Source: Archaeoglobaceae archaeon
GTDB taxonomy: Archaea > Halobacteriota > Archaeoglobi > Archaeoglobales > Archaeoglobaceae
Length of the DNA: 64,000 bases
Direction of reading: 5' to 3'
Assembly (NCBI GenBank): GCA_027036775.1
Contig: JALWDS010000018.1
Coordinates: 1-64,000 of the forward strand
Positions 1 to 64,000 of this stretch are shown one piece after another (position 1 is the first letter of the stretch; every line of letters starts with the position of its first letter). A program made the translations under genes and the position numbers. Under the pieces are notes generated by a model, which worked only from the letters and a program-made list of their open reading frames with translations, made no database searches and had not been told where the DNA came from.

Positions 1-2
1 CA

Positions 3-614
3 AGGTTCGTTCAACTCTGCAGGGAGTTTTTAGATAAACCTTCAATCGACTTCTTCAAACCGAAGGAAATGGATTTGGACGAGCAAGGGTTTGTTGAAGA
101 GGATAGAGTTGTCGTCGTTGTCGCCTTTGAAAGACCCGACATCGTTGAGGACAACCTCTACCCCCAGCTCGAAAAGGCTTGCAGGGTAATTTTCAACAAC
201 ACGAAGGAGTTCATGCCCTTGAGATTCGGCTACACCGCAGACGACAGATGTTACCTCATACTCGAATACGGAGTTAGGGAGCTTTCAAGGTTCTACAAGC
301 ATATGGGTCCTATTTTCGAGGACGAGGAGAACGTCAGAAGGTTTTTGAAGAGAAACGAAAAGGTGTTTATAGAGAACGGAAGGTTTTGGGCCTTCAAGGA
401 GAGGAAGCACGTTAAACCACAGGACGCGGTCGTCGACGTTATAAAGAAAAACTGGAGGGGGATGGGTAAAGACGTTGGAGCGAAACTGAAGGAAAGGTTT
501 GAAGTTTACGTTGGTAGGGATATACTTAAAATAGATAGTAGAGAGTTTAGAAAGTGCCTGGCAAAAACTCTAAGACTCTTTAAGAACGATCTCGCAAACT
601 TCTCCTGGCTTTAA
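3..614 (+). CDS. Conserved hypothetical protein, 5'-truncated by the window edge
   Basis: The frame of ORF 69..614 stays open upstream to base 3 (RFVQLCREFLDKPSIDFFKPKE-M...), so the listed ATG is probably internal. Confidence 0.6.
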   Translation, partial: RFVQLCREFLDKPSIDFFKPKEMDLDEQGFVEEDRVVVVVAFERPDIVEDNLYPQLEKACRVIFNNTKEFMPLRFGYTADDRCYLILEYGVRELSRFYKHMGPIFEDEENVRRFLKRNEKVFIENGRFWAFKERKHVKPQDAVVDVIKKNWRGMGKDVGAKLKERFEVYVGRDILKIDSREFRKCLAKTLRLFKNDLANFSWL

Positions 615-1013
615 CTTCACGTTCATGGAAAGGCTCTTACCAAAGCACTCCTCCAGAAATCCCAACAGAATACCTCCCCAAGGGCATGCGGTTCCCTCAA
701 ACTCGTAGCTTCCAACCCTTTTTGGACAGATTTTACAGTTCGATATCCTCGCCACAATTTGATTATCCGTTTCTTCAAGCTTCAAATCTCCGAATACTCT
801 CAAAACCCTTTCGACGTCTCCCAAATCTTTCACATTCGACTTAAAGAGAAGTGCAATTTCCTTTCCGACATACTTCCCCGCTACGTTGCTCATGGCTTGA
901 GATCCAACGCCCAAAATTGTTCTCAATCCAACGGAGTATCCTATCACTATTGCAGACTCCAAGCTCGGTGCGGGTTTTGTGTTTTTCCTTTCCATAACAC
1001 CGTTGACACGCAT
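570..1013 (-). CDS. V4R / hydrocarbon-binding-like domain protein
   Basis: C-terminal Cys-rich 'FEGTACPWGGILLGFLEECFGK...GEVCEI' resembles V4R domains. Confidence 0.5.
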   Translation of the reverse strand: MRVNGVMERKNTKPAPSLESAIVIGYSVGLRTILGVGSQAMSNVAGKYVGKEIALLFKSNVKDLGDVERVLRVFGDLKLEETDNQIVARISNCKICPKRVGSYEFEGTACPWGGILLGFLEECFGKSLSMNVKLKPGEVCEIVLKES

Positions 1014-1026
1014 ATATTATATAAAA

Positions 1027-2235
1027 TTAGACGAAAGGTAGCTTCGTCATCTTTAAACCGTCCTCTTCGATCCTTATAAGTTCGTTGAGCTTTGCAGTTC
1101 TCTCACCTCCAACGACCCCGGTTTTGATCAGCTTTGCGTTGAAAGCGACACTTAGATGGGCTATGGTGTTGTCTTCGGTCTCACCACTTCTGTGAGAAAC
1201 AACTACGTGCATTCCGTTGTCCTTCGCAAGCTTGACAGCTTTAAAGGTATCGGTTAGGGTTCCTATCTGATTCGGCTTTATCAGAACGGTGTTAGTGGAC
1301 TTCAAATCTACGCCCCTCTGAATTCTCTCAACGTTCGTCACGTAGATGTCGTCACCGCACACCATGCATTTGTTCCCTATCTCCTTCATTAGCTCAGCAA
1401 ACCCCTCGAAGTCCTCTTCATGCAGTGGATCCTCTACGTAGAGAATGTCGAACCTATCAACCAGCTCCGCAACGTAGTTTATCTGCTCCTCCGTGGTCAA
1501 CTTCCTATCTCTGTAAACGTAGAACTCACCGTCCCAGAGCTCGGTAGATGCGAAATCTATTCCTATTCTAACTTCAACGCCCGTCTCGTCTCTAACCGTG
1601 TTTACAGCTTCGCTTAAGATTTCAAAGGCCTTCTCATCCGTTATCTGACAAGCCCACGCACCTTCGTCACCTCTGCACGCAAATATACCTTCCCTCTTGA
1701 AGAGTCTTTTGAGGGTTTTGTGAACCAAAGCGTTCGTTCTCTGTGCGGTGAAGAAGTCCTTTGCTCCAACCGGTATCACGAGGAACTCCTGAATGCTCGT
1801 AGAGCCCTCCGCATGCTTTCCTCCACCTATCACGTTTCCCAACGGATAGGGCAACTCCTTCGCAAATATACCCCCCAAATATTCGTAGAGCGGAATTCCC
1901 AAAAGGTCCGCACCGGCTTTTGCAACGGCCAAGCTCGTTGCGATTGCGAAGTTACCTCCTATGTTCGAAAAGTTATCAGTCCCGTCTATCTCCCTCAACT
2001 TACCATCTATCCCCTCCTGATCGAAAACAGAGTAACCTATTATGGCCTTGGCAATCTTTTCACCCACCTCATCCACCTTGTATGGACTCACAACTACGGC
2101 TTCGTGCGTTCCAGTTGAGGCTCCGCTCGGTGCTATGGCCCTTCCTATCACCTCACCAGCGTAAACCTCGCACTCAACGGTTTCGTTTCCCCTGCTGTCG
2201 AAAACTACCCTAAAAGTAACGTCTTCGATGATCAT
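1027..2235 (-). CDS. eno: Enolase
   Basis: APSGASTGTHEA loop, IQEFLVIP, VEDPLHEED, IKPNQIGT, VVSHRSGETED motifs. Confidence 0.97.
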   Translation of the reverse strand: MIIEDVTFRVVFDSRGNETVECEVYAGEVIGRAIAPSGASTGTHEAVVVSPYKVDEVGEKIAKAIIGYSVFDQEGIDGKLREIDGTDNFSNIGGNFAIATSLAVAKAGADLLGIPLYEYLGGIFAKELPYPLGNVIGGGKHAEGSTSIQEFLVIPVGAKDFFTAQRTNALVHKTLKRLFKREGIFACRGDEGAWACQITDEKAFEILSEAVNTVRDETGVEVRIGIDFASTELWDGEFYVYRDRKLTTEEQINYVAELVDRFDILYVEDPLHEEDFEGFAELMKEIGNKCMVCGDDIYVTNVERIQRGVDLKSTNTVLIKPNQIGTLTDTFKAVKLAKDNGMHVVVSHRSGETEDNTIAHLSVAFNAKLIKTGVVGGERTAKLNELIRIEEDGLKMTKLPFV

Positions 2236-2274
2236 GGAGTTAGTTGAATTAAAATAAGATAAACCTTTTGTATT

Positions 2275-2970
2275 ATGGAAGGTCGAGTCGAGAGATGGAT
2301 AAGGGAGATAGTTAGAGGTGACCTTTGGAGAGAGCCCTTGATATCGTTCTGCAATGCGGAACGAACTGAAATTTTGCCCAAGATCGTTTCAAACCACTTG
2401 ACCGCGGAGGAGATACTGCCAAAAGCGAGGAGCGTTGTCGTTTACTTCATACCATTTACCAAGCGAGTAGTGGAAAGCAACGTGGAAGGTGAAAAGCCTT
2501 CAAAACTCTGGGCTTTGGCTTACGTTAAAACTAACGAATTGATAGAACTCGTGAACGACTACGTTTCGAAAAAGCTGGAAAATCTCGGATTTAGGTGTGC
2601 AAAGGTTGAGCCGACTCACAACTTCGACGAGGTAACTTTGAAGAGCTACTGGTCTCACAAGCACGTCGCATATCTTGCCGGTCTGGGAACTTTCGGGGTT
2701 CACACAATGTTGATCACGGAGAAGGGTTGTTGCGGAAGGTTGGGGAGTTTGATAACCACAGCGGAGTTCGAATGCGGTGAGATTGAGGAGGAGCTTTGCA
2801 TGTGTGAGAGATGTTTGAAGTGCGTCGAAAGGTGTCCCGTGGGTGCTTTGAAGGAGAACGGATTGGACAAGAGAAAGTGCTACGAATACTTGATGAAGAA
2901 TTCGAGGATACACGGATTTTTTGCGGACGTTTGCGGTAAGTGTGCTTGCGTGTGCGACTTCACGAAATAA
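2275..2970 (+). CDS. 4Fe-4S protein related to epoxyqueuosine reductase (QueG-like)
   Basis: Cys clusters CMCERCLKCVERCP and CGKCACVC; AYLAGLGTFGVHTMLITEKGCCGRLGS. Confidence 0.7.
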   Translation: MEGRVERWIREIVRGDLWREPLISFCNAERTEILPKIVSNHLTAEEILPKARSVVVYFIPFTKRVVESNVEGEKPSKLWALAYVKTNELIELVNDYVSKKLENLGFRCAKVEPTHNFDEVTLKSYWSHKHVAYLAGLGTFGVHTMLITEKGCCGRLGSLITTAEFECGEIEEELCMCERCLKCVERCPVGALKENGLDKRKCYEYLMKNSRIHGFFADVCGKCACVCDFTK

Positions 2971-3934
2971 CTCTGTATCTTTTGATCCTGACCTTGACCT
3001 TGGACCCCACCCTTACGTTCCACCTCAAAACGTCGTTTATCGTTGCGAGTGCCTTCAACCTAATCCCGTCAACGTTCAAAGTCAAATTCGCCGAGAACTT
3101 CATGAAGTCAACGTATTCTACGGTTGCATCCAACCCCCTATCGGAAATGAGAACGTCCTCTGGCCTTATCACGACGTATTCCCCGCGATCGTAATTCAAT
3201 CCCAAGCTTTCAACTTCGACGCACCTGAAAACGTTGTATCCCAAGAATCTTGCCACTTCAACGCTCTTTGGATTTGAAAAAACTTCGAAAACGCTTCCCA
3301 CCTGCTCCACTCTACCGTTCACCATTACTCCCACCCTGTTCGCCAAAGAAACCGCCTCGTCAAAACTGTGGGTCACGTGGATTGCGGTAAATTCAAATTC
3401 GTCGTGCCACCTCCTGATGTCCTCAATGAGTTTGAGCTTCGTGTTTAAGTCCAAGTTCGAGAAGGGTTCGTCTAAGAGTAGAATCTTCGGTTTTACCGCT
3501 AAGGCCCTTGCTATCGCGACCCTCTGCTGTTCACCCCCGCTCAAGGTGTTCGGTTTTCTGTGGAGGAGGTGAGATATCCCAAGGGAGTCCGCCAAGAACC
3601 TAACGACGCTGTCAATTTCCCTCCTATCCACCTTCCTTATCCTTAAACCGTAGGCTATGTTTTCGTAAACGTTTAAATGGGGAAAGAGGGCGTAGTTTTG
3701 GGGAACGTAGGCAACTCCCCTCCTCTCAGGAGGTCTTTCAGTTACGTCCTCTCCTTCGAGGTAAATCCTTCCCCTATCGGGTTTTTGTATCCCAGCCACG
3801 ACTTCGAGCAGGAGGGTTTTACCGGCCCCGCTCGGTCCCAAAAGAACGAAGTATTCACCTCTGTTTACTCTCAAGTTCACCTCCTTAAGGGCGAAATCCC
3901 CCAAATCCTTAGACACTCCTTCGAGCCTTAGCAT
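2960..3934 (-). CDS. wtpC: Tungstate/molybdate ABC transporter ATP-binding protein
   Basis: GPSGAGKT Walker [27 protein letters not shown]; next to permease and WtpA-like protein. Confidence 0.88.
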
Positions 3935-4667
3935 ACCTCAACAACCACCTCAAAACAGCGAAGCTCGTTAGGCTTAAAACTATCAGCACAACCGATATCG
4001 GTCTCGAATACCTCAAACCGAAGTTCTCGAAGTATTCCAAGACGAGTATCTGGGCTGTTTTTGGATAGTATGCAACTACGAGTATGGAACCCACTTCACT
4101 TACCGCCCTCGCAAACGTCATTATCGCACCGCTCGCTATGGATGGGAGGGAAAGGGGTAGGCTGATCGTTAAAAACGTTTTAAGCCTTCCAGCCCCGAGC
4201 GTCCTCGCGACGTCTTCGAGCTTCCTATCCACGGCCAAAAAACCGTCCCTCGCGGAGTTGATTGTGAAAGAAGCAGAAACGAAGAGCATGGCCATGACTA
4301 TTCCCAAGTAGCTGTCGAGTATTGCGTTGGAGAATGTCGTTAGAAGCATTATACCGACAACGGAGTGGGGAATGACTATCGGAACGTCAATTATCCCCTG
4401 AACCAGACTCTTGTATCTGAACTCCCTCCTCGCCAAAACGTATCCGAGGGGGACTCCCAAGGTTAGAGAGATCAGGGTCGTAATCCCTGCGGTTAGGAAG
4501 GTGTTTTTCAAGGCGTTTAAAACAATCTCATCCCTCAAAATTGCGATCAGAGTTTCGATGTCGAAGCACTGATCCACTATAAGCATGGCTATCGGTAGGG
4601 CTATGTATATCAGGAGGAAAGAGCCAAGGATGACGAAGAAAATCTCAACGTAGTCCCTCATATTCAA
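3909..4667 (-). CDS. wtpB: Tungstate/molybdate ABC transporter permease
   Basis: Multi-TM; '[29 protein letters not shown]' EAA-type loop. Confidence 0.88.
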
Positions 4668-5667
4668 CCAAGCCCTTCAACTTCTCGGGAACTTTTCCGA
4701 ATCCCAACGGCTCTTCCAAGAACTCTTGATGATTCTTCTCAAAAATCCTCCTCCCCCTCTCGCTCAAAAGGAAGGCCAAGTATTCTTCAGCCAACTTCTC
4801 GTTTTCGGAGTTTTTGGGTATGGTTACACCGTAAATTATTGGACCTCCCTTTATCTCCTTCCTAATAAAACTTCCGTTTTCCACCTTCCAAACGAGTATA
4901 GATACCTTGCCATACCAATCCTTCAAGCTGAAGTTACCCATGTTGATCTCATCTGGAAGTTCCACGTATTTCAGGTTGTGCTGGAGTGCGACGCTCTTGT
5001 ATTCGAAGGCGTAGTCTATACTTCCGCTCTCAAGCAAAGCGATTAGATCGACGCTCTTGTCCCTAACAACCACCTTCCCGTCCGTAACTATCTCCCTCGG
5101 AGATTTTATCTGCATTCCTTCAGCCCTCACGTTTGTGTGATTTTCGATCAGCTCTCTGAATATCGGTTTGTGATAGTATAGATCGGCCAACTTAATTGCC
5201 ATTAATGCTCTGTAACCGCATGGATCGACGTTCGGATTGGAGAATCCAAACCTGACATCCTTCTTTGAGAGGATTTCATACCAGTTTTCAACGTTTATCT
5301 CGTTGCCATACTTACTTCCGTTCGTGTAGCACAGAACGAGCTCGTTCTTAGCAAAGGCTATGTAGAAGTCCGCGTATTTGGGAAACATGAACTTCGGTAT
5401 GAGCCTGTAATCCGCAACCGCAACAACGTCAGCTCTTTTACCCAAATCGGTGATCTTCCTGATTGCCATCACGCTACCGCTCGGTTCATCCCTTATCTCC
5501 AAATCGTATCCCCTTTCCTTCATGTATTCCTTAAACTCCTCGTTCAAATCTTGCAGAGGTTTGGTTAGGGAGCCAGCGTGGAAGATGGTCAGAGTTGCCT
5601 TTTTGGGATGCTGACAACCGCACAAAACTGTTGCAATTAACACCAGAGCTACAAAATACCTCTTCAC
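4645..5667 (-). CDS. wtpA: Tungstate/molybdate-binding lipoprotein
   Basis: Lipobox LCGC; '[18 protein letters not shown]', '[28 protein letters not shown]' typical of WtpA/ModA. Confidence 0.9.
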
Positions 5668-5747
5668 GCAACCACCTCGATATGCACGATCGTAAATAAC
5701 GGTATATAAGCCTTTTTATTTATTTTTGTAAAAACTAAAAAATTAGA

Positions 5748-6063
5748 TTAAACCTCCAAGGTAGAGGTAGTGAAGTCCAAGTTGTGGAGGACGTTAAGCA
5801 TTAAAAATCCAACCACAACGGCAACGAAACCTGTTCTACCTCCTTCCTCTACGCGTTTAGACCCATTCCCGGGACGAGAGCGAAGGGTTTCTTGCGTAGA
5901 ATCCCATCATTAGAGTTGCAATTCCCGCTGAAAGTGCCGTGATTACCTCTTTTCCCATTGCTAAGTTGACGAAGATTATACACGCCATAGTCATGAATGT
6001 AGTCAGACCCGATGGGAACACCGTCTTCAAATTAGTTCCATAACTTTCGAAAACCCAGCCCAT
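5748..6063 (-). pseudogene. Relic of NCS2/AzgA-type purine permease
   Basis: 'GTNLKTVFPSGLTTFMTMACIIFVN' then 'TALSAGIATLMMGFYAR'; frameshifted 'PFALVPGMGLNA*'; then, in another frame, 'VEEGGRTGFVAVVVGFLML'. Confidence 0.75.
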
Positions 6064-6146
6064 GGATTTTGGTGGTATTATTTAAATTTTAAAATTTTTA
6101 ATTTTTAACGAAACTTTTAACTATCCTTGAAAGTTAAATGGTTTGA

Positions 6147-6219
6147 AGCCCCGTAGGGTAGCGGTCAATCCTGCCGGCCTTTGGAGCCGGCGACCGGGGT
6201 TCGAATCCCCGCGGGGCTA
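6147..6219 (+). tRNA. tRNA-Gln (UUG)
   Basis: AGCCCCG/CGGGGCT acceptor stem, CCGGC-CTTTGGA-GCCGG anticodon arm, GGTTCGAATCC T-loop. Confidence 0.92.
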
Positions 6220-6226
6220 TTCTCGA

Positions 6227-6273
6227 ATGATGAAGGGCTAACGCTCTGATTCGTGATGAAAATACCGAACTGA
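6227..6273 (+). ncRNA. C/D-box guide sRNA candidate downstream of tRNA-Gln
   Basis: C box ATGATGA (6227-6233), 12-nt guide, D' CTGA (6246-6249), C' GTGATGA (6253-6259), 10-nt guide, D CTGA (6270-6273). Confidence 0.78.
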
Positions 6274-6310
6274 ACAGCAAGACTTATCTTTTTCGAATTT
6301 AATTTCCTTC

Positions 6311-7099
6311 ATGATCAGAGTTGCAGTAGCTGGTGCTGCGGGTAGGATGGGTAGGTTGATCGTGAAGAACGTCGTAGAGGATGAGGAGCTCGAACTCGCA
6401 CAGGCTTTCGACTTGAGGGAAGTTGGAAGGGATGCTGGAGAAGTTGCCGGAGTTGGTAAGGTAGGTGTTCCGATAACTCACGCAGATGAGATGGAGGAGA
6501 AGTTGAATGCGGACGTTCTCGTTGACTTCACGGTTGCGGAAGGAGCGGTGAAAAACATAAGAATTGCAAGCGAAAGGGGAGTTAAGCTCGTTGTCGGAAC
6601 GACGGGATTTACAGAGGAACACTGGAGTAAAATAAGAGAGTTCTGTAAAAGGGTTCCAGCGGTGATATCTCCGAACTTCAGCGTTGGTGTGAACGTGTTT
6701 TGGAAGCTTGTAGAGTTCGCCTCCAAATTCTTAGGGGATTACGACGTCGAGATAGTCGAGATACACCACAGGTTTAAGAAGGATGCTCCAAGTGGAACGG
6801 CCTTAAAGACTGCGGAGATAGTTAAGGGTGTCGTTGGAGACAGAAAGCTCGTCTTCGGTAGGGAAGGAGTCTGTCCGAGGGGAGATGAAATCGGAGTTTT
6901 CGCTGTAAGGGGAGGAGATGTTGTTGGGGAGCACACGACCTTCTTCATAGGGTTCGGGGAGAGAATGGAGTTAACCCACAGGGCTTGGAGCAGGCAAGCT
7001 TTTGCGAGCGGTGCCATTAAGGCGGTAAAGTGGATATCAAAGATCGATAAACCCGGCATATACGACATGGATCACGTGCTGGGTTTCAAGAGTCCTTAG
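6311..7099 (+). CDS. dapB: 4-hydroxy-tetrahydrodipicolinate reductase
   Basis: VAGAAGRMGR, EIVEIHHRFKKDAPSGTA motif. Confidence 0.97.
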   Translation: MIRVAVAGAAGRMGRLIVKNVVEDEELELAQAFDLREVGRDAGEVAGVGKVGVPITHADEMEEKLNADVLVDFTVAEGAVKNIRIASERGVKLVVGTTGFTEEHWSKIREFCKRVPAVISPNFSVGVNVFWKLVEFASKFLGDYDVEIVEIHHRFKKDAPSGTALKTAEIVKGVVGDRKLVFGREGVCPRGDEIGVFAVRGGDVVGEHTTFFIGFGERMELTHRAWSRQAFASGAIKAVKWISKIDKPGIYDMDHVLGFKSP

Positions 7100-7100
7100 G

Positions 7101-7131
7101 TAAACTATAAGATCAAACATTATATAGTTTA
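7101..7131 (+). terminator. Inverted repeat TAAACTATA-N13-TATAGTTTA just after dapB
   Basis: Perfect 9-bp arms starting 1-2 nt after the dapB stop; AT-rich, so terminator or operator role is uncertain. Confidence 0.3.
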
Positions 7132-7265
7132 TTATCAATCCCACGGGCAATGTCACAAACTAACCACACCACTTCCAACATCGAACGGAAACACCATCCA
7201 CTCCCAACGACCAAGATAAAAATTTATATACCAGTTGCGACAAAATAGGATTGGAGGTGGTGTGA

Positions 7266-7475
7266 ATGGCTGAGTTGCCCCTTGCCCCAATCGACAGGTT
7301 GGTAAGAAAGGCAGGTGCAGAGAGAGTTAGTGCCGAGGCGGTAGAAAAGCTGAGAGAGGTTCTCGAAGACTACGCAATTGCTGTTGCAAAGAAGGCCGTT
7401 GAAGTTGCGAAGCACGCTGGAAGAAAGACGGTCAAAGTTGACGACATCAAGCTTGCAGTCGAAATGACGAAGTAA
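7266..7475 (+). CDS. Archaeal histone
   Basis: 69 aa; [19 protein letters not shown]...[16 protein letters not shown] histone fold. Confidence 0.97.
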
Positions 7476-7501
7476 TTTTCTCATTTTTATTATAACATTT
7501 T

Positions 7502-8593
7502 ATGTTATATTTGATCCGCTATTCTGAGGTCTTTCTAAAGTCCGAACACGTCAGGAGGCGCTGGGTAAACAAGTTGGTTGAGAACATCAAGAAGGTTATA
7601 GGTGGAGGAAGGTTCAGGTTGGAGAGGGGAAGGATTTGGCTTGTTACTGATGAGAGGGTGGACGAAAAACTGAGAAAGGTTTTCGGAATATCCTCCTTTT
7701 CTCCCTGCATTCACTGCAAGCTTGACGAGTTGGAGAGTTGCGTTCTCGAGTTCTGCGAGGGAAGGTTGGATGATGTTAAGACTTTTGCGGTTAGGGTTAA
7801 GAGGGTTGGAGAGCACGAGTTCACATCCTTGGATGTTGAGAGGAGTTTGGGTTCTTTGATACTTCAAAGGTTCCCCCACCTCAAGGTGAACTTGGAAAAG
7901 CCCGAAAAGACGATCTACGTTGAGATAAGAAACGAGGATTGCTACGTGTTCGACGAGGTGATAAAGGGAGCTGGAGGAATTCCCGTGGGAGTTGAAGGGA
8001 AGGTCGTGTCTCTCATTTCTGGGGGAATAGACTCACCAGTTGCTACTTGGCTCATGATGAAGAGGGGTTGCGAAGTGATACCTTTACACATGGACGTAAG
8101 ACCCTTCACGAGCGAAAGGGCTGTTGAAAAGGTCGAGAAGATAACGGGGGTTTTGAAGGAATACAATCCAGACTTGGAGCTGATTGTGAGAGAGCACGGC
8201 AGATTTCTGAGGGACGTCAAGGAGTTGCTGAAATCGAAGAGACTCGAAAGTTACACCTGCGTGATATGCAAGAGGAGGATGCTCAGGGTTGCAGAGGAGG
8301 TTGCGAGAGATTTCAAAGCCAAAGGTGTGGTTACCGGTGATTCTCTCGGACAGGTTGCAAGCCAGACTTTGGACAACCTCTACGTCGTAAGTCAGGCTTG
8401 TAGCATACCTATATACAGACCTCTGATAGGTTTCGACAAGGTTGAGGTCGAAAACATCGCGAGGGAGATAGGGACTTACGAGTATTCGATAATACCAGCG
8501 GAATGCAAAGCTGTGCCTAAGAGACCTACAACGAAGGCAAACCTCAAAAGGGTTCTCGAGATAGAGGATGAGCTGAGGAGAAAAGGTTATTAA
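7502..8593 (+). CDS. thiI: tRNA 4-thiouridine sulfurtransferase
   Basis: THUMP region plus SGGIDSPVATWLMMKRGCEV PP-loop. Confidence 0.94.
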   Translation: MLYLIRYSEVFLKSEHVRRRWVNKLVENIKKVIGGGRFRLERGRIWLVTDERVDEKLRKVFGISSFSPCIHCKLDELESCVLEFCEGRLDDVKTFAVRVKRVGEHEFTSLDVERSLGSLILQRFPHLKVNLEKPEKTIYVEIRNEDCYVFDEVIKGAGGIPVGVEGKVVSLISGGIDSPVATWLMMKRGCEVIPLHMDVRPFTSERAVEKVEKITGVLKEYNPDLELIVREHGRFLRDVKELLKSKRLESYTCVICKRRMLRVAEEVARDFKAKGVVTGDSLGQVASQTLDNLYVVSQACSIPIYRPLIGFDKVEVENIAREIGTYEYSIIPAECKAVPKRPTTKANLKRVLEIEDELRRKGY

Positions 8594-8609
8594 GCTTTCG
8601 AAAGAATTT

Positions 8610-8674
8610 AATTGAATGATGAATCAGGCAGGAACTGAGTGAAGATGATGAAGGCTGTACTCCCTGAAACAATT
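8610..8674 (+). ncRNA. C/D-box guide sRNA candidate (thiI-nob1 intergenic)
   Basis: C ATGATGA (8616-8622), 12-nt guide, D' CTGA (8635-8638), C' ATGATGA (8645-8651), 12-nt guide, D CTGA (8664-8667); terminal stem AATTG/CAATT. Confidence 0.88.
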
Positions 8675-8702
8675 ATATACTTTCCATCCCTACCCCTTTG
8701 AG

Positions 8703-9173
8703 ATGACGGTCCACGTCATAGACACGGGCACCATATTCATGAGGAAGGCCTACTACGAAAACATGATCACGATTCCCGAGGTAGTTGATGAGATAAAGGA
8801 TGAGAACTCTCAGTTCTACTTCTCCCTTCTGAATCTGAGGGTTGAGGAGGCGAGTGAGAGGAACGTTAGGAGGGTTTTAAAGTTTGCAAAAAGAACTGGT
8901 GATATATACAAACTCTCAGATACGGACGTGAAGTTGATAGCCAAGGCTTTGGACTTGAAGGAGAAAGGTGAAGATGTCGTTCTCGTTACGGACGATTACT
9001 CCATTCAAAACGTTGCGATGTCTTTGGGAATAAAGGTTGACAACATAGTCCAACCCAAGATATCGAAACGCTTTAGGTGGGTTAAGGTTTGTAGGGGATG
9101 CGGTAGGGTTGTCGAAGGTGACGTGTGTCCCGTATGCGGTAGCGAGGTTATCGTTAAGAGGGTGAGAGGATGA
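8703..9173 (+). CDS. nob1: rRNA-maturation endonuclease Nob1 (PIN domain plus zinc ribbon)
   Basis: VIDTGTIF, DVKLIAKAL, VTDDYSIQNVA; C-terminal CRGCG...CPVCG. Confidence 0.9.
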   Translation: MTVHVIDTGTIFMRKAYYENMITIPEVVDEIKDENSQFYFSLLNLRVEEASERNVRRVLKFAKRTGDIYKLSDTDVKLIAKALDLKEKGEDVVLVTDDYSIQNVAMSLGIKVDNIVQPKISKRFRWVKVCRGCGRVVEGDVCPVCGSEVIVKRVRG

Positions 9174-9760
9174 GGGTAGATGATCTCGTTGAAAGGGCGA
9201 GAAAGTTGAAGGAGAAGGGATTGACCATAGGAGAGATCGCATCGGAACTGAACGTTTCGAGGGAAACCGCGATGTGGTTACTTGCGAAGGTTAGAGAAGA
9301 TAAGGTTGTGTCGGACGTTTACGTGGATTTGAGAAGCATATCACATCCCTACAGGACGAGATGCATAGCGAACGCGCTGGCGGACATGATATCTGAAAAC
9401 GTTGAGGAGAGTCCGGAGGTCGTTGTGGGAATTGCAACGAGCGGGATACCTATCGCAACCTTCGTCGCGGAATACCTCGAAGCGGACCTGAGCATGTATT
9501 ACCCGAAGAAGTTGAAGTGGGAGGGTGAGGGAAGCAGAGTTGGCGGAATATTCAGCGAGAACTTCGCCAAGGTCGATGAGAGGAGTTGCGTCATAGTTGA
9601 CAACGTCGTGACGACTGGAAACACGATAAGAGAAACGGTAGAGCAGATAAGGAGTAGGAAGGGGAGGGTTCTTTGTTCCGCGGTCGTTATAGACAAGAAG
9701 GGCTTGAGAGAGATTGAAGGTGTCCCTCTGCTCAGCCTCTTCAAGATAGTGAGGATCTGA
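9170..9760 (+). CDS. gfcR: HTH plus phosphoribosyltransferase-type regulator (GfcR/PyrE-like)
   Basis: N-terminal HTH 'LTIGEIASELNVSRETAMWLLAK', PRTase 'CVIVDNVVTTGNTIRETVE'. Confidence 0.85.
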   Translation: MRVDDLVERARKLKEKGLTIGEIASELNVSRETAMWLLAKVREDKVVSDVYVDLRSISHPYRTRCIANALADMISENVEESPEVVVGIATSGIPIATFVAEYLEADLSMYYPKKLKWEGEGSRVGGIFSENFAKVDERSCVIVDNVVTTGNTIRETVEQIRSRKGRVLCSAVVIDKKGLREIEGVPLLSLFKIVRI

Positions 9761-10692
9761 TGAGGGTCGAGGTAATAATACCCACGCTAAACGAGGAGGA
9801 TAGTATTGGTGAAGTCATAGAGGGATTCAAGAGGTTGGGATACAAAGACATAATAGTCATAGACGGAAACAGCACCGATAGAACGAGGGAGATTGCGAAG
9901 GCTAAGGGAGCTAAGGTTGTAATTCAGAGCGGAAAGGGGAAGGGGCAGGCGGTGGCGGAAGCCTTCCAAATAGCTAAAGGTGACGTCGTAGTTTTGATAG
10001 ACGGTGACGGGACTTACCTGCCTGAGGATGTCGAAAAACTTCTCGAACCCATAAGAAAAGGCATTGCGGATCACGTTATAGGGAACAGGCTTGAAAACTT
10101 CGAAAAAGGGGCATTTACGAGGCTGAACCTCTTTGGGAACAAGATTCTAAACGCACTTTTCAGATTTTTTTACGGTGTGGAGTTGAGGGACATCCTTTCT
10201 GGTTACAGGGCTTTGAGGAGGGAGGTTTACAAGAGCATAGACCTCAAGAAGCACGGATTTGAAGTTGAGGTCGAAATGACGGTTGAAACCCTTGCAAACG
10301 GTTTCAGGATCGTGGAGGTTCCCATAAGATACGTTAAGAGGGCTGGAAAAACGAAGTTGAACCCTTTTAAGGACGGTTTGAAGATAGGATGGGCTATATA
10401 CAACCTCTTGATAAGATTCAGCCCTGCGAGATTTTTCCTGCTCTTCGGACTGATTTTAATATTTCTGGGGATGATGGTAGGTTTTTACGTCGTTTACGAT
10501 TGGTTTAGAGGTGTATCTCACGATCTGTTGGCAGTTCTGACAACGCTACTCATAGTTTCGGGATTGCAGGTAATCCTCTTCGGAATGATAAGCGACTTCG
10601 TCCTTAGAAGCAACGTTCAGATGAGGAGGGATTTGAACGAGATTAAAAGGACTTTGGAGGAGTTGAGGAATGTGGACGGTAAAAAGGATTAG
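9760..10692 (+). CDS. Family 2 glycosyltransferase (dolichyl-phosphate hexosyltransferase type)
   Basis: VIIPTLNEEDSIGEVIEGF, DGDGTYLPEDVEKL, C-terminal TM segments. Confidence 0.88.
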   Translation: MRVEVIIPTLNEEDSIGEVIEGFKRLGYKDIIVIDGNSTDRTREIAKAKGAKVVIQSGKGKGQAVAEAFQIAKGDVVVLIDGDGTYLPEDVEKLLEPIRKGIADHVIGNRLENFEKGAFTRLNLFGNKILNALFRFFYGVELRDILSGYRALRREVYKSIDLKKHGFEVEVEMTVETLANGFRIVEVPIRYVKRAGKTKLNPFKDGLKIGWAIYNLLIRFSPARFFLLFGLILIFLGMMVGFYVVYDWFRGVSHDLLAVLTTLLIVSGLQVILFGMISDFVLRSNVQMRRDLNEIKRTLEELRNVDGKKD

Positions 10693-11686
10693 GGAACTCT
10701 TCGACATGGACGTTCACGAACTCGGTAGGATTGCCGACTCCTTGAACGACGACAGGGTGATGTTCGTAGTCAACAGGCACATAAACTACACCAACGTCTG
10801 CATATCCAAATGCCCCCTCTGTGCGTTCTGGAGGGAGAACGGTTACCTCATGAGCAAGGAGGAGATTCTTAAAAAGGTTGAAGAGGCGGTAAGAATGGGA
10901 GCTACGGAGTTGCACATAGTCGGCTCTCACAACCCAGATGTTACGGTCGAATACTTCGAGGACGTTTTCAGTGAGATAAAGTGTAGGTATCCGAACGTCG
11001 TAATAAAGGCTTTAACAGCAACGGAAGTTCACTTCTTGGCTAAGAAGGAGAGGTGTAGCGTTAGAGAGATTCTGTCAAGGCTGAAGGATGCGGGTTTGCA
11101 GATGCTACCAGGTGGGGGTGCCGAAATCCTCTGCGACGACGTTAGAAGGGTCATATGTCCTAAAAAGGCCAAAGCGGAAGAGTGGTTGAGCGTGATGAAG
11201 GTAGCCCACGAGTTGGGATTGAAGAGCAACGCCACGATACTCTTCGGTCACGTAGAGGATGTGAGGCACAGGGCCATACACCTATACAAGCTCTGGAGGT
11301 TGCAAGAAAAAACGAGAGGATTCGTTTCCCTAATTCCACTCGTCTTCCATCCGGAAAACACCGTGCTGAAGAGGAGGGGTCTGGTCGAAGAGAAGACGAA
11401 TCCCGTAGACGTTCTGAAAACCATAGCGGTTTCGAGAATAGTTCTGAGCAACTTTAGGAGCGTTAGGGCTTACTGGGTTGGTTTGGGTGAGAAGTTGGCT
11501 CAAGTTGCCCTGAACTACGGTGCGAACGACATAGACGGAACGATAATGGAGGAGAGGGTTACGCATTCGGCCGGTGCGGATTCTCCAAGGAGTTTGACGG
11601 TTGAAAGGATAGTAAGGATAATAAAATCCGCTGGAAAGATTCCAGTTCAGAGGGACAGCTTTTGCAACGTCATAAGGGTTTACTGA
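10670..11686 (+). CDS. mqnE: Radical SAM aminofutalosine synthase
   Basis: CISKCPLCAF (CX3CX2C), HIVGSHNPD, THSAGADSPRSLT. Confidence 0.85.
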   Translation: MWTVKRIRELFDMDVHELGRIADSLNDDRVMFVVNRHINYTNVCISKCPLCAFWRENGYLMSKEEILKKVEEAVRMGATELHIVGSHNPDVTVEYFEDVFSEIKCRYPNVVIKALTATEVHFLAKKERCSVREILSRLKDAGLQMLPGGGAEILCDDVRRVICPKKAKAEEWLSVMKVAHELGLKSNATILFGHVEDVRHRAIHLYKLWRLQEKTRGFVSLIPLVFHPENTVLKRRGLVEEKTNPVDVLKTIAVSRIVLSNFRSVRAYWVGLGEKLAQVALNYGANDIDGTIMEERVTHSAGADSPRSLTVERIVRIIKSAGKIPVQRDSFCNVIRVY

Positions 11687-12077
11687 GCCTTATCTTTTCG
11701 TCCTCGACTACGTATCCGTTCTCCTCAAGCTCGTCTATCAAAGCCCTTAAAGTTCTCTCATCCAAATTCAGTTCGAACTTCAACTCGTCTAAGGTTTTCT
11801 CTCCTTCGGATAGGGAATCCATTATCATCCTCAAAATTCTGTCCTTCTCGATCAAAACCCTCTTCACGTCCTCGAAATCCTCCTCGTAGAGGTTTGAGAA
11901 CTCCTGAAGAACATTGAGGATTTCTTCTCCAACGCACAAACAATCGAGGTAGAGCTTGTAAACGACCTCCAATCCATCTCTAAACCTGTAACATCTCTCT
12001 ATCCTAACCCTGCCGAAGTTTACGAGCTTTAAAGCCATCCTGTATGCAGTCCTGTAGTCTTTAAACGTAAGCTCCAT
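11670..12077 (-). CDS. Winged-helix-like hypothetical protein
   Basis: 'TLDELKFELNLDERTLRALIDELEENGYVVEDEKIRL' wHTH-like. Confidence 0.6.
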   Translation of the reverse strand: MELTFKDYRTAYRMALKLVNFGRVRIERCYRFRDGLEVVYKLYLDCLCVGEEILNVLQEFSNLYEEDFEDVKRVLIEKDRILRMIMDSLSEGEKTLDELKFELNLDERTLRALIDELEENGYVVEDEKIRLSKPL

Positions 12078-12111
12078 GACGCAAATCTTTGGAAGGGTAT
12101 ATAGCTGTTCC

Positions 12112-12816
12112 TCATTTTTCCTTCAGGTGTTCTATGTATGTGATCGCCTTAGTGATTATCCCGTGTATCACGGTCAGTTCCCTCCTCGTAATCAGAGACC
12201 TTCCCAGTATCCTTCTCAAAGCTATTTTCGTTCTCTCTATTCTATGTTTTGGATACCACACAGCCCTCATCAACCTCTCGAAGTTCTCGACGAGGTTCTC
12301 TATGTCCCTCGCCTTAACTATATTCTTATCCTCCAAACCGTATTTGCCCTTGCTCAGCTCGTACAGCAAAACCGCCACCGCATGGCTCACGTTCATGACT
12401 GGGTATTCGGGATTCGTGGGAATAGTTACCACCATGTGGCAGAGTTCGATCTCCTCGTTGAACAGACCGTAGTCCTCTCTCCCGAAGGCTATCGCAACTT
12501 TACCGCTCTTCCCATCTAAAAAAGCTCTCAACTCCTCGGGAGAAAAGACAGGCTTTCTCACATACCTCTCCTGCCTGCAAGCGGTAACACCGGTCGTTCC
12601 GACGAGCATGTTAACGTGGTCGAGTATCTCATCGAAACCCTTTAAGACCTTCGCGTTTCTGAGTATGTCCTTTGCGTGAGATGCGGTTTTGAATGATTTC
12701 ACCGTAACCCTGCAATCGTATATGTAGAGCTCTTTGAATCCGAAGTTCTTCATAACCCTCGCAACGAAACCCACGTTTTCGGGTATCTTCAAACCGACGA
12801 GGTAAACTCCGATCAT
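12112..12816 (-). CDS. SpoU/TrmJ-family RNA 2'-O-methyltransferase
   Basis: VGLKIPENVGFVARVMKNFG, IAFGREDYGLFNEEIELCH, PVMNVSHAVAVLLYEL. Confidence 0.9.
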   Translation of the reverse strand: MIGVYLVGLKIPENVGFVARVMKNFGFKELYIYDCRVTVKSFKTASHAKDILRNAKVLKGFDEILDHVNMLVGTTGVTACRQERYVRKPVFSPEELRAFLDGKSGKVAIAFGREDYGLFNEEIELCHMVVTIPTNPEYPVMNVSHAVAVLLYELSKGKYGLEDKNIVKARDIENLVENFERLMRAVWYPKHRIERTKIALRRILGRSLITRRELTVIHGIITKAITYIEHLKEK

Positions 12817-13430
12817 ATCACGGATTTGAGGACCTCCAAGTTCTTTAATATGTATCTCTTGGCGTTTCCCTCGACGAAATCTTCGTGTCCGGGATAGAGG
12901 TTTTCGACTTCGAGATTTGAGAGGAGTTCGAGGGATTTGAGAAGATCGTAGGGGTTTCCGCTCGGCAAATCGTATCTACCGAAACCGTATTTGAACACCG
13001 TATCACCGCTGAACAACCACTTCCTCCTCGGTTCGTAGTAGCAAACGCTTCCAGACGTGTGACCGGGGGTGTGAATGACTTCAAGCTCTATCTCACCCAG
13101 ATCGAATCTTTCTCCCCCTCTCACCAGAACATCGGGCTCGAAGTGGTAGATGTATCCCAGAGTTGTCAATCCCTTCTTCAGCAGGTCGAACTCAAGGGAG
13201 TGCATAACCACCTTGCAACCCAACTTCTTCAAGTCCGGAACGGCCATCGCGTGATCGAAGTGGGAGTGGGTTAGGAACACGTATTCAACCTCTTTGGGAT
13301 TTACGTATCTGCTCAGAGCCTTTATAAGAAATGCTGAATCTCCACCTGCGTCTATTATAGAAATGTTCTCGTCGATTAGAAGGTAAACGTTGGCTCCGAG
13401 CGGTGGAGTTACGATCCTTATCGGCTTCAT
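12813..13430 (-). CDS. Metallo-beta-lactamase-fold hydrolase (glyoxalase II-like)
   Basis: THSHFDHAMAVPDL, HTPGHTSGSVCYY, FSGDTVF, PGHED. Confidence 0.9.
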   Translation of the reverse strand: MKPIRIVTPPLGANVYLLIDENISIIDAGGDSAFLIKALSRYVNPKEVEYVFLTHSHFDHAMAVPDLKKLGCKVVMHSLEFDLLKKGLTTLGYIYHFEPDVLVRGGERFDLGEIELEVIHTPGHTSGSVCYYEPRRKWLFSGDTVFKYGFGRYDLPSGNPYDLLKSLELLSNLEVENLYPGHEDFVEGNAKRYILKNLEVLKSVI

Positions 13431-13452
13431 CTATTAGATTTACGCTCGCTTT

Positions 13453-14532
13453 TTAAATTTGTTCTTTCGACAGCTCGATCCACTTTCTGTATCTCGTGAG
13501 AACTTCGCATCCGTTCCTTTTGACCACCACGACGTCCTCAACCCTAACCCCACCAACGTCCCTGTAGTAGAGTCCCGGTTCTACGGTGAAGACCATTCCC
13601 GACTTCAAAACGGTTTCGTTTTCGAATATCCTCGGCTCTTCGTGAATTTCCAAGCCCACTCCGTGACCTGTTGAGTGTATGAACCCTTCACTCGCCCTCT
13701 GCCTCAACGTTTTGTATCCGTAGCTTTCGAGAACGTCGCAAACCGTGTAGTGAACATCTTTAGCCTTAACGCCCTCCCTTATCATAGAAATTGCCTTTTC
13801 CTGAGCCTCTATGACCGCTCTCAGCATTTCGACAATTTTATCGTTTCTGTTCACTATAACGGTTCGCGTGAAGTCGGAGTAGTAGTGATGTCTTCTGCTC
13901 TTGGGAAAAACGTCAATCACGACGTGATCCTCAACGATTCCGCCAGTTGCATGGGGGATTGCGGACAACTTTCCAGAAGAGACTATGGTGTTTTCCGCAA
14001 GGTAACCCTTCAGGTAGAGGTAGTTCTCTATCCTATCCCTCACTACTTCACATCTCTTCTCCCTCTTTAAAACCTTCAATCCGAACTCGAAGGCCCTCAA
14101 AATTGCGAGGCTCGTATCCCTAATTCGTTCTATCTCCTCCCTCGTTTTAATTGCCCTCATTTCCAAAAAGGGGCTCTTCACAACTTTAACGTCGAAGTTT
14201 TGATGGAGCGGTATGGCAAGGTAGGCGGGAAAGTCTATCGGAATACCAACACTCTCAGCTTTGAGACCCTTCAAAAACCTCACGAACATTTCAGCTCTCG
14301 CTCTCCTACTGTCCTTCAACTCCCTCCTTAAATCGTGGTATCCCAAATCTCCGTAGGTCAAAACGTTCTTAACCTTGCTCTCCCTTAAAGCCCTCTCCTT
14401 CTCCATGTCGGGAACTATCAGGTAGTCTTTCCCATTCCTACACGTCACGTAGAAGGCGGAATCGATTGCCCTAAAACTGGTCGCGTAGTAGAGGTTTATA
14501 TCGGAATGCTGGATGAAGATGTCGAACTCCAT
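13453..14532 (-). CDS. M24 family Xaa-Pro dipeptidase/aminopeptidase
   Basis: IPHATGG, DVFPKSRRHHYYSDFTRT, HSTGHGVGLEIHEEP, VEPGLY. Confidence 0.93.
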   Translation of the reverse strand: MEFDIFIQHSDINLYYATSFRAIDSAFYVTCRNGKDYLIVPDMEKERALRESKVKNVLTYGDLGYHDLRRELKDSRRARAEMFVRFLKGLKAESVGIPIDFPAYLAIPLHQNFDVKVVKSPFLEMRAIKTREEIERIRDTSLAILRAFEFGLKVLKREKRCEVVRDRIENYLYLKGYLAENTIVSSGKLSAIPHATGGIVEDHVVIDVFPKSRRHHYYSDFTRTVIVNRNDKIVEMLRAVIEAQEKAISMIREGVKAKDVHYTVCDVLESYGYKTLRQRASEGFIHSTGHGVGLEIHEEPRIFENETVLKSGMVFTVEPGLYYRDVGGVRVEDVVVVKRNGCEVLTRYRKWIELSKEQI

Positions 14533-14556
14533 GGAGCTACTGTGACGAATAAAAAT

Positions 14557-15312
14557 TTAATGTGCGTCGCTTATGTGAACGTGATCCTCTACCTTTATCG
14601 CGGATTCACCGTAAACCTCTCTCAAGACTTCGAGAGTTAGAACCTCATCTGGCCTTCCAACCCTGTAGAAAGTTCTGTTCAAAACAACTATCTCCTTGGT
14701 GTGCTTCAAAAACAGCATGGGATCGTGAGATGTAATCAAAACGAGCTTCCCCTTGGAAAGTTCACCAATCAGTTCGACGAACTCGACCTTTCCAACTGGG
14801 TCTATTGCGGAAAGGGGTTCGTCCAAAAGCAGGACTTCCGGATCGTAAACCAAAGCCCTCGCAAGCAAAACCCTCTGAATCTGCCCACCGCTCAACTCGT
14901 TTAAAGGTTTGTCCCATTCCCTTAAACGAACGAGATTCAAAACCTCCCTAACCCTTTCAACGTCTTCATTGCTCGCAAACCTCGGAAACCTCTTTCTGTG
15001 AAGTAGGAGGGAATCCAAGACGACTTCAAATGCGGTAACTGGCAGGTCGAAATCTTTGGAGAGTTGTGGAACGTAACCCACTCTGTAACTCGCCTTCTCA
15101 GGTTTCCCAGTTATGTCTTCACCCTTCAGAAGAATTTTACCCTTTTTTGGCTTTATCAAACCCAAGATCGTTCTCAAAAGCGTAGTTTTCCCTGAGCCGT
15201 TCGGCCCTATTATCTGATACAACCCACCATCGAAGCAGAGGTTTAAACCTTTGAGTATGTATTCGCCGTTAAAAACGACGTCAACATCCCTAACCTCAAG
15301 TGTGCACGCCAT
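14557..15312 (-). CDS. Metal ABC transporter ATP-binding protein (ZnuC-like)
   Basis: GPNGSGKTTLLRTILG, ELSGGQIQRVLLARALV, LLLDEPLSAID; start set to MACTLEV. Confidence 0.9.
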   Translation of the reverse strand: MACTLEVRDVDVVFNGEYILKGLNLCFDGGLYQIIGPNGSGKTTLLRTILGLIKPKKGKILLKGEDITGKPEKASYRVGYVPQLSKDFDLPVTAFEVVLDSLLLHRKRFPRFASNEDVERVREVLNLVRLREWDKPLNELSGGQIQRVLLARALVYDPEVLLLDEPLSAIDPVGKVEFVELIGELSKGKLVLITSHDPMLFLKHTKEIVVLNRTFYRVGRPDEVLTLEVLREVYGESAIKVEDHVHISDAH

Positions 15313-15351
15313 ATAAAAACCTTTATTAGTTCCGTGCACAAAAGCCTTTTT

Positions 15352-16185
15352 ATGAAACGATTGATACCGATCGTTCTCATCGCTCTAATTTCGAAGGTGA
15401 GTGCCCTAACAATCGTAACGACCTTTCCGAGCTTGGCAAACGACGTAAAGCTGATAGCTCCGAACGACAAGATTTACTACATTCCAGCCTATTCACACGA
15501 CTACCAGTTGACGTCTAAAGATGTCGAGATGCTAAAGAGAGCTGACGTCATCGTTTCGACGGCACACACACACTTCGAGAAGAAGATTGAGGAGATGGTC
15601 GAAAAGGGGGAGATAAGAGCCAAGCTGATAGAGATTCCGAAGATTAGGGGTATAAGGCTCTTGAATTATCCGGGGACGAACAGAATCAACTACCACATGC
15701 CTATATACGATCCCCACAACTACGAGGTGTTTCTAAACTACCTCGCAAGAGTCCTCGAAGAACTGAATCCCAACGGAAGTTACGTTGAAAACGCCAAGAG
15801 GGTTTGCATAGAAGTTGAAGAGGTTGTTGACAATGTTAGATACAACGGAACCGCTCTGGTTGACTATCCCTACGGTCAATACGCTGTCAGCTGGACAGGA
15901 TTGAAGGTCGTTGGAGTGGTTTTCAACACACCCACCACTCCCGAAAAGTTTAAAGAGGTTGACTACCTGGTTCTGACGAGGAACTCCGAAAGGTCTGAAG
16001 CACTGATGGAAAACGTTCCCCACAGATACGTGATATACATAGACTCACCGTTCTCGAACCGCACCATACTCCAAAAACTGAAAGACATGAAAGTCGTTAA
16101 GAGTTCCAAAACGCCGGGATTCGAAGCTTTAACGTGCATCTTGGCGGTATCGTTATGGCTGTTGAGAAGTGGATTCTCACGGTAA
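15352..16185 (+). CDS. Metal ABC transporter solute-binding protein (ZnuA/cluster 9-like)
   Basis: Signal peptide; VTTFPSLANDVKLIA, YSHDYQLTSKDVEMLKRADVIVST, C-terminal TM; start set to MKRL. Confidence 0.75.
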   Translation: MKRLIPIVLIALISKVSALTIVTTFPSLANDVKLIAPNDKIYYIPAYSHDYQLTSKDVEMLKRADVIVSTAHTHFEKKIEEMVEKGEIRAKLIEIPKIRGIRLLNYPGTNRINYHMPIYDPHNYEVFLNYLARVLEELNPNGSYVENAKRVCIEVEEVVDNVRYNGTALVDYPYGQYAVSWTGLKVVGVVFNTPTTPEKFKEVDYLVLTRNSERSEALMENVPHRYVIYIDSPFSNRTILQKLKDMKVVKSSKTPGFEALTCILAVSLWLLRSGFSR

Positions 16186-16934
16186 CCCTCGCATCTCTGA
16201 TGTATGGAATTCTCAGCCCGATAGTTTACGCAAGAAAGCTACAGTTTCTTTCCGCCTCCGCATCGCACACCGCACTTCTCGCGGTTCTAATATCCATACC
16301 TCTCTCAAACATCCTTCCGGACTACTTGGTTTCGATCGCAGTTGGATTGGCTTTGATATACGCAGTTGGATACGCGATAGACAAAGGAGTTGACCCAAAC
16401 ACCGCAACGTCCGTTTTGGTATCTTTTACAGCGTCGGCAAGCGTCATCACGATGTTCTACGTCGTAACCAAATACGAAGTTAGAACGGACATAGACGCCT
16501 TGATAATGGGCGATCCCCTCCTCGTAACTTGGAGGGACGTGACCGTCCTAATCGTAGCCTCGATCTTCGTCGTTTCTGTTGTAGCTCTAACATACAGGGA
16601 GCAGTTTCACATAGGTTTGGACAGGGACTGTGCGACCTTGGCGGGTATAAACGTAAAAATCTACGATGCCCTCTTCTACACCATACTTGCGATATCGACG
16701 ATTGCAATTATAAAGATTGTGGGTTTCGTCCTTCAGCACGTCCTGATACTCCTACCCTGTGCAATCGCCATGAGGTTTGCGAGGGGGATGAAGGCTTTAA
16801 TAACATACAGCGTAGTTATAAGCATTTCTTCAGCGGTTCTGGGATTGTTCTTAGCTTTGAACTTGAACCTATCTCCGTCGGGATTGATAGGTTTGATAAT
16901 GTTCGCCTTCTACCTCTTGAAACTCAGGAGGTGA
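16155..16934 (+). CDS. Metal ABC transporter permease (ZnuB-like)
   Basis: Multi-TM; 'LQFLSASASHTALLAVLISIP', 'HVLILLPCAIAMRFARG'; start set to MAVEK. Confidence 0.85.
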   Translation: MAVEKWILTVTLASLMYGILSPIVYARKLQFLSASASHTALLAVLISIPLSNILPDYLVSIAVGLALIYAVGYAIDKGVDPNTATSVLVSFTASASVITMFYVVTKYEVRTDIDALIMGDPLLVTWRDVTVLIVASIFVVSVVALTYREQFHIGLDRDCATLAGINVKIYDALFYTILAISTIAIIKIVGFVLQHVLILLPCAIAMRFARGMKALITYSVVISISSAVLGLFLALNLNLSPSGLIGLIMFAFYLLKLRR

Positions 16935-16938
16935 TACT

Positions 16939-17313
16939 TTGAGACGTTTCGGGGTATCCATACCCGACAACTTGGCGGAAGATTTGGATAGACTTGTTAA
17001 GATTTTGGGGGTTTCGAGGTCCGAAATAGTTAGGGAGGCTTTGAAAGCTTATCTGAAAGATTTTTCGCATTACCTAACGAAGCACGAGTGCTGTGGAATA
17101 ATAGCAACTGTTTCGAGCGGAGTTTTGAAGGTCGTCGAGGAATACAAGGACGTTGTGAACAGTTACACCCACGCACATTTGGGGGATAGCTGTGTGAACA
17201 GTTTTCTCGTATCTGGTAGTTCGGATAGAATAGCGGAGTTGCATAGGAGGTTGCTGGGCGTGTGCGAGCACGTTAGGTTTATCCCTCTAAAATGCAATGT
17301 ATTTAAACCATAG
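16939..17313 (+). CDS. NikR-family metal-responsive RHH regulator (divergent metal site)
   Basis: RHH 'RRFGVSIPDNLAEDLDRLVKILGVSRSEIVREAL' and ACT-type C-terminus with 'THAHLGDSC'. Confidence 0.85.
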   Translation: MRRFGVSIPDNLAEDLDRLVKILGVSRSEIVREALKAYLKDFSHYLTKHECCGIIATVSSGVLKVVEEYKDVVNSYTHAHLGDSCVNSFLVSGSSDRIAELHRRLLGVCEHVRFIPLKCNVFKP

Positions 17314-17326
17314 ATCAACTGCGGTT

Positions 17327-18142
17327 ATGGAGTTTGTGGAGAGGTTCAACGGCTCCGGCCTTTTGATAGATGTTGAGGAGATAATATACGACTCTAAAGG
17401 TCTTCAACACATTCAGATCTTCAAGACGAAGGACTTCGGAGTGATGCTCGTCTTAGACGGTAAGATACAGCTCACCGAGAGGGACGAGGCATTTTATCAC
17501 GAGATGCTCGTTCATCCCGTAATGATCACGCACGAAAATCCGAAAAAGGTTCTGGTTATAGGAGGAGGGGACGGAGGAGCGGTGAGGGAGATTTTGAAGC
17601 ACGATCCGAACGAGGTGGTTTTAGTCGAGATAGACAGAGAGGTTGTAAACGCATGCAAGAGATACGTTGGAATAGATAGAGGTGCTTTAAACGATCCAAG
17701 GGTGAACCTGCTCTTCGAAGACGGTCTGAAGTTCGTTAGGGATTGCAAGGAGCATTTTGACGTAATTGTAGTCGACGGAACCGATCCGAATCCCGTAAGC
17801 CAAGCCCTTATAAGCAGAGAGTTCTACAAGAACTGCGCGAAGATCTGCGACTACCTTGCAACTCAATCTCAATCTCCGTTCGTTCAAGGCAAATACTTCA
17901 AATCCATATACGCAAATGCAGATTTCAGGTTTAAGAGGGTTTACTTGGGGTTCGTTCCAACCTACCCCCACGGTCTCTGGAGCTACCTGATTGCCTCAGA
18001 CAGATTTGAGGTCTTACCGAGTTTTGAGGTTTTAAGGGAGAGGTTTGAAAAGAGGGAAATCGAAACTATATACTACACGCCGGAGGTTCACGTTTCCGCT
18101 TTTGCTTTACCTAAGTGGATTCAGAATTTGATTTCCAAGTGA
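17327..18142 (+). CDS. speE: Polyamine aminopropyltransferase (spermidine synthase)
   Basis: VLVIGGGDGGAVREILKH, DVIVVDGTDPNPVSQALISREFYKN. Confidence 0.95.
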   Translation: MEFVERFNGSGLLIDVEEIIYDSKGLQHIQIFKTKDFGVMLVLDGKIQLTERDEAFYHEMLVHPVMITHENPKKVLVIGGGDGGAVREILKHDPNEVVLVEIDREVVNACKRYVGIDRGALNDPRVNLLFEDGLKFVRDCKEHFDVIVVDGTDPNPVSQALISREFYKNCAKICDYLATQSQSPFVQGKYFKSIYANADFRFKRVYLGFVPTYPHGLWSYLIASDRFEVLPSFEVLRERFEKREIETIYYTPEVHVSAFALPKWIQNLISK

Positions 18143-18327
18143 TTTACTTTTTCCTTAGGCTCAGATAGATGTGAATTAAGTTCATTTCGCAAGTCATTAG
18201 TTTTTGCTCCGTTGAAGAAAAATAAATCTGATCTGACCATCCATCTATCCAACTATTAAGCAAGGCTGGAATACGCTCAAGCAATACGGATGAAACATAT
18301 TTAACTTGTGGAAGAAGTAAGGGGTGT

Positions 18328-18885
18328 ATGAAGGTGCGGGTGGTAATTAAGGGGAAGGTGCACGATGTTAGGTATAGACCGTTTCTGCTTGGTATAGCTG
18401 AGTCGTTAGAGATTGAAAGATTTTTTGCTGATAATGTTTACGTTGATGGGAAGCAAGCGGTAGAAGTGCTGGTAGAAGATGAAGATGAAAAGGTTAAGGC
18501 CTTTGTTGAGTTTGTGAAGAAGAAAAAGCCTGAAAATGCTGAGGTTGAGAATATAGATGTTGAGGAATACGATGGATATGTAATGAAGACGGAATCGTAC
18601 TACCGCTACTTAACCGCTATGCAATTGGCTAAAATCGCTACCTATGGAGGGAAAATGTTACAAAAGCAAGACGAGACTATAAGAGTAATAAGAGAGGAAT
18701 CTGAGAATATTAGAAAGGAGTTAGGAGCAAAGATCGATTCTGTTGGAAAGAAGGTAGAAGCTGTGGGGGAGAAAGTAGACCTGCTCAGATACGATTTGAG
18801 GGAATACATGGAAACGCATTTAAAGAAGATATACGCTGAAATAGCAGAAATTAAGAATGCTCTTAAGAAGGCCGGAATAATGTAG
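18328..18885 (+). CDS. Acylphosphatase-like domain fused to C-terminal coiled coil
   Basis: 'IKGKVHDVRYRPFLLGIAESLEIERFFADNVYVDGKQAVEVLVE' then heptad-like helix 'IDSVGKKVEAVGEKVDLLRYDLREYM'. Confidence 0.65.
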   Translation: MKVRVVIKGKVHDVRYRPFLLGIAESLEIERFFADNVYVDGKQAVEVLVEDEDEKVKAFVEFVKKKKPENAEVENIDVEEYDGYVMKTESYYRYLTAMQLAKIATYGGKMLQKQDETIRVIREESENIRKELGAKIDSVGKKVEAVGEKVDLLRYDLREYMETHLKKIYAEIAEIKNALKKAGIM

Positions 18886-18911
18886 TTTTGACTATTTTGC
18901 TTAACTCTCAG

Positions 18912-19319
18912 CTACCCACCGTAAACGTATTTCTCAACGATCCCTTTTATCTTTCCATCCCTATCAACAATGACGATCCTCTTAGGTTTACCTTTAAACC
19001 TCATCTCAAGCAGACCATCTTTCCATTCGTGTTCGATGACTTCGTCCCATTCAACAAAACGACGCCCGATCTTAATCCCTTTCTCGTATATATAGCACCT
19101 TCTCGGCTTTAAGATTGTTAAAATCGTTACCATTGGGGTTATGGAAATCGAGGGGAGTATGTCAATCACGGTTTTCGAACTTCCACGAAGAGCTTCGATA
19201 AAAATTAGCAAAATTCCAATACCAACGCTGAGCGTGTATACTCCGATCGCAAGTAATTTAACATCACTCCTTATCCGCGGTTTTTCTACAGCCTCTGCAA
19301 TCTTCCTACCTTTATCCAT
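18912..19319 (-). CDS. Two-TM protein with bacterial-PH-like C-terminus
   Basis: Two hydrophobic segments, then 'RCYIYEKGIKIGRRFVEWDEVIEHEW...LEMRFKGKPKRIVI'. Confidence 0.55.
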   Translation of the reverse strand: MDKGRKIAEAVEKPRIRSDVKLLAIGVYTLSVGIGILLIFIEALRGSSKTVIDILPSISITPMVTILTILKPRRCYIYEKGIKIGRRFVEWDEVIEHEWKDGLLEMRFKGKPKRIVIVDRDGKIKGIVEKYVYGG

Positions 19320-19328
19320 ACAAAAATT

Positions 19329-19817
19329 TTAGATTGAAGTAACTTTGCTACCCCTCGCCATCGAAACGACTCCAGTCCTTGCAACCTCCTTTATGCCATA
19401 CTGCCTCATAAGATCGATGAACGCGTTGATCTTTTCCTCGTCACCTGTGATTTCAACTATGAAGCTGTCCCTTGCAACGTCAACTATTCTCGCCCTAAAT
19501 ATGTTCGCAATCTCCACTATTTCCCCCCTCTTATCCGGTGGAGCGTTAACCTTAACCAAAGCCAACTCCCTGTGAACGCTGTTATCAGTAACGTCGCTGA
19601 CCTTTATGACCTCTATGAGCTTGTTCAACTGCTTAACGACTTGTTCGACAGTTCTCTCATCCTCATCAACGACTATGGTCATCCTTGAGATGTCGTTTCT
19701 CTCGGTAGTTCCGACAGAGAGGCTTTCAATGTTGAACCCCCTCCTTCTGAAGAGGGATGAGACCCTTGCGAGAACTCCCGGTCTGTTCTCAACTAAAACC
19801 GCAATGAACTTCTTCAT
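19329..19817 (-). CDS. ilvN: Acetolactate synthase small subunit
   Basis: FIAVLVENRPGVLARVSSLFRRRGFNIESLSVG ACT domain. Confidence 0.97.
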   Translation of the reverse strand: MKKFIAVLVENRPGVLARVSSLFRRRGFNIESLSVGTTERNDISRMTIVVDEDERTVEQVVKQLNKLIEVIKVSDVTDNSVHRELALVKVNAPPDKRGEIVEIANIFRARIVDVARDSFIVEITGDEEKINAFIDLMRQYGIKEVARTGVVSMARGSKVTSI

Positions 19818-21472
19818 CCCAACACCTCCCTCAAAGACCTTCCGGGAGGAACGAAGGGGAAGACGTTCTCCTCAACTTCGACGTGGAAGTCTATGACGAC
19901 GGGTTTATCCACTTCAACCGCCTCCTTCAAAGCGTCTTCAACTTCGCTCGGCTTTTCAACGGTTATACCGTGAGCACCGAACCCTTTGGCAATCTTCTCG
20001 AAGCTCATCTCGGGATACCTCAATCGGGTTGCGGAATACCTCTTATCGTAAAAGAGTTCCTGCCACTGCCTGACCATTCCAAGGTATGCGTTGTTTAGTA
20101 TGCAGACTACGACGTTGATTCCGTAATCCACAGCGGTAGCCAGTTCCTGAATGTTCATGAGGAAGCTACCATCTCCGGCTATGTCTATGACGACCTTATC
20201 GGGATTTGCAACCTTCGCACCTATTGCAGCTGGAAATCCGAATCCCATCGTCCCCAGACCGCCAGAGGTTATAAACTGTCTGGGATACTTCACTTTGAAA
20301 TACTGAGCGGCCCACATCTGATTCTGTCCCACCTCGGTTGTCACTATAGCGTCTGGAAACATCTCGTAAACCTTTTCAACGACGTATTGGGGCTTTACAA
20401 CACCCTCCTTAAACTCGTATCTCAACGGATACTTCCTCCTAAGCTCGTTAACGTGATCAAACCACTCCTTCCTCGCCTTAAACTCTATCAGCTTTATCAT
20501 CTCCCTCAAAACGTGCTTCGCATCCCCCACTATGGGAACGTCAACCCTAACGTTCTTACCGATTTCGGCGGGATCGATGTCTATGTGAATTATCTTGGCG
20601 TTTGGAGCGAATTCGTCAAACCTTCCGACCGTTCTGTCGCTGAACCTACATCCAACCGCTATTATTAAATCCGCATCCATTACAGCCAAGTTCCCGTATT
20701 TGGTTCCGTGCATTCCTATAAACCCCAAGCAGAGAGGGTGTTCTTCAGGAATTGCACCCTTACCCATTAAGGTCGTTACTACAAATGCAGGAATCTTCTC
20801 GGCCAGCTCCAGAACCTCCGGATGGGCGTTGGAAATTCTAACGCCACCTCCAGCGAGTATTATGGGTCTTTCAGATTTCATTATGAGTTCCACCGCCCTC
20901 TTTATCTGCTTCGGATGACCCTGAATCTTTGGCTTGTAACCCCTGATCTCCACCCTCTCTGGATAGTCGAAATCGATTTCAGCTTGAGTCACGTCTTTGG
21001 GGAGGTCTATCAAAACGGGCCCGGGCCTTCCGGTTGAGGCTATGTGAAAGGCCTCCTTAACTATCTTCAAAATCTCCCTCTCGTCCGTAACGAGGTAGTT
21101 GTGCTTGGTTATGGGCATGGTTATGCCCGTTATGTCCGCCTCCTGAAAGGCGTCGTTGCCGATCATAGCCCTTGGAACTTGCCCCGTGAAAACTATTATT
21201 GGAGAGGAATCCATATATGCGGTCGCTATCCCCGTGACGGTGTTCGTAGCTCCGGGGCCGGAGGTTGCAAAGGCTATTCCGACCCTACCACTCGCCCTCG
21301 CATAACCGTCTGCCATATGCACAGCTCCTTGCTCGTGCCTTGCAAGGATGTGCCTTATGTTTGAATCGTAAAGGGCATCGTAGACTTCCATTATGGCTCC
21401 ACCCGGTATTCCAAAGGCTACTTCCACACCCTCCTTCTCCAAGGCTTTGACGATCGCATCTGCAACTCTCAT
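19814..21472 (-). CDS. ilvB: Acetolactate synthase large subunit
   Basis: ThDP enzyme; GIPGGAIMEVYDAL, GDGSFLMNIQELATAVDYGINVVVCILNN. Confidence 0.97.
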   Translation of the reverse strand: MRVADAIVKALEKEGVEVAFGIPGGAIMEVYDALYDSNIRHILARHEQGAVHMADGYARASGRVGIAFATSGPGATNTVTGIATAYMDSSPIIVFTGQVPRAMIGNDAFQEADITGITMPITKHNYLVTDEREILKIVKEAFHIASTGRPGPVLIDLPKDVTQAEIDFDYPERVEIRGYKPKIQGHPKQIKRAVELIMKSERPIILAGGGVRISNAHPEVLELAEKIPAFVVTTLMGKGAIPEEHPLCLGFIGMHGTKYGNLAVMDADLIIAVGCRFSDRTVGRFDEFAPNAKIIHIDIDPAEIGKNVRVDVPIVGDAKHVLREMIKLIEFKARKEWFDHVNELRRKYPLRYEFKEGVVKPQYVVEKVYEMFPDAIVTTEVGQNQMWAAQYFKVKYPRQFITSGGLGTMGFGFPAAIGAKVANPDKVVIDIAGDGSFLMNIQELATAVDYGINVVVCILNNAYLGMVRQWQELFYDKRYSATRLRYPEMSFEKIAKGFGAHGITVEKPSEVEDALKEAVEVDKPVVIDFHVEVEENVFPFVPPGRSLREVLG

Positions 21473-21600
21473 AGAAAAACACCTCTAAAAGAAGATGCCT
21501 TACTCTACCAAACCTACGACAATTGGGTTTGCGTGGACTTTAAGCATCGACCATGAGTGACATTAGCAATATATATACCTTACCCTCAAAGTTTCTTCGA

Positions 21601-23511
21601 ATGATCGAGGAGTTCGTGGAGAAACTGAAAAGATCGATAGAGATTGAAAGGAAAGCTCAGATAGAGGCGATGCTAAACGAGATTAAGCGGTTGAGCGGTG
21701 AGGAAAGGGAAAGAAGGGGAAACGCAATTCTAAACCTCAACGGTAAGATCGTGGATGAGGAGTTCGGTTACAAGCTCGTTAAATACGGGAGGAGGAGAAA
21801 GATAGTTACGAACATAAACGTCGGCGATCTCGTTCTCGTAAGCAGGGGAAATCCTTTGAAGAGCGATCTCGTAGGTGTGGTTGCTGAAAAGGGTGAGAGA
21901 TACTTGGTCGTAGCTTTGGAAAACGTTCCGAACTGGGCTTTGAAGGACGTTAGAATTGACCTCTACGCCAACGACGTGACTTTCAGGAGGTGGCTCGAAA
22001 ACCTTGAAAATCTCAGAGAAAGTGGATTTAAAGCTTTGAAACTCGCTTTGGGTTTGGAAAAGCCAAAAAAATGCGAAAAAGTTGAATTCGAACCTTTCGA
22101 TAGAAGTCTAAACCACAGCCAGATCAGAGCGGTTTCCTTAGCCTTGGGAAGCGATTTCTTTCTCATACACGGTCCCTTCGGGACAGGAAAGACGCGAACC
22201 TTGGCTGAGGTCGTGAGACAGGAGGTCAAAAGGGGGAACAGGGTTTTGGCGACTGCGGAAAGCAACGTAGCGGTAGACAACCTCGTTGAGCTTTTAAAGG
22301 ACCTGAACGTGGTTAGGTTGGGTCATCCCTCAAGGGTTACTCAGGATCTGAGGTTAAAAACGCTTTCCGCGAGGGTTAGGGAGCACGAGATGTATGGGGA
22401 GGTTGAGGAGTTGAGGAGAAAGGCCGAGAGACTCATGGGTTTAAGAGAGAGGTTCAGAAAGCCAACCCCAGCTCTGAGGAGGGGATTGAGCGATGACGAA
22501 ATTTTGGAACTCGCTGAAAAAAAGAGAGGAGCGAGAGGGGTTTCGTGGAAGGTGGTAAGGTCCATGGCGGAGTGGATAAAGTTGAACAGATTGATAGACG
22601 AAATCCTTGAGAGAGCGAGGAGAATGGAAGAGAACATTGCCAAAGAGATAGTAGAAAGCGCGGACGTCGTTCTTGCAACTAACTCGACTGCTTTTACCAT
22701 CGACTGTTATTTCGACGTTGCGGTGATAGACGAGGCCACTCAATCCACTATTCCAAGCGTTCTGATACCTATAAACAAGGCCGACAAGTTCGTTCTGGCT
22801 GGGGACCACAAGCAACTTCCCCCTACGGTTTTGAAAGCCGAAGAGCTTAAAAAGACCTTGTTCGAAATTTTAATTGAGATGTATGTGGATCACTCCGTGA
22901 TGCTCGAGGTTCAGTATAGGATGAACGAAAAGCTCATGGATTTTCCGAACAGGGAATTTTACGATGGAAAACTCAAAGCCCATGAGAGCGTTAGGAACAT
23001 AACCCTAAAAGATTTGGGGGTTAAAAACGCAAGGTGGAGGGTTTTAGACCCAAAAGAGGTTTTAGTTTTCATCGACACTTCTAAGTGTCCGAACAGGTGG
23101 GAAAGGCAGAGAAGGGGCTCGACCTCGAGGGAGAACGAGCTTGAAGCGAGGATTGTTAAGAGGGTCGTTGAAGGACTCAAGAGGATAGGCGTTCAAAGGG
23201 AATGGATAGGAGTCATAACACCATACGACGATCAGGTCGATCTCCTCAGGACTTTGGTTGATGTAGAGGTCAACACCGTTGACGGCTATCAGGGAAGGGA
23301 GAAGGAGGTTGTAATAGTTTCCTTCGTCAGGAGCAACAGAAGGGGAGATATTGGTTTTTTGGAGGACTTGAGAAGGTTAAACGTGGCTTTGACGAGGGCC
23401 AAGAGAAAGCTGGTTTTGATTGGAGACAGCGAAACCCTTTCGTCTCACGAAACCTATTCGAGGTTGATAGGGTTCGTTAAAAAAGAGGGTTTTTTCGTTA
23501 GCTACTGCTAA
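21601..23511 (+). CDS. SF1 helicase, IGHMBP2/Upf1-like
   Basis: GPFGTGKTRTLAEVV, VIDEATQSTIPS, AGDHKQLPPTV, VDGYQGREKEVVIVSFVRS, LNVALTRAKRKL. Confidence 0.92.
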   Translation: MIEEFVEKLKRSIEIERKAQIEAMLNEIKRLSGEERERRGNAILNLNGKIVDEEFGYKLVKYGRRRKIVTNINVGDLVLVSRGNPLKSDLVGVVAEKGERYLVVALENVPNWALKDVRIDLYANDVTFRRWLENLENLRESGFKALKLALGLEKPKKCEKVEFEPFDRSLNHSQIRAVSLALGSDFFLIHGPFGTGKTRTLAEVVRQEVKRGNRVLATAESNVAVDNLVELLKDLNVVRLGHPSRVTQDLRLKTLSARVREHEMYGEVEELRRKAERLMGLRERFRKPTPALRRGLSDDEILELAEKKRGARGVSWKVVRSMAEWIKLNRLIDEILERARRMEENIAKEIVESADVVLATNSTAFTIDCYFDVAVIDEATQSTIPSVLIPINKADKFVLAGDHKQLPPTVLKAEELKKTLFEILIEMYVDHSVMLEVQYRMNEKLMDFPNREFYDGKLKAHESVRNITLKDLGVKNARWRVLDPKEVLVFIDTSKCPNRWERQRRGSTSRENELEARIVKRVVEGLKRIGVQREWIGVITPYDDQVDLLRTLVDVEVNTVDGYQGREKEVVIVSFVRSNRRGDIGFLEDLRRLNVALTRAKRKLVLIGDSETLSSHETYSRLIGFVKKEGFFVSYC

Positions 23512-24182
23512 ATCTCCAAACTCTCCCCCGGATTTAACACTACAACCTTAACTCCCAACTTTTCAGCTTCTACCTTAAACTCCTCCGGGTTTTGCTTTAT
23601 AGGCGGGAAGGTGTTGTAGTGCATGGGTATAACTATTTCGGGCTTTAAAAGCTCGATAGCCTTCAGAGCGGTTTTTGGTGACATTGTGTAAAATCCGCCT
23701 ATCGGAAGTAAGGCCACCTTCGGCTTGTATATCTCACCAATCAGAGCCATGTCCATGAAAACATCGGTGTCTCCCGCATGGTAAACCGAAACGTCATCCT
23801 CGACGACGTAGCCAACGGCCTTACCTCCGCTCAGAATCTCGTCGCCCACTAAATCCGCTGAATGGACGGCGTTGACCATGCTTATCTTTACCCCGTCGTA
23901 ATCCAAGGTCCCACCTACGTTCATCCCCACAACCTTGCAACCCTTTTTGCTTAAATAAACCGCAAGCTCGTAAACTGCCACTATTGGTGCGTCGCATCTC
24001 TGCGATATTTCGACCGCATCTCCAAGATGATCCCCATGTCCGTGCGTGACGAGTATTAGATCGACGTCTATCTCACCCGGTTTGGCCTTCGCCATAGGAT
24101 TTCCGCTCAGGAAGGGATCCACGATTATCCTCTTCCTACCCTCCAGCAGAAAACACGCGTGACCCAACCACGTTATCTTCAT
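23508..24182 (-). CDS. Metal-dependent hydrolase, UPF0173-like MBL fold
   Basis: ITWLGHACFLLEG, VTHGHGDHLGDAVEI, YHAGDTDVFMDM, PMHYNTFPPI. Confidence 0.92.
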   Translation of the reverse strand: MKITWLGHACFLLEGRKRIIVDPFLSGNPMAKAKPGEIDVDLILVTHGHGDHLGDAVEISQRCDAPIVAVYELAVYLSKKGCKVVGMNVGGTLDYDGVKISMVNAVHSADLVGDEILSGGKAVGYVVEDDVSVYHAGDTDVFMDMALIGEIYKPKVALLPIGGFYTMSPKTALKAIELLKPEIVIPMHYNTFPPIKQNPEEFKVEAEKLGVKVVVLNPGESLEI

Positions 24183-24251
24183 GAAATACGGTAAAAGCTT
24201 TCAAGTAAAAACCTTTCGCAAACGTTTTATTGAGTTGGTCGAACTCGGGGC

Positions 24252-24635
24252 ATGAGAAGGGTTTTGTTCATTTTGGTTTTCTGCTTGCTCGTTACGGGAT
24301 GCGTTTCCCAAAAACAGAACAACGTAACACCCCGAGCGACCAACTGCAGTTATTCGAAGGTGGAGGTTTACTTCTACTACTCTCCCTACTGTCCGCACTG
24401 CGAAAGGGTTTTGCCCTACATAAATGAGCTTAGGGAGAAGTATAGGGACGTTAAGTGGATATACTGCAACGTGAGCGGGAACGTATCCAAGGCTTGCTAC
24501 AAATACGCATACTACATTGTCGGAACTCCAACTGTCGTAGTCCACTACGGTAACGTAACCTTATCACTGGTTGGAGAGAGGGACGTGATGGGACTCGAGA
24601 AGGTTATAAAGAGCTTGGCATGTTGCGAAAGGTAG
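24252..24635 (+). CDS. Secreted thioredoxin-like lipoprotein
   Basis: Lipobox LLVTGC; 'YYSPYCPHCERVLPYI' CPHC motif; cis-Pro 'VGTPTVVV'. Confidence 0.85.
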   Translation: MRRVLFILVFCLLVTGCVSQKQNNVTPRATNCSYSKVEVYFYYSPYCPHCERVLPYINELREKYRDVKWIYCNVSGNVSKACYKYAYYIVGTPTVVVHYGNVTLSLVGERDVMGLEKVIKSLACCER

Positions 24636-24952
24636 TTTGCTCAATCGGTTTAGCTCTGTGTTGGTATCTGTTATATTTAACGGAATACGTGGGAATCTGC
24701 TTGGGCCACTGCGAATCCTTCAATTACCTTCTCGGTTCCGCTTGGTTCCTCTTGGGAATTGTAGTCGAAAGGGATAGGATCGTTAAGTTTTGGGCTATTC
24801 TGGGATTGATCGGTATAGCCTACTTCGTCATTAGGGAGTTTTTCGAGGGTTTTTGTTTTTACTGCACCGTTCTGCACGTTTTGGGTTTGATTGCAATTCT
24901 CAGTCTGAAAACAGATCGGGAGTTAAAAAAACGTCGTCGCAAGGCTCGTTGA
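24620..24952 (+). CDS. Small VKOR-family-like membrane protein
   Basis: ~110 aa, hydrophobic; 'CLGHCESFNYLLGSAWFLLG' and 'FCFYCTVLHVLGL' (CXXC + VLH) as in VKOR. Confidence 0.7.
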   Translation: MLRKVVCSIGLALCWYLLYLTEYVGICLGHCESFNYLLGSAWFLLGIVVERDRIVKFWAILGLIGIAYFVIREFFEGFCFYCTVLHVLGLIAILSLKTDRELKKRRRKAR

Positions 24953-25721
24953 CTATTTTAGTCTCTACAACCCTACCGTATGTTTTCCAAGCCTCCCTAA
25001 CCTCTTTAATATCTCCGAAAGCGGTAAAGCAGGGGCCGTTACCAGATAGACCGCAGAAGCAATCTAAATCCCTCACAACTTCGACTATCTCGATCGGATA
25101 ACCTATGGCTTTGCAGTAGTGGAGGGTGTTGAGATACATCGCCTCCCTGTATCTACCCACCTTCGTTAATTCGAACGCCCTCTTAACGAGTTCAACGTCC
25201 TCCCTTATCCTTTCGAGATTTACCTCCCCCCTGTCGAATTCGGGTATTAAAACTACCGCCCTACTCCTTTTAAACTCCCATCTGATTATCTTCCTATCCA
25301 AATTGTTCGTCAGAACGATACCTCCCAAAAGAGAGGCCGATGCATCATCAAATGCACCGGTGTAGCTTATACCGCATTTTAAAGATAGTTCCGCATTTAA
25401 ATTGAGGATTTCCCATGCATTTAAAGGCTTTGATAGGTGTTTGAAGATCGCGAGGAGTAGTGCGTTTAAGAATGCGGAACTGCTACCCAACCCCCCCTTC
25501 TTTGGTATCTCGCTTTCGACCTCAACGACAGCGTTTAATTTGAACCTATCGAGCACGAATTCGAGAACCTTATCTCTTTTCTCAACGCCGTTTTCGATGA
25601 GAATACTCTCTTTCGAATCGAAATCCGCTTTCAACCTCATCTTCAAGTCCAAAGCGAAGGCACATCCGTAGCCTATTGCCAAAGCGTTAATTACGGTTCC
25701 CGCTGAGTATGTTTGTATCAT
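24900..25721 (-). CDS. aroK: Archaeal GHMP-type shikimate kinase
   Basis: IPKKGGLGSSSAFLNALLLA, ISYTGAFDDASASLLGG, GNGPCFTAFG. Confidence 0.88.
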   Translation of the reverse strand: MIQTYSAGTVINALAIGYGCAFALDLKMRLKADFDSKESILIENGVEKRDKVLEFVLDRFKLNAVVEVESEIPKKGGLGSSSAFLNALLLAIFKHLSKPLNAWEILNLNAELSLKCGISYTGAFDDASASLLGGIVLTNNLDRKIIRWEFKRSRAVVLIPEFDRGEVNLERIREDVELVKRAFELTKVGRYREAMYLNTLHYCKAIGYPIEIVEVVRDLDCFCGLSGNGPCFTAFGDIKEVREAWKTYGRVVETKIVNEPCDDVFLTPDLFSD

Positions 25722-25771
25722 CGGTTGCGGTGGAGGGGATGGTTATTTAACGGTTTGCGACAACTCCACAT

Positions 25772-26422
25772 ATGGATCCGTATGAGGAGAAGAGGAGAAG
25801 GATGGTCGAGAGGTTGAGGGAAGAGCTAAACATCAGTGATAAGGTTGCGAGAGCCATGATGAAGGTTCCTCGCCACCTTTTCGTCCCCAAAAATTACGAG
25901 AGAGAAGCTTACGTCGATACACCCCTACCCATAGGTTTCGGACAAACGATTAGTGCACCTCACATGGTGGCAATAATGTGCGAGCTCTTGGACTTGAAGG
26001 AGGGGGAGAAGGTTTTGGAGGTTGGTGGAGGGAGCGGTTACCATTGTGCGGTTGTTGCGGAGATAGTTGGGAAGAAGGGGAAGGTCATAGCGATAGAGAG
26101 GATTCCGGAGTTGGCTGAAAGGGCGAGGCAGGTCTTAAAACTCCTTGGCTACGACAACGTCAAAATAGTTGTAGGGGACGGGACGAAGGGTTATCCAGAA
26201 GATGCTCCATACGACAAGATATACGTTACCGCGTCCGCTCCAGACGTTCCCAAACCTCTGCTGGATCAATTAAAGCCCGGTGGGAGGATGGTCATACCGA
26301 TAGGTAGATACGAGCAATACCTCTACATCGTAGATAAAGACGAGAAGGGGAACGTTCGTAAGAGGATTTGGGGGCCGGTTAGGTTCGTTCTGCTCGTGGG
26401 AGAATACGGATTCAAGGACTAA
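25772..26422 (+). CDS. pcm: Protein-L-isoaspartate O-methyltransferase
   Basis: VPRHLFVP, PLPIGFGQTISAPHMVA, VLEVGGGSGYHCAVVAEIVG. Confidence 0.96.
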   Translation: MDPYEEKRRRMVERLREELNISDKVARAMMKVPRHLFVPKNYEREAYVDTPLPIGFGQTISAPHMVAIMCELLDLKEGEKVLEVGGGSGYHCAVVAEIVGKKGKVIAIERIPELAERARQVLKLLGYDNVKIVVGDGTKGYPEDAPYDKIYVTASAPDVPKPLLDQLKPGGRMVIPIGRYEQYLYIVDKDEKGNVRKRIWGPVRFVLLVGEYGFKD

Positions 26423-26805
26423 ATCATCTCGTCCTCTATCTCTATCCTCTTGAGTTCCCTCAGATAGCCGACTCTAACACCGCTCTCTTTGGCCATCCTT
26501 CTCAAGTTCTTGTCGTTAGTTATCAAAACGCAGTTCTTGGACCTCGCAAGTTCTATCAACGCCAAATCGGTTCCGCTCGCCTCAACATCCACAACCTCGC
26601 AGTATCTTTCAATTAAACTCAAAGCGAACTTCGAAGCCAACCTTTCCTTTCCAGTCAGAGAAATTTTCAACCTCTCCAACTCCTCAACGACCTTTGAGGG
26701 GACGTAGAACTTCTTGAATCCCAGCTCCCTTAACTGAGAAAATACATCCACCTTTTCAAGAAAGGAATACATTAGAACGTTCGTATCTATCACCGCACAT
26801 CTCAT
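26419..26805 (-). CDS. PIN-domain nuclease (Fcf1/Utp24-like)
   Basis: [34 protein letters not shown]; start MRCAVIDTN overlaps the aIF2-gamma stop by 4 bp. Confidence 0.85.
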
Positions 26806-28022
26806 ACTATTGTTCCAGCCCCTATGAGCCTCCACCTTCCTCCAACTCTTCTGCTTATTGCAACCCTGTCCCCCTTCTCCGCACAAACCGGTCTCTTCAG
26901 CTTCACCTCAACGACGTCGTCTCTCGCTGAAGTCACCTTTGCAACCGTCACAGCGGTTCCGACGACGAGCATCAAGTCCTCGTTCATCTTTATGCTTTCA
27001 ACCCTAACGTCCTCCTCCAACCCAACTACCCTCTCCAAAAGCTTTACCTCCATCGTGAATTCCGTTAAAACGTCTGGCAAGTGGTCTGGAATTCCCAAAA
27101 CGTTCCCAACCAACCTGTCGCTTTTTGTGAGGTAGGGATCGAGCTTAGTCGCTACGCCTATCAATCCACCGGGAGTGGCTTCATCGACGAACCTCCCAGA
27201 CGCCATTATGCTCGTCACCTCGGTTCTCAGAGGTTGCCATGCACCCCTCTCATCCCTTATCCCGGGTCTGATCTCTATCTCGTCTCCAACCCTCAACCTC
27301 CCTCTTGCAAGGGAACCTCCCACTACACCCCCCATCAGATCCTCCGGTTTCGTCCCGGGTTTGTTGACGTCGAAGCTCCTTGCGATGTGCATGAGTGGTG
27401 GTGAATCCAAATCCCTTTCGGGGGTTGGAATTGTCTCCTCAATAGCCTGAATCAACGCGTCTATGTTTATCCTCTGCTGTGCGGATATGGGTATTATCGG
27501 TGCGTTCTCAGCTATCGTCCCCTTCACGAACTCCTTGATTTCCCTGTAGTTTTCCAACACCCTCTCCTTGCTAACCGTGTCTATCTTGTTTTGAGCTATA
27601 ACTATCTTATCCACACCGATTATCTCCAAAGCCATTAAGTGTTCTCTCGTTTGAGGTCGAGGACATTTCTCATTCGCTGCAATAACAAGAACCGCACCGT
27701 CCATCAGAGCTGCTCCGCTCAACATGGTGGCCATCAACATCTCGTGACCCGGAGCGTCCACAAATGAGACTGTTCTCAGTATCTCGGTTTCAACTCCGTG
27801 AATTGGGCAGACCTTTTCCGTCGTGTAAGCCTCGGGCTCCTTGCATTTAGGACATTTCCTAAAGGTTGCATCTGCATAACCCAACCTTATCGTTATACCC
27901 CTCTTCAGCTCTTCACTGTGTCTGTCCGCCCATACCCCAGTTAGAGCGTAAACCAGCGTGGTCTTACCGTGATCAACGTGACCGACCATTCCGATATTTA
28001 CCTCTGGCAAGGGCTCTTCCAT
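26802..28022 (-). CDS. Translation initiation factor aIF2 subunit gamma
   Basis: [45 protein letters not shown]...CPIHG. Confidence 0.97.
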
Positions 28023-28080
28023 GATCTCGCTTTACCTCTACACTTCTTTTATAAGTTTTGATTACCAAACGTTGCTACTC

Positions 28081-28100
28081 AAATCAAAAGCTTTTGATTT
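28081..28100. repeat. 20-bp perfect palindrome AAATCAAAAGCTTTTGATTT
   Basis: Direct reading; lies between the 28099..28368 gene and the aIF2-gamma gene. Confidence 0.9.
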
Positions 28101-28368
28101 AAATTGACTTCCAACCTTCCAAACCCCTAACGAAGATGAACAAGCCGAACCCGATTAGTCCAATCGCTATCAGATATTCTTGGATGTGCCTCAGTAGGGG
28201 AGGATTTACAAGATATATAACGCCCCCAATCACGAAAGTCGCCCCGACGAGCATTAAAGCGAGAGAACTTATTTTATATGGTTTAATTATTTTAATTTCC
28301 CTTTCTTCAATGACAAAAATCGAATCGAGCAAAAACCCTACGCCCGTGCCGATAAACATGCATGCCAC
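28099..28368 (-). CDS. Small membrane protein, hypothetical
   Basis: Three hydrophobic segments in 89 aa. Confidence 0.55.
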   Translation of the reverse strand: MACMFIGTGVGFLLDSIFVIEEREIKIIKPYKISSLALMLVGATFVIGGVIYLVNPPLLRHIQEYLIAIGLIGFGLFIFVRGLEGWKSI

Positions 28369-28524
28369 AAAAGCGGTTGGATATTCAAGTGCGAGAAGAA
28401 ATCCTACCTATGAACATCGCTGGTAGAAAAAATACTCGTTTTCTCTTCTTTTCGGGCATACCGTTTTGTTACCTTTATTTTGATTTAAAATTTTTGATAA
28501 AGGAGAGACTCGAAAGGAAAAAAT

Positions 28525-29658
28525 TCACTCGAAAACGTTCTTTGATATCTCCTCGTCGCTCAGGTAGCAACTCGGATCACCTCCCCACAAATCACCAGCC
28601 CTCAAAGCCCTCAATCTGAAACCACCGCAAACTTCCTTGTAGGCACACCTCCCGCATCTCCCCTTCAGATTCCACTTACCCCTCAGGATTTTCAAGAGAC
28701 CGTCGTTGAACCATATCTTTTTGAAACTCCTCTCCTTGACGTTTCCACAGCTGTAATCCCACCAGAACTGGTTGGGATGAACGTTTCCAAAGGGGTCTAT
28801 GTTCACCAAATTCCTCCCACTCCTATCTCCCCCTCTGAACTTCAAAAACTCGTAAGCCCTGTAAGCCAAGTCCTCGTCGATCTCCCTGAGTTTCAAGCAG
28901 AAGTAAATTCCGTCGCACGGATTGTCCACTGTCAAAATCTCACCCTCGAATTCGAAAGCCCTCTCAAATAGTTCGTCCATGACCCTCCTCCTCAAATCGT
29001 TTGGAATATCTATGCTGAAATCCGCCCTTCCAGACGGAACCAGATGATAAAGGCAAAACCTGTCAACCTCCAAGTCCTCACAGAGATCTAGAATTCCATC
29101 GACCTCGTAAGCGTTAAATTTTGTTAGAGTGAACCTAACGCCATTCAAAATACCTACCGATTCGACGTTCTTCAAACCCTCTACGGCCCTTTCAAAGGCC
29201 CCATCAACGCCCCTAAACCTGTCGTGAACTTCCTTCAAACCGTCCAAGCTAACACCCACGTAGCTGAAACCTACCTCTTTCAGCTTTTCAGCTGTATCGC
29301 CATCTATCAACGTTCCGTTCGTCGAGAGAGCTTTTTGAACCTTACATCTACTTGCGATGTCGAAAATATCTCCTCTAAGCAATGGCTCTCCCCCGCTGAA
29401 GAGGACGAGTGTGGCCAATCCGTTCAGTTCGTCAACCAACCTAAGAGCGGTTTTTTTGTCTATTTCACCGTCGAATTCCGTATGGGCGTAGCAGTGCCTA
29501 CACTTCAAATTGCATCTCGCAGTCACATTCCAAACTACAACTGGCCTAAGGCTTTCCTTCAACTCCATCAGTTTCTTTGGTATGTGTTCGTCGCTTTTGT
29601 ACGTTAAGGCTTTGGATACCGTCGCCTTACCTTTAACCATCTTGCTCAAACTTATCAC
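28525..29658 (-). CDS. ahbC: Radical SAM/SPASM protein, AhbC-like (12,18-didecarboxysiroheme deacetylase)
   Basis: 'VVVWNVTARCNLKCRHCYAHTEFDGEI', SPASM-like 'CGRCAYKEVCGGFRLRALRAGDLWGGDPSC'. Confidence 0.7.
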   Translation of the reverse strand: MISLSKMVKGKATVSKALTYKSDEHIPKKLMELKESLRPVVVWNVTARCNLKCRHCYAHTEFDGEIDKKTALRLVDELNGLATLVLFSGGEPLLRGDIFDIASRCKVQKALSTNGTLIDGDTAEKLKEVGFSYVGVSLDGLKEVHDRFRGVDGAFERAVEGLKNVESVGILNGVRFTLTKFNAYEVDGILDLCEDLEVDRFCLYHLVPSGRADFSIDIPNDLRRRVMDELFERAFEFEGEILTVDNPCDGIYFCLKLREIDEDLAYRAYEFLKFRGGDRSGRNLVNIDPFGNVHPNQFWWDYSCGNVKERSFKKIWFNDGLLKILRGKWNLKGRCGRCAYKEVCGGFRLRALRAGDLWGGDPSCYLSDEEISKNVFE

Positions 29659-29694
29659 GTGCGGAACTCTTCGGAAGAGAATAATTTGTTTTCG

Positions 29695-32600
29695 CTACGT
29701 GAAGTCAAACAAAGTTTTTTGAGTTTTTGTCTTGAGACTCGCTTCGGTGTATCCGAACCTCTCGAGTATCCTCAACACCGCCGGAATAATCTGATGATCG
29801 ATGTAGTAATCCTTGTCTATCTTTCTAACGATTATGCCGGAGGGCGTTCTAATTTTTAAATTCTCTCCGTCGAACTCCTCTATCAGTTCGATGGGATAGG
29901 CCCTATCGCTAACGCTTCCCCCACCCTTGACGATAACGAAACCGACCTTCGTTCCTATCGGGTAGTATATCCCCATCTCCATAGCCCTTAAAGCTGCCTT
30001 AACGTGAGCCTGTTTGCTCTCATACTTGTCGGGTTTTTTCGTTAAACCCTTGTAGATCACGTAATCCTCAAGTTTGAACCTACCTCTCTTAATCTCATCT
30101 ATGACCTCTTTGACGTGATCCAAAGCCTTTTTTGGATTTCTCTCCTTCAGTATAATTTCTATCACCTCCCTCTGAACCCTCTTAGCCAACTCGCACCAAT
30201 CTCCTCTCCTGACCTCCAAACCCCTAACCACTATCTTACCGTCGTCCGTCAATCCGGCGTATCTCTTCTTTTCAACGAAAAATATAACCTTATAAGCCTC
30301 GTCTATCTCAAGCTGAATCGGTAACTCTTTAGATATTTCCTCGACAAGTTTCTGACATTCCTCTTCAAGTTTTATTAAATTTAATTTATTTTTCTTGATG
30401 AATAATGAATCTGTGTTGTGTAGTAAGATGTTGTTACCGAAGAACGTGTGCGTTCCCTCGACTTCGATGTCATAAACGTAATCGTCGTAATCTATCTCCT
30501 CCACCTTCTTCGGATGAATCAGATCGAAATCGTAATCTCTGAACTCCCGTTTTTGATCTTTTACAACCGTGCAATTTAGCCTTTCAAGCTTTCTTTCGGT
30601 AATAAAACCAACCCTATCCTTGAACAGAACCCAATCCTTAACGTAGATATGATAGGAGTAGCTTGTGGGGTCCGAGTTGAGGTATCTGTTGAGCTTGTTC
30701 TCCCTAAAGATCGTGCTGGCAATACCCACCCTTAAGAGCAAATTCTGCACAGCTTTTGCGAGATCGTATCTCGTCGTCGTTAATCGAACGAGCGGTTTGC
30801 CACCCCTCAAAATTACGGTGCCATCTGCGGTAAACAGGCCTCGCAAAAATGCGGATACGTTTTCCTCGCTTTCATAAAACATCCATTCTGGAATTAATTT
30901 GCCGTTCTCACTTCTAAACTCTTCCATCAGCTTTACCAACTTCAAACCGTTAACTTTCAAATCACCCTTCCTAATTTTGCTGATCCAGTAATTTCTGATA
31001 AAGCCCTTTTCCTTAAGAGGCTTGATTACCTTTTCAACGATCTCATCAACATCGTTTCCACAGCTTAAACACAGATAGTAGTTTTTGTTACCTATCGAGG
31101 AGTTGTAAGAACCGTCACCAACAAACAAACCCATAAACTCGTAAACCTCCTTAGGATATCTCCTACTCCTACAATCGTAAGGTAGTTTCTTCAAGCATAC
31201 AAGGCTCTTAACTTTTACTCCAATTTCGGTAGGTCTAACCTCCACTATTCTATCCATAATGCCGTTTGCCTTCGGCATCTTGCTCTTGTTTAGATAACCC
31301 ATCAGACTGTGGTCTTCAGTAACGTCTACAAACCATGTGTTGGACAGCCAAACCCTGAACATCCTCTTCTTAGTTCTGTGCCTCATAACGTACTTAACGG
31401 GCTTAAATACCGCCCTTCCGTTTTCAAGTGTTAAAACCTTCAAGTCTTTAGGAACGAAGTATTCCTTACCGTTTATCTCGTAGTCCACTTTTTCAAAAAG
31501 CTCTCTTATCTTTTTAGCTCCCCTATTTGTGTAAACGACGGTATCTCCGCTAACACTGTCCCCATATAAAACCTCGAAACCCCTACTTTCCGCAATCTTT
31601 ACGGCCTTCCTTATGAAATACCTACCCCATGCGGTCGTTGCCTCTGCACACTCCCTACAGTACCACCTCGCAAGGTTCCAACCCGTATAACCGTAGAAAG
31701 AATTTGTCAAAACCTTCAAGGTCTGCTGTTTAATATCCAAGAGCTTGTAATCTTCAGAATCTGGATTAAGCTCCTTCATTTTTCTTTTAATTTCCCTTCT
31801 CCTTTCTATGAGCATCGTTAAAATCCTCTTGAAGAAACCGTCTGGACTCTTCCTAAACTTGTGTCCCACCTCCGGTGCAACGTAGCAATCTTCACATTTT
31901 CCCTTGACGAGCGTATCGGGACTTATGTTGAAGTTCACCATTATGGACGGATACATGCTCGCAAAGTCCAAGCTGATAACGTTCTCGTGCAAACCCCTTG
32001 CTGGTTCTAAAACGAAGGCTCCCTCGTAGCTCTCCTCTATCTCAGGCGGATTGGGTGCTATTTCGTTTATCTTTCTGGCTTCGCTCAGAAGGAAGTAGTC
32101 AACTTGCTTACCCCTTCCCAACCTCGCAACGTCATCCAAGGGAAGTTTGACCATCTTGCTAAGTTCGTAGTGCATTGGCAAAAGTTCTAAAGCCAATCTG
32201 TATGTCGTTCTGACGTCGTTTAAAGCGTGTCTGAAGACCTTCTCCCTCTCACCCCTAATCCAGCACTTGTAGATGTCTCTCCCCTCTATATCCTCCTCGT
32301 CAACCTTGGCACCTAAAAATTCTGCAACCTTCTTCAAAGTCTTAATTTTTACGTCGGGAATCTTCATCGCTATGTCGTATAAATCCACGTCCAACCTCCC
32401 AGCAACCTTTGGCCTTCCTCCCCTGAAGCTTACCTCACTCCTGTCCCTTCCAACATCCAACCTAATTCCATACTTCTCCGCCCTCCTCTTTAGGTAGGGC
32501 CAGTCGAAGGAATCCTGATTGTATCCAACTATCACGTCGGGATCGAATTCCCTGATCAGATTTACAAACCTCTTTATTATTTCCCTCTCGTTACCGTGCA

Positions 32601-33192
32601 GAACTTCCTCGTAATCGCCACACTTTACCGCTATCGCTATTATAGGGTCCTTCTCCGGATCGGGCATGAACTGAGCCAACATTTCGCAATCGAAGGCGAA
32701 AATCTTTAAAGGTGGAAACTCTCTCCTTTCAACCCTTTCAACCCTCCTAACCTCGTAAGCTCTCAAAACACCTTCTCTAACTGCAATCGGTTCGATCCTG
32801 ATTCCGTCCATGCAGGCCAAATCCTTGTCAATAAGGTATCTGTATGCGAAGGGTATGTCAGCCTCTCTAACTTCTGCAAACTTCTTTATCTCCTCTCTGA
32901 GCTTTGGAACGTGCTGAGGATGCTTGGTGTAAACCTTCAAAGCCTTTATAGGCTTTCCCAAACTTTTGGCTTTCACTTCTTCAACCTTCAACGGTGTTAC
33001 AACCCCTTCGCTCGTTCTGACAACCACGTTTTTAACCTTATCAGCGTCACAACCAACAACGTAGAAGTAGGGGAGGAAGTTACGATCGTAGGCTACGAAC
33101 ACGCCCTTATCGTCCTTACACCACAACCTTATTACCGCCCTATCGTTTTCCGTAACGTAATCGACATCCAACAGCCAAGCTTCGATCATCAA
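29695..33192 (-). CDS. polB: Family B DNA polymerase interrupted by an intein
   Basis: FDCEMLAQF exo I, DFASMYPSI, split YGD|TDSLF, C-terminal PIP-like QKTLFDF. Confidence 0.96.
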   Translation of the reverse strand: MMIEAWLLDVDYVTENDRAVIRLWCKDDKGVFVAYDRNFLPYFYVVGCDADKVKNVVVRTSEGVVTPLKVEEVKAKSLGKPIKALKVYTKHPQHVPKLREEIKKFAEVREADIPFAYRYLIDKDLACMDGIRIEPIAVREGVLRAYEVRRVERVERREFPPLKIFAFDCEMLAQFMPDPEKDPIIAIAVKCGDYEEVLHGNEREIIKRFVNLIREFDPDVIVGYNQDSFDWPYLKRRAEKYGIRLDVGRDRSEVSFRGGRPKVAGRLDVDLYDIAMKIPDVKIKTLKKVAEFLGAKVDEEDIEGRDIYKCWIRGEREKVFRHALNDVRTTYRLALELLPMHYELSKMVKLPLDDVARLGRGKQVDYFLLSEARKINEIAPNPPEIEESYEGAFVLEPARGLHENVISLDFASMYPSIMVNFNISPDTLVKGKCEDCYVAPEVGHKFRKSPDGFFKRILTMLIERRREIKRKMKELNPDSEDYKLLDIKQQTLKVLTNSFYGYTGWNLARWYCRECAEATTAWGRYFIRKAVKIAESRGFEVLYGDSVSGDTVVYTNRGAKKIRELFEKVDYEINGKEYFVPKDLKVLTLENGRAVFKPVKYVMRHRTKKRMFRVWLSNTWFVDVTEDHSLMGYLNKSKMPKANGIMDRIVEVRPTEIGVKVKSLVCLKKLPYDCRSRRYPKEVYEFMGLFVGDGSYNSSIGNKNYYLCLSCGNDVDEIVEKVIKPLKEKGFIRNYWISKIRKGDLKVNGLKLVKLMEEFRSENGKLIPEWMFYESEENVSAFLRGLFTADGTVILRGGKPLVRLTTTRYDLAKAVQNLLLRVGIASTIFRENKLNRYLNSDPTSYSYHIYVKDWVLFKDRVGFITERKLERLNCTVVKDQKREFRDYDFDLIHPKKVEEIDYDDYVYDIEVEGTHTFFGNNILLHNTDSLFIKKNKLNLIKLEEECQKLVEEISKELPIQLEIDEAYKVIFFVEKKRYAGLTDDGKIVVRGLEVRRGDWCELAKRVQREVIEIILKERNPKKALDHVKEVIDEIKRGRFKLEDYVIYKGLTKKPDKYESKQAHVKAALRAMEMGIYYPIGTKVGFVIVKGGGSVSDRAYPIELIEEFDGENLKIRTPSGIIVRKIDKDYYIDHQIIPAVLRILERFGYTEASLKTKTQKTLFDFT
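30415..31557 (-). mobile_element. Intein with LAGLIDADG-type homing endonuclease in PolB (381 aa)
   Basis: N-terminal SVSGDTVVYTNRGAKKIREL, 'TEDHSLMGY' block B, DOD motifs 'MGLFVGDGS' and 'LRGLFTADGT', 'VYDIEVEGTHTFFGNNILLHN' C-terminus; flanks YGD / TDSLF. Confidence 0.96.
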
Positions 33193-33220
33193 AACGATGA
33201 CTCCGACGAAATATAAAGTG

Positions 33221-33529
33221 TTAACTCATGAAATCTTCAAGCGTTCTCTCGTGTTTCTCCTCAACGACCTCAATCTCTTCAACCCTTTTAACCGTTAAAA
33301 GCCTTCTTTCACTGTAACCGTGCCTTTTGAGAATTTCAACAATCGCACTCTTTAAGTTCTCGATCTCTACATCTCCAAAAAGATCGAAGTCCGTTATGGG
33401 AACGTTTACGACGAAACTGTTTATCCTAACCTCCCCGCAGAGACCCTTAAAAAGTTCCATCAGGTCCTTCAAAAAGCCGACCTTCCAAATCCTGCCTATG
33501 AACCTAACCCTCGTTACCATCGATTCCAT
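33221..33529 (-). CDS. Hypothetical protein
   Basis: Compact ORF in operon spacing between polB and argC. Confidence 0.55.
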   Translation of the reverse strand: MESMVTRVRFIGRIWKVGFLKDLMELFKGLCGEVRINSFVVNVPITDFDLFGDVEIENLKSAIVEILKRHGYSERRLLTVKRVEEIEVVEEKHERTLEDFMS

Positions 33530-33550
33530 TCGATCTCAAAATATAAAAGG

Positions 33551-34540
33551 TTAGGGGAAAAGGGGTGGGATTTCCAAACCCAACCGTTCGTCCCATCCCA
33601 TCATTACGTTCATGTTTTGAATAGCCTGACCGCTCGCCCCTTTAACAAGGTTGTCTATTGCGGAAACGATGACGAACCTGTCCTCCCCCTTGAATATCGC
33701 TACGTCGCAGAAGTTGCTCCCCCTCACGTAGCTCAACCTCACCTCCTCCTGAATCCTCACGAAGTAACAGTTCTCGTAGAACTCCTCGTAAATTCTCTTT
33801 ACCTCTTCTTCGCTCAAATCCTCCTTCAAAAACACGTGTGCTGTCGTTAAAATCCCCCTCGAGCCCGGGAAAACGTGAGGGGTAAAGTGCACGATCACGT
33901 TTTCGTTGAACCTTCTCAACTCCTGAACCATCTCCCAGTAGTGCCTGTGATTCGTGACCCTGTATGGAACCAAGCTCTCGTGGAGATTGGGATAGTGCGT
34001 GAACTCCGTAGGTTTTGCTCCCGCACCAGTTATCCCGCTCTTGCAATCAAAGATTACCTTCTCAACGTATCTCGCTATCGGAGCTACCGCCAAGATGCAT
34101 CCCGTCGGATAACAACCGGGATTTGCAACCAAATCAGCTTTTTTAATTTCCTCCCTATGGATCTCAGTCAAGCCGTAAATTGCGTTGATGTAAGCCTTGT
34201 GCTCACCGTAAACCCTCTCGTAAACGTCTTTGGGCAACCTGTAATCCGCAGAGAGATCGACGACCTTTATCCCCACTTCCAAAAGCTCTGGAACGTAGTT
34301 CATGGCCTCTCCGTGCGGAACGGCGGTGAAGACGAAATCGCAGTCCTCCAAATTTTTAATGTCGGGTTCCACGAACTTCAAATCGTAAAATCCTTTCAGA
34401 TGTTTGTGAACCTTCCAGACCTCCTTTCCAACCTCCCTCCTCGACGTAACCACATTCACATCGACCTTCGGATGGTTGTAGAGAAGTCTCAAAAGCTCTC
34501 CACCCGTGTATCCCGTCCCTCCAACGATTCCGACCTTCAT
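33551..34540 (-). CDS. argC: N-acetyl-gamma-glutamyl-phosphate reductase (LysY/ArgC)
   Basis: VGIVGGTGYTGGELLRLLYNHP, ANPGCYPTGCILA, HFTPHVFPGSRGILTT. Confidence 0.96.
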   Translation of the reverse strand: MKVGIVGGTGYTGGELLRLLYNHPKVDVNVVTSRREVGKEVWKVHKHLKGFYDLKFVEPDIKNLEDCDFVFTAVPHGEAMNYVPELLEVGIKVVDLSADYRLPKDVYERVYGEHKAYINAIYGLTEIHREEIKKADLVANPGCYPTGCILAVAPIARYVEKVIFDCKSGITGAGAKPTEFTHYPNLHESLVPYRVTNHRHYWEMVQELRRFNENVIVHFTPHVFPGSRGILTTAHVFLKEDLSEEEVKRIYEEFYENCYFVRIQEEVRLSYVRGSNFCDVAIFKGEDRFVIVSAIDNLVKGASGQAIQNMNVMMGWDERLGLEIPPLFP

Positions 34541-34552
34541 AGACGAAGAGTC

Positions 34553-35452
34553 TTAGAGAGGTAGATAACGTTTGTCTAAATACCTCAGATACGTTTTGGC
34601 CCCAACCCTCTGAATGCATAGGGATGCTAAGTAGTTACCCAAAATGGCGCAATCCTTCAAGTTCTTGCCCTTTAAGAATCCGTAGAGGAATCCAGCGTTG
34701 AAGGCGTCTCCAGCCCCAGTCGTGTCAACGGGTTTAACTTCAAACGCCTTAACTTCGTAACTCTCCCTACCGTTCGTCACGTAGCAACCCTCCTCCCCCC
34801 TCTTAACTACGACGACATCGCAGAATTTTAAGAAGTGCTCCGCCCCCTCCTTGTAATCCAACCCCGTCAACTCCCTCACTTCGATCTCGTTCGGCATGAA
34901 AACGTCCGCATTTCTAACGAGCTTTTCAATCCTCTTTAAACCCAACTTGGCGTAAACGCTACCGGGATCGAAGCTCACGATTCCGTCAAAATCCTCGACC
35001 AACCTCTCTTGAGATTTAAAGGAATCCCAAGAAACCTTGCAGACGAAGGATGAGAGGTGCAAGACCTTGAAGCTTGAAACGTAGTCCAAATCTATCTCGT
35101 CGAACTTTATCGTGTCGTTGACAGCCGGATCGAGTAGTATAGCTCTTTTACCATCTCTATCGACGAAAACCATCGCACATCCCGTCCTACCTTCAGATAC
35201 GACGACCCCCTTAGTGTCAACGCCGTAACCCCTTAAATCCTCGATGAGAAACCTTCCGAAGTCGTCACTTCCAACCTTCCCCACAAATCCGCACTTCAAA
35301 CCCAGCTTGGCCAAAGCGGAAATCGTGTTTGCTGAACTCCCACCAGAATAGGTTTGAACGTCTATCACGTAGCTCTCCTCCTCAGCCTTAGGAATCTCGC
35401 TGACAAGATAGACCCTATCAACGTTCAGAGCACCGAAACCCACGACGTCCAC
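34553..35452 (-). CDS. PfkB-family carbohydrate kinase
   Basis: YSGGSSANTISALAKLG, PVDTTGAGDAFNAGFLYG. Confidence 0.93.
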   Translation of the reverse strand: MDVVGFGALNVDRVYLVSEIPKAEEESYVIDVQTYSGGSSANTISALAKLGLKCGFVGKVGSDDFGRFLIEDLRGYGVDTKGVVVSEGRTGCAMVFVDRDGKRAILLDPAVNDTIKFDEIDLDYVSSFKVLHLSSFVCKVSWDSFKSQERLVEDFDGIVSFDPGSVYAKLGLKRIEKLVRNADVFMPNEIEVRELTGLDYKEGAEHFLKFCDVVVVKRGEEGCYVTNGRESYEVKAFEVKPVDTTGAGDAFNAGFLYGFLKGKNLKDCAILGNYLASLCIQRVGAKTYLRYLDKRYLPL

Positions 35453-35484
35453 AACGCTTAAATCGTCGTAACTATTTTAACTTT

Positions 35485-36144
35485 ATGGGCGTGATAGTTG
35501 TAAACTTCAAGGCCTACAGAGAGGGCTCTGGCGTTAGGGCTTTGGAAATAGCTAAAGCTGTTTTGGAAGTTAGGGACAGGGTTGACGACTACATAGCTGT
35601 AGCACCGAACTTCCTGGACTTGGCGGAAATTGCGAGGATGGGTTTAGACGTTTACGCACAGCACGTTGACCCAGTGGATTTCGGTAGCCATACGGGAAGG
35701 ATCACCGCTGAGATGGTAAAGGAGAAGGGGGCCAAGGGTAGCCTGATAAACCACAGCGAGAGAAGGCTCAAGTTGGCAGACATAGATTTTCTAATTCAGA
35801 AGCTCAAAAGCGTTGGGCTAACCTCTATCGTTTGCACCAACAACGTGAACACCACAAAAGCCGTTGCGGTTCTAAGCCCAGATTACGTTGCCGTAGAGCC
35901 TCCGGAGTTGATTGGGACAGGAATTCCCGTTAGCAAGGCTGAGCCTGAGGTGGTCGAGAATTCGGTTAGAGCGGTCAAGGAACTGAATCCAAAAGTTAAG
36001 GTTCTCTGCGGTGCTGGAATCACAACCCATGAGGACTACGTCAGAGCTTTGGACTTAGGAGCTGAGGGTGTTCTGCTCGCGAGCGGTATAGTTAAGGCTA
36101 AAGACCCCAAGAGGGCGTTGGAGGAGCTTGTGGGATTGAGATAA
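35485..36144 (+). CDS. tpiA: Triosephosphate isomerase (archaeal)
   Basis: VNFKAYREGSG, INHSERRLKLADID, AVEPPELIGTGIPVSKA, LCGAGITTHED. Confidence 0.96.
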   Translation: MGVIVVNFKAYREGSGVRALEIAKAVLEVRDRVDDYIAVAPNFLDLAEIARMGLDVYAQHVDPVDFGSHTGRITAEMVKEKGAKGSLINHSERRLKLADIDFLIQKLKSVGLTSIVCTNNVNTTKAVAVLSPDYVAVEPPELIGTGIPVSKAEPEVVENSVRAVKELNPKVKVLCGAGITTHEDYVRALDLGAEGVLLASGIVKAKDPKRALEELVGLR

Positions 36145-36160
36145 AGCTCTAAAATCTCCT

Positions 36161-36246
36161 ATGGTAAGGTTTACTGAGCATGCACGGACAGACTGAACGA
36201 ATACGGGATACCGCAAGAGGTTGTCAGCGATGTATTGAAGAGTTGA
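36161..36246 (+). pseudogene. Relic of DUF4258-like ORF (frameshifted, truncated)
   Basis: MVRFTEHAR then, shifted, 'TDRLNEYGIPQEVVSDVLKS*'. Confidence 0.6.
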
Positions 36247-36267
36247 AATCGGGAGGTGGATCGAGCT

Positions 36268-36463
36268 ATGAAAGTAAAAAAGGTCCGATATTTTATATTT
36301 GAGGTTCTCTGAGTCTAAACCAGTTGACTCGGAAATGATTGACGATGACGTTATCATCCACTTGGATGAGAAGGGGAGCGTAGTCGGAATTGAAATATGG
36401 AGGGCGAGAGAGTTGATTTTACCTCAATTTCTTATGATAAAACAAGTGAAAAGTCTCACTTAA
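36268..36463 (+). pseudogene. Relic of DUF2283-like ORF (frameshift near N-terminus)
   Basis: MKVKKVRY in one frame, then 'DILYLRFSESKPVDSEMIDDDVIIHLDEKGSVVGIEIWRAREL...' in another. Confidence 0.72.
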
Positions 36464-36473
36464 TACGGGGATT

Positions 36474-37211
36474 ATGAGCGTTTTAACTGTAAACGATCTC
36501 ACGGTGAGATACGGAGAAAAAATTGCAGTTGATTCGATAAGCTTTACGGTCGAAAGGGGAGAGGTCTTTGGATTGCTCGGGCCAAACGGTGCTGGTAAGA
36601 GTTCGACACTTAAGGCGATAGTTGGTTTGGTTCCATACAGGGGAGAGGTAAGGTTGTTCGGAAGACCGATTGACGTCAAAGCTAAGAACCTTATAGGATA
36701 CGTTCCAGAGGAGTTCATGCTCTTGGAATCCCTAACTCCTAAGGAGTTTTTCGAGTTCGTTGCGTCGGTAAGGAGGGTAAAAGCGAACGATAGGGTTGAA
36801 AAGTTGGTGAAAGCCTTTGGAATTGAGAGATACTTCGAAACCCCGATAAATGCTCTTTCCATGGGAACGAAGCAGAAAGTGGCTATAATATCCGCACAGC
36901 TCCACGATCCACCTCTTTTAATACTGGACGAGCCTTTGAACGGTTTGGATGCAAAATCCTCCAAAATCTTGAAGGAGATGATGGTAAAACACGTGGAGAG
37001 TGGAGGTGCAATAATTTTCTCAACCCACATCATGGAGATAGCGGAAAAGCTTTGCGACAGGATTGCGGTAATGAACGACGGAAGGATAATTGCAATGGGA
37101 ACAATTGAAGAGCTTAGAGACATTGCTCTAACGGACGGAAGCTTGGAGGAAATTTTCTTAAAGCTGACGGGCCAAATGGAGGAGATAGACGAGATTTTAA
37201 AGGGCTTATGA
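36474..37211 (+). CDS. ABC transporter ATP-binding protein
   Basis: GLLGPNGAGKSSTLKAIVG, ALSMGTKQKVAIISAQL, LILDEPLNGLD. Confidence 0.94.
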   Translation: MSVLTVNDLTVRYGEKIAVDSISFTVERGEVFGLLGPNGAGKSSTLKAIVGLVPYRGEVRLFGRPIDVKAKNLIGYVPEEFMLLESLTPKEFFEFVASVRRVKANDRVEKLVKAFGIERYFETPINALSMGTKQKVAIISAQLHDPPLLILDEPLNGLDAKSSKILKEMMVKHVESGGAIIFSTHIMEIAEKLCDRIAVMNDGRIIAMGTIEELRDIALTDGSLEEIFLKLTGQMEEIDEILKGL

Positions 37212-38635
37212 ACATTTGGGAGATTTCGAGGATTCTATACAGGGAAATTCTTTTTAGAAGCGTCGCTCAGACCAACGTCAGAAAGAGACCTAAAGACATC
37301 GTTAAAGCGATTGACAGCCAGATGTGGGCGAACAAGATAATCTTAGCCCTGTTTCTGTCGATTCTGCCATTTTTCGTTGCAACAAAACCTACGGTCTCCA
37401 ACTGCTTCGCATTCTTGGCCATACTACTGTTCAACTTCGTATTCTTCTTCCTTCAGACGGTTACGACATTCTTCTCAGACGCTTTCGACATCCTGCACAC
37501 TCTACCCCTGAGTCCAAAGGAGGTATCGAAGGTTAGAATGCTCACCTTTTTGCGGATATTCGACATACCGCTAATTGCGGTAACGATTGCAACCCCTCTC
37601 GCTTTCGGAATTTTCGTTTCCCCAATTTCCGCATTCTGGTCTCTTTTGGGAGCTGTAACCTCCGAACTGTTTGCGATAACGATGGTTGTTTCTCTTGCAA
37701 GGTTATTCTACTCGAAAGTTGCATACTCAACAGGTGGCTGGAAAACGATCTTGAGGATGTTTTACATGATAGCTTGGAGCGTTTCAGCCTTCTTCTTCTA
37801 CTTCTTTGCGTTCGTAATTGAGAAGATTTCGAACCTCAACTTCGACTTCAGGGGATTGAACTTCGTGTTTCCGATCTGCTTCGGCTACCTGATGAGCGGA
37901 AACTTCAGCTACACCGCTTTGATCTTCTCCCTTGCCTATCTATCGATGGCAGTATTTTCGTTCAGAAAGACTTTGTCAGCAATCAACGAGAGGATAGTTC
38001 CAAGCTCGTCTAAAGCAGGAGAGGTAAGGATAAAAGTAACGCATCCCGTCATAGGCATCTTTAAGAAGGATTTGAGGTTGATTAGCAGATGTCCGGCCCA
38101 TACGATGATGCTTTTTCTTCCGATAATATTTGGAATCGTTTACGCAACCATTAGCGTATCGTTTGCTATACCGATGGTTCTATTCACAATTATTTTGGTC
38201 GTCTTTACATCTTACGGAATCGAGAGGGAATACGTCAAGGTTTTACCGATAGACTTCTGGACCCTAACTGCGGGAAAGACCCTCCTCTCTGTTCTCGTTT
38301 ACTTGTCGGCTATCTTTTGCGTCTCTGTATTTTCGAGGAGCTTAAATACTATCGGGTTCGCACAGATACCTTCGGTAATTGCGGTAAGCGTCTTCGTATC
38401 TCTGATCATGGAGAAGTTAAACGTGAGGGGTAACGTTTACTTGGAAGTGAGCCATCTAATCTTCATACTCTTGCCCGCACTCGTAATAGTTTACACTCCG
38501 CTGTTGGTCGGATTGATTGCAAAAGCGACGTTAAAAACGGATATGACAACAATATCATTCACAATGGGCACGATAGAGCTTCTTACAGTTATTGGGATTG
38601 CAAAAATTAAAAAGGTTAGAACTCTGGAGAGCTGA
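37208..38635 (+). CDS. ABC transporter membrane subunit
   Basis: ~475 aa with many TM segments, 4-bp overlap with the ATPase. Confidence 0.8.
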
Positions 38636-40253
38636 ACTCTTCACCGCCCTTCTCCTTCTCTTTCTCCTTTTCGAGACCCTTGGCAGCGATTACGTCGTCT
38701 ATTCTGAGTATCATTATTGCCGCTTCAGTAGCTCCGCTTATAGCCTGCTTTTTGACCCTTATGGGTTCGAGGACTCCCTTTTCCTTCATGTCAGTAACTT
38801 TGCCCTCGAAGACGTCCACACCGTAAGTAACCTTGCCCTCTTCGTGAGCTTTTCTGAGTTCTACTAAGATGTCTATTGGATCCAATCCCGCGTTCTCTGC
38901 CAGAGTTCTTGGAATTATCTCGAGAGCTTGTGCAAACGCTTCAGCTGCCAACTGCTCCCTCCCTCCAAGCGACGGTGCCCAGTCCTTTATCCTCAGGCTC
39001 AGCTCTATCTCCGGTGCTCCTCCTCCCGCCACTACCTTCCCGTCTTCGATCGCACATGCCACAGCTCTAACGGCATCCTCTATACCCCTCGCAATCTCGT
39101 CAACTATGTGCTCAGTTCCGCCTCTGACGAGTATTGTGACCGCTCTTGGGTTCTTGCAACCCGTTACGAAGACCATCTTGTCCTCTCCGACCTTCCTCTC
39201 TTCAACGAGCTCAGCTTCACCCAAGTCCTCAGGCTTTATGTCCCTCAGGTCCGTTATTATCTTAGCTCCAGTAGCCTTGGCCAACTTCTCTATGTCGCTC
39301 TTCTTTACCCTTCTTACAGCTAAGACACCAGCTTTGGCCAAGTAGTATTGTGCCAAGTCGTCTATTCCCTTCTGGCAGAACACCACATTCGCACCTGCCT
39401 GAACTATCCTGTCCACCATCTCCTTTATCATCTTCTCTTCCTGCTCTATGAACTTCTGCAACATCTCAGGATCGCTAATTCTAATTTTGGCATCTATCTC
39501 CGTCTCCTTAACCTCCAAAGCGGTGTCCAAAAGTGCTATCTTGGCATTTTCAACCCTCTTGGGCATCGCTGGGTGAACGACCTCCTTGTCAAGGACAATA
39601 CCGTCCACGAGCATCGTATCTTCAACGGCACTACCCGGTTTCTTCTCAATCTTCACGTCCTCTGGATCGACCTTTATTGAACCGTCAACCTCTTGAGCAA
39701 CCGATTTGACCGCTTTAACCACTATGTCCGCCAGCTTCTCTATGGCCACTTCGGCACCCTTTCCAGTCATTGCGGTTTTAGCAATCTTCTTGAGCGTTTC
39801 GTCGTCGTCCTTGCTCACGGGAATTGCTATGTTGTCCAATATTTCCATGGCCTTCTCGCTCGCCAGTCTGTAACCCTTAGCGATTATGGTTGGGTGGACG
39901 TCTTGGTCTAAGAGCTCTTCGGCCCTTCTCAGTAGCTCACCGGCCAAGACAACTGCAGTAGTCGTTCCATCACCGACTTCACTGTCCTGCGCTTTAGCAA
40001 CTTCAACGATCATCTTAGCTGCTGGGTGTTCAACGTCCATTTCCTTTAGAATTGTTACGCCGTCGTTAGTGATAGTTATATCACCCAAGCTGTCGACGAG
40101 CATCTTGTCCATTCCCCTTGGACCCAAAGTTGTTCTCACCGCTTCAGCTATAACCTTTGCAGCGGTTATGTTCATCCTCAACGCATCCCTACCAGTCGTT
40201 CTCTGCGTCCCCTCCTTCAGTATCAAAACCGGAACTCCCTGCAACGTCGCCAT
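38616..40253 (-). CDS. Thermosome subunit (group II chaperonin)
   Basis: [55 protein letters not shown]. Confidence 0.98.
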
Positions 40254-40359
40254 CCCTCACCACCCCCCAAAATCACTGAAATAGTAGGTCTATATAAAGG
40301 TTTCGCTACCATAAATTTCATAAATCGTAACGCAAAGAACGAAATGGCTCTCTTTGAAT

Positions 40360-40434
40360 GGACCCGTAGCCTAGCTTGGACAGGGCGTGGGCCTCCTAAG
40401 CCCAAGGTCGCGGGTTCAAATCCCGCCGGGTCCG
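40360..40434 (+). tRNA. tRNA-Arg (CCU)
   Basis: GGACCCG/CGGGTCC acceptor, anticodon loop CTCCTAA, GGTTCAAATCC T-loop. Confidence 0.93.
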
Positions 40435-40472
40435 CTACTTTTTCATAGTAAACGTTTTAAAATTCGAGTATA

Positions 40473-41750
40473 TTGAAAGCTATGCTTGAAAGGTTGATTA
40501 GAGTAACGCAGGAGCACCACGACCTCTTCAAGTATTCGATACCCCTAATTGCAAGTGAGAACGTGACGAGTTATGCGGTCAGGAGGTTTTACCTAAGCGA
40601 TTTCGGGCACAGATACGCTGAGGGGTGGGTTGGAAGGAGGTTCTATCAGGGTTGCAGGTTCATGGACGAGCTTGAAGCTCTGGCCATAGAGCTTACCAAG
40701 AAGCTGTTCGGATGCGATCACGCAAACGTCCAACCGATTTCGGGAGTTACAGCAAACATGGCAACTTTCTTCGCCTTAACCAAACCCAAAGACCTCATAA
40801 TTTCTCTGTCCGTTCCAGACGGTGGACACATATCTCACGACAGGTTTTCCGCCGCTGGAGTTAGGGGATTGAAGGTGGAGCACTACGTTTTCGATTCCGA
40901 GGTTATGAACATAGATGTTGATGCAACAAGGAGGAAGTTGGAAGGGATGGAAGAGAAGCCCAAGGTTTTCGTTCTGGGTGCAAGCCTGTTTCTCTTCCCC
41001 CACCCGGTTAAAGAGATCGTCGAGCTTGCAAAAGAATACGATGCGAAGGTCGTTTACGACGGTAGTCACGTTCTCGGTTTGATAGCAGGAAAGGAGTTTC
41101 AAGACCCCATTAAGGAGGGGGCCGACGTGGTGACAGCTTCAACGCACAAAACGTTTCCGGGACCTCAGAGGGCAATAATAATGTGCAAGAGGGACTTGGC
41201 GAAGAAGATCGATCACGGTGTTTTTCCCGGTGTAGTGAGCAATCATCACGTCCACAGCTTAGCGGGATACGTCATGGCATGTTTGGAGATGCTTGAGTTC
41301 GGTAGGGATTACGCGAAGCAGATCGTGAAAAACGCAAAAGCCTTGGCTGAGGAGCTTTACAACTTGGGATACGACGTTTTGTGCCCTGATTTGGGTTTCA
41401 CGAAGTCCCATCAAATTGCAATCGACGTTTCGAAGTTTGGAGGCGGAGATTACGTCGCGAAGAAGCTTGAAGAGTGCGGTATCATACTCAACAAGAACCT
41501 GCTACCTTGGGACGACGTTAGAAATGCTGAAAATCCATCTGGGATAAGGATAGGCGTTCAGGAGGTTACGAGGGTCGGTATGAAGGAGAACGAGATGGGG
41601 AGAATTGCGGAATTCATAGACATGGCCTTAAAGGAGAAGAAGTCTCCGAAGGTGATTAGAGAGGAGGTTAAGGAGTTCAAGTCAGAATTTTTGACCGTCA
41701 AATACACGTTCGAGGAGTGTCCGGCATATGACTTTCCAAAGGTGATATGA
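40473..41750 (+). CDS. glyA: Serine hydroxymethyltransferase (archaeal type)
   Basis: PLIASENVTSYAVR, STHKTFPGPQRAIIM, YDGSHVLGLIAG. Confidence 0.95.
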   Translation: MKAMLERLIRVTQEHHDLFKYSIPLIASENVTSYAVRRFYLSDFGHRYAEGWVGRRFYQGCRFMDELEALAIELTKKLFGCDHANVQPISGVTANMATFFALTKPKDLIISLSVPDGGHISHDRFSAAGVRGLKVEHYVFDSEVMNIDVDATRRKLEGMEEKPKVFVLGASLFLFPHPVKEIVELAKEYDAKVVYDGSHVLGLIAGKEFQDPIKEGADVVTASTHKTFPGPQRAIIMCKRDLAKKIDHGVFPGVVSNHHVHSLAGYVMACLEMLEFGRDYAKQIVKNAKALAEELYNLGYDVLCPDLGFTKSHQIAIDVSKFGGGDYVAKKLEECGIILNKNLLPWDDVRNAENPSGIRIGVQEVTRVGMKENEMGRIAEFIDMALKEKKSPKVIREEVKEFKSEFLTVKYTFEECPAYDFPKVI

Positions 41751-41751
41751 G

Positions 41752-42171
41752 ATGTATCTGGTCGATAAGGGAAAAGGGATTGCAATAGTTAAAAACGATA
41801 GCGTTGTTACAAGGCATTTGAGGTTTAGCGGGAGGATTTTGGCGGGTCTTAGAGTCGTATTTTGGGGAAACGTTGAAGCTGAAGAAGTTTGCGTCTGTAA
41901 GGGTTGCGTTATAATGGGCGACGTGATATGCGATAGGGCTGTAATAGGTGCTTCTACGAGGTTTAAAAGGATAATAGCAAACGATTTCGCTCTAATTCAG
42001 AGCAAATGCATCGGCAAATACGTTAAGGCTAAGAATGTTAAGATTGCGGAAGGTTGCGTTATCGGTGAAGTGGATGCTGAGGAGAGCATATTGATAGACG
42101 GTAACTCGAAGCTTGGAAGGTTGAACGCCAAGAGGATACTGGCGGTGAGCGAACAAAAGTTAACAGCTTAG
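41752..42171 (+). CDS. Bactofilin-like / beta-helix polymer-forming protein
   Basis: Short repetitive V/I-rich turns: [12 protein letters not shown]...[28 protein letters not shown]. Confidence 0.5.
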
Positions 42172-42239
42172 GCGGAAGTTTAATGGATGGAATACAAAAA
42201 CGAGAAAAAAAGATACATAACTCCACAGCCACTAACTTC

Positions 42240-43226
42240 ATGGAGAAGTTCAGCTACGCTAAGGCTGGGGTGGACATAAAAGCGGAAGAGAGGGCGGTAA
42301 AGTCCCTCATAAGCAAGATAAAGCACATCAGAGAGGGTTTCGGAAGACCCATCCTGATGGGACACTACGCAAGCGTCTTAGATTTTGGAAGTTACGGGGT
42401 TGCAGTAACAACGGATGGCGTAGGAACTAAGGTTATCGTTGCGGAAAAGATGGGTAAGTTCGACACAATCGGAATAGACTGTGTCGCAATGAACGTCAAC
42501 GATTTGATTGCTATAGGAGCTGAGCCGATTGCCATGGTTGACTACATAGCAACTTTCAGGCCCGATGAAAAGGTTATGGAGCAGATAGCAATAGGATTGG
42601 AGAGGGGTTGCGAAATTGCGAACATAACTCTCGTCGGAGGGGAGACCGCAACTCTTCCCGATTTGATTAGGGGGTGGGATCTGGTGGGAACCGCTGTTGG
42701 TGTTGTCGAGAAAGACAAGATAATCACCGGAGAAAAGATAAGAGAGGGGGACGTCATATTCGGAATACCGAGCAGTGGAATACACAGCAACGGTTTGACC
42801 CTTGCAAGGAAAGTGATAGAGAGTGCGGGATTGAGCTATCACGATAAGTTCAACGGTAAAACTATAGGAGAAGAACTGCTAACACCAACGAGGATATACA
42901 TCGACGTTTTGAATGTCGTTAGGAACTGCGAGGTTCACGGTTTGGCACACATAACCGGTGGAGGATTTCTTAACTTGAAGAGGTTGAAGGACGTTAAGTT
43001 CGTCATCGACAAACCCCTCAAACCACACAAGATATTCAAGCTAATTCAAGAGCTTGGAAACGTTGACGACGATGAGATGTTCAGGACCTTTAACATGGGT
43101 ATGGGTTTTGCGGTAATATTGCCAGAGGACGAGGTTGAATGCGTTAGAAAGTTCGTTGACGGTAGGGTCGTGGGTTACGTTGAAGAGGGGGAGGGAGTTT
43201 ACGTTGAGGAGATGCGGATAGATTGA
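42240..43226 (+). CDS. purM: Phosphoribosylformylglycinamidine cyclo-ligase
   Basis: [46 protein letters not shown]; start set to [12 protein letters not shown]. Confidence 0.95.
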
Positions 43227-43396
43227 GAACATTTTTTGATATAATTATTTATTATTTTGAAAATAAATAATAATTTTGACGGATTCTCAAACTTTTTCAA
43301 TCGAAATCTAACTACCCTAACAAAAAATCACGAGAGATTTTTGAGAAAAGGTTATATACTATCTTAAGCAACTTCGAACAAGTTGGAGGTGAAGGG

Positions 43397-45106
43397 ATGT
43401 TTCTAAAGAGGAGGCATTTGGAAATCTTGAAGGAAATAGAGAGAACTGAGGCTCAAGGGGACGTCGAAAGAAAGTTTCCGAAGGATTTCAAAGTTAGGAT
43501 ACTCGAGCTTTACATCCTCAGATTTATAGAGTTGGAGGACGGAAGAATCAGGCTTACGAGGGCGGGAAGGAGACTTGCGAAGTTGGTTGATAGGATCAGA
43601 ATCGAAGATTTGCCAGAAATCTTTGTAGATACCGAGATACTGAAGATTGCACAGCTTGCAAACGAAACGGGATACGTTCCAGAGGAGTGGGCTAAGCTTC
43701 TTAGAGAGAGGGGGATGTTTGACGGTAAGCTCAACGAAATCGGTAGGGAGATTTTAAGGATATACAAGGATACGCATCCCCTCCTCTATCTAACTCAGGA
43801 GATTTTAGATTTCGTCGTGGGAATGCCTAAGATAGGAACTTTGGACGAACTCGTAGCTTACAAGGAGGTAACGGGCGGTGAAAGTATTGTGAACGCTTTG
43901 CAGGCCATGAGAATGCTTTACATATCTCCGATGACGGAAGGTGGGAAGGCCTTTGCAACAACTAAGGCTGTCGATTTCGTTTTGAAAATAGCCTCCCTTT
44001 CGAAACTCGAAAGACCGATTGTGTTGAAGCCCGAGGACGTCAAACTACTGAAATCTGGTAAAAGCAAGGACGAGCTCGATGAAATGGGATTACACGACGA
44101 AAAGGGAGTTACTGAACTCGGAGAGACCGCTCTTGAAGCTTACGACGCTATGGTGTCTCGCGAGGATAAAATTCTGCCCATATACATACTCGATGAAGAG
44201 ATAGAGGTCGTAAAGGCTATAATGGAGATAGAGGACTTAAACAAGAGAAACCCGGACATACTTCCGACTCACGACGAAATTCTAAAGAGAATGAACGTCG
44301 AGGATTTGGGGGAGGTTTTGCACGTTCTCGAATCCAAGGAGCTCGTTGAGAGGAGACTCGTAAAGAACAAGGACTGCTATTGGACCACGGATTGGGCTAA
44401 AAGGGTCGTAAACTACGGAAGGGTAACGAGCGATGGCATGAAGGCGGTAACGTATCCCTTAAGCGGTGATGTCCCGATAGCTGAGTGGGTCCTTAAAGCT
44501 AAGGAGGAAGGACTCGTAAAAGCTGGAATAACGCAGAAAGGATGGGTCATGCTCGAACTATCGAGGAGCATTAGGAGAAAGCCCTACTTAACGAGATACG
44601 ACGTTGCGATACTTTCCAAAACTCCGAAGGGAAGGTTCATTCATAGAGACGAACTCGTTAAACTCGTTGGTGATTTGGTTGGAGGAGACGAGGAGAGTAT
44701 AATCAAGGCCATCGGAGAGGCGGAAGCCAAAGGGTTTATAGTCGAACTGCAAAACAAGATGGTAAAGCTTACAGAACTTGGAAGAAACGTGAAAAATGCT
44801 GTAGAATCCGCCAAAGTTAAGGAACTCTTAGCTACGAAGTTCGGAATAACCCCAACGACTTTCGGTGTTCTTAAGGTTATACACGAGAACGCTGAAGTTT
44901 TCAACAAGATATGGAAGGAGAAGCTTGAAAGTAAAGGATACAGGACGGATGAGGTGGAATTCCTCAAAAGTAAGTTGAGCTTGAGTGAAGACGAAATTAA
45001 AAAATCCCTCGTTGTTTTGAGGGCTTTGGGATTCTTGGGTAAGAGGAGCATAACGCAGGCTGGTAGAACTTTGGTTCGTGCCTATTCAAAGCTCTGGCAA
45101 ACATGA
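43397..45106 (+). CDS. DUF505 family protein
   Basis: Repeated wHTH-like modules; 'MFLKRRHLEILKEIERTE', 'RIRLTRAGRRLAKLVD'. Confidence 0.7.
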   Translation: MFLKRRHLEILKEIERTEAQGDVERKFPKDFKVRILELYILRFIELEDGRIRLTRAGRRLAKLVDRIRIEDLPEIFVDTEILKIAQLANETGYVPEEWAKLLRERGMFDGKLNEIGREILRIYKDTHPLLYLTQEILDFVVGMPKIGTLDELVAYKEVTGGESIVNALQAMRMLYISPMTEGGKAFATTKAVDFVLKIASLSKLERPIVLKPEDVKLLKSGKSKDELDEMGLHDEKGVTELGETALEAYDAMVSREDKILPIYILDEEIEVVKAIMEIEDLNKRNPDILPTHDEILKRMNVEDLGEVLHVLESKELVERRLVKNKDCYWTTDWAKRVVNYGRVTSDGMKAVTYPLSGDVPIAEWVLKAKEEGLVKAGITQKGWVMLELSRSIRRKPYLTRYDVAILSKTPKGRFIHRDELVKLVGDLVGGDEESIIKAIGEAEAKGFIVELQNKMVKLTELGRNVKNAVESAKVKELLATKFGITPTTFGVLKVIHENAEVFNKIWKEKLESKGYRTDEVEFLKSKLSLSEDEIKKSLVVLRALGFLGKRSITQAGRTLVRAYSKLWQT

Positions 45107-45146
45107 GGAGGGCAATCAACTTATACCTCTAAGGTCTTTTTACATC

Positions 45147-46097
45147 ATGAAGATACAGATATACGGTGCCGGTATTTCCGGTAGCTACCTCTACCACCTT
45201 CTATCTCAAAACGGTTTCGAAGTTTCGATATACGACGTGAGAAGAAGTCCCGACTGCAGGTGCGCTTGGGGTTTCAGCTATTCGGAAAGTAGGGAACTGT
45301 ATAAAGAGATAGGACTAAACGTTGACGATTACATACTCTCCAAACCGAAGTTCGTCGTTGCAAACGGTAAGTTTTGGTTCAAAAACAAAGAGATAGTCAT
45401 ACTCGACAAGAAGAGGATTATGAACGATCTATGGGAGTTTGAACTGAAAGATGAGGGAGGGGATTTGATTGTGGATGCGACGGGAAGTTCGAGGGCATAT
45501 CTGCCCAAGATAGAGAATGATGCAATATACACTACCGTTCAATTCGTTGAAAGGCACGATTTGGACGAGAACATATACATCTACATGGTCAAGACCGGTT
45601 ACGCTTGGGCCTTTCCATTGGGAGACGACCTTTGGCACATCGGAGCTGGAGACTTGAGTAGAGAGAGGGCTTTGGAACTCGTAAGAAGCTTGAGGAGGAC
45701 TTACGAAATAGATGAGGTCGAAGGCGAGTGCAACTGTGTGGGTAAGATAAGGCTTTTACCCCCATCAAAATGCAGGCCCATAGTTTGGAAGAACGTTTAC
45801 GGTGTTGGAGAGGCCATAGGTTGTGTGAGCGGGGCTGGGGAGGGAAACGCTCCATCCTTAAAATGTGCGAAGCTCTTCTACGATTGCCTAATCAACGACG
45901 AATTGGAAAGCTACGAGAGGAGAGTTTTAAAGGAATTCGAATGGATAGAGATAGAGCACGAGTTCGTTTGGGCCGTCCAGAACAACAAGAAGCTGAAGGC
46001 TTTGAGGCTTTTGCCAAAGGTCGTTTCGATAGAATCTAAGAGGAGCGTGGAGCAATCCGTAGAGACTCTGAAAAATTTGATAAGGTTTCTAATCTGA
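45147..46097 (+). CDS. FAD-dependent oxidoreductase, geranylgeranyl reductase-like
   Basis: IQIYGAGISGSYLYHLLSQNGFEVSIYD; 'WAFPLGDDLWHIGAGD'. Confidence 0.8.
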   Translation: MKIQIYGAGISGSYLYHLLSQNGFEVSIYDVRRSPDCRCAWGFSYSESRELYKEIGLNVDDYILSKPKFVVANGKFWFKNKEIVILDKKRIMNDLWEFELKDEGGDLIVDATGSSRAYLPKIENDAIYTTVQFVERHDLDENIYIYMVKTGYAWAFPLGDDLWHIGAGDLSRERALELVRSLRRTYEIDEVEGECNCVGKIRLLPPSKCRPIVWKNVYGVGEAIGCVSGAGEGNAPSLKCAKLFYDCLINDELESYERRVLKEFEWIEIEHEFVWAVQNNKKLKALRLLPKVVSIESKRSVEQSVETLKNLIRFLI

Positions 46098-46973
46098 ACC
46101 GATCAGTTCTCTTAAGTGAATCTTGTATTTCCCAAGCTTTCCTCCGTAGTTTCCCGCAGAAATCTTCAAAACACCGTCAACGTTCGTTCCAACTTCTATG
46201 CAAATCTTCATAGCTTTTTTGACCGCATCCAAGCTCACGCCGTTTATAACTATCTCGGGAATCGATTTAACGCCATCTGGAACCTTTGAATCTGGAATCT
46301 TACCCCTTAAAACAGGGCAGTATGGATGATTGGTTGTTGGTCCTATCTCTGGGAACTTCGTTTCCGGTTTCGATCCAGCTGAACACACGTCGAACGGAGT
46401 GACGACACCTTCCACATCCCTCAAAGCTTCAACCGCCCTCTCACCAACCTCCAAAGCTGATTCCTCATCCCTGCAGAAGAACCAGACGTTTCCTCCGGCA
46501 ACACCTTCAGCGTATCCAATGTATCTCTCTATGACGAACTCACCGAACATTATCGGAATCACTATCACCTCCCTACCCCACCTCTTTTCGAACCACTCGT
46601 AACCATCTCCACATCTTCCGACGTTTATCTCAACATCTATCTTTTCGCCTTCGCAGGCGTTGAAGACCCTTGTGGTTGGGACGACCAGTATGCCCTGCCT
46701 GATCCTCTTTCCCGTCTCCCTCAAGAGAACGTCCATGAATCTCTTCGTTTTCGGAACCCATATCTGTATTACAGCACCAACCCTTCCGTCTGGTGTCTCT
46801 TTTGGACTGAGCCATCTCTCCACTCCCGCTTCGGATTCTCCAAAGACTGTTGAAGGCAAAGAAGTTGCGGAATAGACAGCTTTCTCAAGCAGGTATCTAT
46901 ACTTTGCAGTAACTATTAGACGGGTGTATATCCCTTCGAAGGCCTCGCAATAGGTATCTTCAACTTCAGCCAT
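46089..46973 (-). CDS. ftr: Formylmethanofuran--tetrahydromethanopterin N-formyltransferase
   Basis: EDTYCEAFEGIYTRLIVTA, SPKETPDGRVGAVIQIW, FFCRDEESALEVGERAV. Confidence 0.95.
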   Translation of the reverse strand: MAEVEDTYCEAFEGIYTRLIVTAKYRYLLEKAVYSATSLPSTVFGESEAGVERWLSPKETPDGRVGAVIQIWVPKTKRFMDVLLRETGKRIRQGILVVPTTRVFNACEGEKIDVEINVGRCGDGYEWFEKRWGREVIVIPIMFGEFVIERYIGYAEGVAGGNVWFFCRDEESALEVGERAVEALRDVEGVVTPFDVCSAGSKPETKFPEIGPTTNHPYCPVLRGKIPDSKVPDGVKSIPEIVINGVSLDAVKKAMKICIEVGTNVDGVLKISAGNYGGKLGKYKIHLRELIGSD

Positions 46974-46993
46974 GATGGTAATCCTCCACGACC

Positions 46994-48037
46994 TTAATAA
47001 CTTTTCTCGAAATATCTCTCAGCCCTCTCCAAAGCCTTTGCCACCAAGTTCGCCGAATTCTCAAGGTCTTTTAAATCCACGACCTCAACAGGGCTGTGTA
47101 TGTATCTCGCAGGAACGCTCACAACTCCAGAGGGAATGCCCTCCTTCGTCAATTGGATTGCGGTGGCGTCCGTAGTTCCACCTTCTGCAACTTCGAGCTG
47201 GTAAGGTATCTTGAGCTCTTCCGCAGTTTCCCTCAACCACCTCACGACGTTTTTGCTTGCGATCAAACCCCTTCCACTTGCATCTACGATCGTTATGACT
47301 GGCCCGCTTCCAAGCTTCACGTCCATGTGGATCGATTCAGCCCCGGGAAAATCGGTCGCAACGCAAACGTCTAAAGCCAAGGCAACGTCCGGTTCCAAAG
47401 CGAAGGCTGAAACCCTCGCACCTTTTAGACCAACCTCCTCTTGGACCGTTGCAACCGCGTATACCGTTGCGGTGCTTTTGGTTCTCTTTAAAGCCTCAAT
47501 CATAACGGCCAAACCCGCCCTATCGTCCAAAGCCTTTCCCGTTACCCTGTCACCCATTCTAACGAGCTCCCTGTCGATGGTTATCGGAGTCCCTATCTCT
47601 ATCCCCATCTCTCTAACCTCATCCCTACTCCTCGCACCTACGTCTATGAACATGTCTCTGAACTCTACAGCCTTCTTCCTCTCCTCATCCCTCATTACGT
47701 GGGGTGGCTTGCAACCTACAACGCCGTAAACCTTCCTCTCTCCGTGAAGAATAACCCTCTGTCCCAAAGCGATTTGACTGAACCATCCCCCTATGGGTGC
47801 AAACCTTATGAAACCCTTCTCGTCTATGCTCTTCACCATGAAACCAATCTCGTCCATGTGCGCACACACCATCTCCTTGAATTCGCTACCGTTCTTCACG
47901 CATATGAGGTTTCCAAGTTTGTCAACCCTGATCTCATCCACGTAGCTTTCAAGCTCCGCTTTTACCACTTCCCTAACCTCATCCTCGTAACCGCTTATTC
48001 CGTGTGCATCGCACAGCCTCTTCAACAGCTCGAACAT
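46994..48037 (-). CDS. M42 family metallopeptidase
   Basis: LCDAHGISGYEDEVRE, CAHMDEIGFMVKSID, KALDDRAGLAVM, VATVQEEVGLKGA. Confidence 0.95.
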   Translation of the reverse strand: MFELLKRLCDAHGISGYEDEVREVVKAELESYVDEIRVDKLGNLICVKNGSEFKEMVCAHMDEIGFMVKSIDEKGFIRFAPIGGWFSQIALGQRVILHGERKVYGVVGCKPPHVMRDEERKKAVEFRDMFIDVGARSRDEVREMGIEIGTPITIDRELVRMGDRVTGKALDDRAGLAVMIEALKRTKSTATVYAVATVQEEVGLKGARVSAFALEPDVALALDVCVATDFPGAESIHMDVKLGSGPVITIVDASGRGLIASKNVVRWLRETAEELKIPYQLEVAEGGTTDATAIQLTKEGIPSGVVSVPARYIHSPVEVVDLKDLENSANLVAKALERAERYFEKSY

Positions 48038-48105
48038 GTCCTTTCTTGAATTCTCTCGTTAAATTTTGTGTCGTAATTTAGGTAAACCGAAATATTTAAA
48101 TATTT

Positions 48106-48119
48106 TTAGGCCAGCCTAA
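48106..48119. promoter_or_regulatory. Putative DtxR-type operator TTAGGCCAGCCTAA upstream of feoA
   Basis: Perfect inverted repeat TTAGGC-CA-GCCTAA between TATA-like element (about 48088-48102) and the feoA ATG (48125). Confidence 0.75.
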
Positions 48120-48124
48120 TTTCG

Positions 48125-48358
48125 ATGAGCCTAACTCTTGCAGGCCTCGTTTGCGGTGAGAAGGGGAGGGTCGTTAACATAGTCGGTGGAAGGGGTGCAG
48201 TAATGAAATTGATGGCCATGGGGATCGTTCCGGGTAAGGAGGTTAAGGTTGAAGGTAGAAGGGGTGGAGCGATGCTCATTTCGGTCAACGGAACGAAGTT
48301 CGTCATAGGTAGGGGCTTGGCGATGAAGGTGATTGTCGATGTTGGGAAGGAGGGCTGA
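48125..48358 (+). CDS. feoA: Ferrous iron transport protein A
   Basis: SH3-like small protein 'GGRGAVMKLMAMGIVPGKEVKVEGRRGGAMLI'. Confidence 0.92.
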   Translation: MSLTLAGLVCGEKGRVVNIVGGRGAVMKLMAMGIVPGKEVKVEGRRGGAMLISVNGTKFVIGRGLAMKVIVDVGKEG

Positions 48359-48782
48359 GGATTACTTGGAGGCAATTTACGAGCTCTGCAGAGGTAAGGG
48401 ATACACGAGGGTTAAGGAGATAGCGGATCACTTGAAGGTTAAACCCGCTACTGTTTCCGAAATGCTGAGCAAGCTTTCAAGGGAGGGCTACGTCCTTTAC
48501 AGAAAGCGTTTGTTCGTGACTTTAACTGAGAAGGGTGTTGAAGTTGCCAGAGAGGTTAGGGAGAGAAGGGAGACGCTGATAAAGTTCTTGACCGCTTTGG
48601 GAGTTCCAAAGGAGATAGCGGAAAGAGACGCTTGCACGATAGAGCACGTCTTGCACGAAGTTACAGTCGAAAAGCTTAAGATGTTCGTTAAATTTATAGA
48701 AAACAGCCCAATTTATCCAAAATGGCTCGAACACTTTGAGGAGTTTTGTAAAACGGGCAAACATCCCTGTAGGTTTTTCTAA
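48339..48782 (+). CDS. DtxR/IdeR/MntR-family metal-dependent repressor
   Basis: RRAEDYLEAIYELCRGKGYTRVKEIADHLKVKPATVSEML; ERDACTIEHVLH. Confidence 0.94.
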   Translation: MLGRRAEDYLEAIYELCRGKGYTRVKEIADHLKVKPATVSEMLSKLSREGYVLYRKRLFVTLTEKGVEVAREVRERRETLIKFLTALGVPKEIAERDACTIEHVLHEVTVEKLKMFVKFIENSPIYPKWLEHFEEFCKTGKHPCRFF

Positions 48783-48823
48783 GCGTAAGGAAGGTTTAAA
48801 TTCAAAGGAAGTTCTCTCCCTTC

Positions 48824-50518
48824 GTGAGAGTTGCACTTGTGGGAAATCCGAACGTCGGAAAAACCGCTTTGATAAATTCTTTAACGGGTGGGAACTTTAC
48901 CGTAGGAAACTTCCCCGGCGTTACGGTTGAAAAGAAGGAAGGTAGGGCGTTAATTGATGGTAAAGAGGTCGTTTTCATAGACCTACCCGGTGTTTACAGC
49001 CTTCAGGCTAAGTCTCTCGACGAAAAGGTTACGAGAGATTTTCTTGTCAAAGAAAAGCCCGATCTGATAGTAAACGTCGTAAATGCCTCCAATCTCGAAA
49101 GAAACCTCTACTTAACCCTCGAACTTACGGACTTTCAGATACCGATGATTCTGGTTCTGAACATGGTCGATATGGCGGAAAGGAGGGGAATAAAGATCGA
49201 TTCGAAAAGGTTGAGCGAAATTCTCGGAGTTCCTGTTGTTGAGTGCGTTGCGAACAGAGGTCTGGGAATAGAGGATTTGAAGAGAGAGATTTTGAAGGGA
49301 GGGAAGATTCCTAAAAGAATTGGTCGCTCGTTCGAGGAGAAGGTTAGGATTGCGGAAAAAATTGCAAGGGATGTCGTTGTAGTTAGGCGTAGGATAACTC
49401 TAAGCGAGACGCTCGACGACGTCTTTATGGACAAAATTTTGGGTTTACCAGTATTTTTCACCCTCATGTGGATGATGTTCACGTTCACGTTCGACGTTGC
49501 AAAGCCTTTGGTCGATCTGATAGACCTGATATTTTCAAACCTCGTAAAATTGATTTCAAGCAACAACGGTCTGATTTTCGAAGTTTTGGCGAGCGTCGTT
49601 AAGGGGGTCGGTAGCGTTTTGGTCTTCCTGCCGAACATAACCTTCCTCTTCGTAGCACTCTCAATACTCGAACTGAGCGGATACATGCCGAGAGCGGTTT
49701 ACCTGCTCGACTCCATAATGTCCAAGTTCAAGTTGCAGGGGAGATCGATAATATCTATGATCATGGGATTCGGATGTAACGTTCCGGCGGTTTTGGCTAC
49801 GAGGAGTATAGAGGACGACAGGATTAGAAAAGCGACAGTTTTGGCAATTCCTTTCATGTCTTGCAGTGCAAGGTTACCTATATACGTTCTATTCACCGAG
49901 GTTTTCTTTCCGAAAAGCGGAAACTTGGTAATAATGTCCCTATACCTTTTGGGAGTTTCCGTGGGTTTGGTGTCCGCACTACTGTTCAGAACTTTGATAT
50001 TCAAGGGTGAGGCGGAATACATAATCGAACTTCCCCACTACATGCTACCAAACTTGAGGGAGGTTTTAATGCTAACTTGGAACAGGGTTAAGCACTTCCT
50101 TGAGAAGGCCGGAACGATAATAGTCGGAATGGCGGTCCTTTTGTGGTTCGTAACGAGCTATCCGAGTGGCAACGTAGAGAACAGCTACGCAGGTTTGATT
50201 GGTAAGTCAATCCAGCCGATCTTTAATCCCATGGGATGGGACTACAAACTCGTGGTAGCCCTGCTAACTGGTTTCGTTGCCAAGGAAGTTGTGGTTGAAA
50301 CGATAAACCTCCTGCACGTCAACGTAGCGGGTATGAATCCCGTGCAGGCCCTATCCTACATAGCGTTCGCCTCCCTATACATACCCTGCCTTGCGACGAT
50401 TGCGGTTATAAGGGGGGAGATGGGTTTCAAATGGGCTATATTTTCGGTGTTCTACACCTTCTCAGTTGCATACCTCGTATCCTTGGCCATAATTGGGGTG
50501 GGAGGATGGTTGGTCTGA
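48824..50518 (+). CDS. feoB: Ferrous iron transport protein B
   Basis: GNPNVGKTALINSLTGGNFTVGNFPGVTVEKKEG; IIGMGFGCNVPAVLATRSIEDDR-type core. Confidence 0.97.
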   Translation: MRVALVGNPNVGKTALINSLTGGNFTVGNFPGVTVEKKEGRALIDGKEVVFIDLPGVYSLQAKSLDEKVTRDFLVKEKPDLIVNVVNASNLERNLYLTLELTDFQIPMILVLNMVDMAERRGIKIDSKRLSEILGVPVVECVANRGLGIEDLKREILKGGKIPKRIGRSFEEKVRIAEKIARDVVVVRRRITLSETLDDVFMDKILGLPVFFTLMWMMFTFTFDVAKPLVDLIDLIFSNLVKLISSNNGLIFEVLASVVKGVGSVLVFLPNITFLFVALSILELSGYMPRAVYLLDSIMSKFKLQGRSIISMIMGFGCNVPAVLATRSIEDDRIRKATVLAIPFMSCSARLPIYVLFTEVFFPKSGNLVIMSLYLLGVSVGLVSALLFRTLIFKGEAEYIIELPHYMLPNLREVLMLTWNRVKHFLEKAGTIIVGMAVLLWFVTSYPSGNVENSYAGLIGKSIQPIFNPMGWDYKLVVALLTGFVAKEVVVETINLLHVNVAGMNPVQALSYIAFASLYIPCLATIAVIRGEMGFKWAIFSVFYTFSVAYLVSLAIIGVGGWLV

Positions 50519-50823
50519 TCTACGGAATTTTACTCCTACTTTGCGGAATCTTAGACGTCTTAAACGGAAACTACGCAAACTCGTTCGTTTCGTTCACGAT
50601 TTCCGCCGTATTCTTCAAGGGTTTTGTTGTTAAGAGGGAGAGCTACTACGTGGGTGGAGCGATCCTCGCCTTCACGTTCGGCCTTCTATCTCTAATGGTC
50701 TTCGTTTCAACGTATTTGGACAGTTTTCTGAACGGAGAGACGAGTGCCAAGTTCAGTTACGGAATTTTCGGTCTGTTGGCCTTACCCCTCCTCCTCACGG
50801 TAAAGAAGAAATATTCCAAGTGA
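50506..50823 (+). CDS. Small membrane protein
   Basis: ~105 aa with 3-4 hydrophobic segments between feoB and tatC. Confidence 0.6.
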   Translation: MVGLIYGILLLLCGILDVLNGNYANSFVSFTISAVFFKGFVVKRESYYVGGAILAFTFGLLSLMVFVSTYLDSFLNGETSAKFSYGIFGLLALPLLLTVKKKYSK

Positions 50824-51551
50824 GTGTTCTAATCGTGAAACCCCCAGAAGATAGGGAGATGCCTCTTCAAGAACACCTTGCGGAGTTGAGAAAGAGACTG
50901 TTGAGGGTGTTCGTAGTTTTCGTTGTGGGAATAGCCTTAACTTTCAAGTTCTCCGGAGATTTGTTGAGGGTCCTTTGGAACTACATCCTCCCGAACTCCA
51001 AGGTTTACGTCGTGGCACCAACGGAATGGTTCATGGTTCAACTGACCTTCTCATTCGCATTCGTTCTGGTTGTCGTCTATCCCTATCTGGCCTACGAGCT
51101 GTATCAGTTTGCCAAGCCCGGTCTATACGAAAACGAGAGAAAATTCGTAAAGACTTTCATACCCTTTTCATACGCCCTATTCCTCGTAGGCGTTGCTTTG
51201 GGAATTTTCGTAGTAGTTCCAAGGGTCTTCAGCGTTTCGATGATTTTCAACTTGGGGGCGGATCCGTTTTTAACCGCAAAGAAAACGATATACTCCGCCT
51301 TAAAGATCGCACTGGCAATAGGACTATCGTTTCAGATACCTGTTTTGGCGGTAATAGCGGTAAGGATAGGTCTAATAGATTCGAGGTGGTTGAAGGGGAA
51401 GAGGTGGATAGTTTATCTGGCGGTTTTTGCCCTCGCAACCAACGTAACGTTCGACGTATCTGGAATAAGCCAGCTTTTAATTTTGGCGGTGGTTGTGGTT
51501 ATGTATGAGTTGAGCATAGTTATAGCGAAGGCTATGGAAAAACGTATTTAA
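50820..51551 (+). CDS. tatC: Twin-arginine translocase subunit TatC
   Basis: MPLQEHLAELRKRLLRVFVVF, 'KPGLYENERKFVKTFIPFSYALFLVGVALG'. Confidence 0.95.
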   Translation: MSVLIVKPPEDREMPLQEHLAELRKRLLRVFVVFVVGIALTFKFSGDLLRVLWNYILPNSKVYVVAPTEWFMVQLTFSFAFVLVVVYPYLAYELYQFAKPGLYENERKFVKTFIPFSYALFLVGVALGIFVVVPRVFSVSMIFNLGADPFLTAKKTIYSALKIALAIGLSFQIPVLAVIAVRIGLIDSRWLKGKRWIVYLAVFALATNVTFDVSGISQLLILAVVVVMYELSIVIAKAMEKRI

Positions 51552-51572
51552 TTTTGACCGAATTCTCCTTTC

Positions 51573-52853
51573 ATGTTCGACTTGGTCGTGAAGGACGGCC
51601 TGTGCTTCGTAGATGGGGAATTCGTTAAGGCCAACGTTGGAGTTGAGGGTAACCAGATAGCTTACGTTGGGAGGGAAGACGTAAGGGGAGAGCTTGAGAT
51701 CGACGCAAGGGAAAAGATCGTTATTCCCGGTTTGTTCAACGCACACACCCATCTGGCGATGACCCTCTTCAGGGGTTACGCTGAGGATTTACCCTTAAAG
51801 GAGTGGCTCGAAAACAAGATTTGGAAGGTTGAGAAGCTTTTAACAGCAAGGGACGTTTATTGGGGATCGCTTTTGGGAATCCTTGAGATGCTAAAGAGCG
51901 GAACCACAGCTTTCAGCGATCTCTACATGTTCATGGACGAGGTCGCAAAGGCCGTTGGAGAGAGCGGGATTAGAGCGGTTTTAAGTTACGGCATGGCGGA
52001 CAGAGGAGACGAGGATAAGGCAAAAAAAGAACTCAAAATCGGGACAGATTTTGTAAGGAACTGGGACAACGCCTTCAACGGAAGGATAAGGGCGGTATTT
52101 GGGCCACACGCCCCATACACTTGCACTCCAGATTTTCTCGTCAGGGTCAAGGAGAAGGCCAGGGAACTCAACACGCACGTTCACATTCACGTTTCCGAAA
52201 CAAGGTGGGAGGTCGAATACGTAAGGGAGAGATACGGTAAAACTCCCGTGAGGTTGTTGGAGGATATAGGATTTCTGGACGAAAAAACGGTTTTGGCTCA
52301 CGTCGTTTGGATTGACGATGAGGAGATGAGGATTTTGAGAGACAAAAAAGTCAGCGTTGTTCACTGTCCGATAAGCAACCTCAAACTCGCATCTGGAATT
52401 GCGAGGGTTAAGGAGATGCACGATCTGGGAATAAACGTTTGTTTGGGAACCGATGGAGCTTCGTCCAACAACACGTATAACCTCTTCGAGGAGATAAAGA
52501 TGACGTCCCTACTTCAAAAGGTTACGACTGGAAGAGCGGATGCTTTGAAGGCCAAAGAAGTCTTGAGAATGGCGACTGAAAACGGCTACAAAGCATACGG
52601 TTTGAAGGGTGGCAAAATAGAGAGAGGTTATCTGGCGGACTTGGTTTTGATTGACAGGAGGAAACCCAACTTCTGTCCAACATACGATCCCATAAACAGC
52701 TTGGTTTACGCGAGTTACGGTTGCGAAGTTACTCACGTCGTCGTGGATGGAGAGCTCGTGGTCGAAGACGGGATAGTTTTAACGCTCGACGAGGACAGGA
52801 TAATCGATAAGGTGGAGGGTTTGAAGGAAAAATTCATACTGGAACGAACTTAG
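51573..52853 (+). CDS. mtaD: Amidohydrolase, MTA/SAH/5'-deoxyadenosine deaminase family
   Basis: PGLFNAHTHLAMTLFRGYAEDLPLKEWL, HVSET, CLGTDGASSNN. Confidence 0.93.
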   Translation: MFDLVVKDGLCFVDGEFVKANVGVEGNQIAYVGREDVRGELEIDAREKIVIPGLFNAHTHLAMTLFRGYAEDLPLKEWLENKIWKVEKLLTARDVYWGSLLGILEMLKSGTTAFSDLYMFMDEVAKAVGESGIRAVLSYGMADRGDEDKAKKELKIGTDFVRNWDNAFNGRIRAVFGPHAPYTCTPDFLVRVKEKARELNTHVHIHVSETRWEVEYVRERYGKTPVRLLEDIGFLDEKTVLAHVVWIDDEEMRILRDKKVSVVHCPISNLKLASGIARVKEMHDLGINVCLGTDGASSNNTYNLFEEIKMTSLLQKVTTGRADALKAKEVLRMATENGYKAYGLKGGKIERGYLADLVLIDRRKPNFCPTYDPINSLVYASYGCEVTHVVVDGELVVEDGIVLTLDEDRIIDKVEGLKEKFILERT

Positions 52854-53229
52854 TTCCGTAGTATATTATTCCGTCCTCTCCATCCTCCCCAAACTTTCTA
52901 AAGACCGCTTTAACCCTCATCCCCTCCCTAACCTCGTCGGGATTGCAGTCCAGAGGTGCGACAATCTTTGCACCTTCATCGAGCTCTATCAGGGCAACGA
53001 TGTAGGGTTTCGATAGCCAAAAGTTTTCAACCCCATCATGGACGACGCTCCAACTCAAGACCTTACCGTATCCGCTGAACTGGACCTCTCTAACTTTTCC
53101 CTTCCTCCTACACTTCGGACAGATGTTTCTCGGAGGGTAGAAGTAACTACCGCAGTTCTCGCAGTGGCTACCTATGAGGTTGTATCTCGACCTTATCTTT
53201 CTCCAAAACTTAGGCAACATACCGATCAC
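52834..53229 (-). CDS. DUF35 Zn-ribbon/OB-fold protein
   Basis: [25 protein letters not shown]-fold '[12 protein letters not shown]'. Confidence 0.92.
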
Positions 53230-54380
53230 CTCGAAAATATCGTAACTACCGCGGTAGCCCCGGTTCCACCGATGTTCAAAGACAAACCTATCTCACCATC
53301 AACCTGCCTCTTTCCAGCATCTCCCCTCAACTGCAAGGCAATTTCAACGGCCTGTCTAATTCCCGTGGCACCTACCGCATGACCGAACGCTTTCAAACCT
53401 CCTGAAGTGTTCACTGGAAGATCGCCATCCAAAGCTGTTACGCCTTCTCTTATCAACTTTGCACCTTCCCCCTTCTTTGCAAAGCCCAAGTCCTCGTAGG
53501 CGATTATTTCAGCTATCGTAAACGAGTCGTGCACCTCAGCAAAATCAACATCCTTAGGCTCTATCTTTGCAATTCTGTAGGCTTCTCTACTCGCAAAAAC
53601 GACGGCGTCCATCGTGGTTACGTCCCTTCTACTGTGAAGCGCCATGTAGTCGCTCGCCTGAGTGCAAGCCTTTATGTAAATCGGAGTATCTGTATACCTC
53701 CTTGCAACCTCCTCGCTCGCCAATATCACCACAGAAGCTCCGTCGCAAATTGGAGCACAGTCGAAGAGTTTCAAAGGCTCGGCAACGTATGGAGAGTTCA
53801 AAGCGGTTTCCAAGCTTATCTCCCTTCTGAACATGGCCTTCGGATTTAGGGTAGCGTTTTTGTGGTTCTTGACGCTCACCATGGCCAAATCCTCCTCCTT
53901 AGTTCCGAACCTCTTCATGTGCATTCTCGCAATCATCGCATACAAAGCTGGCAAGTTCGCTCCGTTGAAAACCTCCCATTCGACGTCCGCTGATGAGGAA
54001 AGAATTTCCATTGCGTTCGGAACGTCCGTAACCTTTTCCGCACCTGCAGCTATTACCACATCGTGCATTCCAGATGCCACCGCCATGTAGGCCTGTCTCA
54101 ACGCAACTCCTCCACTCGCGTCTCCGGCCTCAACCCTGACGCACGGAACGTGAAGTTCAGCCAAACCGGAGTAGTCCGCTATGAGTGAAGCGATGTGTTC
54201 CTGCCCTATGTATCTTCCCGCACTCATGTTACCCGCATAGACAGCTTCAATCTCCCTCCCCTCCAATCCAGCATCCTCCAAAGCTTCTATCCCAGCTGAA
54301 ATGACTATGTCTCTGAAACCCATGTCCCAGAGCTCTCCGAACTTCGAACAGCCGACACCTATTATCGCGACCCTCCTCAT
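53226..54380 (-). CDS. Thiolase (acetyl-CoA acetyltransferase)
   Basis: [61 protein letters not shown]. Confidence 0.93.
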
Positions 54381-54384
54381 AAGA

Positions 54385-55422
54385 TCACCCGAACCTTATC
54401 TTCCTCCTAAGCTTGACGTAGAGTCCGTAATCTACGTATTCGCATTCCTTGATCTTCTCGAGAACTTTAGGGTTCCTTTCGATACCCTCTATTCTGTCGG
54501 TCACAACGAAGGAAAACGCGTCACTTCCAGCACCGCTACCAAAAGATGTCAGGAGTATTCTTTCTCCCGGCTTTGCAACGTCCAAAACGGATGCAAGTCC
54601 TATCATGGAAGAACCGGAGTAAGTGTTTCCAATGTATGGAACGACCAATCCCTGCTTTATCTGATCCTTAGTGAATCCCAAAATCTGAGCTACTCTAATC
54701 GGGAACTTCCCGTTGGGTTGATGAAAGACAGCGTAATCGAAATCCGAAGGTCTCAATCCCAACTTGTCCAAGAGACCCTTAGTAGCTTCGACTATGTGTC
54801 TGAAGTACGCTGGCTGTCCCGTAAACCTTCCGCCGTGCGATGGATATGGTTTTCCTTCTCTCCTCCAGAAGTCCGGGGTGTCGCTTGCGAAGGAAAACGT
54901 TCCCTCTATCTCCGCTATGCAATCTCTACCTACAATGAAACAGGCTCCCCCAGCACCTGCGGTGTATTCCAAAGGGTCACCGGGTCTGCTTTGGCTCGTA
55001 TCCGCACCTATCGCAATTCCGTAATCTATCAAACCAGCCTTAACCATCGCGTAGCATATCTGCATTGCAGTCGTTCCCGCCTTGCAGGCGAACTCCAAGT
55101 CCGCACAGAAGTAGTCGTTTCCGATTCCCAAAGCTTCTGCAACTATCGTTCCCGTCGGTTTTACAGCATAGGGATGGGACTCGCTACCAACAAAGACCGC
55201 TCCAATTCTCTTTGGGTCTATTTTAGCCCTTCTCAAAGCCTCTCTCGCACACTCCACGGCTATAGTAGCTGTATCCTCATCCCAAGAAGGGACGGACTTC
55301 TGTTCAACCCCCAAGCCCTTCTTCAAAACGTCGGCGTTCTCGCCCCATATCCTTGCGATCTCCTCAACTTTAATCCTGTATTTAGGTATGTATGTCCCGT
55401 AGGATACTATTCCGACCATCAC
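54385..55422 (-). CDS. Hydroxymethylglutaryl-CoA synthase
   Basis: [58 protein letters not shown]. Confidence 0.95.
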
Positions 55423-56111
55423 TCAACACCCCTCAACCTGTCGATAAGCTCTTCGATACGGAGGTTCGTCACAACCAAACCAACGTTGTCCATCTCAGCG
55501 ATCTTTACCGCAATTTCGTCAACCCTTTCGAGACCGTGAAGAACCACAACACTCGGCTTGAGATTCGCAACCCTAACCGCAACCATTGGAGATCTTCCCG
55601 TGGTAACTTTGGTGAAGATTAAAGCCCTCTCACTCGTGTATCCGTAAAGCTTGTAGAAGTCGTAAGCGTTTAGGGTGAGAATTGCCTTTATGCTGTCGAT
55701 GATTGTGTATCCCCCCACAACCCTATCCGTTTTAACCAACGCCCTTCCGTTCACGACATCTAAGAACTCCTCAAACCTTAGGGGTCGAGAATACTCTTTC
55801 ATGTCGATTATGACGTCGAGATTCACACCGCTTATCAGCTCTCTGTATTTGGATATGGTCTTGTAACCTCTCGACTTGTCTATTTCGAAAAGTGCGGTTA
55901 TGACCTTTCTTATGAAGTTTATTCCGGGTGACTTCCTCCTATCGCTCTCGTAATCGCTTATAACTGAAGGAGAAACACCCATCTTGTCCGCCAACTCCCT
56001 TTGAGAAACTTCAAATATTCTCCTCCACTTTCTCAAAGCTTTACCGGGATTTTCGGAAAATACGACCTCACCCGATATCTTGTCTTTGAGAACATCGATA
56101 ACGTGATCCAT
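55419..56111 (-). CDS. HTH transcriptional regulator (XRE-like N-terminus)
   Basis: [28 protein letters not shown]; operon with HMG-CoA synthase. Confidence 0.88.
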
Positions 56112-56186
56112 GAATAGGATTCACCAATTCTCTTATAAATTTAACGAAATTTGTTACGACTATTGACGAAAAAAGGAAATAAAAAA

Positions 56187-56378
56187 TCATTCGCAAACGT
56201 CAACCCATATGGCCCCGTTTGGACAGGCTTCAACACATGAACAGCACTCCTGGCAGTCCTCAGGTCTTACGGGATGGGACTTTCCATCCTCACCTATCTC
56301 GTAAACCTCTCCCGGACAAACGCCTATGCACTCACCACATCCGTCACACTTTTCTGGGTCAACCCTTATCTCTACCAT
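56187..56378 (-). CDS. 2x[4Fe-4S] ferredoxin
   Basis: CDGCGECIGVCP and CQECCSCVEACP. Confidence 0.93.
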   Translation of the reverse strand: MVEIRVDPEKCDGCGECIGVCPGEVYEIGEDGKSHPVRPEDCQECCSCVEACPNGAIWVDVCE

Positions 56379-56475
56379 ACCACCACCTCGATTTGGATAT
56401 AACAGGGGATTATTTAACCTTTTTGAAGTTTAAGTGAAAAGTCAAGAAAACAAATTATTTAAAAATTAAAAAGGT

Positions 56476-56715
56476 TCAGACTCCCGATCTCTTTTCTTCC
56501 ATCTCCTTCAACTTTTCTGGGGTTGTGATGTATGTGGTCGATCCAGAAGACCAATACGCAGCTTTTCCTTCGTTTATGAGCTCTTGAACGATTTTATCGA
56601 GCTCCTTCTTTTTGACTCTAAGAATTTTGGCCAAATCCCTCACTTGCCAAGGCTTCTTTTGGAGGTATTCTATGATTTTTTGCTTCAACTCCTCCTTGTT
56701 GATTTCCTCCGCCAT
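56476..56715 (-). CDS. dsrD: DsrD, dissimilatory sulfite reductase-associated protein
   Basis: Small wHTH 'KKPWQVRDLAKILRVKKKELDKIVQELINEGKAAYWSSGSTTY' immediately downstream of dsrB. Confidence 0.93.
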   Translation of the reverse strand: MAEEINKEELKQKIIEYLQKKPWQVRDLAKILRVKKKELDKIVQELINEGKAAYWSSGSTTYITTPEKLKEMEEKRSGV

Positions 56716-56756
56716 TTTAGGTCACCAAAAAAATTAGGTTGAAAAGTATATACGCT

Positions 56757-57896
56757 TTACCATCTGAAAGCCGCAGATGTTCTGAAGGTCGTGTATAAGT
56801 ATGGTGTCCTGTGGTAGTCTTCGATCAGCTTTTCAGTGAACTCCAGTCCCGTCAACTCGAAGAATCTCTCCCAACCAATTCTGTGAATCCATTCCGCTAT
56901 CCTCTCGTATTTCTCCGCATGGGTCGCCCAAGTTTCGAGTATCTTTTTGACGGTCTGAACGACCTCTGGCCACCTCGGCGGGTTGTTCGGTAGCCATGGA
57001 ACTACAACTTTTGACAACTGCGGTGGATACCTTGCATCTGACAGCTTACCGGCCACGAGTATAGCCACACCGTCGTTCTCTGGGTCGAAGATCGGCATAC
57101 CTGGGCACATCGTGTAACAGTTACCGCAATACATGCACTTGTCCTTGTCCAAAATTACAGTCTTCCTCTTCATGTCAGGCTTTAGAGCTCCAGTTGGACA
57201 TGCTGCGACGGTTGAAGGAATCTCACAAGTCCTCCTTACCGCGTCGTCATCTATTTTAGGCACCTTCCTGTGAACGCCGACCATGGCTATGTCGGATGCA
57301 TGGACAGCACCGCACATGTTCGCACAGCATGCGAGAGAAATCCTGCAGAGGGCTGGCAGTTTGTGATCCGTGAAGTAGTCGTAGAGTTCGTCCATTACCG
57401 CTTTTACTATACCAGATGCATCGGTAGCAGGTGTGTGGCAGTGAACCCAACCCTGAGTGTGGACTATGTTTGTCAAACCGTATTCACCCTTCGTGGCGTC
57501 CCAAGTTCCACCGCACGGAAAGCCCAACTTTTCCTGCACTTCCTGAATTAGAGGCTCAATCTTGTCCGGGTCGGTTAGGAAGAACTCCACGTTGTTTCTG
57601 CTCGTGAACCTCAGGTAGCCGTCGCTGTATTTGTCCGCTATGTCACAGATGTCCCTTATCGTATAGACGCTCAAGAGCCTTGGAGAACCGAACCTAACGA
57701 CATAGAGAACGTCTCCGGACTCCGCTACTCTCTTAATCACACCCGGCCTCACTACCTCGTGATACTTCCACTTTCCGTAGTTGTTTTTAATTATCGGATG
57801 CAACATTATCGAGTAGTGTGGTGGACCAAAATCCGTTTTCGGCTCCAACTCCTCCTCAGGCTCCTTCTCAACCTTCTGCGCAACCACAAACAACAC
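56757..57896 (-). CDS. dsrB: Dissimilatory sulfite reductase beta subunit
   Basis: [60 protein letters not shown]. Confidence 0.97.
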
Positions 57897-57905
57897 CTCC
57901 TAAAA

Positions 57906-59177
57906 TTAGTCCTGCAACTCCCTCCAGAATATGAACGGATTGTTTCTCGGGGCGTAAACCATTCTAACGTCTGCCTTCTGACCTATGACCTTCAGGAACT
58001 CAGACATTCCGACTCTCCATATCAACTCTCCGACTCTCTCTCTGAACTTACCGTTCTCGTCCCACCAGTCCCAGATGGCCTCGAGAATTTCACAGCACTT
58101 GTCTATCAACTCGTCCGCTGGGATGAAGGGCACGGCAACCCATCCTATTATGGCTCCGTCAACGAACGGAGCCTTTCCACCAATGAGTATCGTTGCACCT
58201 CTCTCCTTACCGGGCTTCAACGCTTTGGGTAGGACGTTTATGCAGTGCATGCACCTTATACAGTTCTTGTTGTCTATCTTAAGCTCGTTTCCGTCCCAGC
58301 TTATTGCACCAGTTGGGCACTTCTTAACGACCTGCTTCTCTATGTCCACTCCCGCTTTTGCGTATTCCTTTACAGCCTCTTGATCGATCTGGATTTCGTC
58401 CTTCCAAGTTCCTATTATGGCGAAGTCCGATCTGGCCTTTGAAGCTACACAGTCGTTCGGACAGCCAGAGCACTTTATCTTGAACTTGTATGGCCACATC
58501 GGTCTGTGGAGTTCGTCCTGATACCTAATAGTGAACTGGTAGCATGCCTCAAGTGTGTCGTAGCACGCAAATTCGCACAGAGCTGGACCCATGCATGCGG
58601 ATGGGGTTCTCAAGTCTGAACCCGAACCTCCGATGTCGAAGGGTGCGGGTGAACCGTATAGCTTGTCCAAGTAGGCCAAAGCGTTGGCCATCGGCTGTAG
58701 GTGCTCTGTTCTAGTTCCCAAGAGGATTATGTCACCCGTCGAACCGTGCAGGTTTGTCAAACCGGAACCCCACTTCTCCCAAGCGTCACATATAGCCCTC
58801 AAAGCCTTCGTTGAGTAGAACCATCCTGCTGGCATGTTTATTCTCATCGTGTGGAAGTGCCAGACCTCTGGAATCTTGTCTTCCAAGTCGCAGTATCTAC
58901 CTATAACTCCTCCACCGTAACCGTAAACCGCTACGATACCTCCGTGCTTCCAGTGGGTTCTCTTGTCCTTGTATGAGAGCTCAAGAACCTTCAGAAGGCC
59001 TTTCGCAGCTCCGGGGAGTTTTATCTTCTTGCCCGCTTTCATCGCCTTTTCGGACTCTACTGCCGCTCTCTTGATCTCCTTCACAAAAGACGGCCACGGC
59101 CCCTTTTCGAGTTCGTCGAGCAGAGGGGTTTCTGGTAACTCTACACCATCTACTACTGGCATTAAACCACCTCCCAA
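57906..59177 (-). CDS. dsrA: Dissimilatory sulfite reductase alpha subunit
   Basis: [53 protein letters not shown]. Confidence 0.97.
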
Positions 59178-59297
59178 CAGCTTCGTATTTATCTACTCAC
59201 AAACCATATATAAGATTTTCGAAATTAAATTTGATAAAACTGCGATTTAATTCTGAAATTCGCAAACCTTTTAGAGTGGTTGGCCTCATCGATGTAG

Positions 59298-60053
59298 GTG
59301 GTGGGCAAGGTTTACATAGTCGGTGCCGGCCCAGGAGATCCGGAGCTTTTAACGGTCAAGGCTTTGAAGGTTCTAAAGGAGGCGGACGTTGTTCTCTACG
59401 ATAGGCTCGTGGGCGAGAAGATGGAGAGATTTTTAAAGGAAATTTGCAGAGAGGCCATATACGTCGGTAAAGGATCGAAGGAAAACGGCTCTGTTAGACA
59501 GAAGGCAATAAACGAGCTCATGGTTAAGTTGGCTAAGGAGGGAAAGACAGTCGTCAGATTGAAGGGTGGCGATCCCTTCGTTTTCGGAAGGGGCGGTGAG
59601 GAGGTAGAGTGTTTGATTAAGAACGGGATTCCATTCGAAATAATACCGGGGTTGAGCTCGATCACAGCGGTTCCGACTTCAGCGTGCATACCCCTAACTC
59701 ACAAGGGCAAATCTTCCACCGTTTTCGTTATGACGGGAAGGAACTTGGACGACATCGGTAGGTCCGCTCTGGATGGGACCATAGTGATACTCATGGGAAA
59801 GGAGAGGATAGGTGAGATTGCAAAGAGGCTCATAGAACTAGGAAAAGATAAGAAAACACCCGTTGCGGTAATAGAAAACGGAACCTTGGACAGTCAGAGG
59901 GTGCACTTCGGAAACCTTGAAAACGTTGGGGAGATAGTTAAGAGAAGGGTTAAAGGCGTAGCTTTGATAGTCGTCGGTGATGTCGTGGAGCTGGGGATGA
60001 TGTTCAACTCCAAAAGAGACGGGTCCTCACAAACCTCTTCTCGGCCTCCATGA
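59298..60053 (+). CDS. cobA: Uroporphyrinogen-III C-methyltransferase
   Basis: VYIVGAGPGDPELLTVKAL, RLKGGDPFVFGRGGEE, IPLTHKGKSSTVFVMTG. Confidence 0.95.
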   Translation: MVGKVYIVGAGPGDPELLTVKALKVLKEADVVLYDRLVGEKMERFLKEICREAIYVGKGSKENGSVRQKAINELMVKLAKEGKTVVRLKGGDPFVFGRGGEEVECLIKNGIPFEIIPGLSSITAVPTSACIPLTHKGKSSTVFVMTGRNLDDIGRSALDGTIVILMGKERIGEIAKRLIELGKDKKTPVAVIENGTLDSQRVHFGNLENVGEIVKRRVKGVALIVVGDVVELGMMFNSKRDGSSQTSSRPP

Positions 60054-62493
60054 GCTCTTTGAAGAAATCATCCTCGCTCCTGTATGGCTTTGAAAGAATT
60101 TTTACCGCGGTGTTCACCCCGACTCCAAGCGTGTTTAGGGCGTATATTGCCCTTTTACCGTAGTTCATGACGAGGTTTGCACTTCTGTAAAGCTCTTCCC
60201 TACTTAAATCGTTCAAATCCCTCCTCGCATTTACGCACGCTACCATTACAGATCTGCATTTTATGCACCGCGTATCCTCTATCTGATCAACCCTCAGCTT
60301 CAGCTTGCAACCGCAGTTTAAACACAGGAGGTAGCATTTCTCCCTCTCCAACCTCTCTCTGAAAGCTTTTAGAATTGCCCTCTCCCTGTCTCCAACCACA
60401 TCTCCAACCCCGAAATCTCCAAGCTTTGATATGGGACTCAACTCCTTGAACGTGAAAACCCTTATACGTCCCTCTTGGATGTCCCTTAAAACTCTAACGG
60501 TTCTTTCGATGTCGATTCTTTCGTGCAACAGCTCCTTTAAGGTTTCTCTGTAAACGACGGTATCTCTCATCTTCTCCAAGAGCTTTCTGACGTTAACCCT
60601 TTCAATCTCCCCTATACAACCGAACCTCTTGGCTACTTCGACGAACTTGTATTGCATCACCTTCGAATCTATCAAAGCCAACTCCAGAAGTCTTTCCACA
60701 TCTTCAACATTCAAGTTCGTTAGAACGTCTTTAACGTAGTCCGCATTGACCCTACCCTTAATCCTTATCCTGTAGGGTTCCGAGCGTATCTCGAAGGGCT
60801 TCGGAAGGAATAGGGATAGGAGTTTCGACAGAGTCTCGTTCACCCTGTGGCCGAAGCAAGCGTTCACGACAACGTTCCCATCTCCCTCTATCGTGATCGT
60901 TCTGTCGTCGGGGATTGCAAAACCTCTCTTGAGTGTCTCTTCAATGACTTCGTCTTTGAACTCCTTCCTCAACCTCCCAGCTTCCTTGGCGACCTCGTAT
61001 GGGACCGGGATCTCTTCGCCGATCCAAGAGGGAATTACACCTTCGCCATCAACCCTCTCGACCATTACCGCATCTTCTATGGCAACAATTCTCCACAGCT
61101 CTCCCTTCATTGCGAAGACGCTGTGATCGAGAGAAAGGAAGTTTTCGTCCAAGTATCCTATGACCTTTCGAGTAGTCACGTCAATTACCTTGACCTTCCT
61201 CTCGTCGGGAATCATTGATAAGTTGGAGTAGAAGTGCTTTCTCCCCTTCCTCGTTATTCTTCCGTTTAGTATCAGACGGTTTTCCTCCAGAAAGTCACAA
61301 ACCTCCTTAAATTCCTCCCAAGTCAAATCCTCGTAGAACTTGACTCTCTTAACGACGTCGAATATCTCCTCAATTCTGTATCCCTCCAAGAGCATGGCGA
61401 GGATCTGATTTGCCAAAACGTCGAGGGGTTTGTCGTATGGAACTACGGGTTCTATCGAACCCCTCTTGGCCCTCTCAACTATCGCAATCGATTCGAGGTA
61501 ATCGTCCAAGTTGTTCGCAACGATGTATCCCTTAGAAACCTCGTCAAGTCTGTGCCTGCTCCTCCCAACCCTCTGAATCAACCTTCTAACCTCCCTCGGG
61601 CTGTTGAACTGAATAACAACATCTACGTGACCTACGTCTATACCGAGCTCCATCGAGGACGTGCATATCAGGGCTTTAAGCTTTCCCTCCGCAAACCTCC
61701 TTTCCGCGTTCACCCTAACATCTCTTGAGAGCGAGCTGTGGTGAACCTCGACTTCCAAAAAATTCCTAAGCTTTACGCCGAGATACTCCGCACTTTGCCT
61801 CGTGTTCGTGAATATCAAAGCGGATTTGCAACCCCTCAATATCTCAACGATGTCTTCGACTTCTCCCCTTAAAACCCTGAACTCGTATCTCTTCTTTGCG
61901 TTCCACTCCAAAACCTCGTCGAATCCGAAGTATTTGGCTACCTCCTCAGCGTTGCTGAGGGTTGCGGACAAACCTATCCTCTGAAACTTTGCAATCCTTT
62001 CGAGCCTTTCCAAAGCAACCGCAAGCTGAACCCCCCTCTTGGAATCAGCAAGCTCGTGAACCTCATCTATCACAACAAATCTGACGTTACTCAAAGCGGA
62101 TCTCAACCTCTTACCCAAGAGTAGGATTTGAAGTGTTTCTGGAGTTGTGATCATTATTTGAGGTGGATTTAGTGACTGTAACCTCCTCTCAGAATTTGGA
62201 GTGTCTCCATGCCTTACCGCTATGCTGAAACCAAGCCTTTCAGCCAAAAACTTTAACCTCCTTACTATGTCCCTGTTCAGGGCCCTAAGGGGCGTTACGT
62301 ATAGGAAGGTTACACCTCCGCAATCCATCTTTAGCATCCTGTTCAGAATGGGTATTACAGCACACTCGGTCTTACCGCTACCAGTTGGGGCGGTTATCAA
62401 AACGTTTCTACCCTTGGCTATCTTAGGAATTGCAACCCTCTGCAGATCGTTAAACCTCTCTATGCCGATCTCTTTCAAGGCTTGGACGAGCAT
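60004..62493 (-). CDS. Lhr-like SF2 DEXH helicase with C-terminal zinc ribbon
   Basis: TAPTGSGKTECA, VIDEVHEL, SSMELGIDVGHVDVVIQFNSPREVRRLIQRVGRSRHR; CLNCGCK...CIKCRS. Confidence 0.92.
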   Translation of the reverse strand: MLVQALKEIGIERFNDLQRVAIPKIAKGRNVLITAPTGSGKTECAVIPILNRMLKMDCGGVTFLYVTPLRALNRDIVRRLKFLAERLGFSIAVRHGDTPNSERRLQSLNPPQIMITTPETLQILLLGKRLRSALSNVRFVVIDEVHELADSKRGVQLAVALERLERIAKFQRIGLSATLSNAEEVAKYFGFDEVLEWNAKKRYEFRVLRGEVEDIVEILRGCKSALIFTNTRQSAEYLGVKLRNFLEVEVHHSSLSRDVRVNAERRFAEGKLKALICTSSMELGIDVGHVDVVIQFNSPREVRRLIQRVGRSRHRLDEVSKGYIVANNLDDYLESIAIVERAKRGSIEPVVPYDKPLDVLANQILAMLLEGYRIEEIFDVVKRVKFYEDLTWEEFKEVCDFLEENRLILNGRITRKGRKHFYSNLSMIPDERKVKVIDVTTRKVIGYLDENFLSLDHSVFAMKGELWRIVAIEDAVMVERVDGEGVIPSWIGEEIPVPYEVAKEAGRLRKEFKDEVIEETLKRGFAIPDDRTITIEGDGNVVVNACFGHRVNETLSKLLSLFLPKPFEIRSEPYRIRIKGRVNADYVKDVLTNLNVEDVERLLELALIDSKVMQYKFVEVAKRFGCIGEIERVNVRKLLEKMRDTVVYRETLKELLHERIDIERTVRVLRDIQEGRIRVFTFKELSPISKLGDFGVGDVVGDRERAILKAFRERLEREKCYLLCLNCGCKLKLRVDQIEDTRCIKCRSVMVACVNARRDLNDLSREELYRSANLVMNYGKRAIYALNTLGVGVNTAVKILSKPYRSEDDFFKELMEAEKRFVRTRLFWS

Positions 62494-62500
62494 TTTTTAG

Positions 62501-63724
62501 CTACGACTTTTTAACGACTTTACTCCACTTCTTTTCCCAATACTCTTTAATGACCTCCAAAACTACGAGCTTCTCTCCGCTCAAAAACCTTATGCAAGCT
62601 CCTCCAGCAGTCGAAACGTGATCCATTTTCTTTTCGAGACCGAACATCCTCGTAGCTGTCGCTATGTGCCCTCCCCCCACGACCGAATACTTGGCTTTGG
62701 AAACAGCCTTCAAAACCTCCGAAGTTCCCAAGGTAAACCTCTCGTCCTCGAAAACTCCAGCTGGCCCATTTATGACCGCAACGTCGTATTCTGGAATTAG
62801 TTCGGAAAGCATGGATATCGTCTCTATTCCTATGTCCTTGATCATGTGTTTTCCGTCGAAACTTTCCAGAGGTAGATCGACCCTAACCCCATCCTTCTCG
62901 ATCGCAACGTCCTTCGGAAGGACTATCTTATCCCTATACCTCTCAAGGAGCTCTTTCATCTCCTCATCCTTAACGTCCCCCTTGTTCTCCTCAACAACCT
63001 TCCTGTTCACCTCTCCTATGTCTACGCCCGATAGCATCAGGAAGTAGTTTGCAACCACACCGGTCAAAACGACCTTGTCAGCAATTCCTTTGGTCAGAAC
63101 GTTCTTCAGAACCTTTACCGCATCTTCTATCTTTGCCCCACCCAAGACGAAGACCTTCCTCCCTCTATCTTCAAAGACCCTGCTCAGTGCTTTGACCTCC
63201 CTCTCAACCAACCTCCCGACAACCGTGGGCAAAACCGGAACGAATCCTATGAGAGATGCGTGCGGTCTGTGGAATGCTGAGAACGCGTCATTGACGAAAA
63301 GATCGAACTCGTCCTTCAACTTCTGAACCATGTGACAGGTTGAATGCTCTTCTGCACTCCTCTTCAACTGCTCCTCCGAATAAAATCTCACGTTCTCAAG
63401 CAGAATGACTTCACCAGTTTTCATCGACCTTATCTCCTCTATCACCCTACTGCTGAATATCTCGTCAACGTATTTTACTTCCTTACCCAGTAGGTTCGAT
63501 AGTACCCTTGCGTGAGCTTTCAAGGTTGTAAAGTCCTTCTTTCCCGGCCTGCTTTGATGGGCCATCAAGACGACCTTGGAGTTTTCAAGTTCCTTCAAGG
63601 TCGGGATGTGGCTCTCAAATCTCGTTGTGTCGAGTATAGTCGAGTTCACCACTGGAGCGTTTATGTCCACCCTAACGAGAACAGACTTACCGTCGTAATC
63701 GACATCATCGAGCGTTGGTATCAT
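62501..63724 (-). CDS. pgk: Phosphoglycerate kinase
   Basis: VLVRVDINAPV, LMAHQSRPGKKDF, NDAFSAFHRPHASLIGF, KVFVLGGAKIEDAV. Confidence 0.96.
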   Translation of the reverse strand: MIPTLDDVDYDGKSVLVRVDINAPVVNSTILDTTRFESHIPTLKELENSKVVLMAHQSRPGKKDFTTLKAHARVLSNLLGKEVKYVDEIFSSRVIEEIRSMKTGEVILLENVRFYSEEQLKRSAEEHSTCHMVQKLKDEFDLFVNDAFSAFHRPHASLIGFVPVLPTVVGRLVEREVKALSRVFEDRGRKVFVLGGAKIEDAVKVLKNVLTKGIADKVVLTGVVANYFLMLSGVDIGEVNRKVVEENKGDVKDEEMKELLERYRDKIVLPKDVAIEKDGVRVDLPLESFDGKHMIKDIGIETISMLSELIPEYDVAVINGPAGVFEDERFTLGTSEVLKAVSKAKYSVVGGGHIATATRMFGLEKKMDHVSTAGGACIRFLSGEKLVVLEVIKEYWEKKWSKVVKKS

Positions 63725-63757
63725 CGAAAAAAGTTATCCGATAAGTATAAAATTCTT

Positions 63758-64000
63758 TCACTTTGCGGACACTATCTTAATCACGTCGTTGTGCTTCAAC
63801 TCGTAGTCCTCTCCAATCCTCACCTTCCTCTTGGCATCCACGGCGTATATGAAGTGCTCTCCTATTTCCGTGTGTATCTTGTATGCCAACTCCTTGACTG
63901 TAGTCCCCTTTTTAACGAGAAATGCATCTGGCAAAACGTTTCCCTTGCTGTCCGTGAACTTGTTCTCGTCCTCGACGGGGTAAACTACTATGTAACCCAA
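63758..64000 (-). CDS. C-terminal part of TGS-domain GTP-binding protein (Obg/DRG-like), truncated at window edge
   Basis: VLPDAFLVKKGTTVKELAYKIHTEIGEHFIYAVDAKRKVRIGEDYELKHNDVIKIVSA TGS domain. Confidence 0.85.
   Translation of the reverse strand: MGYIVVYPVEDENKFTDSKGNVLPDAFLVKKGTTVKELAYKIHTEIGEHFIYAVDAKRKVRIGEDYELKHNDVIKIVSAK

Follow-up and report, generated by a model that had tools for sequence, protein, structure and literature searches.

The question raised by this locus is whether the C/D-box sRNA found directly behind a tRNA gene is made as part of the tRNA transcript, and which RNA it would guide. The window analysed was a stretch of 64,000 nucleotides from an Archaeoglobaceae archaeon, in which tRNA-Gln(UUG), the sRNA and a dapB-like ORF follow each other on the same strand (Table 1). 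The ORF was named by the motifs MIRVAVAGAAGRMG and EIHHRFKKDAPSGTA, and we take it to encode dihydrodipicolinate reductase. A first-pass annotation had proposed the tRNA, the spacer and the four boxes, and every one of these positions proved exact to the base on comparison with the sequence, ARAGORN and Rfam.

Table 1. Features of the tRNA-Gln/sRNA locus (window positions 6109-7099)
Feature	Position	Strand	Evidence or remark
BRE/TATA promoter of the tRNA-Gln transcript, CGAAACTTTTAACT	6109..6122	+	38 nt 5' of the tRNA
tRNA-Gln(UUG)	6147..6219	+	ARAGORN and Rfam RF00005, 62.5 bits
Spacer TTCTCGA, 7 nt	6220..6226	+	sequence; 5 nt in G015
C/D-box sRNA	6227..6273	+	sequence; Rfam sR families below gathering score; boxes conserved in G015
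C box ATGATGA	6227-6233	+	sequence
D' guide AGGGCTAACGCT, 12 nt	6234..6245	+	complementary to tRNA-Gly(UCC) nt 39-50; N+5 target U43
D' box CTGA	6246-6249	+	sequence
D'-C' spacer TTC	6250-6252	+	sequence
C' box GTGATGA	6253-6259	+	sequence
D guide AAATACCGAA, 10 nt	6260..6269	+	without target; not conserved in G015
D box CTGA	6270-6273	+	sequence
Candidate separate dapB promoter AGCAAGACTTATCT	6276..6289	+	score 9.05; 35 nt 5' of the dapB ATG
T-run, possible end of the tRNA-sRNA transcript	6289..6293	+	sequence alone
dapB-like ORF	6311..7099	+	ORF list; neighbour kept in G015

The element has the features of its class, namely a RUGAUGA C box, CUGA D' and D boxes, a C' box, guides of 10-12 nt and a short D'-C' spacer. 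The 10-nt guide had been called atypically short, but 10-12 nt is the norm for archaeal C/D guides (PMC4644070). Several archaeal C/D families of Rfam aligned over the whole element, all of them below the gathering score; sR17 was the best (22.8 bits, E 0.0019, gathering score 36), and the others were sR12, sR2, sR5 and sR1. As the C/D families in Rfam are guide-specific, these scores exclude the families in question and not the C/D class. The probability that a random sRNA starts at most 8 nt from the 3' end of a tRNA on the same strand was about 1e-4. A gene for fibrillarin was found in the genome.

Conservation of the locus was followed in 57 genomes of the order, and in one of them, the same-genus genome G015, the best match extended across the tRNA and on into the sRNA. 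In G015, tRNA-Gln(UUG), 5 nt, C/D sRNA and dapB-like gene follow one another in this order, which is the kind of synteny that had been proposed as a check in other Archaeoglobales. All four boxes are kept in G015, the sole difference being the variable purine of C and C'. The D' guide is identical at 11 of 12 nt, with the change at the base adjoining D', and the D guide differs. No match to tRNA-Gln was obtained in a third genome of the genus (72% complete), no C/D sRNA was seen downstream in the tRNA-Gln(UUG) loci read in other genera, and at L034, where dapB is 82% identical, neither a tRNA nor an sRNA was present in the 262 nt 5' of dapB. The arrangement was found in two genomes only. C/D pattern matches in G015 (L124), G022, G023 and G038 (L125) were rejected as different sRNAs, with guides of the GGACTGACGG/GAGCTGACGG type; the best match of the L118, L119 and L124 guides was 16S 1031.

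The guides were scanned against the 16S, 23S and tRNAs of the same genome. The D' guide formed 10 consecutive Watson-Crick pairs, and a G-U pair at 39, with positions 39-50 of tRNA-Gly(UCC) (GGCGUUAGCCC), and the D' guide of G015 formed 11 Watson-Crick pairs with an identical tRNA-Gly. At least 10 pairs to any rRNA or tRNA were reached by 1.3% of shuffled D' guides, and 11 pairs by 0.4% of shuffled G015 guides. Pairing of 9 or more Watson-Crick bases with rRNA or tRNA across the N+5 position was present for the D' guide and absent for the D guide. Five bases from D', the guide pairs with U43 (numbered by hand), which sits at the upper end of the anticodon stem. We also found, in a second genus (G035-G038), a C/D sRNA with the D' guide RGGGCCAACGC, which carries a C in place of the U seen here; tRNA-Gly(UCC) of these genomes has G45 (4 of 4), compared to A45 here. 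This compensatory change, U to C in the guide and A45 to G45 in the target, supports the pairing of the D' guide with tRNA-Gly(UCC). The covariation is one event, and the shuffling statistics (1.3%) give moderate support; we regard this target as probable.

The main alternative is that the dicistron and the sRNA are real and the D' guide serves something else, be it an rRNA or some further RNA, or is an orphan or chaperone. According to the literature, roughly a quarter to a third of archaeal guides are without rRNA targets, and a partial match to 23S 373 was present as the best one in the rRNAs of the genome; however, it has a mismatch at N+6, and no unbroken match to 16S or 23S was obtained. 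Against this alternative speak the uninterrupted run of 10-11 Watson-Crick pairs with tRNA-Gly(UCC), the compensatory change in the second genus and the poor pairing of the G035-G038 guides with the 23S 373 site; we consider it rather unlikely. For the D guide, nothing above shuffles was found in the rRNA of the genome, and no target among its rRNA and tRNAs. One tRNA guide and a second guide without target is also the description given for tRNA-targeting archaeal sRNAs by Lui 2018, as cited in PMC7994747.

Taking tRNA-Gly(UCC) as the probable target, the distribution of the guide can be compared between genera. In G035-G038 the gene for this sRNA is not beside tRNA-Gln; it is arranged head to head with a further C/D sRNA gene and precedes a gene read as methionine aminopeptidase, which indicates that the guide has moved. 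No recognisable copy of the D' guide was seen in other Archaeoglobales whose tRNA-Gly is identical in sequence, and the methylation would thus not be general. In a survey of archaeal tRNAs (PMC7668247) we found no mention of position 43.

As a separate observation, the D loop of tRNA-Gly(UCC) is 2 nt longer in the genus of the window and in G035, G037 and G038 (L138, L174-L177) than in the other Archaeoglobales read. The longer loop falls in the same genera as the guide.

Transcription of the locus was studied with a promoter matrix trained on the regions upstream of 42 tRNAs in the same genome, in which the sites lie mostly 36-39 nt 5' of the tRNA. The tRNA-Gln promoter scored 13.9 (genome tRNA median 9.4, maximum 14.4), and the equivalent site in G015, at the same distance from tRNA-Gln, scored 11.4. 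The first-pass annotation had argued that there was no room for a TATA element between 6219 and 6227. This argument was incomplete, since an archaeal TATA element for the sRNA would fall inside the tRNA, and that stretch was therefore scored directly. The best score was -1.9, below every tRNA promoter of the genome, and the corresponding stretch in G015 likewise scored low. No candidate promoter for the sRNA was seen there. An sRNA with its own promoter, its TATA element inside the tRNA, would not be processed from the tRNA transcript. In a six-species study about 20% of archaeal C/D genes had an upstream TATA-like motif (PMC7994747), but with these scores in both genomes such a promoter is very improbable here. 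The site at 6276-6289 scores close to the tRNA promoter median and lies 35 nt from the ATG, which suggests that dapB is probably transcribed separately, presumably as a leaderless mRNA. With a strong promoter 5' of the tRNA, none for the sRNA and a site of its own for dapB, the sRNA is most likely the 3' part of the tRNA-Gln transcript.

It is scarcely credible that the C/D boxes arose by chance in a tRNA trailer and that no stable RNA is made from them. The fold energy is ordinary (z 0.13), a measure that says little for C/D RNAs. The strict four-box motif, present twice in the window (6227 and 8616), did not occur in any of 60 windows simulated with matching dinucleotide content, the boxes and the D' guide are kept in G015 where neighbouring bases have diverged, and guide and target change together in G035-G038.

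The match at 8616 is a second C/D sRNA of the window (ATGATGAATCAGGCAGGAACTGAGTGAAGATGATGAAGGCTGTACTCCCTGA, 8616-8667, + strand), located just past an ORF that ends at 8593. The D guide of this second sRNA matches 16S 863 (with one G-U) and 23S 1926 (9 pairs), and a homologue was found in L034 at 2511.

Elsewhere in the genome, C/D genes were sought beside the 43 tRNAs. One further tRNA of the 43, tRNA-Ser(UGA) on another contig (L173, G000:C34 near 2446-2600), has a C/D sRNA directly 3', in the order tRNA, about 3 nt, GTGATGA-TTGGAGGGGTCT-CTGA-GGA-GTGATGA-CAAGCCGCCAAT-CTGA. The D guide of this sRNA matches 23S 2050-2061 at 12 of 12 nt. In G015 (L172) the same sRNA and downstream sequence stand behind tRNA-Ser(GGA), so the locus has exchanged one serine isoacceptor for another. 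A scan of 394 genomes of the phylum gave full tRNA-C/D pairs in the window genome, G015, G019 and G064 only, a count that is a lower bound because the pattern was strict. In G019 (L171) and G064 (L211) the C/D sRNA lies 13-15 nt behind tRNA-Pro(GGG), and the two genomes belong to different families. A match behind tRNA-Cys in G200 was rejected, as the second box pair is missing and the sequence resembles the beginning of a protein-coding gene.

The dicistron that had been proposed for tRNA-Gln is supported by the promoter placement, by the gene order and tight spacing shared with a second species, and by another tRNA-sRNA pair that both genomes carry. We consider a tRNA-sRNA dicistron with a genuine C/D sRNA highly probable on these grounds. 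A single promoter 5' of tRNA-Gln(UUG) would then give a short transcript carrying the tRNA and the C/D sRNA. As in the published cases, and in keeping with tRNA 3' processing in general, RNase Z would be expected to cut after the discriminator base, at 6219/6220; this single cut would form both the 3' end of the tRNA and the 5' end of the sRNA precursor. L7Ae, Nop5 and fibrillarin would bind the sRNA, which would also be trimmed, and the D' guide would direct 2'-O-methylation of U43 in tRNA-Gly(UCC) by the N+5 rule. For the complete proposal, in which transcription of tRNA-Gln is tied to a guide for 2'-O-methylation of U43 in tRNA-Gly(UCC), we see about an even chance.

The tRNA-C/D dicistron layout is already known in a few archaea and in plants. 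The plant tRNA-snoRNA genes have a Pol III promoter inside the tRNA, whereas the promoter here is a BRE/TATA element upstream of it. In the plant genes the tRNA is followed by the C/D RNA, which is released by RNase Z (Kruszka 2003, as cited in PMC3491384). The precedents named in the first-pass annotation, plants and Nanoarchaeum equitans, are real, and further cases exist. In N. equitans, tRNA-Val(UAC) and sRNA8 are supported by RNA-seq, and RNase Z was proposed to make the sRNA 5' end (PMC3491384). That pair shares with ours a C/D sRNA directly 3' of the tRNA, but differs in the tRNA and the guides, and in resting on RNA-seq compared to sequence here. Ignicoccus hospitalis tRNA-Ser and Thermoproteus tenax tRNA-Pro are given with C/D sRNAs by Tripp 2017, as cited in PMC7994747; on that account the layout is the same, in different phyla and with different guides, and both tRNA partners recur in the window genome and its relatives. 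In Thermococcus kodakarensis, a euryarchaeal likeness, co-transcription and RNase Z release were proposed for tRNA-Arg and Tko-sR44 (PMC4247193), a pair with another tRNA and another guide. Archaeal C/D sRNAs that target tRNAs include sR50, for the pre-tRNA-Trp intron, and the Pyrobaculum single-guide sRNAs (PMC7994747). They also have one guide that fits a tRNA and another without target, but the guide described here stands behind an unrelated tRNA and is predicted to act on U43 of tRNA-Gly(UCC).

New here, and absent from the first-pass annotation, which named no target for the D' guide, are the predicted guide for a different tRNA, tRNA-Gly(UCC), together with the compensatory change, and the other tRNA-sRNA pair of this genome. 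The locus adds a clear, conserved archaeal tRNA-sRNA dicistron, accompanied by a second one on another contig. It also provides the guide with a tRNA target that is specific and testable, and that is backed by a corresponding change in a related genus. If the proposal is true, the transcript of one tRNA would supply the modification of another. The repeated capture of C/D guides behind tRNAs bears on how such guides may relocate and acquire a promoter and a processed 5' end.

Follow-up and report, generated by a model that had tools for sequence, protein, structure and literature searches.

Dual-guide C/D box RNAs whose two target sites are distant in the sequence of ribosomal RNA (rRNA) and adjacent in its structure are an established archaeal class, which includes sR15 and sR17 of N. 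equitans (PMC4644070), and some archaeal dual guides have already been suggested to act as bridges (PMC4644070; PMC7994747). Helix 27 (h27) of 16S rRNA is a known hotspot of methylation-guide targets in archaea (PMC4644070). In the cryo-EM structure of the yeast 90S particle, U3 snoRNA lies on two segments of the 18S rRNA, nucleotides 9–16 and nucleotides 1111–1123, the latter in the 5' arm of h27, and this pairing has been argued to unite the 5' end and the central region of 18S for formation of the pseudoknot (PMC5354517). Boxes A and A' of U3 occupy helices H1 and H27, and pairing of H2 and H27 is blocked until Dhr1 removes U3 (PMC9196750). Reviews describe U3-like RNAs as absent or unknown in archaea, where an RNA with the role of U3 is still awaited, and a claim made for Sulfolobus was judged to be an error (PMC3879963; PMC8339473; PMC3608112).

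Here we describe a locus of an archaeon of the Archaeoglobaceae that bears on both of these systems. It lies on contig 18 of a source genome of 1.53 Mb in 48 contigs, in a window that comprises the whole 64,000-nucleotide stretch of DNA that was analysed. Its sequence and the conservation from which we infer its function support the assignment of window positions 8616–8667 to a gene for a C/D box guide small RNA (sRNA), and its two guides are predicted to pair with h27 and with the 5' end of 16S rRNA.

Anatomy of the sRNA gene

The sRNA body, from C box to D box, measures 52 nt (8616–8667, forward strand), as defined from the sequence and from 25 homologues in the class. A thiI-like gene precedes it (7502–8593, forward strand; an ORF of 363 aa) and a nob1-like gene follows (8703–9173, forward strand; an ORF of 156 aa, with homologues in 54 of the 59 genomes of the class). 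Both gene names are presumed, following a preliminary description of this DNA. The C, D', C' and D boxes of an archaeal C/D box guide sRNA are present in their order, all on the forward strand: C box ATGATGA (8616–8622), D' guide ATCAGGCAGGAA (8623–8634), D' box CTGA (8635–8638), D'–C' spacer GTGAAG of 6 nt (8639–8644), C' box ATGATGA (8645–8651), D guide AGGCTGTACTCC (8652–8663) and D box CTGA (8664–8667). The guides are within the approximately 10–13 nt of such RNAs and their complementarity spans the +5 position, with Watson–Crick pairs at D+5 and D'+5 in all members examined.

The preliminary description had read this series of boxes between thiI and nob1, with two guides of exactly 12 nt, and the sequence agrees with it position by position. 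Its identification of a C/D box guide sRNA is supported by the box anatomy, by conservation in six genera and by sub-threshold matches to C/D families of Rfam. It had also proposed a 5-bp terminal stem, the halves of which, AATTG (8610–8614) and CAATT (8670–8674), can be read directly on the forward strand of the window copy but are not kept in relatives. Boxes that failed to be conserved in relatives were to speak against the sRNA; C, D' and D are invariant in all 25 members apart from R in the C box, which reads RTGATGA, and a guide length of 12 nt is kept across the family. The C' box is ATGAAGA or ATGAGGA in one genus (g11; genera are numbered here g1 to g13) and shows no other variation, and the spacer between D' and C' has 8–9 nt in other genera, mostly GC....GCG.

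A TATA-like element, TTATTA (8587–8592, forward strand), starts 29 nt before the C box and overlaps the stop codon of thiI. Among the members, 21 of 25 have a T/A-rich, TATA-like hexamer starting 27–31 nt before the C box, and A+T content across members peaks at –30 to –20 upstream of this box. A scan of the sRNA locus for bacterial promoters and terminators found nothing, and in secondary-structure prediction the lone sRNA strand folded no better than its shuffles.

At curated cut-offs, Rfam recognizes only two tRNAs in the window. Below the cut-offs, the top matches at the coordinates of the sRNA are snoPyro_CD (RF00095; 34.7 bits, E = 1.4e-5) and sR2 (RF01139; 31.6 bits, E = 3.1e-5). The Rfam C/D scan that had been suggested as a check thus returns C/D families, but the window copy passes none of their cut-offs. 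Among the members scanned, the A. fulgidus copy alone exceeds the gathering score of sR2 (47.7 bits against 42) and can therefore be annotated as a C/D RNA, which the window copy cannot.

Distribution in the Archaeoglobi

The search for relatives covered the class Archaeoglobi as a group. A generic C/D pattern occurs at 24 places in the whole source genome versus none with the reversed control. The full two-guide pattern matched only in three congeneric genomes, while the D guide with its boxes matched in 20 Archaeoglobaceae genomes, and a sequence model made from those 20 copies added five more of genus g11, giving a total of 25 members in six genera. All 25 were matched within the class at E ≤ 1e-14, the next matches standing at 5e-7 and weaker; the window copy, itself part of the model, scores 58.7 bits (E = 4.6e-16). 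Members are found in all genomes of g1, g6, g7, g10 and g11 and in seven of the eight genomes of g2, whose remaining assembly is 54% complete. The named genera among the matches are Archaeoglobus, Ferroglobus and Geoglobus. At the sensitivity used, no family member was detected in 33 other Archaeoglobi genomes (g3, g4, g5, g8, g9, g12, g13 and two further families), which indicates that the sRNA is not universally needed.

A pattern scan of all genomes returned the Archaeoglobi matches and about twenty scattered others. Three archaeal matches outside the Archaeoglobi were rejected as members since they have no flanking C/D boxes, and a match outside the class in genome G096, which is without upstream C/D' boxes, was taken as chance. 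Matches to the D' pattern outside the Archaeoglobi were likewise set aside: those inspected have no second box pair, and their conserved triplets look coding.

In the genus of the window, the sRNA gene is downstream of thiI and upstream of nob1 in three of three genomes, and in the congeneric A. profundus extra sequence separates it from nob1. Elsewhere in the family the gene occupies other loci, away from thiI and nob1. Its occurrence at different loci argues that selection acts on the RNA itself and not on the thiI–nob1 spacer.

The sRNA gene has further C/D sRNAs for neighbours in genus g11. A second C/D sRNA gene faces it from the opposite strand with almost no gap between them (L163–L165, L167 and L169, near position 1500), and in two genomes of this genus (G035 and G038) a run of further C/D sRNAs lies about 1.2 kb away.

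Predicted targets of the two guides

The D guide of the window forms ten Watson–Crick pairs and one G:U pair with 16S 863–874 (GGAGUACGGCCG), in the 5' arm of h27. We take this segment to be E. coli 887–898, and its U867 to be U891 in E. coli numbering. It is the top site of the guide in rRNA, at –21.0 kcal/mol versus –16.9 for the next, and is likewise the best rRNA site for the guide family, with 7 of 5,000 column permutations scoring as well. The 16S rRNA reads GGGGAGUACGG in g1, g2, g6 and g11 and GGGAAGUACGG in g7 (Geoglobus). The guide correspondingly reads ACTC in g1, g2 and g11 and ACTT in g7, with a G:U pair at that position in g6. It thus tracks the G/A change in the 16S rRNA of Geoglobus and pairing is kept, a covariation that amounts to one compensating change, not many. 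An h27 target with D+5 at E. coli U891 had already been put forward for this guide, and it holds, being the best site in rRNA and one whose change the guide follows. The D guide is accordingly a predicted director of 2'-O-methylation at U867.

The D' guide, left unassigned in the preliminary description, reads ATYTGGCAGGAT with variants across the family, and the best site of the family in 16S and 23S rRNA is 16S 11–22 (AUCCUGCCAGAG). We take this segment (E. coli 16–27) to contribute to two helices, as the 5' strand of helix 2, which is the central pseudoknot, and as the 3' strand of helix 1, and its U15 to be E. coli U20. Of the 12 distinct D' guides, 11 have this as their top site, and for that of g6 it comes second, at –13.4 to –17.4 kcal/mol; the runner-up varies from genus to genus. 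Its score is reached in 68 of 5,000 column permutations when any rRNA site is considered, and in 26 of 20,000 for the pseudoknot/h27 region. Positions D'+4 to D'+7, which include the predicted methylation site, are paired in 25 of 25 members. The D' guides of g7 and g10 make 10 to 11 consecutive pairs, one of them G:U; the rest have a single internal mismatch, located at D'+3 (most of g2, and g6), D'+8 (A. fulgidus) or D'+9 (g1 and g11).

For the window copy taken singly, the D' match comprises seven consecutive pairs and two beyond the mismatch, which is below the nine-pair rule of PMC4644070. Two sites in 23S rRNA (125 and 1942) come within 1 kcal/mol of 16S 11–22 for this copy, so the D' assignment is drawn from the family. 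From the complementarity of the family, the D' guide is predicted to direct methylation of U15, less surely than the D guide is predicted to direct that of U867. Considered as alternative targets, 16S 1054, 16S 1, 23S 125 and 23S 1942 proved weaker and inconsistent across genera. A separate sRNA of g11 (L194, L196) has a guide, CACTGGGCAGGA, that matches 23S 1942–1953 (GUCCUGCCCAGU), a weak competitor site for the D' guide.

Other C/D sRNAs and their targets

A second sRNA family, present in several of the same genomes, is predicted to be directed at h27 and, clearly in g11 only, also at the 16S 5' end. In a census of the source genome, the D' guide of the sRNA at G000:C38:66280-66327 (–) (L055/L212) forms ten Watson–Crick pairs with 16S 875–884, which lies in h27 (loop and 3' arm), and homologues exist in g1, g6 and g11. 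The D guide of this family in g11, ACTCTGGCAGT, makes nine consecutive Watson–Crick pairs with 16S 14–22, and 4 of 150 shuffles of it yield runs of at least nine pairs. Pairing of the D guide with the 16S 5' end amounts to seven pairs in the source genome and is weaker in A. profundus and g6. A third sRNA with a predicted target in h27, G000:C4:127866-127914 (–) (L041), has a D' guide, ATGTGGCCGTAA, that matches 16S 866–877. Because the targets of the second and third sRNAs were sought after the first pair had been seen, they lend support to a coupling of the two places and are not proof of it.

The window contains a second C/D sRNA candidate at 6227–6273 on the forward strand, with the structure ATGATGA-AGGGCTAACGCT-CTGA-TTC-GTGATGA-AAATACCGAA-CTGA. 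It starts 7 nt after tRNA-Gln(TTG) (6147–6219), and the two likely form a tRNA–sRNA dicistron of the kind reported in other archaea. The D' guide of this candidate best fits 23S 373–384, with one mismatch, and the census of the source genome gave no clear rRNA target for its D guide. Genome-wide there are about 20 further C/D sRNA candidates, many with strong predicted targets in 23S or 16S rRNA; the D guide of one, CAAGCCGCCAAT, forms 12 of 12 pairs with 23S 2050–2061.

Proposed mechanism and alternatives

We consider it probable that this RNA is a dual-guide C/D sRNA acting on h27 (U867) and on the 16S 5' end (U15) within one ribonucleoprotein (sRNP) that holds both strands and keeps helices 1, 2 and 27 open. 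The 16S 5' end and h27 are neighbours at the central pseudoknot of the known ribosome structure. Because 850 nt of sequence separate the two targets while this pseudoknot brings them side by side, a single sRNP would keep the two strands together, and pairing at both segments must exclude helices 1, 2 and 27 in the meantime. By complementarity the two sites conform to dual-guide bridging, remote from each other along the rRNA and near each other in its fold, with a D' match in the window copy that is weaker than the nine-pair rule.

If expressed, the sRNA would assemble with L7Ae, Nop5 and fibrillarin; the C/D RNP of these lineages has already been rebuilt in vitro. On the 5' arm of h27 the D guide would direct 2'-O-methylation of U867 (E. 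coli U891), and on the 16S 5' end the D' guide would direct methylation of U15 (E. coli U20). By binding the two segments simultaneously, a single sRNP would hold them close, and helices 1, 2 and 27 would stay open until it leaves, which would constitute a chaperone effect; after methylation, both 16S segments would be released.

An absence of any RNA gene, the boxes having come together by chance or serving the thiI–nob1 spacer as a regulatory element, would suit the location in a short spacer but is highly improbable given 25 homologues at unrelated loci with conserved boxes and guides, no match in the control and a TATA-like element at a fixed distance. We also think it unlikely that only the D guide works, methylating U867, while D' is an orphan or has another RNA target and owes its resemblance to the 16S 5' end in part to coincidence. 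Such a reading draws on the D' mismatches, which vary among genera, on a permutation value for any rRNA site of only 68/5,000, on 23S 125 and 1942, which in the window copy trail by no more than 1 kcal/mol, and on the roughly one third of archaeal sRNAs that have no rRNA targets (PMC4644070). It is countered by the rank of 16S 11–22, which comes first for all but one of the 12 distinct D' guides while the runner-up shifts by genus, by the separate sRNA that matches 23S 1942 in g11, and by the position of the D' site, which lies beside the D target once the subunit has folded.

Somewhat unlikely, in our estimate, is independent methylation by both guides without any part in bridging or folding, the two sites lying close together by coincidence. 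Every member has the D+5/D'+5 geometry of ordinary guides, and many dual guides just modify two sites, as this explanation would have it. In several of the same genomes, however, the second family likewise has an h27 guide and, in g11, another for the 16S 5' end; moreover, helices 1, 2 and 27 cannot form while such pairing lasts. Bridging of both strands by one sRNP is the reading we prefer.

Comparison with known systems

The type of RNA is already known; the novelty appears to lie in the combination of targets and in its correspondence to U3. No paper reporting this pair or its U3 match was found in the literature consulted, which does not prove that none exists. With the archaeal dual guides of PMC4644070, the sRNA shares the C/D/C'/D' anatomy, guides of about 12 nt, the +5 rule and two targets that are distant in sequence and close in structure. 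It differs from them in its pair of sites, as none of the pairs in Table 3 of that paper joins the 16S 5' end with h27, the best cases being on helices 28 and 30. Even as a mere methylation guide, it would represent a conserved family whose target pair is outside the distant-site pairs published in that table (PMC4644070). The window copy and the other scanned members, A. fulgidus apart, differ from sR2 and snoPyro_CD in falling below both cut-offs. The match to sR2 is carried by the boxes and some letters of the guides; the consensus guides of sR2 differ, with 4 nt inserted in the D guide.

The sRNA resembles U3 in being a C/D-class RNA, and the two 18S segments bound by U3 are the counterparts of both of its targets. 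Judged by complementarity alone, it pairs with the 5' end of the small-subunit rRNA and with the 5' arm of h27 as U3 does. Hinge pairing of 5' and 3' elements with the 5' ETS, the combination of C'/D with B/C motifs and the long 3' domain of U3 have no equivalent in the sRNA, which at about 52 nt has no sequence beyond two guides and four boxes. In contrast to U3, it pairs through its methylation guides and has the two elements in reversed order. A release helicase, Dhr1, is known for U3, whereas none is established for the sRNA. A search for the Brix/Imp4 family gave no match, and gave none for the control either. With neither hinges nor a B/C motif, with guide geometry and with the opposite order of elements, the sRNA is not a homologue of U3.

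By analogy, the sRNA may do what boxes A and A' do within U3. A wider proposal, which we offer tentatively and with more doubt than confidence, is that guide sRNAs of the Archaeoglobaceae are a functional counterpart of U3: one sRNA, aided in some genera by a second, would hold the 16S 5' end and h27 together and open, time the formation of the central pseudoknot and 2'-O-methylate both sites. If true, archaea would possess a U3-like activity that works in trans, and it would be convergent or else hint at an origin of U3 from a dual-guide C/D RNA. The sRNA has both of the pairings that would define the role of U3, and the vague question of such a role in archaea is thereby brought to named nucleotides, 16S U15 and U867, and to an RNA of about 55 nt.
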